From a virus: 36,099 bases of DNA. The position numbers and the translations under genes are program-made. Under the pieces are notes generated by a model. The model saw nothing but the letters and a program-made list of their open reading frames with translations. It was not told the DNA's origin and searched no databases. Positions 1 to 36,099 of the stretch are shown piece by piece (the first letter of the stretch is position 1; every line of letters starts with the position of its first letter). Location of the stretch: positions 1 to 36,099 of IMG/VR virus record IMGVR_UViG_3300035145_001599; one strand, given 5' to 3'.

Positions 1-22
1 GCTGTTAGGCCTATCTAAGAGC

Positions 23-160
23 TGGGGAGTGGGGGATTTGAACCCCCACTTCTTCCACACCGGATTTACTTACGCAATGCTAGCTAACGCTTTCAATCTT
101 TGTATTTGTGATACTGTCACAAATAGGCGAGAGCGTCATATCCAATTTGACTAACTCCCC
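23..160 (-). ncRNA. tRNA-like element with an 86-nt insert between D-arm and T-arm
   Basis: On the minus strand both ends of a tRNA are present. The acceptor stem GGGGAGT/ACTCCCC is a perfect 7 bp, followed by TA, a D-stem GTCA/TGAC with GG in its loop, a T-arm GGGGG-TTCAAAT-CCCCC, and discriminator A; no CCA is encoded. Between D-arm and T-arm there are about 86 nt instead of the usual 22-41. This insert contains a perfect 9-bp hairpin (arms at 103-111 and 117-125, loop 112-116) inside a longer imperfect stem made of GCTCTC and GAAAGC. I could not find a normal 5-bp anticodon stem with a 7-nt loop and U33, so no anticodon is assigned. It could be a tRNA with an unusual insert or long variable arm, a decayed tRNA, or a non-coding RNA with tRNA ends. 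It sits next to a normal tRNA-Ile. Confidence 0.6.
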
Positions 161-166
161 GTATTT

Positions 167-243
167 TGGTAGGGACGACAGGAATTGAACCTGTGACCTT
201 GACTGTATAAGAGTCCTGCTCTAACCAACTGAGCTACGCCCCC
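167..243 (-). tRNA. tRNA-Ile (anticodon UAU)
   Basis: The minus strand folds as a complete cloverleaf. The acceptor is GGGGGCG/CGTCCCT with two G-U pairs, the D-arm is GCTC/GAGC, the anticodon loop CTTATAC gives anticodon TAT, and the T-arm is ACAGG-TTCAATT-CCTGT. Discriminator A is followed by an encoded CCA. A tRNA reading AUA is rare in many bacteria, and it would help an AT-rich phage that uses AUA often. A tRNA-Met that needs CAU-to-LAU modification is excluded because the anticodon itself is TAT. Confidence 0.93.
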
Positions 244-332
244 ATGTTGATCGCACCATTTTTTTCGTAGAGGTGCAAGACTCGAAAAGATTAAGACCGA
301 GATGTCAAAGAACTTTTGTTCGTTAGATACAA

Positions 333-345
333 GGCTAATATACCA
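333..345 (-). promoter_or_regulatory. candidate promoter element upstream of the tRNA-Ile
   Basis: The minus strand reads TGGTATATTAGCC about 90 bases before the tRNA-Ile. A 13-base match with two differences occurs at 1031-1043, ahead of the sigma factor gene. TATATTAG only loosely resembles the Bacteroidota -7 box TAnnTTTG, so the promoter role is inference from the repeated motif and its position. The rest of 244-386 contains no gene that I can see. Confidence 0.25.
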
Positions 346-386
346 AACCTTGCATAAAGTTTAAAATTTTAAAGTGTTAAAATCTG

Positions 387-998
387 TTAAATTTTAGCCA
401 TAGCCTCCATGATCAACATTTTACCACGGCGAATTCGATTCTTAACAGTTTGAAGATTGACATTGTGCTTCTCTGCAATATCTTCGTACTTCATACTGTT
501 GAGAAGGCGATCTTCGAGAATGTCTCGGTACATTGGCTTAAGACCTTTAATACAATTCAAAGCCAAAGCATATTGTTCCATCAACTGATTCTCTTCTTCA
601 AGATAGTCTTTCTCAGTACGTTGCTCGTAATCATTAAGCAACTCGTCGATGGTTTCGTTAACGCCATTAGAGGCTGAAACTTCTACGCCGAAATCTTTCA
701 TGCCATCAATGCTATACTTGCGATTACGTTCGCGAATCCAACCAAGAGATTCATTAAAGGCAATGCGGTAGAGCCAAGTGGTGATTTGATATTTAGGATC
801 ATATTGGTCGATCTTGGTCCACATTTTGATCAGTGTATTAGCCAAAATATCTTCAGCTGCTTCTGCATCTTTAACCACATTCATGATGTAGTTGCGAAGG
901 CCAGGTTGAACTCGCTTGTACAACAAGTTAAAGTCTTTTTCAGATCGAGATGCCAAGAAGTTTTCTGCGAGTTCGCGGTAGCTAGCAGTGTTTTGCAT
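387..998 (-). CDS. sigma-70 family (ECF-like) RNA polymerase sigma factor
   Basis: The 203-residue protein has the two-domain layout of an ECF-type sigma factor. Region 2 lies at about residues 20-95, including the TWLYRIAFNES core-binding/-10 recognition stretch. Region 4 lies at about 150-203, with KYEDIAEKHNV...TVKNRIRRGK forming the helix-turn-helix for -35-type contacts. A spacer of about 50 acidic residues joins them and no region 1 or 3 is visible. It would redirect host RNA polymerase to phage promoters, a job done in T4 by gp55, but the sequence resembles host ECF factors more than gp55. It is followed on the same strand by tRNA-Ile and preceded by a candidate promoter at 1031-1043. 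A likely target is the GATATATA element ahead of the structural genes; that link is inference. Confidence 0.88.
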   Translation of the reverse strand: MQNTASYRELAENFLASRSEKDFNLLYKRVQPGLRNYIMNVVKDAEAAEDILANTLIKMWTKIDQYDPKYQITTWLYRIAFNESLGWIRERNRKYSIDGMKDFGVEVSASNGVNETIDELLNDYEQRTEKDYLEEENQLMEQYALALNCIKGLKPMYRDILEDRLLNSMKYEDIAEKHNVNLQTVKNRIRRGKMLIMEAMAKI

Positions 999-1030
999 AT
1001 AAGCTTGTTTTTAAGGGGTGAAAGTTACAT

Positions 1031-1043
1031 GGTAAATATACCA
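1031..1043 (-). promoter_or_regulatory. candidate promoter for the sigma factor gene
   Basis: The minus strand reads TGGTATATTTACC, about 33 bases before the sigma factor start. TATATTTA is one base from the Bacteroidota -7 consensus TAnnTTTG, and TTTC stands 19 bases upstream where TTTG would be expected. The same 13-mer with two changes occurs at 333-345. The role as a host-sigma promoter is inferred. Confidence 0.3.
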
Positions 1044-1072
1044 CAAAAAAATTAAACGGGAAACTTTAAATG

Positions 1073-1588
1073 TTAAAAATCGTTAAAAGTTTCTAAAAGT
1101 CGTTGTAGTTCTTGAGGCTTATAACCCCAAAGATCGGTAGATGCATTGATAATTCGCTTCTTGGGGTCTGACTTATACTTTTTACCAGGATATCCTATAA
1201 CCGAATAATATCCATTAGACGACCCTGGCCATTCTTGCATCGGCCAATAAGATAAACTACACTCATAATCTTTAAGAGGAGTTATACGATTCATCATATA
1301 ACTATTTCCTGGCATAAGCTTTTTATTATTTAATAACATGACCGCAGCATCGTGCTCAGCTGGCAACAAATAAATCTTGCCCCTGAGGCGCTGTAATGCG
1401 TCTTGAGCTGTCTTGGGATCCCAAGCGAAGTTTCCTAAATGATAAACTATATCTTCGTCAGTGACCACTGAATTCCAATTGCCAATTAACTCATTAGTCA
1501 TATTGTCAACATCCTTAAATGGTCGCTTAAACTTAGAGATTGCGTTGGGCCTTCCCAACTGTAAGTTAGAAGTCACATATACTTTCAT
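1073..1588 (-). CDS. metallophosphoesterase-fold protein lacking the metal ligands (probable pseudoenzyme)
   Basis: The 171-residue protein follows the small phage/bacterial calcineurin-like phosphoesterase pattern along its whole length, including NRPF-like KRPF, IGNWNSVV, DEDIVYHLG, LRGKIYLLP and STDLWGYKP. The catalytic positions are replaced. The usual SDLH is SNLQ (N8, Q10), the usual GD is GN (N53), GNHD is AEHD (E78, with H79 kept), the usual CHYP is SYWP (Y114), and GHxH is GYPG (Y133, G135). With almost every metal ligand gone it is unlikely to be a phosphoesterase; a binding, decoy or inhibitory role is possible but unproven. The reading frame is intact, so it is not a decaying pseudogene. 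It is a single gene with a 30-nt gap after the exported protease gene and 74 nt before the sigma gene. CATATAAA lies about 10 bases before its start. Confidence 0.8.
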   Translation of the reverse strand: MKVYVTSNLQLGRPNAISKFKRPFKDVDNMTNELIGNWNSVVTDEDIVYHLGNFAWDPKTAQDALQRLRGKIYLLPAEHDAAVMLLNNKKLMPGNSYMMNRITPLKDYECSLSYWPMQEWPGSSNGYYSVIGYPGKKYKSDPKKRIINASTDLWGYKPQELQRLLETFNDF

Positions 1589-1618
1589 GTAGCTTTATAT
1601 GTAAAAGGTAAAATAAGT

Positions 1619-3571
1619 TTATTGTACGTCATAAATACAACGCACTGACATGCCATGACCCTTAGACTTACTTGTTTGCCAAAGATCGTTATATCTGGCA
1701 ATGCCATTTTTTGTATCTAAAATAGCTCTCGACCAAGCACTTTCTCTGCGATTTCTTTTTAGCGAGAAATGTGAGTCAGAAGTCCAATATGTTGCTATTA
1801 AATCTTGACCATAATAAACTCCGTCAATGTCTTTAATAACTCCAGCATAAACAGGATCAAACTCACTTGCAAATATTTGAGTATGCATATCTTGTGATTC
1901 TCCTCTATTTCCAACTGTATTTAATTCCGTCTTATTAAGGCCTAATATATCTTCAAGGTTTTTCCAATCTTGATCACTAGGAACTCTCCATCCAACTGGA
2001 CAAACTCCTTCGTTGACTGCATACCAATTATATAAAAAACCTAATGTATCTAAAGTACTTAAGGGATTATAATATGCACCTGTTTCATCTTCACTCCATT
2101 CAGAACCTTCTCCTAATTCATTAATATTTACACCAGATGTGTATGTTGTAGTTCTTAAGTTTTCAGTAAACCAACACGTTGATCCAAATAAAGCTAAATC
2201 ATATTGATAACCGTGATAATTTTCACTAACGCAATCTTCTTGATTATCACACACTCCATTATTATTTAAATCTTCTGCGCAATCGCCACCACAGACACCA
2301 ATGGCATCGAGCTGGTTGCCGTTGCAGTCACAATCGCCGGCCGGGATGTCGCTACATCCGCATACATAAATCTCTCCAGGGCCATTGCAAATACCGCAAG
2401 CGTCGAGTGCGCCAATACAGTCGTCGACATCGTCACAGATGCCATCGTCGTCGGCATCTGAGTTACAAGTTCCATTGCAAACACCTAAAGCATCATAATT
2501 ACCTACACAATTATCTACATCGTCGCAAATGCCATCGCTATCAACATCTGCTTGACAAGATCCTCCACAAACTCCTATTGCATCATTATAAAGGCATGAG
2601 CCGTCATCTACTGTTGCCGAAGAATTGTAATTACATGCGTTAGAATTTGTACATCCTTCATTAGATCCATATAAATTACTACCGTTTGCAAACATAGCCT
2701 GTCTATATAAATCTCCCCAAGCGTGCATCCTATCTATTTGACCGTCAGTAAACTTTAAGTTAGAACAACCATGATAAGACATTATATTTTCAGGATCTGC
2801 ACCATTTCCATTATTTACAAATCCTGGACATACTATACTACAACCCCCTAAAACACCGATTTGCGGAGGGGTATCACAAACTAGATCACCTTGAGTTTGA
2901 CAATTACTTTCTTGACTAGCTTCTAAACATGAAGGATATCCATAATAATAAGTATCATATGTTTGTCCCTGAGAAGTTTGTTTATGAAAGCTATGATATA
3001 ATCCTAAAAAATGACCCACTTCATGTGCATTAGTTTTACTAGTTGTACTTTTAAAATAAGAAGGGTCTACAAAATATCCAGGAACATAATTTGCACTTAA
3101 AAATGTAAATCCAGCAGCACCGCCTGACATTTCAATAACATAGACATTTAAATATTGAGAATTTAAATAGCCAAATGTATTCCAAAAATATCCAGCAGAA
3201 TCAGCAATAGTTAAATAAGATGCATTTACATAAAATTCAGTACCGTAATCGTTTAAATCTATATTTCTATATCCGTTAAAAGTTTGATTAGTTAATGGAT
3301 CTATGAATGTATTTCCATCTGGGTTACGATCAGCTAATACAAACGTTATTTCTGAATCCGTTTGGTCTGTTGTACCTATTCCAGATTGGAATTGAATATT
3401 TAAAAGATCTACAGCATCAACAACTTGAGAATAACTAACATTGGATCCATATCCTAATGTATTTGTATTATCGTGTAATACATTTACAACAAGCGGTATT
3501 ATTCTTTCTTGAGAAAAAATTGAGTTACACATTGTTAAACAGAACAATGTAAATATAATTAGGTTTTTCAT
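1619..3571 (-). CDS. exported pappalysin-like zinc metalloprotease with FISUMP domain
   Basis: The 650-residue protein begins with a Sec signal peptide (residues 1-20, cleavage likely before QE). A metzincin domain of the pappalysin (M43) type spans about 25-290: the zinc motif HEVGHFLGLYH is at 183-193 (H183, E184, H187, H193), and the Met-turn NIMSYHG has M264. Next comes a Cys-rich linker (about 307-447) with GCTNSNACNYN and three DxDxDGICDD-like, thrombospondin-type-3-like calcium-binding repeats. The C-terminus (about 454-650) is a Fibrobacter succinogenes major paralogous (FISUMP) domain with CWFTENLRT, LYNWYAV, CPVGWRVPSD and GHGMSVRC. I see no type IX secretion C-terminal domain. It is expected outside the cytoplasm, where it could cleave host surface proteins or act in adhesion. 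It is a shorter paralogue of the neighbouring 3634-7896 gene. Such exported hydrolases are normal for Bacteroidota hosts and odd in a phage. Confidence 0.85.
   Translation of the reverse strand: MKNLIIFTLFCLTMCNSIFSQERIIPLVVNVLHDNTNTLGYGSNVSYSQVVDAVDLLNIQFQSGIGTTDQTDSEITFVLADRNPDGNTFIDPLTNQTFNGYRNIDLNDYGTEFYVNASYLTIADSAGYFWNTFGYLNSQYLNVYVIEMSGGAAGFTFLSANYVPGYFVDPSYFKSTTSKTNAHEVGHFLGLYHSFHKQTSQGQTYDTYYYGYPSCLEASQESNCQTQGDLVCDTPPQIGVLGGCSIVCPGFVNNGNGADPENIMSYHGCSNLKFTDGQIDRMHAWGDLYRQAMFANGSNLYGSNEGCTNSNACNYNSSATVDDGSCLYNDAIGVCGGSCQADVDSDGICDDVDNCVGNYDALGVCNGTCNSDADDDGICDDVDDCIGALDACGICNGPGEIYVCGCSDIPAGDCDCNGNQLDAIGVCGGDCAEDLNNNGVCDNQEDCVSENYHGYQYDLALFGSTCWFTENLRTTTYTSGVNINELGEGSEWSEDETGAYYNPLSTLDTLGFLYNWYAVNEGVCPVGWRVPSDQDWKNLEDILGLNKTELNTVGNRGESQDMHTQIFASEFDPVYAGVIKDIDGVYYGQDLIATYWTSDSHFSLKRNRRESAWSRAILDTKNGIARYNDLWQTSKSKGHGMSVRCIYDVQ
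2270..2560 (-). repeat. Cys/Asp-rich calcium-binding-type repeats, locally GC-rich
   Basis: This stretch encodes about residues 337-434 of the exported protease and repeats an Asp-rich SDGICDD/CxGxC unit. Its base composition is visibly richer in GC (GTCGTCGACATCG-type runs) than the AT-rich sequence on either side. A matching GC-rich patch is at 4290-4440 in the paralogous gene. The repeats probably bind calcium and hold the protease and FISUMP domains apart. Confidence 0.6.
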
Positions 3572-3583
3572 GGTTTTACAAAA

Positions 3584-3609
3584 ATAAAGCGGGATTAATC
3601 CCGCTTTAT
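3584..3609 (-). terminator. rho-independent terminator after the 1420-residue protein gene
   Basis: A perfect 26-base palindrome (ATAAAGCGGGATTAATCCCGC... with GCGGGAT/ATCCCGC core) lies 25 bases after the stop codon of 3634-7896. It is followed on the minus strand by a T-rich tract, TTTATTTTTG. The palindrome ends 12 bases before the start of the 1619-3571 gene, so that gene probably relies on read-through or on its own promoter. Confidence 0.85.
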
Positions 3610-3633
3610 TTATCTTATTTTTATGTGTTTATT

Positions 3634-6600
3634 TTAATCTTCTAAAATGCATCTAACCGAAAGACCGTGACCTTTTCCTCCGCTAGTTTGCCATAGATCG
3701 TGATATCTACCAATAGCAGATAAATCTTGATCTGCAAAAATAGCCCTAGACCATGCGCTTTCACTATACCTTGGTTTTGTACTGAAGAAAGCACTTTGTG
3801 TCCAATAATAACCTGCATTTCCAAGTTGTCTAAATTGACCATCTCCATCAACTCTTATGCCTCCAAAATCTCCTGACCAACCTGTTGTTCCATTTGGACC
3901 TATAGCATCTCCGGTTAAAGTAGAAATACCTCTATATCCTGTTGAATTTAGTTCAGATCTAGACATACCAGTAAAGTCTTCAAGATTTTTAAAGTCTTTA
4001 TCGGTTGGAACTTTCCAACCAACAGGACATAAATTACCAGTATTTATTGCATACCAATTATATAAATATCCATATTGGTTTGTATTACTATCATCATTAT
4101 CATATTTAGAATAGGCTCCAGAAGTTGCATCTGACCAAGCCTGATTATCTTGTATTTCAGATATTGATTGATTATTATTGTATATTCTAGTTCTCAAATT
4201 CTCAGTAAACCAACATTGATCTCCTATTTGTTCAACGCTGTATGTATGTCCATCAAAAGTTGGAGCTAAACAACTTAAAAGTTCAGCTTGTTGAGCAACG
4301 TCACAGATGCCATCACCGTTTACATCAGATGCACAGTCTCCTCCACAAATACCAATTGCATCTTCAACTTGACCAGCACAGTCGCATGCACCTTCGGGTA
4401 TGCCATTGCCTCCACAAACGCCACACTCGTCGCGCACTAGAATAGCTCCATCGTCAACGTTAGCACTTGGATCAAAATTACAAAGTAAAGTTGAGCTTAA
4501 AGAAGTAGATCCATCAACAACGTCTTGTTGAGGTAAAGAGTATGTAGTTCCACCTACTCTAACTTCAGGTGCTTCAGCTCCAGAAACACATCTAACTTGC
4601 CTATAAGAAGTGACCCAATTACCTTGAATTGTACTAGAAGTACAATAATCAGGTGCATTATTCAAACAAGTTGGAGTAAAATTATTATACTTAAGACCAT
4701 CGGAATAGTAATCAATAGTTCTTCCATTAGATATGTAAGTAATTTTTTCATATTCAGGAAAACTAAATCCAAAAGCACGTTCGCCCGATTGTAATTGAAT
4801 GGCAGGATACCACCAATTTCTTCTTCCATCAATGTCCTTCCACGCTCCTACTGCGCCCCAACCTTGTCGACCAGGTGCTACTCGAATCTGATATGGAGCA
4901 CTTCCATATCCGTCAGGATCACCGACCACAAGTTCCTGGTTATATGTACCATTAAATCCAAAGTCATTATCACCATAATATACGTTATAACTCCATCCCC
5001 AACCTAGTTCTGAAGATTCAGATTTAGACAAAGTTAAAGCCTTTTTTGCAGATGGTCCAGCCGCATCGGCTAATAATTCAAAATCAGAAAGACTAGCTAC
5101 CCTAAACCCTTCTGGGCAAATATTTTTTTGATTAGGATCATTAGGATTATCATATGCTAAATAGTTATAGAAAAATCCTCCAAATTTATCTCTACTGTTA
5201 GGTTCATCCCATTCTTCTTGACTTACAAATGCGTTATATGCAGATGAAATATTATTAGCCAATCTTGGATCTATATATGCAGCGAAAAGGCTATCAGTAT
5301 CTCTAAAAACTTCAGCATAGGTCGGCATATCAGTTGAGTCAATTCTCATGATAGGTGTTCCATCGCTATATACCGAGGTTTTAAGATTTTCTGCAAACCA
5401 ACATTGATTACCAATAGATACTACATCATGATCTATTCCGTCAACTGTTATAAAGGTTATTGGATTTCCATTTACATCTACGCAATTATTAGCAGCTGAA
5501 ACTGTATCAATAGCTGCATTAGGATAACCTAATGTATTTATTTTTGCCCAATATCTTTCTCCTTCTTGAAGACCATCAAACGTGGTTTTAGTAATAGCCT
5601 TTCTATATATGTGTTCATCATGAACGTAGCTTAAATATATTGTTGTATCTTTAACTATATTATTAAAATTTTCGTCAGAAGCTAAAAGTATATTTACATC
5701 TCCGGCTTCTAATGTTCCTTGATCTATTGCTTCTATGGTGGTAGTTATAGTACCAGGTTCTGAAACTTCAAAATCGAAATTTACATTAGCTAATTCAAAA
5801 GGATCATTTAAACTAGCATTATCACAAAATCCGTTATTTCCACCGGTATAGCATTGCTCATTAGATACGAACCCTTCAGGTACATTAAATCTATACATAA
5901 GTGGATATGGTAAAGTATCTGGTTGAGTTGTAAGATTCACATCACTTGAAGCAGAAGTAATTTTTGAGCCCATTCCATTGAATCCTACAAAAGTAACTCC
6001 ATTTTGAGGATTAGCAAGATGATCTAACCATGTTTCATCCATAGAATAAAGAACTTCTGTACCATTTAAAAGAACACTAAAGTTACATCCGTCCAAACAA
6101 GATTCGTAAATTAAGTGAGAAACTTGACCGGCGCCAGGACCATCTGTTAGCGCGTATCCATCAAAGAATCTAAGAACATATTCGCCAGGCTCTAAATACC
6201 AAGTATTAATAACTTCCCATGAATCATTTGAACCTGTTGCGTTATACCGTGTAATAAATGGATATACATTTCCATAAACATCATCTCCATATCCATCAAA
6301 TGCATAAGTTTCAGCTGCTTTCTTTTTATTTGTAAGAAATGAATTAGACCACCATTTTCTACCGTCCATAACTATTTCATCGTTATTTACGTCATAGATA
6401 TCAAATTGTTTAAACATCCAAAATGCACGCTTATAATTAGATTGTATAGATATAGAGCCATCAGCCTGTCTATCTAATTGATACGTCTTTGTGTTATCTC
6501 CTAGATATGCATCATTTGGAGATTGAGAAACGGCCGCGGTAATAGACCACGTCCCCTCATCTTTTATTTGTACTTCAGGAAATGAAACATTAAATATCTG

Positions 6601-7896
6601 TGACGCTTCAATTGCAGCTAAGTCATTTTGGTCATAAGAATATTGAAACGTTTCTACTCCATTACTTACTTGTAAATCAATAGAATATTGAGATTCTGTA
6701 AAATCTCCACTATTTTCTAATATAACAATAGGCTTAAATTTATTAATACCCGTTCTATCTATAGAGATATCTATTCCAAGATTATTTACAGCAACTGCTG
6801 TAGTAATCCAAGATTGATTAGCCAATTCAGTTCTTACGTTTTGTAAAGTTGCTCTCATTCTACAAACTTGATCTTGAGTAAAATGACGCTTACACTGAGG
6901 AGAAGTATCATCCATATAGTTATGAACATCTGGATATTCATCCAATTCGGTTTCGTAAAAATTTTGGGTTTGACCTCCCCCAACGACTGGAGCTCTAGAT
7001 GAACAAAGACTACTACAGTTTCTAGGGGTAGGAGGGGTGTCACAACATCTATCACCTTCTGTATTACAATCTACTTCATTATTAGCATCTTCAGGAGTAG
7101 ATGTATCATACCACGTTTGATAAAGCCCTAAATATGTGCCGACTGCTTCAGTAAAGAATGCATTTAAACCTGTTGCAAAAGAAGAAGGCAAATTTCCATA
7201 GCCAAATCTATTAGCTTGAATCACAATTCCGTCTAAATCAGATAAATTGACAGATGGAAATGTTCCGAACGTCATTGTTCCACATCCTCCATTATTATTA
7301 TCAATTTCAGGAACTACCCAAACATTTAAGTAATTTTCTCTAGGCCACCCAGTCGCTTGTTTTATAGCTAATTCATTGGGTAATAATAAATCAGAAGATT
7401 CTCTGACAAGACCATGTTCTACAAAATTAGCATCAGAAGAAAAATCATGCCTAATAATACCAGTTGTAGGATTTCCAGATGGATCTCTATGTGCTAAAAC
7501 AAATCTTATACCCGCATCTAAAGATGTGGCCTCCCTATCTTCTCCTTCTAACCAATAGGGAATCCAAGTATTATCAAATCTATCATTTAAGTTTTGTAAA
7601 GAAGTTAATACATGCTCTCTTGCTACATTAGCTGTTAAAGAAGGCTGAAGAGCATAATTTTCTTTCCATTGCACTTCTGCATAATTGACAGTTAAATCAA
7701 TAGGTTCTCCTTTGTGAATAATATGAAATACTACGGGTATTTCATAGATATCAGAGCCGTCTCCACAGTTCTCAAAATTTTGAGATATTAGATTTTCAGC
7801 AGCTTGTACACCAACATCATATGTCAATCTATCTACCTGTGAATAACCAGATATCGCTAAAATCATTATTAAAAATAAGTTTACTATTCTTTTCAT
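3634..7896 (-). CDS. large exported pappalysin-like protein with inactivated zinc site and two FISUMP domains
   Basis: The 1420-residue protein starts with a signal peptide (residues 1-19, MKRIVNLFLIMILAISGYS). Its N-terminal 360 residues align with the neighbouring protease: IPVVFHIIH, LNVWVVPE, CDTPP and a Met-turn-like NYMDD (M328). The zinc motif position reads EAVGTYLGLYQ (residues 250-260), so all three histidines and the catalytic glutamate are replaced (H to E, E to A, H to T, H to Q). A long beta-rich region (about 370-790) follows, then a FISUMP domain (about 795-1110; CWFAENLKT), a short Cys-rich DVNGDGICD segment (about 1155-1205), and a second FISUMP domain (about 1215-1420; CWFTENLRT, GHGLSVRC). 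It probably works as a secreted binding or structural protein, not a protease. It arose with 1619-3571 by duplication of the same architecture. A terminator follows it. Involvement in virions, receptor binding or superinfection control is open. Confidence 0.8.
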   Translation of the reverse strand: MKRIVNLFLIMILAISGYSQVDRLTYDVGVQAAENLISQNFENCGDGSDIYEIPVVFHIIHKGEPIDLTVNYAEVQWKENYALQPSLTANVAREHVLTSLQNLNDRFDNTWIPYWLEGEDREATSLDAGIRFVLAHRDPSGNPTTGIIRHDFSSDANFVEHGLVRESSDLLLPNELAIKQATGWPRENYLNVWVVPEIDNNNGGCGTMTFGTFPSVNLSDLDGIVIQANRFGYGNLPSSFATGLNAFFTEAVGTYLGLYQTWYDTSTPEDANNEVDCNTEGDRCCDTPPTPRNCSSLCSSRAPVVGGGQTQNFYETELDEYPDVHNYMDDTSPQCKRHFTQDQVCRMRATLQNVRTELANQSWITTAVAVNNLGIDISIDRTGINKFKPIVILENSGDFTESQYSIDLQVSNGVETFQYSYDQNDLAAIEASQIFNVSFPEVQIKDEGTWSITAAVSQSPNDAYLGDNTKTYQLDRQADGSISIQSNYKRAFWMFKQFDIYDVNNDEIVMDGRKWWSNSFLTNKKKAAETYAFDGYGDDVYGNVYPFITRYNATGSNDSWEVINTWYLEPGEYVLRFFDGYALTDGPGAGQVSHLIYESCLDGCNFSVLLNGTEVLYSMDETWLDHLANPQNGVTFVGFNGMGSKITSASSDVNLTTQPDTLPYPLMYRFNVPEGFVSNEQCYTGGNNGFCDNASLNDPFELANVNFDFEVSEPGTITTTIEAIDQGTLEAGDVNILLASDENFNNIVKDTTIYLSYVHDEHIYRKAITKTTFDGLQEGERYWAKINTLGYPNAAIDTVSAANNCVDVNGNPITFITVDGIDHDVVSIGNQCWFAENLKTSVYSDGTPIMRIDSTDMPTYAEVFRDTDSLFAAYIDPRLANNISSAYNAFVSQEEWDEPNSRDKFGGFFYNYLAYDNPNDPNQKNICPEGFRVASLSDFELLADAAGPSAKKALTLSKSESSELGWGWSYNVYYGDNDFGFNGTYNQELVVGDPDGYGSAPYQIRVAPGRQGWGAVGAWKDIDGRRNWWYPAIQLQSGERAFGFSFPEYEKITYISNGRTIDYYSDGLKYNNFTPTCLNNAPDYCTSSTIQGNWVTSYRQVRCVSGAEAPEVRVGGTTYSLPQQDVVDGSTSLSSTLLCNFDPSANVDDGAILVRDECGVCGGNGIPEGACDCAGQVEDAIGICGGDCASDVNGDGICDVAQQAELLSCLAPTFDGHTYSVEQIGDQCWFTENLRTRIYNNNQSISEIQDNQAWSDATSGAYSKYDNDDSNTNQYGYLYNWYAINTGNLCPVGWKVPTDKDFKNLEDFTGMSRSELNSTGYRGISTLTGDAIGPNGTTGWSGDFGGIRVDGDGQFRQLGNAGYYWTQSAFFSTKPRYSESAWSRAIFADQDLSAIGRYHDLWQTSGGKGHGLSVRCILED

Positions 7897-7908
7897 TTTT
7901 ATGTGTGT

Positions 7909-8451
7909 TTATTTAATTACAAATTTAATATTGAAATCTTTCCAAAGAAGATCTATGAATTCTGACTCATTTGTACTACCCACAGAATTAGCAATACGCT
8001 TATCGTCAGTAGTATCTATAAACAAATAAATAACGAAATCAAAATGAGTAGAGTAAATCATAGATTGGCCAATGCCAGATCTAAGAGCTGATCCGCTTTC
8101 TCCCTTTTTAAATTCGATTCCAATCTTTAAACCCTCGGTTTCTAAAACCATATCGGGCCTATTTTGTGTTCCCATAAAAAGAACGTGATTTACCGTAGTA
8201 TTCACGTTCCCCTCCCATTTTAGATTTTTCTTAACAACTTCTTTAGCTCTATCTTTAGAAATACCTTTTTCTTCGACCATTCTCTCGGCTAAAGCATCAA
8301 CAAGATGAGGATAAATGAATTGCTTAATGCTATCCTCATTCTTATTTCGATAGTTTATAGTATGAAAAATATCATTGTGGGTCATAGCCTCGCTAACCAT
8401 GTCCAACAATGATATTCTTTTCTTACTTTTACTTGCTTGTCTCATCTGCAA
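7909..8451 (-). CDS. PD-(D/E)XK-superfamily nuclease-like protein
   Basis: The 180-residue protein carries the order of residues expected for a restriction-endonuclease-like fold. An acidic residue in an N-terminal helix (E39 region) is followed by RPD with D100, then IEFKKG with E113 and K115 on the next strand, then a helix with GIGQSMIY (Q129). A hydrophobic strand, FVIYLFIDT, follows. The target is unknown; DNA processing, host DNA degradation or repair are possible. Its start lies inside the end of the upstream coiled-coil gene (23-nt overlap), indicating translational coupling. A second in-frame ATG two codons later is an equally good start. No DNA-recognition domain is visible. Confidence 0.65.
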   Translation of the reverse strand: MQMRQASKSKKRISLLDMVSEAMTHNDIFHTINYRNKNEDSIKQFIYPHLVDALAERMVEEKGISKDRAKEVVKKNLKWEGNVNTTVNHVLFMGTQNRPDMVLETEGLKIGIEFKKGESGSALRSGIGQSMIYSTHFDFVIYLFIDTTDDKRIANSVGSTNESEFIDLLWKDFNIKFVIK

Positions 8452-8959
8452 TAAGTTCTACGTCTTCTTCACTGATTTCTTCAGCGTTTGACATCTTATC
8501 AATTTCTGAATCAAGTGTTGCCAATTCAGAGTGTACTTTTTGAATCTCGGCATTCATTTCAGCGAGCTTAGACATGGCAGAAGTAACTGTCTCTCCAACA
8601 ACTGTCAACATCTTAATAAATTTTCTAGCGCTTTCAACGCCAGTTCCTTCAACATTCAACAATGCCTGATATAATCCATTAAGTTCGTGACCTCTAAGAG
8701 AAACTTCAACTACTCCATCGCTATCGGACTTCGCCAGTGCAGTAGATTGTTCTTTAAGCTTATCATATAGAGTAACTAGAACTGCTGCGTTCTGAGTCTT
8801 CCATGTGTATCCCTTATTAAGATGATCCATGATTGTTTTGAGCATTTTTCTATCTTCTAAATTGATAACGAAGGCATGCTCTGCCTGTTGAACTTGAAGC
8901 TCTTCGGCTTTCTTTTCAAGCTCAGTCCTACGAGCTTTTAAATCTTCTAGATTTTTCAT
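8429..8959 (-). CDS. coiled-coil protein of unknown function
   Basis: The 176-residue protein is almost entirely helical. Heptad-like charged coiled coils lie at about 3-30 and 120-160, around a central helical part (about 35-115), and the tail is acidic (EEISEEDVELIADETSK). I recognise no family. It overlaps the start of the nuclease gene by 23 nt, so the two products probably work together or are made in fixed ratio. An AATATATA promoter-like element lies 30 bases before its start, and the start has the A-rich context typical of this genome. Confidence 0.7.
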   Translation of the reverse strand: MKNLEDLKARRTELEKKAEELQVQQAEHAFVINLEDRKMLKTIMDHLNKGYTWKTQNAAVLVTLYDKLKEQSTALAKSDSDGVVEVSLRGHELNGLYQALLNVEGTGVESARKFIKMLTVVGETVTSAMSKLAEMNAEIQKVHSELATLDSEIDKMSNAEEISEEDVELIADETSK

Positions 8960-8988
8960 TTTTTTAAAATTTTAAAAAATTAACTTTT

Positions 8989-8996
8989 TATATATT
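8989..8996 (-). promoter_or_regulatory. late-promoter-like element, variant AATATATA
   Basis: The minus strand reads GAGAATATATAAAAAG in the 38-base gap before the coiled-coil gene. It is a one-base variant of the GATATATA octamer found before the structural genes. Confidence 0.35.
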
Positions 8997-8997
8997 C

Positions 8998-9471
8998 TCA
9001 AAAATCTTCGTTCTTGATGCGAATATCGAAATCACTAAACTTATCAAACTGTTCATCGTCAGTTGACATTCTACGCCAAATAGAATCATTAACATCGTTT
9101 CTATCATTTAGTCGCTGAACTCTTGTCATTCTAGGTATATCTAAATAGATGACTAAGCATCTGTCTCTGTACGCTTTAGGTAACATATCTAAACCATCCT
9201 TTGACATAATCATAACATCGGCCTTTTCAAACTCTTCGATAGAAAGGCCATATTTCCAATTATTAAATTCCATCCACTCTAACATTTCACCTGATTCTAT
9301 GATCTGATCAAATTGTTCTTCTGATACAAAATAATAATCCTCGCCTTCTTTTTCATTTTGACGAGGTTGCCTAGTTGTATAACTAATACCCGACTTAAAC
9401 CCTTTATTTTCTATTTTCTTTTTAAGGTGGTCTTTACCAGCTGCCGCTTTTCCTACAACTATAAGTTTCAT
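8998..9471 (-). CDS. guanylate kinase-like nucleoside monophosphate kinase
   Basis: The 157-residue protein matches guanylate kinases (NMP kinase fold; GMP or dGMP plus ATP to the diphosphate). It has a P-loop GKAAAGKD at residues 7-14, the GMP-binding stretch SYTTRQPRQNEKEGEDYYFVS split around 30-50, EGEMLEW-like SGEMLEWMEF at 60-69 and YGLS at 74-77. A late arginine-bearing segment (RNDVNDSIWRRM) corresponds to the lid. It is shorter than the usual 200 or so residues. The P-loop has Asp after Lys, as in T4 gp1, instead of Thr/Ser. It would supply nucleotides for phage DNA synthesis. The start overlaps the stop of the upstream 83-residue gene by 4 nt (ATGA). Confidence 0.85.
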   Translation of the reverse strand: MKLIVVGKAAAGKDHLKKKIENKGFKSGISYTTRQPRQNEKEGEDYYFVSEEQFDQIIESGEMLEWMEFNNWKYGLSIEEFEKADVMIMSKDGLDMLPKAYRDRCLVIYLDIPRMTRVQRLNDRNDVNDSIWRRMSTDDEQFDKFSDFDIRIKNEDF

Positions 9472-9719
9472 TTTTTATCATTATTTTTAACAGATGAGAC
9501 CACATATGTTTGAACAGCCTCAGGATCGTTTATCACTCTTTCAATGTCTATCTTAGTAAAACCAAGTTTTGCTAAGAATTGACAAGCTCTATCAAATGCG
9601 GGCTCAGGTATACATCCCCAAACAGCATTATCATTGACAATACTGTTTATATACAAGTGTTCAAACATGTCATCTGACATACCTGTATAATCTATGGGCT
9701 TAAATGTATTCATCTTCAT
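9468..9719 (-). CDS. small protein of unknown function (83 residues)
   Basis: I do not recognise this protein. It has a mixed helical sequence with a central WGCIPEPAFDRACQFLAKLG segment and no membrane helix or signal peptide. It overlaps the kinase gene downstream by 4 nt and the 50-residue gene upstream by 20 nt, so it is part of a tightly packed operon (9852 to 8998) and is very likely translated. The first of two near-adjacent ATG codons is taken as the start. Confidence 0.7.
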   Translation of the reverse strand: MKMNTFKPIDYTGMSDDMFEHLYINSIVNDNAVWGCIPEPAFDRACQFLAKLGFTKIDIERVINDPEAVQTYVVSSVKNNDKK

Positions 9720-9852
9720 CTAGCCAATCTTGCCAGTTATTAGATTTCTTCTTAGAATTTTGTTTTCTACTCTTCTCGTTCCTTTCACTTAATTTTCTTT
9801 TACGATCCACCGGATCTATATCGAAATTACGAGATTTATCCTTCTTTTTCAT
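9700..9852 (-). CDS. tiny basic protein, 50 residues
   Basis: The frame begins ATG after TTAAAAA, an A-rich start context like those of the structural genes, and ends with TAA inside the next gene. The product is highly charged: a Lys/Arg/Ser-rich first 37 residues, then SNNWQDWLDEDEYI. The basic body suggests nucleic acid binding and the acidic aromatic tail could be a docking peptide; both are inference. The 20-nt overlap with the 83-residue gene supports a real gene. Confidence 0.55.
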   Translation of the reverse strand: MKKKDKSRNFDIDPVDRKRKLSERNEKSRKQNSKKKSNNWQDWLDEDEYI

Positions 9853-9868
9853 TTTTTAACTAAATTTT

Positions 9869-10018
9869 TTAGCTAATTGTTGAATACCAATAATCGTTAT
9901 TATTTATATGATAAGGAACTGTAACTGTTTCTGTTTTATTTTCTAGAAGTACAGTTGCTTCATCGATTGTTATATGTCCTTTTTCAAGAAGTTGTCGGAC
10001 GATAGCTTGTTTTGTCAT
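9869..10018 (-). CDS. tiny protein, 49 residues
   Basis: The product starts [20 protein letters not shown] and ends HINNNDYWYSTIS. The first half has a helical look ([22 protein letters not shown]). No family is recognised. The start lies within the end of the 47-residue frame upstream (35-nt overlap), and the gap to the 50-residue gene is 16 nt. It is supported only by its start, context and packing. Confidence 0.45.
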   Translation of the reverse strand: MTKQAIVRQLLEKGHITIDEATVLLENKTETVTVPYHINNNDYWYSTIS

Positions 10019-10127
10019 CTTCAATCATTTTATTTAGAGATTCTAAAATCTCTTCCTTTGACATGGCATCATAATTCTCTATGATATCATATACCGCTAA
10101 TTTGTAATAAAGTGTTGTTTTATGCAT
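9984..10127 (-). CDS. tiny protein, 47 residues
   Basis: The product starts [20 protein letters not shown] and includes [16 protein letters not shown], a plausible amphipathic helix. It is the first frame after the tRNA-Ser in the direction of transcription and overlaps the next tiny gene by 35 nt. No family is recognised, and the evidence is limited to an open frame with sensible composition. Confidence 0.4.
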
Positions 10128-10142
10128 ATTTACTAATTTGTG

Positions 10143-10230
10143 TGGCGGAGAGGGAGGGATTCGAACCCCCGGTACCGTGAGGTACGCCGGTTTTCAAGAC
10201 CGGTGCATTCGACCACTCTGCCACCTCTCC
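10143..10230 (-). tRNA. tRNA-Ser (anticodon UGA)
   Basis: This is an 88-nt class II tRNA on the minus strand. The acceptor is GGAGAGG/CCTCTCC, the anticodon stem CCGGT/ACCGG with loop CTTGAAA gives TGA, and the long variable arm is GTACC...GGTAC. The T-arm is GGGGG-TTCGAAT-CCCTC, with discriminator G and encoded CCA. It reads UCA and other UCN codons. Confidence 0.97.
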
Positions 10231-10232
10231 GT

Positions 10233-10475
10233 TTAGCTATGTATCTTATAAACTATTGATTTACTTAAAATGTCTCGTGAATATTCTTTGTAAATTCTTT
10301 TTGATACTTTTTCAGCAACTGATTTAGCATATTCTAAATCTCTAAACACCTTTGGGTGTTCTTCCATATACATACGTATTCCTAAGAAATAATGTTTTTC
10401 AACTATCTTATATACGATCAACTCCTCCTCTAGCCTGTACTCAACTATCTCTACTTTGTACGAAGTGGCTTTCAT
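10233..10475 (-). CDS. small protein of unknown function (80 residues) between tRNA genes
   Basis: The product has strand-like alternation at the start ([25 protein letters not shown]) followed by a charged helix ([21 protein letters not shown]). I do not recognise the family. It sits between tRNA-Arg and tRNA-Ser, and its stop is only 2 bases from the tRNA-Ser 5' end, so the transcript must be processed. Composition and length suggest a real small gene. Confidence 0.55.
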
Positions 10476-10492
10476 CTTATGATTTTTTTTAG

Positions 10493-10566
10493 TACGCCCG
10501 ATAGGATTCGAACCTATGACCCACAGCTTAGAAGGCTGTTGCTCTATCCAGCTGAGCTACGAGCGC
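10493..10566 (-). tRNA. tRNA-Arg (anticodon UCU)
   Basis: This is a 74-nt minus-strand cloverleaf. The acceptor is GCGCTCG/CGGGCGT with G-U pairs, the D-arm GCTC/GAGC, the anticodon stem ACAGC/GCTGT with loop CTTCTAA (anticodon TCT), and the T-arm ATAGG-TTCGAAT-CCTAT. The discriminator is A. The bases after it are CTA, so CCA must be added by the host enzyme. It reads AGA/AGG, codons common in this AT-rich genome. Confidence 0.97.
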
Positions 10567-10580
10567 ATATTATAATTTAG

Positions 10581-10660
10581 TACGGGCGGAGAGACTCGAA
10601 CTCTCACTCCTAGGAACTAGTGCCTAAAACTAGCGCGTCTACCAATTCCGCCACGCCCGC
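10581..10660 (-). tRNA. tRNA-Leu (anticodon UAG)
   Basis: This is an 80-nt class II tRNA on the minus strand. The acceptor is GCGGGCG/CGCCCGT, and the anticodon stem CTAGT/ACTAG with loop TTTAGGC gives TAG. A short variable stem and the T-arm GAGAG-TTCGAGT-CTCTC follow. The discriminator is A with no encoded CCA (CTA follows, as in the adjacent tRNA-Arg). It reads CUN codons. Confidence 0.96.
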
Positions 10661-10715
10661 ATTTCTTTCAAAGAACATATCTTATATAGTGTCCTTTGAT
10701 CAAGTTTCAAATAAA

Positions 10716-13700
10716 TTAAGCCAATTTAGCTTCGGCAGCTGGATCAAGATCAGTAATAGTAATCTTAGCTTGTCCAGATTGTAATAAGTCAATAAGCTCC
10801 TGTAAGTTAGATAATGAATCGCCTCCTCCAGTATTATTTCCAGAATTTCCAGAAGGAGTTAAGCCTACAACTTCTGTTAAACCATCGACCGCTTTTGCCA
10901 TAGCTTCTCCTACGGTTTTACTTCCTTCAGCTTGACTATTAACTGTACCTTCAAAGTCAGCTATCATCCTAGCTAATTCTCTAACAGCTTCTGTTAACTT
11001 TTCGCCAAGCTCTTCCATTGCGTTTCTTCTACCATTTTGATACAAATAAGCTAAAGCTTTAAACATATCAGTAGTGGCATTAATGGCCTCAACGTCCATT
11101 GTATTGCTTGAATTGGAAATATCTTTGTAAGATTTAGCCATCTTCTCGAGAGCCGTAGCTTGAGAATTAAATGAAGATCTAGCTAGTTGTCTAGCCATTT
11201 TATGAGCCCATTCTATACCATTAACATTAACCCCTCCCATTTTATCCATAGCCGAAGCAATTTGTGTCATAGGCCTTGACATTGCTATAATGGCTTTGCT
11301 ACTAGAAGCCATAACTTCAAACATTCTAATATAAGCATCAGATCTCATTACGAGCATTGTAGCTGATATGCTAGCTAAAGATGGAGCAATACTATATAAC
11401 ATAGCTTCTCCTTGCTTGGTTAAATCTGATTTAGCTAATGAATCAAAGACAGCTGAAATCTCTTTTAAAATTTCTACAGAAATAGTAGACATTAAAATTA
11501 AAGCGTCTGCTGACATTTTCATACCTGTACCAAGTTTATCAGCATTTATAGACATTCTATGTATAGATGTAGATATAGAACTAATAGGATCTACTAAAGG
11601 CGACCAATTTACTTCATTAAATAATTTTATAACCGCATCGATATTCTCTTTTGTTAGTCTATTCAAAGCGTTAACCATGGTATTCATTCCATTAGCAGTT
11701 AACATTACTCCCCTACCCGCAGCCATTGCAGATTCAGCTAAAATAGTCATAGATTCGGCAACCGATCTAACTGGTTCATGAATAGATTTCCAAGGAACAT
11801 CGAAAAATAAAGCTTTAAGTCTTTTAATAGGATCTTCATTTAAAGTACTTAAGGATCTTATCATACTATTAAAGGGAGATGCTATACTTTTTATAAATTC
11901 GGCTATTTCTTTCTTGGGAGTATAATTAGATATGTTATAAATAAATTGATTCATAACTTCCATATCTGGGCCTCCCATCAAAAAGCTAACTGCCCTACCT
12001 ATTTCTTCAATTGGCTTTGCCAATTTAAGTATTTTTGGACCCATATTTATTATATCTTGTAAAATATCTAAAGGTCCCTTAGTCTCTTCACCTGATATCC
12101 AATCTACAAATGCCTTTCCAGCATTAAATAGAGATGCTCCTAAACCTGCAGCTGCAGCACCTGCTGATGCAGCAGCCAATATCAATAAAGAGCCAGCAAT
12201 CGCAATTATACCGCCAGCAAGAGGTAAAAGATTATCAATTCCTACTTCTTCTTTAAGTCTTTTAAGAATATCAACTATACCATTTACAGGCGTTAATAAA
12301 GCTTCAGTAAGCATAGCAGAAGATGCTGTTAAATCTGGTAGTTTACTAAAGATCCATGCAACAACCCATATACCAGCTGCTATAACGATCATACCTACAA
12401 CACCAAGTAATAAACCTACTGCACCAATACCCGTTGTGGCAATAAGTCCTATAGCTAGTGCAGGTATCGTAAATGCAAGTAATGAAATAGCAACCGCACC
12501 TGACCAAGCAATCGGAGGTGCAACAAAACCTACACCGTTTAACATATTAAATATCCAACCAACTGCAAGTATAGCTAATGCGATAACAGCGACTCCTACA
12601 ATACCTTGTAGCATTGTAGATATTCCAAGCATTTTAGTTAATAGTGATACACCTGCATAACCCAATCCAAATACTAATAAAGCTAATCCTGCCTTTAATG
12701 ACCAATCATACGGTGGCGCGACAAAAGCTCCAATTGAACCCAAATAAGAAAATATGAAAGCCGTACCAACTATAGCCAAAGCAACAAATACACTAGCTAT
12801 AGCTGCCTTAGCTAAATCTCCATAAGAAACTCGTTTCATACTACGCGCTAATAACACAAATGCGAATGAGAATGTAAGTAAAGATAATCCGGCTAATAAT
12901 GAAAATTTAACACCTGGCATGTTATCGGGATCTCCTGGATAAAGAGCAAATGCATAAGCTACACCAACTGCAGCCAACGCTAGAAGAACAAGAACTCCAG
13001 CTGCCATAGCAATAGTTTTAGGCTTCTTTCTACCTATAGCTTTTATTATACTAGCAAATGTCTTTGAATATATGAAAAGTATAATTCCTGTCAATATGGT
13101 AAATTTGATACCTGGCATGTTACTGGGATCTCCTGGATAAAGAGCAAATGCATAAGCTACACCAACTGCAGCCAACGCTAGAAGAACAAGAACGCCTGAT
13201 GCTATAGCAATAGTTTTAGGCCTTTTTCCGCCTATAGCTTTTATTATACTAGCAAATGTCTTTGAGTATATTAAAAGTATAATTCCCGTCAATATGGTAA
13301 ATTTGATACCTGGCATGTTACTGGGATCTCCTGGATAAAGAGCAAATGCATAAGCTACACCAACTGCAGCCAACGCTAGAAGAATAAGAACGCCCGATGC
13401 CATAGCAATAGTTTTAGGCTTCTTTCTACCTATAGCTTTTATTACATTAGCAAATGTTTTTGAATATATCCAAAGTAGAACTCCAGTTACTATAGCAAAT
13501 GCGACGCCTGGCATGTTACCGGGATCTCCTGGATAAAGAGCAAAAGCATATGCTACACCTACTGCGGCTAATGCTAGAAGAACAAGAATACCCGCTGCCA
13601 TGGCAACGGTTTTAGGCTTCTTTCTACCTATAGCTCCTATTATATTAGCAAATGTCTTTGAATATATCCAAAGTACAATTCCCGTTACTATAGCAAACGT

Positions 13701-14570
13701 GATATCAGGTGTTACAGTAGAGGTAGGATATAGTTTCATAACTAAGGCAACCGCAACAAATCCAGTGGCCAAAAGTATCATTGTAGCAATACCCATAGCA
13801 AGCTGTTGAATTCCTTTTTTATCAGCTTTAATATTATGCTTGCTTAAAGTTTTTAAAATCATCATTAGATTCTGCGTTAACGGAACCAATGATAACCCTA
13901 TTAATGCAGCTGTAACTATTTGTCCCATAGATGGTATAGCCATCATTTTAAGAAAATATGAAACTATCATAATAGCTGCTCCCATAGCTATCATAGCACC
14001 TATTGTAAAACCAAGAGCGGTTTTAGCATCCATTCCTCTGGCGCCATCATCAGGCTTAAAACGACCCCCAGATAAAGCGCCTATGTTTTTATTAGCCATA
14101 CCTAACAATACAGCTGTATTAGATCTAACAGGCTTTATAGCTTGGTAAATCTTGATAAATGCGCTTGTCATAGGTATAAATGCTAAAGCAATTAAAGCTG
14201 CAGTGGCAAGCTGTTTAGGACTAACATCAGCTACAAAACTTAATATATTACTAGCAGCTGCTAAGCCTATTGAAGCCGCTACCATAAATAAAGCCACTTT
14301 AACACCTTCTATTCCCGTAAACTTAAATCCCCCTCCACCGGATTGTTCTTTCATCTCTTGTCGCTTTGCAACAACAAGCTCTCCTATGTGGGCTTTTATA
14401 TCTGTTAGTAAAGAAGTTTGTTTTTTAGATTCCACTAAACCCTCTGCGGCTATATTATTGCCAGCTACCGTCAATAATTCTATACTAGAAAGCCTAGCCT
14501 CGTTTCTTTCAGCAACGGACTCTAACTTTCTTACAGGGCTTATTAAAGCGTCAAACTGCTTTTGTGTCAT
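10716..14570 (-). CDS. probable tail tape-measure protein, polytopic with internal repeats
   Basis: The 1284-residue protein has a short charged N-terminus (about 1-80), then a very long hydrophobic segment (about 85-800) with many predicted membrane-spanning helices, then a helical soluble C-terminus (about 810-1284). Residues about 315-578 consist of four 66-residue repeats, each GRKKPKT, a hydrophobic helix ending AYAFALYPGDP, NMPG, and a second hydrophobic helix; a diverged copy precedes them. It is the longest gene of the tail region and lies after the tube, the gp26-like hub protein and a possible chaperone ORF, where a tape measure is expected. Hydrophobic tape measures that line the tube and enter the host membrane are known in other phages. 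It is more than twice the length of T4 gp29 and no clear gp29 similarity is visible. A structural membrane protein is the alternative. Confidence 0.6.
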   Translation of the reverse strand: MTQKQFDALISPVRKLESVAERNEARLSSIELLTVAGNNIAAEGLVESKKQTSLLTDIKAHIGELVVAKRQEMKEQSGGGGFKFTGIEGVKVALFMVAASIGLAAASNILSFVADVSPKQLATAALIALAFIPMTSAFIKIYQAIKPVRSNTAVLLGMANKNIGALSGGRFKPDDGARGMDAKTALGFTIGAMIAMGAAIMIVSYFLKMMAIPSMGQIVTAALIGLSLVPLTQNLMMILKTLSKHNIKADKKGIQQLAMGIATMILLATGFVAVALVMKLYPTSTVTPDITFAIVTGIVLWIYSKTFANIIGAIGRKKPKTVAMAAGILVLLALAAVGVAYAFALYPGDPGNMPGVAFAIVTGVLLWIYSKTFANVIKAIGRKKPKTIAMASGVLILLALAAVGVAYAFALYPGDPSNMPGIKFTILTGIILLIYSKTFASIIKAIGGKRPKTIAIASGVLVLLALAAVGVAYAFALYPGDPSNMPGIKFTILTGIILFIYSKTFASIIKAIGRKKPKTIAMAAGVLVLLALAAVGVAYAFALYPGDPDNMPGVKFSLLAGLSLLTFSFAFVLLARSMKRVSYGDLAKAAIASVFVALAIVGTAFIFSYLGSIGAFVAPPYDWSLKAGLALLVFGLGYAGVSLLTKMLGISTMLQGIVGVAVIALAILAVGWIFNMLNGVGFVAPPIAWSGAVAISLLAFTIPALAIGLIATTGIGAVGLLLGVVGMIVIAAGIWVVAWIFSKLPDLTASSAMLTEALLTPVNGIVDILKRLKEEVGIDNLLPLAGGIIAIAGSLLILAAASAGAAAAGLGASLFNAGKAFVDWISGEETKGPLDILQDIINMGPKILKLAKPIEEIGRAVSFLMGGPDMEVMNQFIYNISNYTPKKEIAEFIKSIASPFNSMIRSLSTLNEDPIKRLKALFFDVPWKSIHEPVRSVAESMTILAESAMAAGRGVMLTANGMNTMVNALNRLTKENIDAVIKLFNEVNWSPLVDPISSISTSIHRMSINADKLGTGMKMSADALILMSTISVEILKEISAVFDSLAKSDLTKQGEAMLYSIAPSLASISATMLVMRSDAYIRMFEVMASSSKAIIAMSRPMTQIASAMDKMGGVNVNGIEWAHKMARQLARSSFNSQATALEKMAKSYKDISNSSNTMDVEAINATTDMFKALAYLYQNGRRNAMEELGEKLTEAVRELARMIADFEGTVNSQAEGSKTVGEAMAKAVDGLTEVVGLTPSGNSGNNTGGGDSLSNLQELIDLLQSGQAKITITDLDPAAEAKLA
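12837..13628 (-). repeat. four tandem 198-bp repeats within the tape-measure candidate
   Basis: The sequence GGCATGTTAC-GGGATCTCCTGG and its surroundings recur at 12916, 13114, 13312 and 13510, exactly 198 bases apart, corresponding to 66 codons. The middle copies are nearly identical in DNA, not only in protein. The last copy diverges in its second half, and an older diverged copy precedes the array. In-frame repeats of this kind can expand or contract and so alter the protein's length. Confidence 0.95.
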
Positions 14571-14584
14571 CTAAATAAATGTAA

Positions 14585-14815
14585 TTAAAACTTTAACTCT
14601 CCGTATAAGTCTTCGTCTTTGGACTTTAATTTATTACCTAAATCTTTAATAGTATCGGGATTATCAATAAGATACTGCACAATAGCATCTATAGCAAAGT
14701 TTCCTGCTTTTGCTAACATTTTGCCAGCAGTTTTAGCAAAACCCTTTGCTTCATTAATATCTTCGGTATGATTAATATTATTAGATTCTGTAAAAGAATG
14801 AAAATCTTGTACCAT
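14585..14815 (-). CDS. small protein of unknown function (76 residues)
   Basis: The product has an acidic start (MVQDFHSFTESNN), a helical middle (GFAKTAGKMLAKAGNFAIDAIVQYLIDNPD) and a charged end. No family is recognised. It lies 14 nt upstream of the tape-measure candidate and has its own GATATATA element and an upstream terminator, so it is probably the first gene of the tape-measure transcript and may be a tail or head component. Confidence 0.65.
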   Translation of the reverse strand: MVQDFHSFTESNNINHTEDINEAKGFAKTAGKMLAKAGNFAIDAIVQYLIDNPDTIKDLGNKLKSKDEDLYGELKF

Positions 14816-14835
14816 TATAATATAGTATTTTTCTT

Positions 14836-14843
14836 TATATATC
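14836..14843 (-). promoter_or_regulatory. late-promoter-like element AGATATATA
   Basis: The minus strand reads AGATATATAAAG, 20 bases before the start of the 76-residue gene. It immediately follows a terminator at 14849-14875, an arrangement that separates two transcription units. Confidence 0.5.
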
Positions 14844-14848
14844 TAAGA

Positions 14849-14875
14849 AAAAAGAGGAGCATAGCTCCTCTTTTT
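14849..14875 (-). terminator. rho-independent terminator after the hub-associated ORF
   Basis: A 12-bp stem (AAAAAGAGGAGC with GCTCCTCTTTTT) and a 3-base loop stand 5 bases after the stop at 14880. The A/T flanks give U-tracts in both directions; on the minus strand TTTTTT follows the stem. Confidence 0.88.
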
Positions 14876-14879
14876 ATGT

Positions 14880-15182
14880 TTACATTTTAGGAATACTAAT
14901 CTTTGGCATTGCGGGTATTTTAGGTGTCATACTACCCATTGCAGAAGATTGTGCTTCGTTTTGTTTCTCGTTTTGTTTATTCTCCTCTTTAATGTGCTCA
15001 ACTAAATCTTTAACTAAATAGTGAAACTCATAGTATTCTAGATTGTCAAGCTCTGACGGTTGAATGTGTAGTTTAAGATACACATAAAACTTGGTCTTAA
15101 AGAAGTTCTCCAGAGAAATCTTGAATAATGAAAATAGATTTGATGCCGTCGCGAAAGTTAATAGGTACAGAGGCCTCCTCAT
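14880..15182 (-). CDS. hub-associated ORF, possibly expressed by +1 frameshift from the gp26-like gene
   Basis: The frame is 100 residues long from the ATG at 15182, but its first 86 bases lie inside the gp26-like gene, and the first 28 residues look like an out-of-frame translation of it. The protein-like part begins at about residue 25 (SLENFFKTKFYVYLKLHIQP...) and continues through a helical, charged region to a Pro/Met-rich end (PKIPAMPKISIPKM). No ATG lies at the boundary. The upstream gene ends CTT-CTT-TAA-G; a +1 slip on the last CTT would join residue 326 of the hub protein to this frame at residue 29 and give a fusion of about 398 residues. A non-ATG start is the alternative. A terminator follows. 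Confidence 0.55.
   Translation of the reverse strand: MRRPLYLLTFATASNLFSLFKISLENFFKTKFYVYLKLHIQPSELDNLEYYEFHYLVKDLVEHIKEENKQNEKQNEAQSSAMGSMTPKIPAMPKISIPKM
15097..15105 (-). promoter_or_regulatory. candidate +1 programmed frameshift site
   Basis: The minus strand reads CTT CTT TAA G at the end of the gp26-like gene. CTT followed by a stop is the layout of the prfB (RF2) +1 frameshift site, where tRNA-Leu slips to TTT. The downstream open frame is in the +1 phase. No strong upstream Shine-Dalgarno stimulator is visible, and the site has not been shown to work. Confidence 0.3.
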
Positions 15183-16077
15183 CCTCGACGATAACTTGCA
15201 TCTCTGGTTGTATACCGATTTTCATTTTTTCTGCTAGTCTATAAAGAAGTGTATACTTCTTATTATCCCACCCATTCATATCAATCTCCATATCAAATAT
15301 CTTTCTTTGATTAAAGTTTCTCCAATCTGTAGAAATAAATGGAATTATTTGAATTAATGATTGATCGATATTAATTCCTTTTTCTTGTCTTTCTTTAATA
15401 TACTTAGTAATCTCTTGCATAACTCCAATTGAAGGCGGCTTCATAAAGATTTCTCCATAAGATTTAGTTTGAACTATAAAGCCGCGAGCATTAGCATCGT
15501 AGTACTTTTCAATTTCATTTGGAATCTCAAAGTATCTAAAGTAGTCTCTTTTGATTTCAATATCATGAGCATTACCGCTAGGAGCAGTAAAGTTAACTTT
15601 TAGAGCATTTTCAGGCTCTGGAAAGGTCAAATCTCTAATCGATAAGATAATAAAGAACCTATCTTCTTCACATATATCTTTAAATGAAACTCGGCTTTCA
15701 GATGCAGAAACTACGGTACAAGATTGTACGATTGAGTTTAGCTTTTCGTCAATGTCAAGAATGTTATTCTCATCCATTGTTGAGAAATGCCTAATCTCTG
15801 CAACTTTAGCAGATCTTATCTTAATAGACATATCTTTTGGGTAGAATCTACCCCTAGATGGTAAATCTTCTAAATTTACTTGATGCCATCCTAAATGTAA
15901 ATCAGAAGACGCTGCTGTATCTGGTCCAAATTTATCCATATTTACAGATCCTAGACCCTGCTGTTCTATAGCATTCTCTATAATTTCAGCGTCTTGAATG
16001 TTAGAATTAACTCCTCCTTCCATTTCTTTTTGTTCAAGGATTTTCTCTAGATCCTTATCGTTTGTATTGTCGTTCAT
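15097..16077 (-). CDS. T4 gp26-like baseplate hub/assembly protein
   Basis: The 326-residue protein has an acidic, variable first 70 residues, then the conserved LPSRGRFYPKDMSIKIRSAK...EIRHFSTMDENN...KLNSIVQSC segment (about 72-118) typical of the T4 baseplate protein family that includes gp26. A beta-rich middle and a helical C-terminus (TLLYRLAEKMKIG) follow. In T4, gp26 is needed for assembly of the central baseplate hub that initiates the tube. Here it lies between the tube gene and the tape-measure candidate. It starts 5 nt after the ribbon-helix-helix gene, so it is probably cotranscribed with it. Its C-terminus overlaps the +1-frame ORF at 14880-15182 by 86 nt. Confidence 0.7.
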   Translation of the reverse strand: MNDNTNDKDLEKILEQKEMEGGVNSNIQDAEIIENAIEQQGLGSVNMDKFGPDTAASSDLHLGWHQVNLEDLPSRGRFYPKDMSIKIRSAKVAEIRHFSTMDENNILDIDEKLNSIVQSCTVVSASESRVSFKDICEEDRFFIILSIRDLTFPEPENALKVNFTAPSGNAHDIEIKRDYFRYFEIPNEIEKYYDANARGFIVQTKSYGEIFMKPPSIGVMQEITKYIKERQEKGINIDQSLIQIIPFISTDWRNFNQRKIFDMEIDMNGWDNKKYTLLYRLAEKMKIGIQPEMQVIVEDEEASVPINFRDGIKSIFIIQDFSGELL

Positions 16078-16082
16078 ATCCT

Positions 16083-16310
16083 TTATTTTGATTTAAGGTT
16101 TTTAATATTTTCTCTGGTAATAGACATTTGTTGAGGTGTTCTTTGCTTAATCTCTCGTTGTATCAGTTCTCTGATGAACGCGCTTACTGATATAGGCCTA
16201 GACTCGCTTTCAATGGCTTCATTTAATATGATTCTATTAACCAAATTTACTTCATCCTCAGTTAAGAGAACTTGTAATTTCTTTGTTAATTTATCTCGTT
16301 TATTCGACAT
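16083..16310 (-). CDS. ribbon-helix-helix type small protein
   Basis: The 75-residue protein has a basic start (SNKRDKLTKK), a strand LQVLLTEDE, a helix (VNLVNRIILNEAIE), a turn (RPISVSAF) and a second helix (IRELIQREIKQRT). This is the order found in CopG/Arc-type ribbon-helix-helix DNA-binding proteins. It is probably a transcriptional regulator or DNA-binding accessory protein. It stands between the tube and hub genes within the late region, 5 nt before the hub gene. The inserted SESRPIS turn is longer than usual, so the assignment is moderate. Confidence 0.55.
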   Translation of the reverse strand: MSNKRDKLTKKLQVLLTEDEVNLVNRIILNEAIESESRPISVSAFIRELIQREIKQRTPQQMSITRENIKNLKSK

Positions 16311-16343
16311 AATATATTGATATTGTAATATATTTATTCTTCA

Positions 16344-16383
16344 AAAGAATAGGAGAAGTCACAAGAACCCCTCCTTATTCTTT
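16344..16383 (-). terminator. probable terminator after the tail tube gene
   Basis: The minus strand reads AAAGAATA-AGGAG, a 15-base loop, then CTCCTATTCTTTT. One bulged A interrupts a 12-bp stem, and a short T run follows. It begins 8 bases after the stop of gp19, which is often transcribed at a different level from the assembly genes that follow. Confidence 0.6.
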
Positions 16384-16391
16384 AATGTTTA

Positions 16392-16952
16392 TTAGTTTAA
16401 CTCTTCGTTATAAACGTCAGATCTCCAAGTGATTTCAAGAGTCGCTGGTTCAGCTGAGCTGTAATCTAGCGTGCCTGCAAATCCAAGACCAGATGTAATG
16501 AAACAATCTTCAAGAGTTACTTTTCTGTAGATGTCGCCCTTTCTATCGAATTGAACAACTATAATAGTTCCACAGTAATCTCTCTTTAGACCCATTTCAC
16601 CTGTTTCTGGGTTATATTGAGATCTGTACCATTGTCTTAACGTCTTATAAACGTAAGCTTGGTTAGAATCATTTAAGTTTAATGAGAAGTTGATAGTTAC
16701 ATCAAGCGCAGTGCCATCTGGCATACCAGCGAATGATCTGGTAGCAAACTTATACTTTTGCTCAACTGCTGCAACCTCTCTATGAACACCTTCTAGACCT
16801 GAGATTGAATTAACGTGTTGCAATAACATGTCAGTTCCTTCGACGGCGTCTGGCGCAAGTATAGTAACCTCAAATAGGTTAGTCTGTACTGGCTCGTACT
16901 GTCTGTTCTTCTTGCTAGTTTGATCTTCTCTGTAGTGTGGTAAACCTGCCAT
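16392..16952 (-). CDS. 19: tail tube protein (T4 gp19-like)
   Basis: The 186-residue protein has the size (T4 gp19 is 163) and sequence features of the T4-type tube protein. These include an N-terminal NLFEVTIL strand, then VNSISGLEG, a central beta region with DVTINFSLNLND, YKTLRQWYRSQYNPETGEMG, and a C-terminal LEDCFITSGLGFAGTLDYSS...LEITWRSD segment. It stacks as hexameric rings inside the sheath and around the tape measure. It directly follows the sheath gene, as in T4, and has its own GATATATA element and downstream terminator. Confidence 0.93.
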   Translation of the reverse strand: MAGLPHYREDQTSKKNRQYEPVQTNLFEVTILAPDAVEGTDMLLQHVNSISGLEGVHREVAAVEQKYKFATRSFAGMPDGTALDVTINFSLNLNDSNQAYVYKTLRQWYRSQYNPETGEMGLKRDYCGTIIVVQFDRKGDIYRKVTLEDCFITSGLGFAGTLDYSSAEPATLEITWRSDVYNEELN

Positions 16953-16974
16953 TTTTAATTTGTATATTTTATTT

Positions 16975-16982
16975 TATATATC
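16975..16982 (-). promoter_or_regulatory. late-promoter-like element GATATATA (tail tube gene)
   Basis: The minus strand reads TGATATATAAAAT, 22 bases before the gp19 start, in the 35-base gap after gp18. Confidence 0.5.
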
Positions 16983-16987
16983 ACAGA

Positions 16988-19885
16988 TTATGAGAAGTTA
17001 CCTGTTGCAATTTCACCAGTATTTAGAACAGTGACTCTAGATACTAGAATCTCTAAACCTTTGACTGGCTCAACATAAGTATCAAGAATACCCATATTTG
17101 CATCAATTACCTCATTTGTGTTATTTGTTGTATCCATAATGTTACGGTAGTCGTAAACTCCACCGTCCTTCTTAATCGCTTCCATAAATGCGTCAGCTAG
17201 AGTCTTAATCTCAAGTCTAGTTTGTGCAGTATTGAACTCGAACAAGTAGTTTTGTAGAATCTCGGCTAGACCATCCTCAATGTAAATAAGAGCTTCTCTA
17301 ACGTGAGCTGAAGAAAGAGCCGAAGTAATCTTTTGCTGTGCAGTCTTATTGCCTTTAACAACTAGACCAACGCCTCTTTCAAATACAATAGGGTTAATAC
17401 CGAATGGCTCAACTACATCTCTATCAAGTTTATCAAATGCATATTCAACCGTTTGAACATCAACACCTGTTACAACGCCTCTTCTTGGACCTGCAATAAT
17501 AGACCAAGGTAAAGCGCTAGTATACTTATCAATATAGTTGTTAGAAATATATGCTGCCGGTGGAATAATCTTTCTCTTACCGTTTTCGATAACGACTAAA
17601 CCAGGGCCATAATAGAAACCATAGTTAGCTCCTTCTAAAACTTCAGGCATTTTGTATAGTCTTGATGGGTTTTGGTCTAGATTACCTCCGGTTGCAATAA
17701 ACTTAGTCTTAAATACATCATTAGCATCAACGAAAGATGGGTTAGTGCATTTTCTAAGTTCCGTAACCATAGGTGCATTCAAGATAGCAGAAGCATTTTG
17801 TCTTTCTCTTGCAAGCTGACAAAACTCAACCTTATTAAAGATTTCATTGTTCTCTAAAGAACCAAAAGTATCAACTAAGTATCTATAAGTGATAGCATCT
17901 TTATCTACTAATGTATTGGCAAATCCTTTATCTTCACCAGGAACTAGCATTTGTAGCAAGTTCTTGATTAATTTTGGTTGAATTACGCTACCGGATAACG
18001 GGAACGTCTTATAAGAAGTAGTTGCTTCATTATATGACTTGAAAGAGTATAGTGGTCTTGCATCAATTTGTCTATGACCTACAATTGTAACTTTATGTCT
18101 TATAACTCCACCTCCTTCTTCTTCTGTAGATTTAACAATTTGAAGAATTCTAGAAAGCTTTCCACCTGGAATAGACATATATTGTCCGACTTTAATATCA
18201 TCATTAAATGTAGGAGCTGGGTCACCAGGCTGTTGTGCTTTATCAAAGATAATAACTCCTGCGCCTTGAATTTCATGAGTCCAGCCATCTTGCTGAGCAT
18301 CTGGGAATTCTATAACTCTAGAATTTAAATCAATTGTATATTTACCGATTTGAGCAGGAGCTGCTGTGTTAATGGCTAATGAAAGCGGTTGAGTTAAATC
18401 TAAATTATTAACCCAGTCTTGTAGACCTTGCGTAATTGTAATATCTAATTGAAGATCTAATTGACCTGCGTTTTCAGTAACATTAACTATTTCATACCAT
18501 GCTCCGTTTAATTCAACGAAGGCTCCAACAACTGCTGAACCTGTATTGAATCCAGCAACGTTTAAAAATCTAAATGTTGTATTTCCGTTTACAAATTGAA
18601 CAGGAGTATCTGCTGAAGTAAAAGAAAGAGGAGTTCCAGCAGATCCGTTTCCTAAATCTGCAACCTCTTCACCTGAAGTTGTTATAACTGTAACATCAGC
18701 AGCCGAAAAATATTCTACGTTTTCAACTCTTGCAAATTCACCAGATTCTGATGAAGATACAAAATCGCCTTCTAGAAGATCTGATTCTAAATCTTGTCCG
18801 TAAACTCTAAGCTCATTAACATCTGTTTTATCAATTAATCCAGTAACCGCTATGTTTGTGACATCAGCTGCTCCCAATTGATCAAGAGCTGTAGATTGCT
18901 TAATAATATGAGAAAGAACTTCATAATCTTGATATGCATCAAAAGAGTCTCCTACTAAATCTACATAAGAAGTAGCATCCTCATTCACTGCACAGAAAAG
19001 ACCTGTTTTTCTAGTTTCTAAGTTTATTAAAGCTTCAATGTACATTTGTCTACCTTCTAGGTCAACAAAGTCAGGAATTAAACAACCTGTATAATTTGCA
19101 ATTAGAGAAACTTCTCTTAAGTTAGCAAATGCAGCAAGCTTATCTTTTTCAAGACCATCTTCATCAAAATATGCTCCATAAACTGGGTCATTATTTAGTT
19201 CAGATGCGTCAAACTTACCCTTAAACACTAATACATCTATCATGTATTCTGAGATATAATCTAAAGGATCAACACCATCTGGTTGATTTCCTTCTCCATA
19301 CCACTCTCTTGCTGTAATTTCAAAACCCCTCGTATCAGAAGCTTGTCTTACAATAATAGTAATTGGATCTTGCTTAATATTGACAAAGTTTAAAGTGTTA
19401 TCTTGCAGAGCCGTTTCAGCGTCTGAAGCTGAACCATATGATTCTCTAACAACTTTTAGTAGTTTATCATCAGTTGGAATCCAAAATCTTTCAGTGTCGT
19501 GGTAACTTGCAAATGTAGAATTTCCATTATCAGAAGAAAGGCCCTGCTTAGAACCATTTGTGACTACAGATGCCCAAGAAGCAGTATCTGTTTCTTCAAC
19601 ATTAAGTAAGTTTACTGCTAAGATTGGTCCTCTTGAAAGAGCCTCTAAAGCAGATCTGTGAAAGTACATTCCTCTTCTTTCTAAGTTCTTATCAGCAGAG
19701 CCGAAAGCTTGAATAAATTGTTCTGTGTTTTCAATAAACACTGGAGTATTATAAGGGCCTGTTTGTGAGTGACCAACGACCAATCTAATAGTCTCTTGTG
19801 GAACATTTACTGTTTGTGATTTATCAAACTCTAGTCTATAAACACCAGAGCTCTTAAACTGTTGTAGTTCGGGACTTATTGCCAT
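16988..19885 (-). CDS. 18: tail sheath protein (T4 gp18-like)
   Basis: The 965-residue protein is a contractile sheath subunit. The N-terminal part carries SSGVYRLEFDKS and RLVVGHSQTGPYNTP. The C-terminal part carries the well-conserved PWSIIAGPRRGVV, FGINPIVFERGVGLVVKGN, ALIYIEDGLAEILQNYLFEFN and a final strand (VKGLEILVSRVTVLNTGEIA) used to link neighbouring subunits. It is about 300 residues longer than T4 gp18; the extra length lies mainly in the middle (about 330-640), where Ser/Thr/Val-rich beta sequence suggests domains exposed on the outside of the tail. It follows the terminase gene and precedes the tube gene. Confidence 0.95.
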   Translation of the reverse strand: MAISPELQQFKSSGVYRLEFDKSQTVNVPQETIRLVVGHSQTGPYNTPVFIENTEQFIQAFGSADKNLERRGMYFHRSALEALSRGPILAVNLLNVEETDTASWASVVTNGSKQGLSSDNGNSTFASYHDTERFWIPTDDKLLKVVRESYGSASDAETALQDNTLNFVNIKQDPITIIVRQASDTRGFEITAREWYGEGNQPDGVDPLDYISEYMIDVLVFKGKFDASELNNDPVYGAYFDEDGLEKDKLAAFANLREVSLIANYTGCLIPDFVDLEGRQMYIEALINLETRKTGLFCAVNEDATSYVDLVGDSFDAYQDYEVLSHIIKQSTALDQLGAADVTNIAVTGLIDKTDVNELRVYGQDLESDLLEGDFVSSSESGEFARVENVEYFSAADVTVITTSGEEVADLGNGSAGTPLSFTSADTPVQFVNGNTTFRFLNVAGFNTGSAVVGAFVELNGAWYEIVNVTENAGQLDLQLDITITQGLQDWVNNLDLTQPLSLAINTAAPAQIGKYTIDLNSRVIEFPDAQQDGWTHEIQGAGVIIFDKAQQPGDPAPTFNDDIKVGQYMSIPGGKLSRILQIVKSTEEEGGGVIRHKVTIVGHRQIDARPLYSFKSYNEATTSYKTFPLSGSVIQPKLIKNLLQMLVPGEDKGFANTLVDKDAITYRYLVDTFGSLENNEIFNKVEFCQLARERQNASAILNAPMVTELRKCTNPSFVDANDVFKTKFIATGGNLDQNPSRLYKMPEVLEGANYGFYYGPGLVVIENGKRKIIPPAAYISNNYIDKYTSALPWSIIAGPRRGVVTGVDVQTVEYAFDKLDRDVVEPFGINPIVFERGVGLVVKGNKTAQQKITSALSSAHVREALIYIEDGLAEILQNYLFEFNTAQTRLEIKTLADAFMEAIKKDGGVYDYRNIMDTTNNTNEVIDANMGILDTYVEPVKGLEILVSRVTVLNTGEIATGNFS

Positions 19886-19913
19886 ATCTTTTAATTTGTT
19901 TTTTTACTTTTTG

Positions 19914-19921
19914 TATATATC
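19914..19921 (-). promoter_or_regulatory. late-promoter-like element AGATATATA (sheath gene)
   Basis: The minus strand reads CAGATATATACAAAAAG, 28 bases before the gp18 start, in the 53-base gap after the terminase gene. Confidence 0.5.
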
Positions 19922-19938
19922 TGTCGTCTTAAGCGTTT

Positions 19939-21768
19939 TTACTTTAACAAGTCATAAATATCATATTGTAAATCTCCTTGATCTTGTGAATCTCTGTAAA
20001 GTATCTCTTCCATCTTAGCATGTTTATTTTCATCAATAAAATCTAATAATTCTTCTATATAGTCTGCATAGTCTGTAGTATTAAAAAACTCTGTAGATGT
20101 AATAGCCGTCATAATAATATCATCATTACCCATTTGAGCACCATATGAGCCATTAGGTAATGTACCAAATAAACTTGCCTCTTTTACCGTTTCTTCATCT
20201 GTCACTTCTATTCTATTATCTTTATGTAGTTTTGCAAAGTTTTGACAGAAAATAGCCTTGTTATCAGATCTTAATTTAATACCGGGTTTTAAAGTTTTAG
20301 AATCGTGCCTATGTTTAAAGCGCACAACCATATCATCATCAAAATCATTTCTTTGAGGAAATATAGTTCTTAAATATTGTAAAAGAACTGTACCATATGT
20401 ATTGTATTCTATTATCATTTTAACATTTTCAAAATAGAATATATCAATAGCAAGCACGTATAGTATTTTTGCAAAATCCTCTATGACATGTTCATTTGAT
20501 CTAAAGACACAAACCTGTTGTAATTTAAAGAAATCATACATAGCGCCTGGATTAACAGTTAATTCCATTTCTTTATCACTCATAGGTTCAACTTTAAATA
20601 CATTGATAACCGAATAGTCGCCTCCGTTTCCTTCAGCAATATCAACAGCAAATAACCAATAATTTTCACTATATCTAGCATCCTCTGTGTCAAAATCCGG
20701 ATGAAAGCTTAAAAATCCTTTAGTGTCCAACTTAGCCGCATCAAATTCTTCCATATCATGCCAGACATACTTCTTCATTTTCTTTCTCATCACCTTCATG
20801 TCTGCTGGATCTAATAATAGATTAGAAGAACTGACAAACTCATTACCATATTGTCTATTAAAGGCTTCTATAGAACCTAAGTTCTTAAGTTCCCTCTCAT
20901 ACCAAGCGTCATCTCTATCTGGGTGCTGCCACCAATCAATACGCATTGGTGTATATTCATTATCACCTCTTTCAGCAGCCGAATAAATTTGATAAAATTT
21001 GTTAAAGCCATTAGGGGTTGAAGTGATATTGATTCTGGATATCTTAGAAGCTGAAAGCGTTGGATAAACGTTTTCATAAAACGTATCAACAATAGTATGA
21101 TGAATATGGGCAAACTCGTCTAGATATAGGTTGTGAATAGTAAAACCAATACCAGCCTTAGCTGTAGTAGCTTGTCCTACTAATCGACACCCATTATCAC
21201 ATTTGACATTCATGACATCGTACTTGATAATGCCGGGTTTCATAAAGAATGGTAAGTTCTCGATTACAATCTTAGCCTTATCAATGATTTCTTTAGTTGT
21301 TTCACTCTTATTAGCTAAAAGTAGAGTATTTTTATCATTGTTAAACGTTAAGTACCATGCGTTAAAGATGCTAGCTGTAACTGTTTTACCCATCTGTCTT
21401 GAGGCCAACACAATATTAAATCTATCATGTTGAAAGTTTTTAAGCATAGTCTTTTGATAATCTCTAAGCTTTACTTGTTGAATACCTTCATCAGTCATAA
21501 CGACTGCATATCTTTCTGCAAAATAGTTAATGTCTGCAGCACATCTAGCCAATTCGGCTATTTCTTCATCGGTATATTCAAAGACGATATTACCCTTCTT
21601 CAAGAATTGCTTACCTTCATAAAAAGGCATCTTGACTTTAGGTCTATAACCCTGATCAAGAGCAACCATAAGGTCGTTAATTTGTTTAGTAGACCATATA
21701 ATTCTTTCAGAGTCTACAGAGCTTTCTCCCTTAGGAATCCATTTATTATCTCCAACGTAATCACTCAT
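19939..21768 (-). CDS. 17: terminase large subunit, packaging ATPase-nuclease (T4 gp17-like)
   Basis: The 609-residue protein matches T4 gp17 (610). The ATPase has an adenine-contact LRDYQ (101-105), Walker A SRQMGKT (123-129), Walker B LYLDE (214-218) and coupling motif TSTPNG (about 252-257). The C-terminal RNase H-like nuclease starts with the acidic strand FAVDIAEG (about 371-378) and continues through IEYNTYG and a late acidic GNDDIIM. It pumps DNA into the prohead through the portal and cuts the concatemer. Its start overlaps the TerS stop by one base, so the two subunits are translationally coupled. Confidence 0.97.
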   Translation of the reverse strand: MSDYVGDNKWIPKGESSVDSERIIWSTKQINDLMVALDQGYRPKVKMPFYEGKQFLKKGNIVFEYTDEEIAELARCAADINYFAERYAVVMTDEGIQQVKLRDYQKTMLKNFQHDRFNIVLASRQMGKTVTASIFNAWYLTFNNDKNTLLLANKSETTKEIIDKAKIVIENLPFFMKPGIIKYDVMNVKCDNGCRLVGQATTAKAGIGFTIHNLYLDEFAHIHHTIVDTFYENVYPTLSASKISRINITSTPNGFNKFYQIYSAAERGDNEYTPMRIDWWQHPDRDDAWYERELKNLGSIEAFNRQYGNEFVSSSNLLLDPADMKVMRKKMKKYVWHDMEEFDAAKLDTKGFLSFHPDFDTEDARYSENYWLFAVDIAEGNGGDYSVINVFKVEPMSDKEMELTVNPGAMYDFFKLQQVCVFRSNEHVIEDFAKILYVLAIDIFYFENVKMIIEYNTYGTVLLQYLRTIFPQRNDFDDDMVVRFKHRHDSKTLKPGIKLRSDNKAIFCQNFAKLHKDNRIEVTDEETVKEASLFGTLPNGSYGAQMGNDDIIMTAITSTEFFNTTDYADYIEELLDFIDENKHAKMEEILYRDSQDQGDLQYDIYDLLK

Positions 21769-22433
21769 TAAGTGTCAATATCTTCTATTTCTGCGTCTTC
21801 AATGTTTTCGTTAGCATTTGCAATACCTGCTTGAATTTGAGCCATTAGGTCTTTTGTACCTCTCATAATATTTGAGTTGTCGTTACTGCTTTTGCCCGTA
21901 ACCTCTTCTATTTCGTTATCACTAACTCTCTTATTATAAATTTCAACATCGCGAGCAATTCTTTTAGTTGCTTCTTCAGCCGCCATTAAGTACATAGTTT
22001 GTGACTTAATGATGTCAAGCATAGATTTTTGCAAAGTGGCCAAAACTTCAAACATTCTCGGGGCTAATTCACCACCATCAATAGTCTCAAGCAAAGTGGT
22101 CAAAGCTTTTTCTCCGGCCTGTAATTGATAAATGAGAGAAGCCATTGTCATCTCATCCATCTTCTTTTTAGCCGCAATATACTCATCTTTCTCAATGATA
22201 TCTGCATCAAGATAAAACTTCATCAAACTAGTAATGGTCTTTTGAGCTTGCTTACTAGCTTTACCTTTCATTTCAGCATAATTTACTGAAGGTGTCATTG
22301 ATTGATTAATCATAGGCAAATCAGTGGGATCAGAATCTACATCAAGTTCTTCAGCCCCTCCTGCTATCAAATCGTCTAACTCTTTTCGTATCTCGTCAGC
22401 TTGTTCAGAGATTGTTTTCTTATTCTCGCTCAT
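21768..22433 (-). CDS. 16: terminase small subunit (T4 gp16-like)
   Basis: The 221-residue protein has an acidic N-terminus, a central helical hairpin (about 75-170) with YIAAKKKMDEMTMASLIYQL and PRMFEVLATLQKSMLDIIKSQTMYL, and a disordered acidic tail. The R-x-FEVLATL-KS pattern resembles the central oligomerisation helices of T4-type gp16. It binds DNA and regulates the gp17 ATPase. Its TAA overlaps the gp17 ATG by one base. A GATATATA element precedes it, so 16-17 form one unit. Confidence 0.8.
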   Translation of the reverse strand: MSENKKTISEQADEIRKELDDLIAGGAEELDVDSDPTDLPMINQSMTPSVNYAEMKGKASKQAQKTITSLMKFYLDADIIEKDEYIAAKKKMDEMTMASLIYQLQAGEKALTTLLETIDGGELAPRMFEVLATLQKSMLDIIKSQTMYLMAAEEATKRIARDVEIYNKRVSDNEIEEVTGKSSNDNSNIMRGTKDLMAQIQAGIANANENIEDAEIEDIDT

Positions 22434-22450
22434 ATTATGATATTATATTC

Positions 22451-22458
22451 TATATATC
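22451..22458 (-). promoter_or_regulatory. late-promoter-like element GATATATA (terminase operon)
   Basis: The minus strand reads GGGATATATAGAAT, 17 bases before the TerS start, in the 58-base gap after the neck-like gene. Confidence 0.5.
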
Positions 22459-22491
22459 CCTAGTTACTAAACTAAGAGAATATAGATTAAA

Positions 22492-24513
22492 TTATCTGCC
22501 TTGACTATACTTTCTAAGCATAATGCCCGGTATAGCGTTGTCAGTTAAAATGTTAAGGTGTGAATCTCTAACAACATATTGTTGTAATATGTTTGTTTGT
22601 TGTTCAGCTTCAATAGTTTTAGTAAAGATTCTAATATTAGTCATGTGCATATAACCACCTCTTAAAGTATACTGTTTATCTGTTTCCCATGTTAATTCAG
22701 TAGGAATAGTGGTAGTTTCTTTAAATACAATGTCTAATCTATTAGGCGAGTTTTGTGGTAAACCTTCATTAACCTCATCATTTAGTCTATAAATATTTAT
22801 AGACATTTCATTATATTGATTACTTATATTAATCACCATAGAGAACCACATTGTATCTGTAGCTTCAAAGAATGGGTTATCTTGGCTATCTATTGCGCCA
22901 AAATCATACGTATAAACCTGATCGTTAAGAGTTATTCTAAATTCAACTCTTGAAGTTTCGATCATAATGCCTTTATCTCCATCTAAACCATCCAATATAG
23001 TCTGATGTGTACTAGCAAATGTAGTATTTAAGATTGGTTTGAACCATCCGGTATAAGCTAAATTATTCTCGGAAGCAAGAGAAGAATTTAAGTTATAGAT
23101 AATAGCTTCGTCAAACTCAAAGTTGAAAACTCCAGGTTGTTGCTCTACTCTTTTTCCGGCCGTAGTTAAGTCGTAGTAGTTTCTAGAAATAACAGTCCAC
23201 CTATTTCTAAGATCTATATCTGCTATCTTCAATTTCTTGTGAATAGCTGCTCTTATTCCATCTTGTACAACATGGAATACTGTTTTATATTGTTGAGGCT
23301 TTGTAACCTTCTCGTACTCTTCTTGAATCTCTTCACCAAATACTTCTTCTACGCCAACGACTAAATCATCAACGGTTTGTTCAACAACATCATCTGTATG
23401 AATACTAGATGTTCTATCTTCGTATTTCTTAAGTTGAACCCTCCAATATGTTAGGCTTCTATTAAACTCATCTGCAAATGTAACTGAGACAACTTCATAC
23501 ATTCTATTATTGAACGGGAAAAATAAATAGTCTCTGCTTCTAGGCGATGGTCCAATACCAAATACATTGTTAAATTCTGTCTTAGTAATGTGAATTTCAA
23601 AGTTTTCAAAGCCCATGCCAAAGATATCATAACTAAACTCTTCAGTTGGGAATTCATTATCAGGCACCATGATTTTAACCATACCCTCTTCTACTACGTT
23701 GTAAAGAGAATATTCCATTAAAATAACGTCCTTAGACCTTTGATCTGGCTCAACTCTAAAATAACGTACTTCATGTCCCCATATAGAAGTAGAAACATCT
23801 GTAATTTGCTTATAGAGATTGACAGGCCTTTGTAATTCGTATGGATTAAATAAATTGGTTTCGCACTCTACCGTAATACCTTCACAACCTACAAATGCCC
23901 ATGGATCTTCACAATCGGCACAGAATTGAGGACACGCTTCAATTGTTCCATCTGCTGTTTCAAGCTCATATGTTACGCTTAGTATACTCAATGATTTAGT
24001 AGCTCCGCCAACTGACATTCTATCAACAGTAGCTCTAACATCTAACCAAAGTGGCAAAGTAGAATTAAAGTTTAAGGTAAACAAATCACCTGGATTCGAA
24101 TCTTCTGTCAAAGGCCTAAACTCTGACATTTCACCACCATCAGCATCTTTATTTTGAGACCATCTATATTCGTAAACAAACTTATTATTTTCGTTAGTCT
24201 CTTCATAGAACTTAAGCCCACCTGCTGTAAAAGATGGAATTTCTTCAACTTCAAATTGAGTTCCATTAACTGAAGCAATAGTGAAATATTGATTACCTAC
24301 GATGATTCTTTCTCCAACATTCATCGTAATATTTTGAGTAGCTTGAACTGTTGTAGATCCTTGTGTAAAAAGTAGGGTTATACCATCAGTCCTAGTTGTA
24401 GTTAAACCCGCAACTATTTGCCAACCCAAAACTCTTAGAATCCCATTATATGGCTCTTTAAGTCTAGCTATTAAAACATCTCCTACTTCATTCGCTGTAA
24501 AGCCAGTTACCAT
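22492..24513 (-). CDS. neck protein-like (T4 gp14-type) with C-terminal lectin-like domain
   Basis: The 673-residue protein has a beta-rich N-terminal part (about 1-190), a short Cys-rich bridge (CPQFCADCEDPWAFVGCEG, about 193-211), then a segment of about 150 residues that resembles T4 gp14 neck proteins (DIFGMGFENFEIHITKTEFNNVF...SRDYLFFPFNNRMYEVV...WRVQLKKYEDR). The C-terminal 200 residues (about 470-650) look like a concanavalin/LamG-type beta sandwich. It lies directly before gp16, where gp13-gp15 lie in T4. T4 gp14 is only 256 residues, so this would be an enlarged neck protein decorated with a possible carbohydrate-binding domain. The family call is moderate. Its ATG overlaps the stop of the upstream membrane protein. 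Confidence 0.55.
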   Translation of the reverse strand: MVTGFTANEVGDVLIARLKEPYNGILRVLGWQIVAGLTTTRTDGITLLFTQGSTTVQATQNITMNVGERIIVGNQYFTIASVNGTQFEVEEIPSFTAGGLKFYEETNENNKFVYEYRWSQNKDADGGEMSEFRPLTEDSNPGDLFTLNFNSTLPLWLDVRATVDRMSVGGATKSLSILSVTYELETADGTIEACPQFCADCEDPWAFVGCEGITVECETNLFNPYELQRPVNLYKQITDVSTSIWGHEVRYFRVEPDQRSKDVILMEYSLYNVVEEGMVKIMVPDNEFPTEEFSYDIFGMGFENFEIHITKTEFNNVFGIGPSPRSRDYLFFPFNNRMYEVVSVTFADEFNRSLTYWRVQLKKYEDRTSSIHTDDVVEQTVDDLVVGVEEVFGEEIQEEYEKVTKPQQYKTVFHVVQDGIRAAIHKKLKIADIDLRNRWTVISRNYYDLTTAGKRVEQQPGVFNFEFDEAIIYNLNSSLASENNLAYTGWFKPILNTTFASTHQTILDGLDGDKGIMIETSRVEFRITLNDQVYTYDFGAIDSQDNPFFEATDTMWFSMVINISNQYNEMSINIYRLNDEVNEGLPQNSPNRLDIVFKETTTIPTELTWETDKQYTLRGGYMHMTNIRIFTKTIEAEQQTNILQQYVVRDSHLNILTDNAIPGIMLRKYSQGR

Positions 24514-24905
24514 TACTTTTTAGCAATATTTTTCTTGACTTCGTCCTCTGGTTTATAAACTTCTCCTAAAATCCAACTTGTTACAAAGCCAGACAAAGAG
24601 ACAAAATAGACTGTCAAATCATTTAAGTTTTGATTGTACCACATGGTTAATCCGCCAGCAAGAGCCCACAACAGCGTTACTATGTATATCATAGCCTCTC
24701 TTCTTGAAGTTGGACCTTTTTTAAAAACACTAGTTTTAACTGAAGGTTTTTTAGTCTCTGACCAAACATAAACACCAACATAAGCTGTCAGTGAACCAAA
24801 ATAAACAGAAAGCTCAGATAAAGTTGTTTCTCTAAAAGCTCCTAAAGCTCCTAATATAACCCAAAGAGCAACTACTAAATAAACAAGACCTTCGCGTTTT
24901 CCCAT
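24513..24905 (-). CDS. four-helix membrane protein with internal duplication, holin candidate
   Basis: The 130-residue protein consists of two homologous halves. Residues about 3-55 (REGLVYLVVALWVILGALG...LSVYFGSLTAYVGVYVWSE) and about 68-118 (REAMIYIVTLLWALAGGLT...LTVYFVSLSGFVTSWILGE) each have two hydrophobic helices. A basic linker separates them and the tail is Lys-rich. Small size, several helices and a charged C-terminus fit a holin or another inner-membrane phage protein, but no lysis partner is next to it. It shares one base with the downstream neck-like gene (TAATG) and has a GATATATA element upstream, so it is made late with the structural proteins. Confidence 0.65.
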   Translation of the reverse strand: MGKREGLVYLVVALWVILGALGAFRETTLSELSVYFGSLTAYVGVYVWSETKKPSVKTSVFKKGPTSRREAMIYIVTLLWALAGGLTMWYNQNLNDLTVYFVSLSGFVTSWILGEVYKPEDEVKKNIAKK

Positions 24906-24922
24906 AGTGTTCGACTTTCTTT

Positions 24923-24930
24923 TATATATC
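24923..24930 (-). promoter_or_regulatory. late-promoter-like element AGATATATA (membrane protein/neck operon)
   Basis: The minus strand reads AAGATATATAAAAG, 17 bases before the 130-residue gene, in the 25-base gap after the preceding gene. Confidence 0.5.
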
Positions 24931-25572
24931 TTAGTCGAAATCAGTCACTAATAGCAATTCAGGGTTATCTGTGTGATATTGATCTATTTCTGCTAAAATA
25001 GCATTAACAGGAGTTGCGATTTCGCTAGAATTATTTTTAGCCAAAAGAATATCAAGCTTAGTCATTAAATCCTCAACCTTAATAATCGTGAATTGTTGAT
25101 TAGGCTTTAATATATTTGCCTTATACAATATAGTATTAATTAAGGGTAATTGAGCTGGGTTAAAGATATCAAACATTCTTAATGTACCTCTAACAACTTT
25201 GACCGAATACTTGATCGTCTTCATATCATCTATGTCAACGACACGATTATAAGCTACGTTAGAATTAAGTGTAAACTTAACCCATCTTAATCCTAAAAGA
25301 TCTTCCAGCATTTTCCATAAGAAATACACAGACGTTGCCTCCTTATGGACTATAGAACTGTGTAGAGATTCAACTCTATTAATCTCTTTTCTAAAATAAG
25401 CTAATAAAAGCTCTTTAAGCGAATCACTAGAAACCAAAATAGAATGCTTACTCAATTTTTTATGAGCTTCGCTATTCTTAAGTATAGCCCAAATACGATT
25501 ATCTACTGAATTGTATCGATATAGAGTAATATCTACAACCTCAGCGAAAGTATCTTTATTTTCCGTAAACAT
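24931..25572 (-). CDS. protein of unknown function (213 residues)
   Basis: I do not recognise this protein. It is soluble and mostly helical, with a hydrophobic stretch TSVYFLWKMLEDLLGLRWVKF (split near residues 80-100) and a strand-helix region toward the end (QFTIIKVEDLMTKLDILLAKN). There is no signal peptide or membrane anchor. It overlaps the gp62-like gene by 17 nt and is therefore coupled to it and probably belongs with the replication genes, not the late membrane/neck operon that starts after it. Confidence 0.65.
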   Translation of the reverse strand: MFTENKDTFAEVVDITLYRYNSVDNRIWAILKNSEAHKKLSKHSILVSSDSLKELLLAYFRKEINRVESLHSSIVHKEATSVYFLWKMLEDLLGLRWVKFTLNSNVAYNRVVDIDDMKTIKYSVKVVRGTLRMFDIFNPAQLPLINTILYKANILKPNQQFTIIKVEDLMTKLDILLAKNNSSEIATPVNAILAEIDQYHTDNPELLLVTDFD

Positions 25573-25984
25573 TGATTTGCTCCTCTATCTTTTTAAGATC
25601 GGAGTAAAGCTCGTCCTTTGCAAATATAATCAATTCTTGATATTCGCGCTTTCCTATTTCGTTTTTGTCTAAATAGAGTTGAACTGCTTCTTCCGATGGA
25701 ATATATTTATCAGGCTTCTGTTTAGCCGCCTTTTTTGTTTTAGTGTAAAACCAACCAGGAACTGATTTGAATCGACTAGCAACCATAGACCAGCAATCAA
25801 CGACTGATGCACCATTAATGCCATTAACGTTAAATTCATTAGCGTTAGCTGGATATTTAATGGCAAAGAAACGATTAATCATAAAGTGATGGCGCTTCTT
25901 ACTATGTTGCTTAAGTTTATTATAATCGGCTCGCTTCGTAAACATAATTTTTACGAAGTCAAAAAGTTTAGTTTCGTCTAGCAT
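25556..25984 (-). CDS. possible small clamp-loader subunit (T4 gp62-like)
   Basis: The 142-residue protein begins LFDFVKIMFTKRADYNKL and has a motif FMINRFFAIKYPANANEFNV followed by W...FKSVPGWFYTKT. This layout resembles the FIVNR...FP...N...KRFSKW region of phage gp62 proteins. A C-terminal helical part (YLDKNEIGKREYQELIIFAKDEL) matches the remainder in length. gp62 completes the gp44/gp62 complex that loads the sliding clamp. The nearby gp44 (two genes upstream) supports this. The similarity is by eye and weak, so an unrelated replication protein is possible. Its ATG overlaps the stop of the 49-residue gene by one base. Confidence 0.45.
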   Translation of the reverse strand: MLDETKLFDFVKIMFTKRADYNKLKQHSKKRHHFMINRFFAIKYPANANEFNVNGINGASVVDCWSMVASRFKSVPGWFYTKTKKAAKQKPDKYIPSEEAVQLYLDKNEIGKREYQELIIFAKDELYSDLKKIEEQINVYGK

Positions 25985-26133
25985 TATTTAACCCATTCAT
26001 GATATGCAAACGCATATGCATCTACCTCGTTAAGTTGAGGATTATCTTGCATCATTTTATGAGCCCAAACTTTAACTTCAGTTTGAAGACCATACGCTGA
26101 TGCTTCTTTTAAAATAAGCTCTACTGTTTCCAT
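25984..26133 (-). CDS. tiny protein, 49 residues
   Basis: The product starts METVELILKEASAYGLQTEV and ends NEVDAYAFAYHEWVK, with an amphipathic helix throughout. It fits exactly between the RNase H gene (10-nt gap) and the gp62-like gene (one-base overlap, TAATG), leaving no empty space, which is good support for a translated gene. No family is recognised. Confidence 0.65.
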   Translation of the reverse strand: METVELILKEASAYGLQTEVKVWAHKMMQDNPQLNEVDAYAFAYHEWVK

Positions 26134-26143
26134 ATCTTTATAC

Positions 26144-27412
26144 TTAGAATAAGTCACTTAGTTTTCTAGTTTTAGGATTAGTTTCTATCTCTTTTTTACC
26201 TTCAACTTTCTTAATAGGCTCTTCAGGAATTTCCATATTTGCAAATGGATCAACTGAAGCTGGAGTTGAGCTACCCTTTAACCAATCAGTGCCTTCGAGA
26301 ATTTTATCTTTGTCAAGTAAGACCTCAATGTTATCAACAGCGCCTTCCCATTCTCTATCGATAGTTTCATAAATAGCACTTTGAATAGCATCTGGAATAG
26401 TTTTAGTATGAAGTAACATAAGCGAGATATTACTGTTTAGATTTGCTTGAATCAAAGCCAAATTACTGTGGCCAACTACACGATAGATGATATCACATAT
26501 AGATTGCTTGGCCTCTTTAGAAAAGAGATAATCAATCTTAAAATCTTTATGCTCCTTTAAGAATTGATCAATAATCTTATTAGCTGTTTTATCAGTAATA
26601 GAATAATTACGAAGTTTACCGTTTTTCATCTCCTTTTGCCATGTAACAACCGAAGGAATATTATCTGACTTATCACCTACTAAAATCTTATTCAATATAA
26701 ACAAGTCGCAATCAACTTCAGTAATTTCGACCTTATTGTCTTTGACCCATTGCAAAATATCGCCTTGATAACGATCGCGCATCATATGCTGACCGCCCAT
26801 ATTAAAGAGCATATCGTCATTTGATAGATCAGAAGAGGCAGATGCTTCCATGGATTGAGTAAAGCCTTCATATGCATATAAACTTTTTCTAGTGTTATAA
26901 TACCATATAGTGTGAGCATCGTTGGCCTCAGAATAGTTGACCAACTGAATTAAGTCACGATCACCAGTCCAAACGATACATGATTTACCTCGACCATTAA
27001 GCATTGTAGACCAACCAAAGAGTACATCGTCAGCTTCAGCACCTTGAGTCTGATGGATTGTAACGCCCTTAGTCTTTAGGATCTCTTGGAACTGCTCGTA
27101 AGTGCTATAGACTGCATTCCAATCTACATCGGACGATTGCTTTCTAGTACCTTTATAATCACTCTCGGGATATAGATCTTTACGCCATGATTTAGCATCA
27201 ACTGCGATGACAACGTCATCAACAAAAGCATTAAGCTTTCGCATTTCAGATGCAAAGTCAATACATAGCTTTCGCATAAATTGACCACGAGTCTTATCAT
27301 CTCCTAAGAGTTTACCTGATTTTGGTTTAGGCATCACAAAGAGCCTGCTAAAGACGAAGTAGTTTCCGTCTATCAATAGAGTATGTTTTCCCACCTTCAT
27401 TTCTTCTTTCAT
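26144..27412 (-). CDS. rnh: FEN-family 5'-3' exonuclease / RNase H (T4 Rnh-like)
   Basis: The 422-residue protein has the acidic metal-site motifs of the FEN/5'-nuclease family: LIDGNYF (D15), AVDAK (D72), GAEADDVL (E126, D128, D129), TGDRDLIQL (D151, D153), and the helix-hairpin region LVGDKSDNIPSV (about 245-255). It removes RNA primers and adjacent DNA from Okazaki fragments. It is longer than T4 Rnh (305), with an extended C-terminal region ending KTRKLSDLF, which looks like a clamp-binding peptide. A second ATG at residue 5 is an alternative start. It follows gp44 with a 48-base gap. Confidence 0.92.
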   Translation of the reverse strand: MKEEMKVGKHTLLIDGNYFVFSRLFVMPKPKSGKLLGDDKTRGQFMRKLCIDFASEMRKLNAFVDDVVIAVDAKSWRKDLYPESDYKGTRKQSSDVDWNAVYSTYEQFQEILKTKGVTIHQTQGAEADDVLFGWSTMLNGRGKSCIVWTGDRDLIQLVNYSEANDAHTIWYYNTRKSLYAYEGFTQSMEASASSDLSNDDMLFNMGGQHMMRDRYQGDILQWVKDNKVEITEVDCDLFILNKILVGDKSDNIPSVVTWQKEMKNGKLRNYSITDKTANKIIDQFLKEHKDFKIDYLFSKEAKQSICDIIYRVVGHSNLALIQANLNSNISLMLLHTKTIPDAIQSAIYETIDREWEGAVDNIEVLLDKDKILEGTDWLKGSSTPASVDPFANMEIPEEPIKKVEGKKEIETNPKTRKLSDLF

Positions 27413-27460
27413 TTAAATATAACGAATTCAAGGTTAACTTGAAAGCATTTTAACATTTTT

Positions 27461-28417
27461 TTACGAGCGAATTATCGTTTGTATATCATAGACGCAACTC
27501 AACATCGTAATTACCGGGTCTATCACGTCAACTCGCTGAGCTTGGTGCTTGGCAACTGAGATAATAACCCGTGGAATATGCTTATTGCTTTGCGCCTGTT
27601 CCTGGTTTATGTATTCAATAAACTCTTCGCCAAGTGATTGAAGAACGTCATCAACTCGATTAGCATAGTTACCAACTAGTGTTTGATAATTTTTAGCTGG
27701 ATCAGTTTCGTTGAATATCAACTCGAACACATCCTTAAAGACAGAATTGAATCGTTTAACATCATCGACCGCAATCGTAGTAGTTCCTTGAGTCTTAAAC
27801 CCCTGCAACTTATTAAGAGTGCTTCTAAGATCTGGAAAGTTTCTACGAACAAACTCTACCAAAGCATCTTTTTCGATGGTCAAACCTTCTTCCTTACAGA
27901 TGTGATAAACTCTCTTGATATACTTCTTTGTCAATTCAGACTCTTCTTGCTTGTCGAAGTCAAAGTTAATAACCTCGAATCGACTTAAGACAGGATCTGG
28001 AATCTTATTGATGTAGTTACAAGTAGCAATGAATCTGCTATTAGAAGCAAACTGCTCCATAGTAGCACGCAAAGCCTTAAAGAACTGGTCAGAAACGCCA
28101 TCGACCTCATCGAGAATCACGACCTTAAAAGCGCCAGGTGCATCCATAATAGAGACAGTAGAGCAAAAGTCAATAATCCTTGTACGAATAACATCAACAG
28201 ATGTATCAGTTGAGGCATTAATGTAAAGATAAGGCAAGTTAAATTGATTAACAACAGCTTTAGCAGTTGAAGTCTTGCCAGTACCAGGCGAACCTGCAAA
28301 AAGCATATTTTGAACTAGGCCATCTTTAAACTTGGTCATAACTCGATCTGGCAAAATAAGATCGTCTAGATTTTTAGGTCGGTACTTTTCTGTAAAGAGC
28401 TGATTGATCGATTGCAT
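27461..28417 (-). CDS. 44: sliding-clamp loader ATPase (T4 gp44-like)
   Basis: The 318-residue protein (T4 gp44 is 319) is an AAA+ clamp loader. It starts FTEKYRPKNLDDLILP, then has Walker A GSPGTGKT (42-49), Walker B ILDEVD (101-106), sensor 1 TCN (132-134) and the SRF arginine-finger motif (145-147). The helical lid and collar regions follow. It forms the ATPase part of the complex that opens and loads the gp45 clamp onto primer ends. The gene is the first of a replication group (44, rnh, tiny gene, 62-like, unknown) placed between head and tail genes. CATATAAC lies 16 bases before its start. Confidence 0.95.
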   Translation of the reverse strand: MQSINQLFTEKYRPKNLDDLILPDRVMTKFKDGLVQNMLFAGSPGTGKTSTAKAVVNQFNLPYLYINASTDTSVDVIRTRIIDFCSTVSIMDAPGAFKVVILDEVDGVSDQFFKALRATMEQFASNSRFIATCNYINKIPDPVLSRFEVINFDFDKQEESELTKKYIKRVYHICKEEGLTIEKDALVEFVRRNFPDLRSTLNKLQGFKTQGTTTIAVDDVKRFNSVFKDVFELIFNETDPAKNYQTLVGNYANRVDDVLQSLGEEFIEYINQEQAQSNKHIPRVIISVAKHQAQRVDVIDPVITMLSCVYDIQTIIRS

Positions 28418-28433
28418 ATTTATAGCTTTGTAA

Positions 28434-28441
28434 GTTATATG
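28434..28441 (-). promoter_or_regulatory. candidate promoter element CATATAAC before gp44
   Basis: The minus strand reads GCATATAACTT, 16 bases before the gp44 start. The same octamer occurs before gp23 (31933-31940), and neither gene has the GATATATA element. It may be a second promoter class; two copies are weak evidence. Confidence 0.25.
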
Positions 28442-28477
28442 CTTAAGGGCATAAATTGTTTATATGATAGATATTAT

Positions 28478-28987
28478 ATGATAGATTGGAGAAGGATTAA
28501 GATAGAAAGGACAAATGGACCTTACCCAAAAAATCGTTACGGAGTTATACTAAGAAATCTGCTAAAGGTTCATAGAAAGTTTCTCGTAGAACATCGTCAC
28601 ATTAAACGATGGGCTAAAAGCGATCAGTTTATAGAGTGTGCCATAAAGATGCAAAAACCAGGTCAGCGCGATGCGGCCTCAATTAGGCTTTACTATGACT
28701 GGGAAAACGAGAAGCCGGTTAGCTTAGAAGAGTTTAAGGAAGTGACCAACTACATAGATTGGCAATGCGCTATAAGCCTAAGACCCATCAAAGCCAAGTT
28801 TATGAATTTTGATTTGGAAAACTTTGTCCATCCAGAATATCACGATACTTTAAATGCCCCGATGGTGGACAGCCGTATACTTAAAAGTTCGATTGAGTTT
28901 CGTAAAAAATGTAAAGCTTTTCTCTTAGAAGAAAGACAAAACTTTTTAGATGTAGTTAAAAAGGGCTCTAAAAAGAAGTTAGATTAA
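28478..28987 (+). CDS. lone plus-strand gene of unknown function (169 residues)
   Basis: I chose the ATG at 28478 (MIDWRRIKIERTNGPYPKNR). An upstream in-frame ATG at 28412 would add 22 unlikely residues and overlap the gp44 start. The product is soluble and basic, with a helical region (ILRNLLKVHRKFLVEHRHIKRW), an Arg-rich middle and a Lys-rich end (KKGSKKKLD). I do not recognise a family. It diverges from gp44 and converges on the gene at 28979-30295, whose end it overlaps by 9 bases. It is the only convincing plus-strand gene here, so it needs a promoter of its own in the 60-base gap before gp44. Composition and length support a real gene. Confidence 0.7.
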   Translation: MIDWRRIKIERTNGPYPKNRYGVILRNLLKVHRKFLVEHRHIKRWAKSDQFIECAIKMQKPGQRDAASIRLYYDWENEKPVSLEEFKEVTNYIDWQCAISLRPIKAKFMNFDLENFVHPEYHDTLNAPMVDSRILKSSIEFRKKCKAFLLEERQNFLDVVKKGSKKKLD

Positions 28988-30295
28988 TCTTCTAAACTTT
29001 TCGCTTACACTAAAATCATTAATATACTTAAGCGTATTTATTGACTCTTTGGGTTTATCTTCTTCCTCTTCGTCTTCTTCCTTAGGTTCATCTTTAGTCG
29101 ACTCAGCATCACTATCCTTGGGCTCAACCGGTTCCGTAGTAGTTGTTGTTTCTGGCTCAGCAGGCTCATCTTCCTTGGGTTCAGCTGGCTCTGTAGTAGT
29201 TGTTGTTTCGGGCTCAGCAGGCTCATCTTCCTTGGGTTCAGCTGGCTCTGTAGTAGTTGTTGTTTCGGGCTCAGCAGGCTCATCTTTAGCCGGTTCTTTA
29301 TCTCCATCTTCTCCTTTAGGTTCTTCTTTAGGCTCTTCTTTCTCAGGCTCGCTAGAATTATCTTTATCACCCGTTGGCTCTTCACCCTTAAGTTTAGCTA
29401 TTTGATCTTGATATCCTTTAATTTGTCCTTCTAAAGATTCTATCTGAGACTTATCTTCTTCTTTCTCTGGGTCAAGCTTAGCTTTTTGTTCCTCAGCTTG
29501 CTTTTTCATCGTTTCTAGATTCTCAATTTGCTTAGTATCTGGCGTATTTTTAGCCTTTTCTTCAGCATCTGCTACCTTCTTTTCTGCTTTTGCAACTTGA
29601 GTATCTATGCTCTTTTTAGCATTGGCCAACATTTCTTCCATTTTGACTTTCTCAGCATCTGATAAATTTCCTGACAATTTAATCTCGGCAACTTTAACTC
29701 TTGATTCTGCTCTTAGTAAAGCCAATAATTCCCCATTATCTGGAAATGCCTCTTCTAAAGTTTTTTCAACTTCAGCTGCATCGTCTAATAATTTTTGCTT
29801 TTTTTCTTTAAAAGCATCAATTTGTTGCTTTAACTTTTCTTTCTTTTTTGGATCCTCAATAGAACTTAAATCAATTTGAGAAAGCTTAACGTCCATTTGA
29901 GCCGCAGTCACTTTAGACTTATGTGCAGGTTCATAAAGGCCTTTAATCTTTTTCTTTTTCTTTACCTTTTTAATATAGGCAACTAGCGCTACAACTCCAA
30001 TAAGAGCTCCACCTGCAACAAGCATTGGTATAGCAGAAATATCAGAAGCTAAGACTTGGTCAACTGGGTTGTTCTCATTTAATACATCTTCAGAAACTGG
30101 CTCACTTGATGTAGATGAAGAATCTCCTAAACCATTAACAAGATCATTAAGACCTGAAATAATATTATCTACGTCGGCCTTAATAGAAGCAATTGGATTA
30201 TCTACAGTTTCTGGTTTAACATCGACTTTAGTCTCTAACTTTCTTTCCTGGAAAGTCTCGAATAAATCTAACTTATGTTTAAGTCTAATAGCCAT
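28979..30295 (-). CDS. membrane-anchored coiled-coil protein with acidic Pro/Glu/Thr repeats
   Basis: The 438-residue protein starts MAIRLKHKLDLFETFQERKL. It has a disordered N-terminal region, one hydrophobic helix (IPMLVAGGALIGVVALVAYI, about 89-108) followed by a Lys-rich stop-transfer run, a long coiled coil (about 125-305), and an acidic low-complexity tail with three 19-residue repeats (DEPAEPETTTTT-EPAEPKE) before a short amphipathic end. No family is recognised. It follows gp23 in the late region with its own GATATATA element, so it is probably a late or virion-linked protein. The LFE-x-F at the start recalls the head protein at 33952-34302. The plus-strand frame over the repeats is a low-complexity shadow. 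Confidence 0.7.
   Translation of the reverse strand: MAIRLKHKLDLFETFQERKLETKVDVKPETVDNPIASIKADVDNIISGLNDLVNGLGDSSSTSSEPVSEDVLNENNPVDQVLASDISAIPMLVAGGALIGVVALVAYIKKVKKKKKIKGLYEPAHKSKVTAAQMDVKLSQIDLSSIEDPKKKEKLKQQIDAFKEKKQKLLDDAAEVEKTLEEAFPDNGELLALLRAESRVKVAEIKLSGNLSDAEKVKMEEMLANAKKSIDTQVAKAEKKVADAEEKAKNTPDTKQIENLETMKKQAEEQKAKLDPEKEEDKSQIESLEGQIKGYQDQIAKLKGEEPTGDKDNSSEPEKEEPKEEPKGEDGDKEPAKDEPAEPETTTTTEPAEPKEDEPAEPETTTTTEPAEPKEDEPAEPETTTTTEPVEPKDSDAESTKDEPKEEDEEEEDKPKESINTLKYINDFSVSEKFRRLI
29114..29284 (-). repeat. three tandem 57-bp repeats in the acidic protein
   Basis: A unit with GTAGTAGTTGTTG recurs at 29136, 29193 and 29250, exactly 57 bases apart (19 codons). The copies are nearly identical in DNA, so the array is young or kept uniform. 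Confidence 0.95.
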
Positions 30296-30316
30296 TTAAA
30301 TTAATTTTACTTTTTG

Positions 30317-30324
30317 TATATATC
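30317..30324 (-). promoter_or_regulatory. late-promoter-like element AGATATATA
   Basis: The minus strand reads TAGATATATACAAAAAG, 21 bases before the start of the coiled-coil membrane protein and 20 bases after the capsid terminator. The downstream ACAAAAAG matches the site before gp18. Confidence 0.5.
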
Positions 30325-30344
30325 TAGAAATTATGGGACAAAAA

Positions 30345-30368
30345 GAAAGCCCGCAATTGCGGGCTTTC
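30345..30368 (-). terminator. rho-independent terminator after the major capsid gene
   Basis: A perfect 24-base palindrome (GAAAGCCCGC-AATT-GCGGGCTTTC) begins 31 bases after the gp23 stop. It is followed on the minus strand by a T-rich run (TTTTTG). Confidence 0.92.
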
Positions 30369-30399
30369 CTTATAATGTATTGAATTCTAATCTTTAAGA

Positions 30400-31851
30400 T
30401 TATAGCTCGATGTTAGAAACATTAAACTTTTGGTACTGAGTGCCAGGGTGGAAACCAGCCTCAACCAATGCGTAGCGAGACTTAACTGCTACCTTTGGTG
30501 CCATAGTACCTTCAGCAATAGTTTGTACTGATTCAGCCATTAGGTAAGGCATGAATACTAGACCAGGACCATTACCGTCACCCTTTCTACCAACTAGAAT
30601 TTCGTGTACGCTGTTATTACCGTCGAATGGCAATAGAGGATCAGTGTAAACATTGATACCTGCAACAGATCCAACTGGGTAGATTGCACCTGCAACCTGG
30701 TTGAATGTGTTAGCCATTGGGTTTGGTACGAAACCTGCAACTCCTTGCATAGCTGAAGCAACTTTAGCGTCAACAACTGCGAAGTTACCAGCGCCTCTTC
30801 TACCTCTGTTAGCAATTAAGTTAGCAGCTGCTAGAATGTTAGTTAGGATTCTTCTGTGAGATTCACCTCTAGTTTCACCACCGTAAGCTGGTGCCAAAGT
30901 AGGATCTAGATCAACAGCACTAATACCAGTTTCAGCAAGTGCTCTCATTGCTCTTAGGATGTGAGCATTGATAGACTGAGTTAACTCGTTAGTTAGAACT
31001 GACTCAACCTGAGCAACAGCGTCAACGCCGAATTGCTTCAAGTCTTGAACCTGCTCACGAGTAACAGCAGCTGCAACTTGGAAAGTTTCAGCAGCAACTG
31101 ACTTGCTGAATAGGCTCATGCCCATTAGTCTGTCAGCTGTTGATTCGCCGTCTTCTCTTGAGTAAGGTGAACCATCAGTGTTACCAGAGAAACCTGGGAT
31201 GTGATCGTCAAGAGCCTTAACCAATTCAACATCAAGATCTGTTGTAGTAGAAGAAGCAGCAACCGCTAAGTCAGCTGCAACATTAGCTTCTACTAAATCT
31301 CCAATAACTCTAAAGATAGACTTACCGTCGATTCTAGATGCTGCTACGAATTCGTAACCTGCTGAAGTACCAGCAGTAGGAGCACCATTAGTTAAGTTTA
31401 GGTCTGAAGTACCTGCCGCAGCTTCAGCAGCCTTAACATATGTTGGAGCTTCTGCGTTATCTAGTCTACCACCTGCGTAAGTGAAGTCTAGGTAAGACAA
31501 TAGACCCATAGGACCAGCCATTGGTACAACAGGTACCAAGTCTAGACCGATAGTCTGAGCTGCAACTTGCATTGCCAATGGCAATAGAGTTGGAGCCTTA
31601 TCTCCTGAACCAGTGTCTCCTCCTGCAGCACCCTGTGAAACAGTTGCTGGGAAAGATACTCCGCCCATACCCGTTAGGTTCATTGGACCAGGGTTGTTTG
31701 ATAAGGACATGATGTTTGCGTCCTCATATAGCTTGTGATTGTGGCAGTATTCGCTCATCCAAGCCAATTTGTTAGAATCAGTGATACCAGTAGCCTCCTC
31801 GATAATTGGAGCCCAAGTATTTCTGATTTCCGCTTCATTAATTCTTTGCAT
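30400..31851 (-). CDS. 23: major capsid protein (T4 gp23-like)
   Basis: The 483-residue protein (T4 gp23 is 521) has a charged N-terminal leader (MQRINEAEIRNTWAPIIEEAT) like the gp23 prohead leader. The HK97-fold body follows, with LAMQVAAQTIGLDLVPVVPM, AVTREQVQDLKQFGVDAVAQVESVLTNELTQSINAHIL, a GRRGAGNF segment and VAVKSRYALVEAGFHPG near the end. It forms the hexamers of the shell and in T4 is trimmed by gp21. Composition is richer in GC than its neighbours, common for highly expressed capsid genes. It has its own leader and a strong terminator, so it can be transcribed alone at high level. Confidence 0.96.
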   Translation of the reverse strand: MQRINEAEIRNTWAPIIEEATGITDSNKLAWMSEYCHNHKLYEDANIMSLSNNPGPMNLTGMGGVSFPATVSQGAAGGDTGSGDKAPTLLPLAMQVAAQTIGLDLVPVVPMAGPMGLLSYLDFTYAGGRLDNAEAPTYVKAAEAAAGTSDLNLTNGAPTAGTSAGYEFVAASRIDGKSIFRVIGDLVEANVAADLAVAASSTTTDLDVELVKALDDHIPGFSGNTDGSPYSREDGESTADRLMGMSLFSKSVAAETFQVAAAVTREQVQDLKQFGVDAVAQVESVLTNELTQSINAHILRAMRALAETGISAVDLDPTLAPAYGGETRGESHRRILTNILAAANLIANRGRRGAGNFAVVDAKVASAMQGVAGFVPNPMANTFNQVAGAIYPVGSVAGINVYTDPLLPFDGNNSVHEILVGRKGDGNGPGLVFMPYLMAESVQTIAEGTMAPKVAVKSRYALVEAGFHPGTQYQKFNVSNIEL

Positions 31852-31932
31852 AATTAAATTTTTTATTTTTTTGCGGTTTGTTTAAATTCGACATTTACTT
31901 GGGCTTTCTGCTTCTGTCGCCCTATCGTCGAT

Positions 31933-31940
31933 GTTATATG
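31933..31940 (-). promoter_or_regulatory. candidate promoter element in the gp23 leader
   Basis: The 90-base gap before gp23 lacks GATATATA. It holds CATATAAC just after the upstream stop, a small ATCG-A-CGAT hairpin, and a GGGC/GCCC hairpin further on, followed by an A/T-rich start context. The same octamer precedes gp44. A long structured leader could regulate or stabilise the capsid mRNA; this is inference. Confidence 0.25.
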
Positions 31941-31941
31941 A

Positions 31942-33294
31942 TTACTTTTTAAATCTCTTCTTTAATTGATCAGCATAAGTAGAAACGTCATACATTGGCT
32001 TAGTCTCTTCTTGAACTGACTTCTTTTCGTTAACCATTTCAAGTCTTTCCATATTAGGCTTAGACTCTCTTAGGTCTCTAGTTTGCCAGAAATTAGCTAC
32101 TTGATACTCTGTATTTAGAGTAAAGTACTTAGACTGAGCAAGAACTTGAGCTTGCTTAGACTCTGACAATGATTCCCATTGCTCTTTGTACTCAGAAGGC
32201 ATTGCTGATAGAACAAATGGCTCCGCATTTCTGTTTTCAACAATCAATTGTGAAGACTCGATTAGAGAAACGATTTGTGCTTCAGTCATAAAGCCACGCT
32301 TAGCAACAGCTTGTCTAACTTCTTTCTTAGCATCCTCATTCAACTCATTGTATTTAGACTGAGTAGAACCGGAAACGATTCTAAAGAATGATGGGTTTTC
32401 GTTTTCTTTGATTAGAGCCTTCTCAACTAAAGTATCAAGTTTAGTTGTAATCTCGGTCTTGTAAGCTTCTAGTGGATCATGAGCTCCGTCTTCACCAACG
32501 TCAGACTTAGCTGGATCTTCTCCATCCTTAGTTTCATCTTCAACTTCAGAGTCTGACTTCTCAAGATCAGCTTCTAGATCTTCTGCTGGAACAGCTGCGT
32601 CTTCAGCATCTTTAGATACATCGCCTTCTTTAGAGTTATCTCCAACCTCAGCGTCCTTTTCAAGATCTTCAACTTCTTTACCAGCCTCAGTACCTTCTTC
32701 TTCAGTAACTAGATTCTCATTAATAGACTCAGCAATATATTGTGCATATTCTGTAACAGACTCTAGGTTCTCTTTTAAGTAGTCGACATATTCAATCAAC
32801 TTATCGTTCTCAGTAAAACCTTCGTTGCTAGCTTCTGCAATATAATTAGCATACTCTTTCAACTTGTTTACTGACTCAGCAACGGTTTCAGTATACTGAA
32901 TAGACTGATCAACTTTTTCTGCAACATGCTCAGAGTATTGAATACCTTGATCTGCTTTTTCTGCAATGTGCTCAGAGTATTGAATAGACTGATCTAGTTT
33001 TTCTGCGATGTGCTCAGCATATTGAATACCATTATCAGTTTGCTCAGCAACATACTCAGTGTATTGAATATTCTTGTCTAGCTGTTCTGCCAAGTACTGT
33101 GTGTACTCAGAGATTCTGTTAATGTTTTCAACTAAGTGATCGTTATGAGCGATAACCTCTTGGATTTGTTCTGTAACTGGAGTGTTATCAGATCCTGTCT
33201 TGACTTCATCGATAGAGTCCTTTAGAGTCTTAATCTCTTCAGCCAAGTACTCTGTATACTTATTGAAGTCATTTGCGTTTACAAATTCTTCCAT
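31942..33294 (-). CDS. possible separately started scaffold protein within the protease gene
   Basis: An in-frame ATG at 33294 is preceded by AATATTGAAAAA, close to the AATATTGTAAT before the portal start, and falls exactly at the junction between protease and coiled coil. Starting here gives a 450-residue protein (MEEFVNANDFNKYTEYLAEE...) with the whole scaffold-like part. The layout matches lambda C/Nu3, where a scaffold is translated from inside the protease gene. Cleavage of the fusion by the protease itself is the alternative. Confidence 0.45.
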   Translation of the reverse strand: MEEFVNANDFNKYTEYLAEEIKTLKDSIDEVKTGSDNTPVTEQIQEVIAHNDHLVENINRISEYTQYLAEQLDKNIQYTEYVAEQTDNGIQYAEHIAEKLDQSIQYSEHIAEKADQGIQYSEHVAEKVDQSIQYTETVAESVNKLKEYANYIAEASNEGFTENDKLIEYVDYLKENLESVTEYAQYIAESINENLVTEEEGTEAGKEVEDLEKDAEVGDNSKEGDVSKDAEDAAVPAEDLEADLEKSDSEVEDETKDGEDPAKSDVGEDGAHDPLEAYKTEITTKLDTLVEKALIKENENPSFFRIVSGSTQSKYNELNEDAKKEVRQAVAKRGFMTEAQIVSLIESSQLIVENRNAEPFVLSAMPSEYKEQWESLSESKQAQVLAQSKYFTLNTEYQVANFWQTRDLRESKPNMERLEMVNEKKSVQEETKPMYDVSTYADQLKKRFKK

Positions 33295-33891
33295 TTTTTC
33301 AATATTATTTTGATTTGAGTTTGTTGTTTCTAATACTTGAGAAGATCCGATCTCGTAGATGAATAAATTTTCATCATTAGAGAAACCGTATGACTCATTT
33401 ACTCTTGAGAGTTCGGCATTCTCGAAACCAGGATCTGCAACTAAGTCATAAGTAAATAGTTGCTTGATTTTTACTTTTCCGCTAGACTCCACAGTACCAG
33501 CAGCTCTAGAAGAAATTTGCAATGGGACACCAGCATCAACCAGCGCTTTAGCTTGTCTTCCGGCATCAGTATCAAGCAGTCTAATTCTACCTTTTACTTG
33601 CTTAGAGTCTCCATCATAAAAAAGTTCCTCAATCACGTGAGAAACATTCTTTAATGAAATATCAAATTGTTGAGGGTGGTCTAATTCTCCTAAAAGTTTA
33701 GACGACTTGATTTTATTTTGTAGTGCTTCAATTTGGGGAACGTATTCATCCTCTGTATAAATACGATTATTCTTATTCTTAGAGTCTATTTCTCCAAAAA
33801 TACCCTCGAGCACATAGTCTTTAGATTCACCTGCAACCGATAAGCTACCAGACGATCTCTCGACTATTAATAAATTTTTTAAATCTGCCAT
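31942..33891 (-). CDS. prohead protease fused to scaffold (T4 gp21 + gp22-like)
   Basis: The 649-residue protein has a gp21-type serine protease at about residues 25-170, with NKNNRIY, LLGELDHP (H72), HVIEELFYDG, GVPLQISSRAAGTV (Ser 127/128) and FTYDLVADPGF. The remainder looks like a scaffold: a long coiled coil (about 200-395) with five 14-residue IQYxExxAEkxDxx units, an acidic linker (about 395-475) and a helical C-terminal domain ending STYADQLKKRFKK. T4 has gp21 and gp22 as separate adjacent genes in this order. Here they are one frame placed exactly between portal and capsid genes. An internal ATG at residue 200 (33294), in a good start context, could give the scaffold alone, as Nu3 is made within lambda C. 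Confidence 0.88.
   Translation of the reverse strand: MADLKNLLIVERSSGSLSVAGESKDYVLEGIFGEIDSKNKNNRIYTEDEYVPQIEALQNKIKSSKLLGELDHPQQFDISLKNVSHVIEELFYDGDSKQVKGRIRLLDTDAGRQAKALVDAGVPLQISSRAAGTVESSGKVKIKQLFTYDLVADPGFENAELSRVNESYGFSNDENLFIYEIGSSQVLETTNSNQNNIEKMEEFVNANDFNKYTEYLAEEIKTLKDSIDEVKTGSDNTPVTEQIQEVIAHNDHLVENINRISEYTQYLAEQLDKNIQYTEYVAEQTDNGIQYAEHIAEKLDQSIQYSEHIAEKADQGIQYSEHVAEKVDQSIQYTETVAESVNKLKEYANYIAEASNEGFTENDKLIEYVDYLKENLESVTEYAQYIAESINENLVTEEEGTEAGKEVEDLEKDAEVGDNSKEGDVSKDAEDAAVPAEDLEADLEKSDSEVEDETKDGEDPAKSDVGEDGAHDPLEAYKTEITTKLDTLVEKALIKENENPSFFRIVSGSTQSKYNELNEDAKKEVRQAVAKRGFMTEAQIVSLIESSQLIVENRNAEPFVLSAMPSEYKEQWESLSESKQAQVLAQSKYFTLNTEYQVANFWQTRDLRESKPNMERLEMVNEKKSVQEETKPMYDVSTYADQLKKRFKK
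32860..33069 (-). repeat. five 14-residue coiled-coil repeats in the scaffold part
   Basis: The units IQYTEYVAEQTDNG, IQYAEHIAEKLDQS, IQYSEHIAEKADQG, IQYSEHVAEKVDQS and IQYTETVAESVNKL follow one another with a 42-base DNA period. Two heptads per unit suit an elongated helical scaffold. Looser copies flank the array. Confidence 0.9.
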
Positions 33892-33910
33892 TATATGGGT
33901 CTATTTTTGT

Positions 33911-33918
33911 TATATATC
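33911..33918 (-). promoter_or_regulatory. late-promoter-like element AGATATATA (protease-scaffold gene)
   Basis: The minus strand reads CAGATATATAACAAAAA, 19 bases before the gene start, in the gap after the 116-residue gene. Confidence 0.5.
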
Positions 33919-33951
33919 TGCTTTCTTTGTAGTAAAAATCACCAAATAGGA

Positions 33952-34302
33952 TTAGATTTCAAGATCTGCACTTTCTCCTTCTTCTCCGCCTTCGGTTTCA
34001 GTTGACTCTTTTTCTTCCTCTTTCTCTTTTTCAGCCTGTTCAGCCCTATAATCATTATATGCTTTTTTAATGGCCGACATAGCCTCAATAGAAAAAGATC
34101 CCTCTCCATATTTGTCATAGAAATACTGTTCAATTTCTTTTTCAGTATCAGAAGAAATAATAGCCCCTAATACTTCTTGAGCTGATATTTCTTTTCCTTT
34201 TACAGTAATGATAGAGTCTATTTCTACTTTAGAATCATCACCAGCTAATACTGAATCAGCTGTTTCTTTTATAAATTGTTCAAATAGTCTTAAGTATTTC
34301 AT
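33952..34302 (-). CDS. small head protein, possible prohead core/internal protein
   Basis: The 116-residue protein begins MKYLRLFEQFIKE, which resembles the capsid-targeting leader of T4 internal and core proteins (MKTYQEFIAE in IPIII) and contains IKE, matching the (I/L)-x-E gp21 cleavage rule. A helical, acidic body follows (QEVLGAIISSDTEKEIEQYF, then AIKKAYNDYRAEQAEKEKEEEK) with an acidic tail. It lies between portal and protease, where T4 has the core genes 67 and 68, so a core role is likely. The sequence is too short for firm homology. It starts 9 bases after an AATATATA element and has a 16-base gap to the portal stop. Confidence 0.6.
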   Translation of the reverse strand: MKYLRLFEQFIKETADSVLAGDDSKVEIDSIITVKGKEISAQEVLGAIISSDTEKEIEQYFYDKYGEGSFSIEAMSAIKKAYNDYRAEQAEKEKEEEKESTETEGGEEGESADLEI

Positions 34303-34311
34303 TTTCTTACT

Positions 34312-34319
34312 TATATATT
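34312..34319 (-). promoter_or_regulatory. late-promoter-like element, variant AATATATA
   Basis: The minus strand reads TAAATATATAAG, 9 bases before the 116-residue gene; it touches the portal stop. The short distance to the start makes it the weakest of the set. Confidence 0.3.
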
Positions 34320-35914
34320 TACATCATGGCCATAGGGTCCTCGGGCTCAGGAGCTTCTGCATCTGTTTTATTAGCCTTGGACTTCGCTGCGTCATTGGCC
34401 GCGATATCATCTGGAGTTAAGTTAAGGTAACGCTTAACTAGGAACTCCATATCAAAGTAGTATTCCTCTTCCATAGTTTCTTGGTTAGTAGTCATCAAGC
34501 TATCTCTCATTTGACCAATAAAGTCAAGTCTACGTTCCATAATTTCCATATGCTTAAGTTCGGCGAAAGCGTTATCTTCGTTAAACTTCATTGAGACCTG
34601 AGTCTTAAACTGAGGATCCTCAGCAAATTCAGGATATTTCAAGCACATCTGAATATAAAGTGGCTTAACCAAAATTTCTTGGAATACAGAGCGGAGCCTA
34701 TTAATAAACTTGCTAAACTTAATTTCATCTCTAATCATACCATCAGCCGCAAGGTTAAAGTCTCCTCCTCCATCTTCATATAAAAATCTAGAATAAGGAA
34801 TCTTAGAAACATGCTTTAACTTATCTGAGAAGTACTTAAGCGCCTCGGTGTCAGATAAGTCTGGACCTTCACCGCCAAGTGTTTCAATCTCCGGCTGATC
34901 TCCATCTTTAGAAGGCAACCAATATTCTTTATTAAACTGAAGCATGGGCTTACCATCAGTGGCCAAAGTACCTGATTCCCAATCAAAATCAACTGTCTCT
35001 TTATATGAATTCATGAGCTGTGCAAGCGACTGCTTAGCACGAGTCTTAGACTTACCTCCAACTGGAATAATAAACTTCATTCTAAATGAAGCATTAGTTA
35101 CGGCCCAAATAACTCTAGTATGCTCCATAATTCTTAGTAGGTTAAACGCTCTAATTAAACGTTCGACATAAGAAACTCTAGAAGCTGTAGTAATTGAAGA
35201 ATAAGATAGGTAAATGATTTGAGAATCATAGAGCTTTCTTTCCTTCATTGGATCATCTTTAAATTGAACCCAAACTTTTTTACCATCATCTTGATTATAT
35301 CCAGGAATCAAAGTGGTTGGATCTAACTCTTTAAATCCAATAATTTCGGTTTGATCTTGGTTATAAACAATTTCAAACGCTAAATAGCCGTCTATCAAAA
35401 ACTTTCTATAAAAATACCAAGCCGATTGGTCTTGATTAAAACCAAAATAATGATAAATTTGATTAAAATATCTAACTAAGTCCTTTTCTACTCTATCTGA
35501 AACATCCATGCCCAAAATTTCAGGCCTAGCGAAGAAATTCTTTTCATCATAAACAATAGTTTCATCACACAAAATATCAAGTATATCTTCTACTTCATCA
35601 TGTAATGAAAACTGTCTAAGCTCATCTCTCTTAGCAACATAATCTTGGTCAAAGAACGGAATATTCTTTCTAAGTTGCATGTCAGTAAGAGACATTGCTG
35701 CAAATGCTGAGTAGATATCATCATTATCTACACCAATTGGGTTTATTTGACCATAGCCAAAAAGATCTTCCATTGGACCTATAGCCTGAGATTGGCGTAT
35801 GACAAGGTCATCGTATCTCATGCCAAAAGACGATAATGTCTTTAGTGAGTCACGTAACCTAAATGGCCTTCTGCCAGTGCTCAAAGGCCCGTTTCTGTCT
35901 GTAAATCCTGCCAT
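34319..35914 (-). CDS. 20: portal vertex protein (T4 gp20-like)
   Basis: The 531-residue protein (T4 gp20 is 524) has the portal core: DEVEDILDILCDETIVYDE, a WYFYRKFLIDGYLAFEIVY stem strand, ELDPTTLIPG, a DSQIIYLSYSS strand, the RAFNLLRIMEHTRVIWAV helix, and the SKIPYSRFLYEDGGGDFNLAADGMIRDEIKF clip/wing region. It forms the dodecamer through which DNA enters and to which terminase and neck bind. It heads the head module in the T4 order 20-21-22-23. The C-terminus is acidic and Ala-rich. Confidence 0.96.
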   Translation of the reverse strand: MAGFTDRNGPLSTGRRPFRLRDSLKTLSSFGMRYDDLVIRQSQAIGPMEDLFGYGQINPIGVDNDDIYSAFAAMSLTDMQLRKNIPFFDQDYVAKRDELRQFSLHDEVEDILDILCDETIVYDEKNFFARPEILGMDVSDRVEKDLVRYFNQIYHYFGFNQDQSAWYFYRKFLIDGYLAFEIVYNQDQTEIIGFKELDPTTLIPGYNQDDGKKVWVQFKDDPMKERKLYDSQIIYLSYSSITTASRVSYVERLIRAFNLLRIMEHTRVIWAVTNASFRMKFIIPVGGKSKTRAKQSLAQLMNSYKETVDFDWESGTLATDGKPMLQFNKEYWLPSKDGDQPEIETLGGEGPDLSDTEALKYFSDKLKHVSKIPYSRFLYEDGGGDFNLAADGMIRDEIKFSKFINRLRSVFQEILVKPLYIQMCLKYPEFAEDPQFKTQVSMKFNEDNAFAELKHMEIMERRLDFIGQMRDSLMTTNQETMEEEYYFDMEFLVKRYLNLTPDDIAANDAAKSKANKTDAEAPEPEDPMAMM

Positions 35915-35935
35915 ATTACAATATTCTATTCAGTT

Positions 35936-36099
35936 TTATATATTCTTCTTTCTAAGGTGGTTTCTATACATAGCATGTACTTGCGTTATAGTACCTCCAT
36001 TTATGTCTATAAAATCACATAATGCTACTTCAGGCCATTTTTCATAAGCTACAACAGCTTGATTGGCTTTTCGAGATGGGATATATTGTCTAATAGCAA
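35936..36099 (-). CDS. partial gene, C-terminal 53 residues, unknown function
   Basis: An open frame enters from the right edge and ends at TAA 35936-35938. Visible residues include AIRQYIPSRKANQAVVAYEKWP and GGTITQVHAMYRNHLRKKNI. The end looks like a helix-turn-helix (a residue-spaced ITQVHAMYRNHLRKK helix), but I do not recognise the family and the rest is outside the window. The stop overlaps the promoter-like element of the portal gene, a compact late-gene junction. Confidence 0.6.
   Translation of the reverse strand, partial: AIRQYIPSRKANQAVVAYEKWPEVALCDFIDINGGTITQVHAMYRNHLRKKNI
35937..35944 (-). promoter_or_regulatory. late-promoter-like element, variant AATATATA (portal gene)
   Basis: The minus strand reads GAATATATAAAAC, 22 bases before the portal start. 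It overlaps the stop codon of the gene before it. Confidence 0.4.

Follow-up and report, generated by a model that had tools for sequence, protein, structure and literature searches.

A degraded metallophosphoesterase encoded beside an ECF-type sigma factor in a group of T4-like phages

An intact fold without its metal site

The stretch of viral DNA analysed here (the window, 36,099 nucleotides) is a 36 kb piece of a T4-like phage genome, with genes for clamp loader, capsid, portal, sheath and terminase, and it raises the question of what use a phage has for an enzyme fold from which nearly all the catalytic metal ligands have gone. The open reading frame concerned was correctly placed in the first-pass annotation at 1073–1588; it lies on the minus strand, with its ATG at 1588 and its stop codon ending at 1073, and specifies a protein of 171 amino acids. 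This protein had been described as having the fold of a calcineurin-like metallophosphoesterase (MPE) from end to end, a description that is borne out both by profile comparison and by structure prediction. It matches the phrog_547 'phosphoesterase' profile over its full length (residues 1–169, E=3e-19), and its AlphaFold model has a pLDDT of 97.2. The best solved match to this model is AQ1665 from Aquifex (1xm7; VIA Z 16.9, 2.7 Å, 161 residues), followed by LpxH, YfcE, the archaeal phosphodiesterase 1s3l, SbcD/Mre11, polymerase B subunits and Vps29. A Pfam scan of the protein gave no model at E ≤ 1, and hence no known anti-sigma domain.

Alignment to canonical phage MPEs confirmed the placement of every column of the ligand set (D-x-H, GD, GNH, H and GHxH). 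Proteins that keep 7–8 of these eight ligands are referred to below as canonical and those that keep 0–4 as degraded; the window protein has one of the eight and, by its ligand set, would not qualify as an active enzyme. H79 is kept, and the replacements are D8 to N, H10 to Q, D53 to N, N78 to E, H114 to Y, H133 to Y and H135 to G. In motif I (N8-L9-Q10, canonically D-x-H; 1559–1567, on the minus strand like all the motifs that follow), N8 and Q10 are both invariant in the window's subclade, and R13 (1550–1552), which stands in place of a canonical His, is Arg in nearly all degraded members. The segment G52-N53-F-A-W-D-P58 (1415–1435) has Asn for the Asp of the canonical GD, followed by an AWDP sequence gained in the degraded clade. 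E78-H79 (1352–1357) correspond to the N-H of GNHD, and position 78 is mostly Glu or Asp in the subclade. Y114 (1247–1249), canonically His, is invariant as Tyr in the subclade, and Y133-P134-G135 (1184–1192) occupies the H-x-H of GHxH. The earlier observation that H79 is the sole conserved ligand holds for the window protein and not for the family, since the residue is His in 58% of the window's subclade and Tyr, Asn, Phe, Thr or others outside it.

An alignment of phage homologues, proposed at the outset as a check on whether the substitutions recur, showed that they do. Among 73 sequences of the window's type (NQ; about 40 effective), N8, Q10, N53 and Y114 are invariant, as are G12, R13, P58 and P116, and positions 79, 133 and 135 drift. 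Conservation of R13 and of the A-W-D-P that follows N53 extends over the degraded subclades, with His for W56 in a quarter of NQ sequences, and is not seen in canonical MPEs. Averaged over the eight former ligand sites, the entropy is not significantly low (P=0.065); four of the sites are invariant and three drift. In its new form, half of the old site is under strict constraint and the other half can vary, a pattern more in keeping with re-use of this face than with decay. To judge from the order of motifs in the fold, R13, N53–P58 and Y114 would surround the former active site.

Because the ligands are degraded, metal-dependent catalysis is very unlikely, and the protein is very probably a pseudoenzyme. 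It might still be an enzyme if its metal site were rearranged or took a single metal (E78, D80 and variable neighbours could contribute), or if its reaction needed no metal, and such a proposal would suit the frequent Glu or Asp at position 78 in the subclade and the near-invariance of D80. However, the window's subclade has lost the GHxH His pair, the D-x-H pair and the bridging Asp, and D80 is just as well conserved in canonical enzymes without being among the ligands counted there; continued catalysis of either kind is considered highly improbable.

Selection and descent of the degraded family

The loss of catalytic residues, and nothing else, might suggest a decaying pseudogene or a sequencing artefact. 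Against this, the frame is open in relatives, and the closest pairs give dN/dS values of 0.03–0.06 (0.03 against L001, with dS 0.25; 0.057 against L002, with dS 0.71), those for distant pairs having been discarded because synonymous sites were saturated. The newly acquired residues are invariant, and canonical MPEs, of the gp47/SbcD type and others, remain intact elsewhere in related genomes. The present data already refute the pseudogene or artefact reading: the protein is a conserved pseudoenzyme and not a product of decay. It has the MPE fold, has lost the ligands and is retained under selection, as befits a non-catalytic scaffold. Of the first-pass proposal that it was selected for a non-catalytic job, the selection stands (essentially a single loss, long retention, strong purifying selection, invariant residues and a new motif); the jobs put forward, which were to bind a nucleotide or a protein partner of the active host enzyme or to sequester a cyclic-nucleotide signal, gained no specific support. 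A second phrog_547 match in four related contigs (L192–L195) was considered as an active close paralogue and rejected, since it is gp47/SbcD-like, with intact canonical motifs, and not close.

Scans of viral contigs and phage records yielded, after merging, 144 distinct homologues, of which 106 keep 0–4 of the eight ligands, 38 keep 7–8 and none keeps 5 or 6, a gap in which intermediate forms may be under-sampled because degraded and canonical patterns served as seeds for the scans. The near-total ligand replacement noticed in the window gene is thus real but not peculiar to it, being common to some 106 distinct homologues. In a rapidly built tree that has several long branches and leaves out nine active-site columns, 79 degraded rows form one group (SH-aLRT 91, not starred), and the window falls within a 48-member NQ subclade (support 100). 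It appears that the metal site was lost essentially once, in the ancestor of the degraded clade; one further independent loss is possible because L101, which is divergent, of GN type and not linked to a sigma, is placed among the canonical rows.

The wider degraded clade is marked by R13, N53 and the new AWDP motif, and its subclades have reached different states. Besides NQ, to which the window belongs, there are DW, which keeps D8 and H114, DF, which keeps D8 and often H114, and DM (LR756500). No degraded protein tabulated retains H10 or the last His of GHxH, and L171 alone among them keeps the GD Asp. A further degraded state was seen in the MPE upstream of the sigma at 8001 (L311/L312), where GG replaces GD. 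The contig of a huge phage (L188; 413,021 bases) carries several MPE-like proteins, one of them a degraded protein of the DWNANT type, and no sigma of the linked kind.

Among the matches listed from 50,697 annotated phage records, the sole clear member of the degraded family is the uncultured LR756500, and no isolate phage with a degraded MPE was found among the matches inspected, which included part of the weak ones. A cellular origin was considered and rejected, as a scan of genome contigs gave just two weak, partial matches in Bacilli. The carriers are a large group of aquatic T4-like phages that probably infect Bacteroidota, and a Bacteroidota host is likely for the window phage, judging from its relatives and from the Fib_succ_major (FISUMP) domains encoded beside the MPE gene.

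Linkage to a second sigma factor

The next gene downstream of the MPE gene in the window (387–998, minus strand) encodes an ECF-type sigma factor with sigma-70 regions 2 and 4, both Pfam models (PF04542 and PF08281) scoring above cut-off; fold prediction for this protein without an alignment gave a pLDDT of 45, too low for use. Among representatives, a homologue of this sigma lies within 3 kb of 72 of the 80 degraded MPEs and of none of the 38 canonical ones, and in 64 of the 80 it lies downstream on the same strand within 600 nt, although the phages are related and these counts are therefore not independent events. Some of the exceptions to the 3-kb link are at a contig end, and in others the sigma is farther away (5.5 kb in L035-type contigs, about 3 kb in L096 and L098). 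When the search was made from the sigma, 92 of 93 distinct sigmas proved to have an MPE upstream of them on the same strand, and in 85 of these cases it lies within 760 nt; the sole exception, L308 (sigma at about 8001), has no MPE on its contig of 26,953 bases. The major capsid protein, selected with neither MPE nor sigma in view, served for an independent search. Both genes were present in 10 of the 18 contigs tested and neither in eight; the pair lies to one side of the capsid gene at a distance of 22–30 kb, and each of the eight negative contigs stops short of this distance. The near-invariable presence of the MPE beside a phage sigma suggests a role among the core functions of the phage, probably one connected with transcription. 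The link between this MPE family and an ECF-type sigma is new here; no papers on phage MPE pseudoenzymes or on the MPE-sigma pair were found in the open-access literature searched.

Other neighbours vary among subclades while the sigma stays, and include guanylate kinase, PhoH, ATP-grasp and FISUMP proteins and a PD-(D/E)XK nuclease. Just upstream of the MPE gene in the window, on the minus strand, are genes for two large proteins with M43 peptidase and FISUMP domains (1619–3571 and 3634–7896). These genes hold the upstream slot in the window and its nearest relatives (L022–L024 and partly L034), and in sister phages the slot is occupied by other genes. In the DW subclade the MPE and sigma reading frames mostly adjoin or overlap slightly, and in some lineages genes intervene between the two, up to 5.5 kb. 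The sigma also seems to have its own promoter in many genomes: the MPE-sigma spacer of the window contains the promoter-like stretch TTTTGTGGTATATTTACC (1031–1048, minus strand), a putative promoter, and TATATTT/TATATTAG boxes recur upstream of most homologous sigma genes (spacers L196–L274). These boxes resemble the Bacteroidota -7 element, TAnnTTTG. No MPE lies near the more distant relatives of the sigma in Lak and crAss-like phages. The promoter-like boxes of the sigma, the intervening genes and the Lak and crAss-like sigmas indicate that the pairing is specific to this lineage, where its support is purely genetic.

A separate gp55-like sigma is encoded in 16 of 16 large contigs, so the MPE-linked sigma is a second sigma. 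The linked protein had first been favoured as the late sigma (the gp55 equivalent) on account of a TATA-type motif before the structural genes, an assignment that was rejected because of the separate gp55. The motif in question, RRATATATA[ACG], resembles T4 late promoters, and the pattern, chosen after looking at the window, has nine matches there, all on the coding strand (minus; at 8997, 14844, 19922, 22459, 24931, 30325, 33919, 34320 and 35945) and none on the other. Eight of the nine lie within 70 nt upstream of gene starts, and the motif is probably read by the gp55-like sigma.

Possible partners and precedents

These results suggest that a dead enzyme has been put to new use, in which it may be a partner of the sigma or regulate it. 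In the scheme we put forward, the metal site was lost essentially once, in the ancestor of the aquatic T4-like phage group, and the protein was kept as a core gene. The former active-site face (R13, N53-F-A-W-D-P58 and Y114) would contact a partner, most probably the adjacent ECF-type sigma, and the protein would modulate a second phage transcription programme alongside that of gp55, whether as an anti-sigma or as a coactivator, since the data would fit either. The prospects of the scheme as a whole fall a little short of even. Taken separately, a functional association of the protein with the sigma is evenly poised between likely and unlikely, and direct physical control of the sigma is a more tentative suggestion. 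It is proposed with similar reserve that the dead active-site face binds the ECF-type sigma and controls the second programme, which would represent a class of regulator undescribed in the literature searched.

The scaffold may instead serve a partner other than the sigma, such as host RNA polymerase, another phage protein or a nucleic acid, its linkage reflecting conserved gene order; the MPE-sigma linkage may be inherited core synteny. The evidence for a pseudoenzyme applies equally here, and the intervening genes of some lineages, the promoter-like box of the sigma itself and the ancestral appearance of the MPE-sigma-c6-c7 block are all in keeping with such a partner. On the other hand, the genes on either side are exchanged and the pair remains in nearly every genome, and canonical MPEs show no such linkage; we regard a different partner as possible, if on the doubtful side. 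The four former ligand positions that are strictly conserved as polar residues (N8, Q10, N53 and Y114) would also fit a re-used pocket that acts as a sponge or sensor, binding a nucleotide or cyclic-nucleotide signal and leaving it uncleaved. Yet the other half of the site drifts, and the gene is near-universal in its clade, a core status that argues against an accessory anti-defence role, for which a patchy distribution would be expected. Such a binding function is judged unlikely.

In lying beside an ECF-type sigma gene, the small protein that we prefer to see as a partner of the sigma resembles the anti-sigmas of ECF sigma/anti-sigma operons. It differs from the anti-sigmas of these operons in that their genes are usually downstream of the sigma and their folds are other ones. 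The closest known proteins are the PHROG 547 phosphoesterases of phages such as Listeria WIL-1, Pseudomonas PAK_P2, Vibrio F88 and Leptolyngbya Lbo-JY46, which have the same fold and length and collinear motifs. These canonical members differ in keeping 7–8 of the eight ligands and in their location, none of the 38 being near a sigma of this kind; the genes examined lie elsewhere, some of them near RNA ligase genes.

Non-catalytic MPE scaffolds are already known from eukaryotes. In the retromer subunit Vps29 the fold serves as a scaffold for protein interaction (Collins 2005, as cited in PMC7539009), and the window protein resembles it in fold (VIA Z 8.7), although Vps29 belongs to eukaryotic trafficking, is structurally distant and showed no sequence relation. 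In Dpb2 an inactivated calcineurin-like phosphoesterase domain is kept as a structural subunit (PMC7308368). The B subunits of eukaryotic DNA polymerases delta, epsilon and zeta share with the window protein such an inactivated domain (Z about 9), but they are larger, multidomain proteins of polymerase holoenzymes, neither phage-encoded nor linked to a sigma. Here the change is seen in a large and conserved family of viral proteins for which active relatives, intermediate states and an obvious genetic neighbour are all available, so that the re-use of a dead enzyme is now open to direct test. If the link to the sigma is physical, it would reveal control of a second sigma in a big group of uncultured aquatic phages. 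The label 'phosphoesterase' on such proteins is probably misleading as to function.

The late-transcription coactivator gp33 of T4 likewise acts together with a sigma factor of its phage (PMC2988020, PMC7892883), which offers an analogy and nothing closer: gp33 has another fold, its LDFL tail is absent from the degraded MPEs, and a separate gp55 homologue is present in these phages. The window protein matches phrog_547 and not phrog_254, and so falls outside the gp33 family. No match to gp33 was found in 16 large contigs, which is weak evidence since that family is short and divergent. Clamp binding by the C-terminus in the manner of gp33 was considered and not favoured, the tails resembling those of T4 gp33, gp43 and gp55 and of the phages' own polymerases just in hydrophobic and acidic character, and even this in no more than part of one subclade. 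An IFxDF-like C-terminal tail occurs in part of one subclade only and is unlike both the LDFL of T4 and the polymerase tail YASALF. The family B DNA polymerase of these phages is seemingly split into two open reading frames (L285–L291), and most of the second frames end in YASALF or similar, perhaps a clamp-binding tail.
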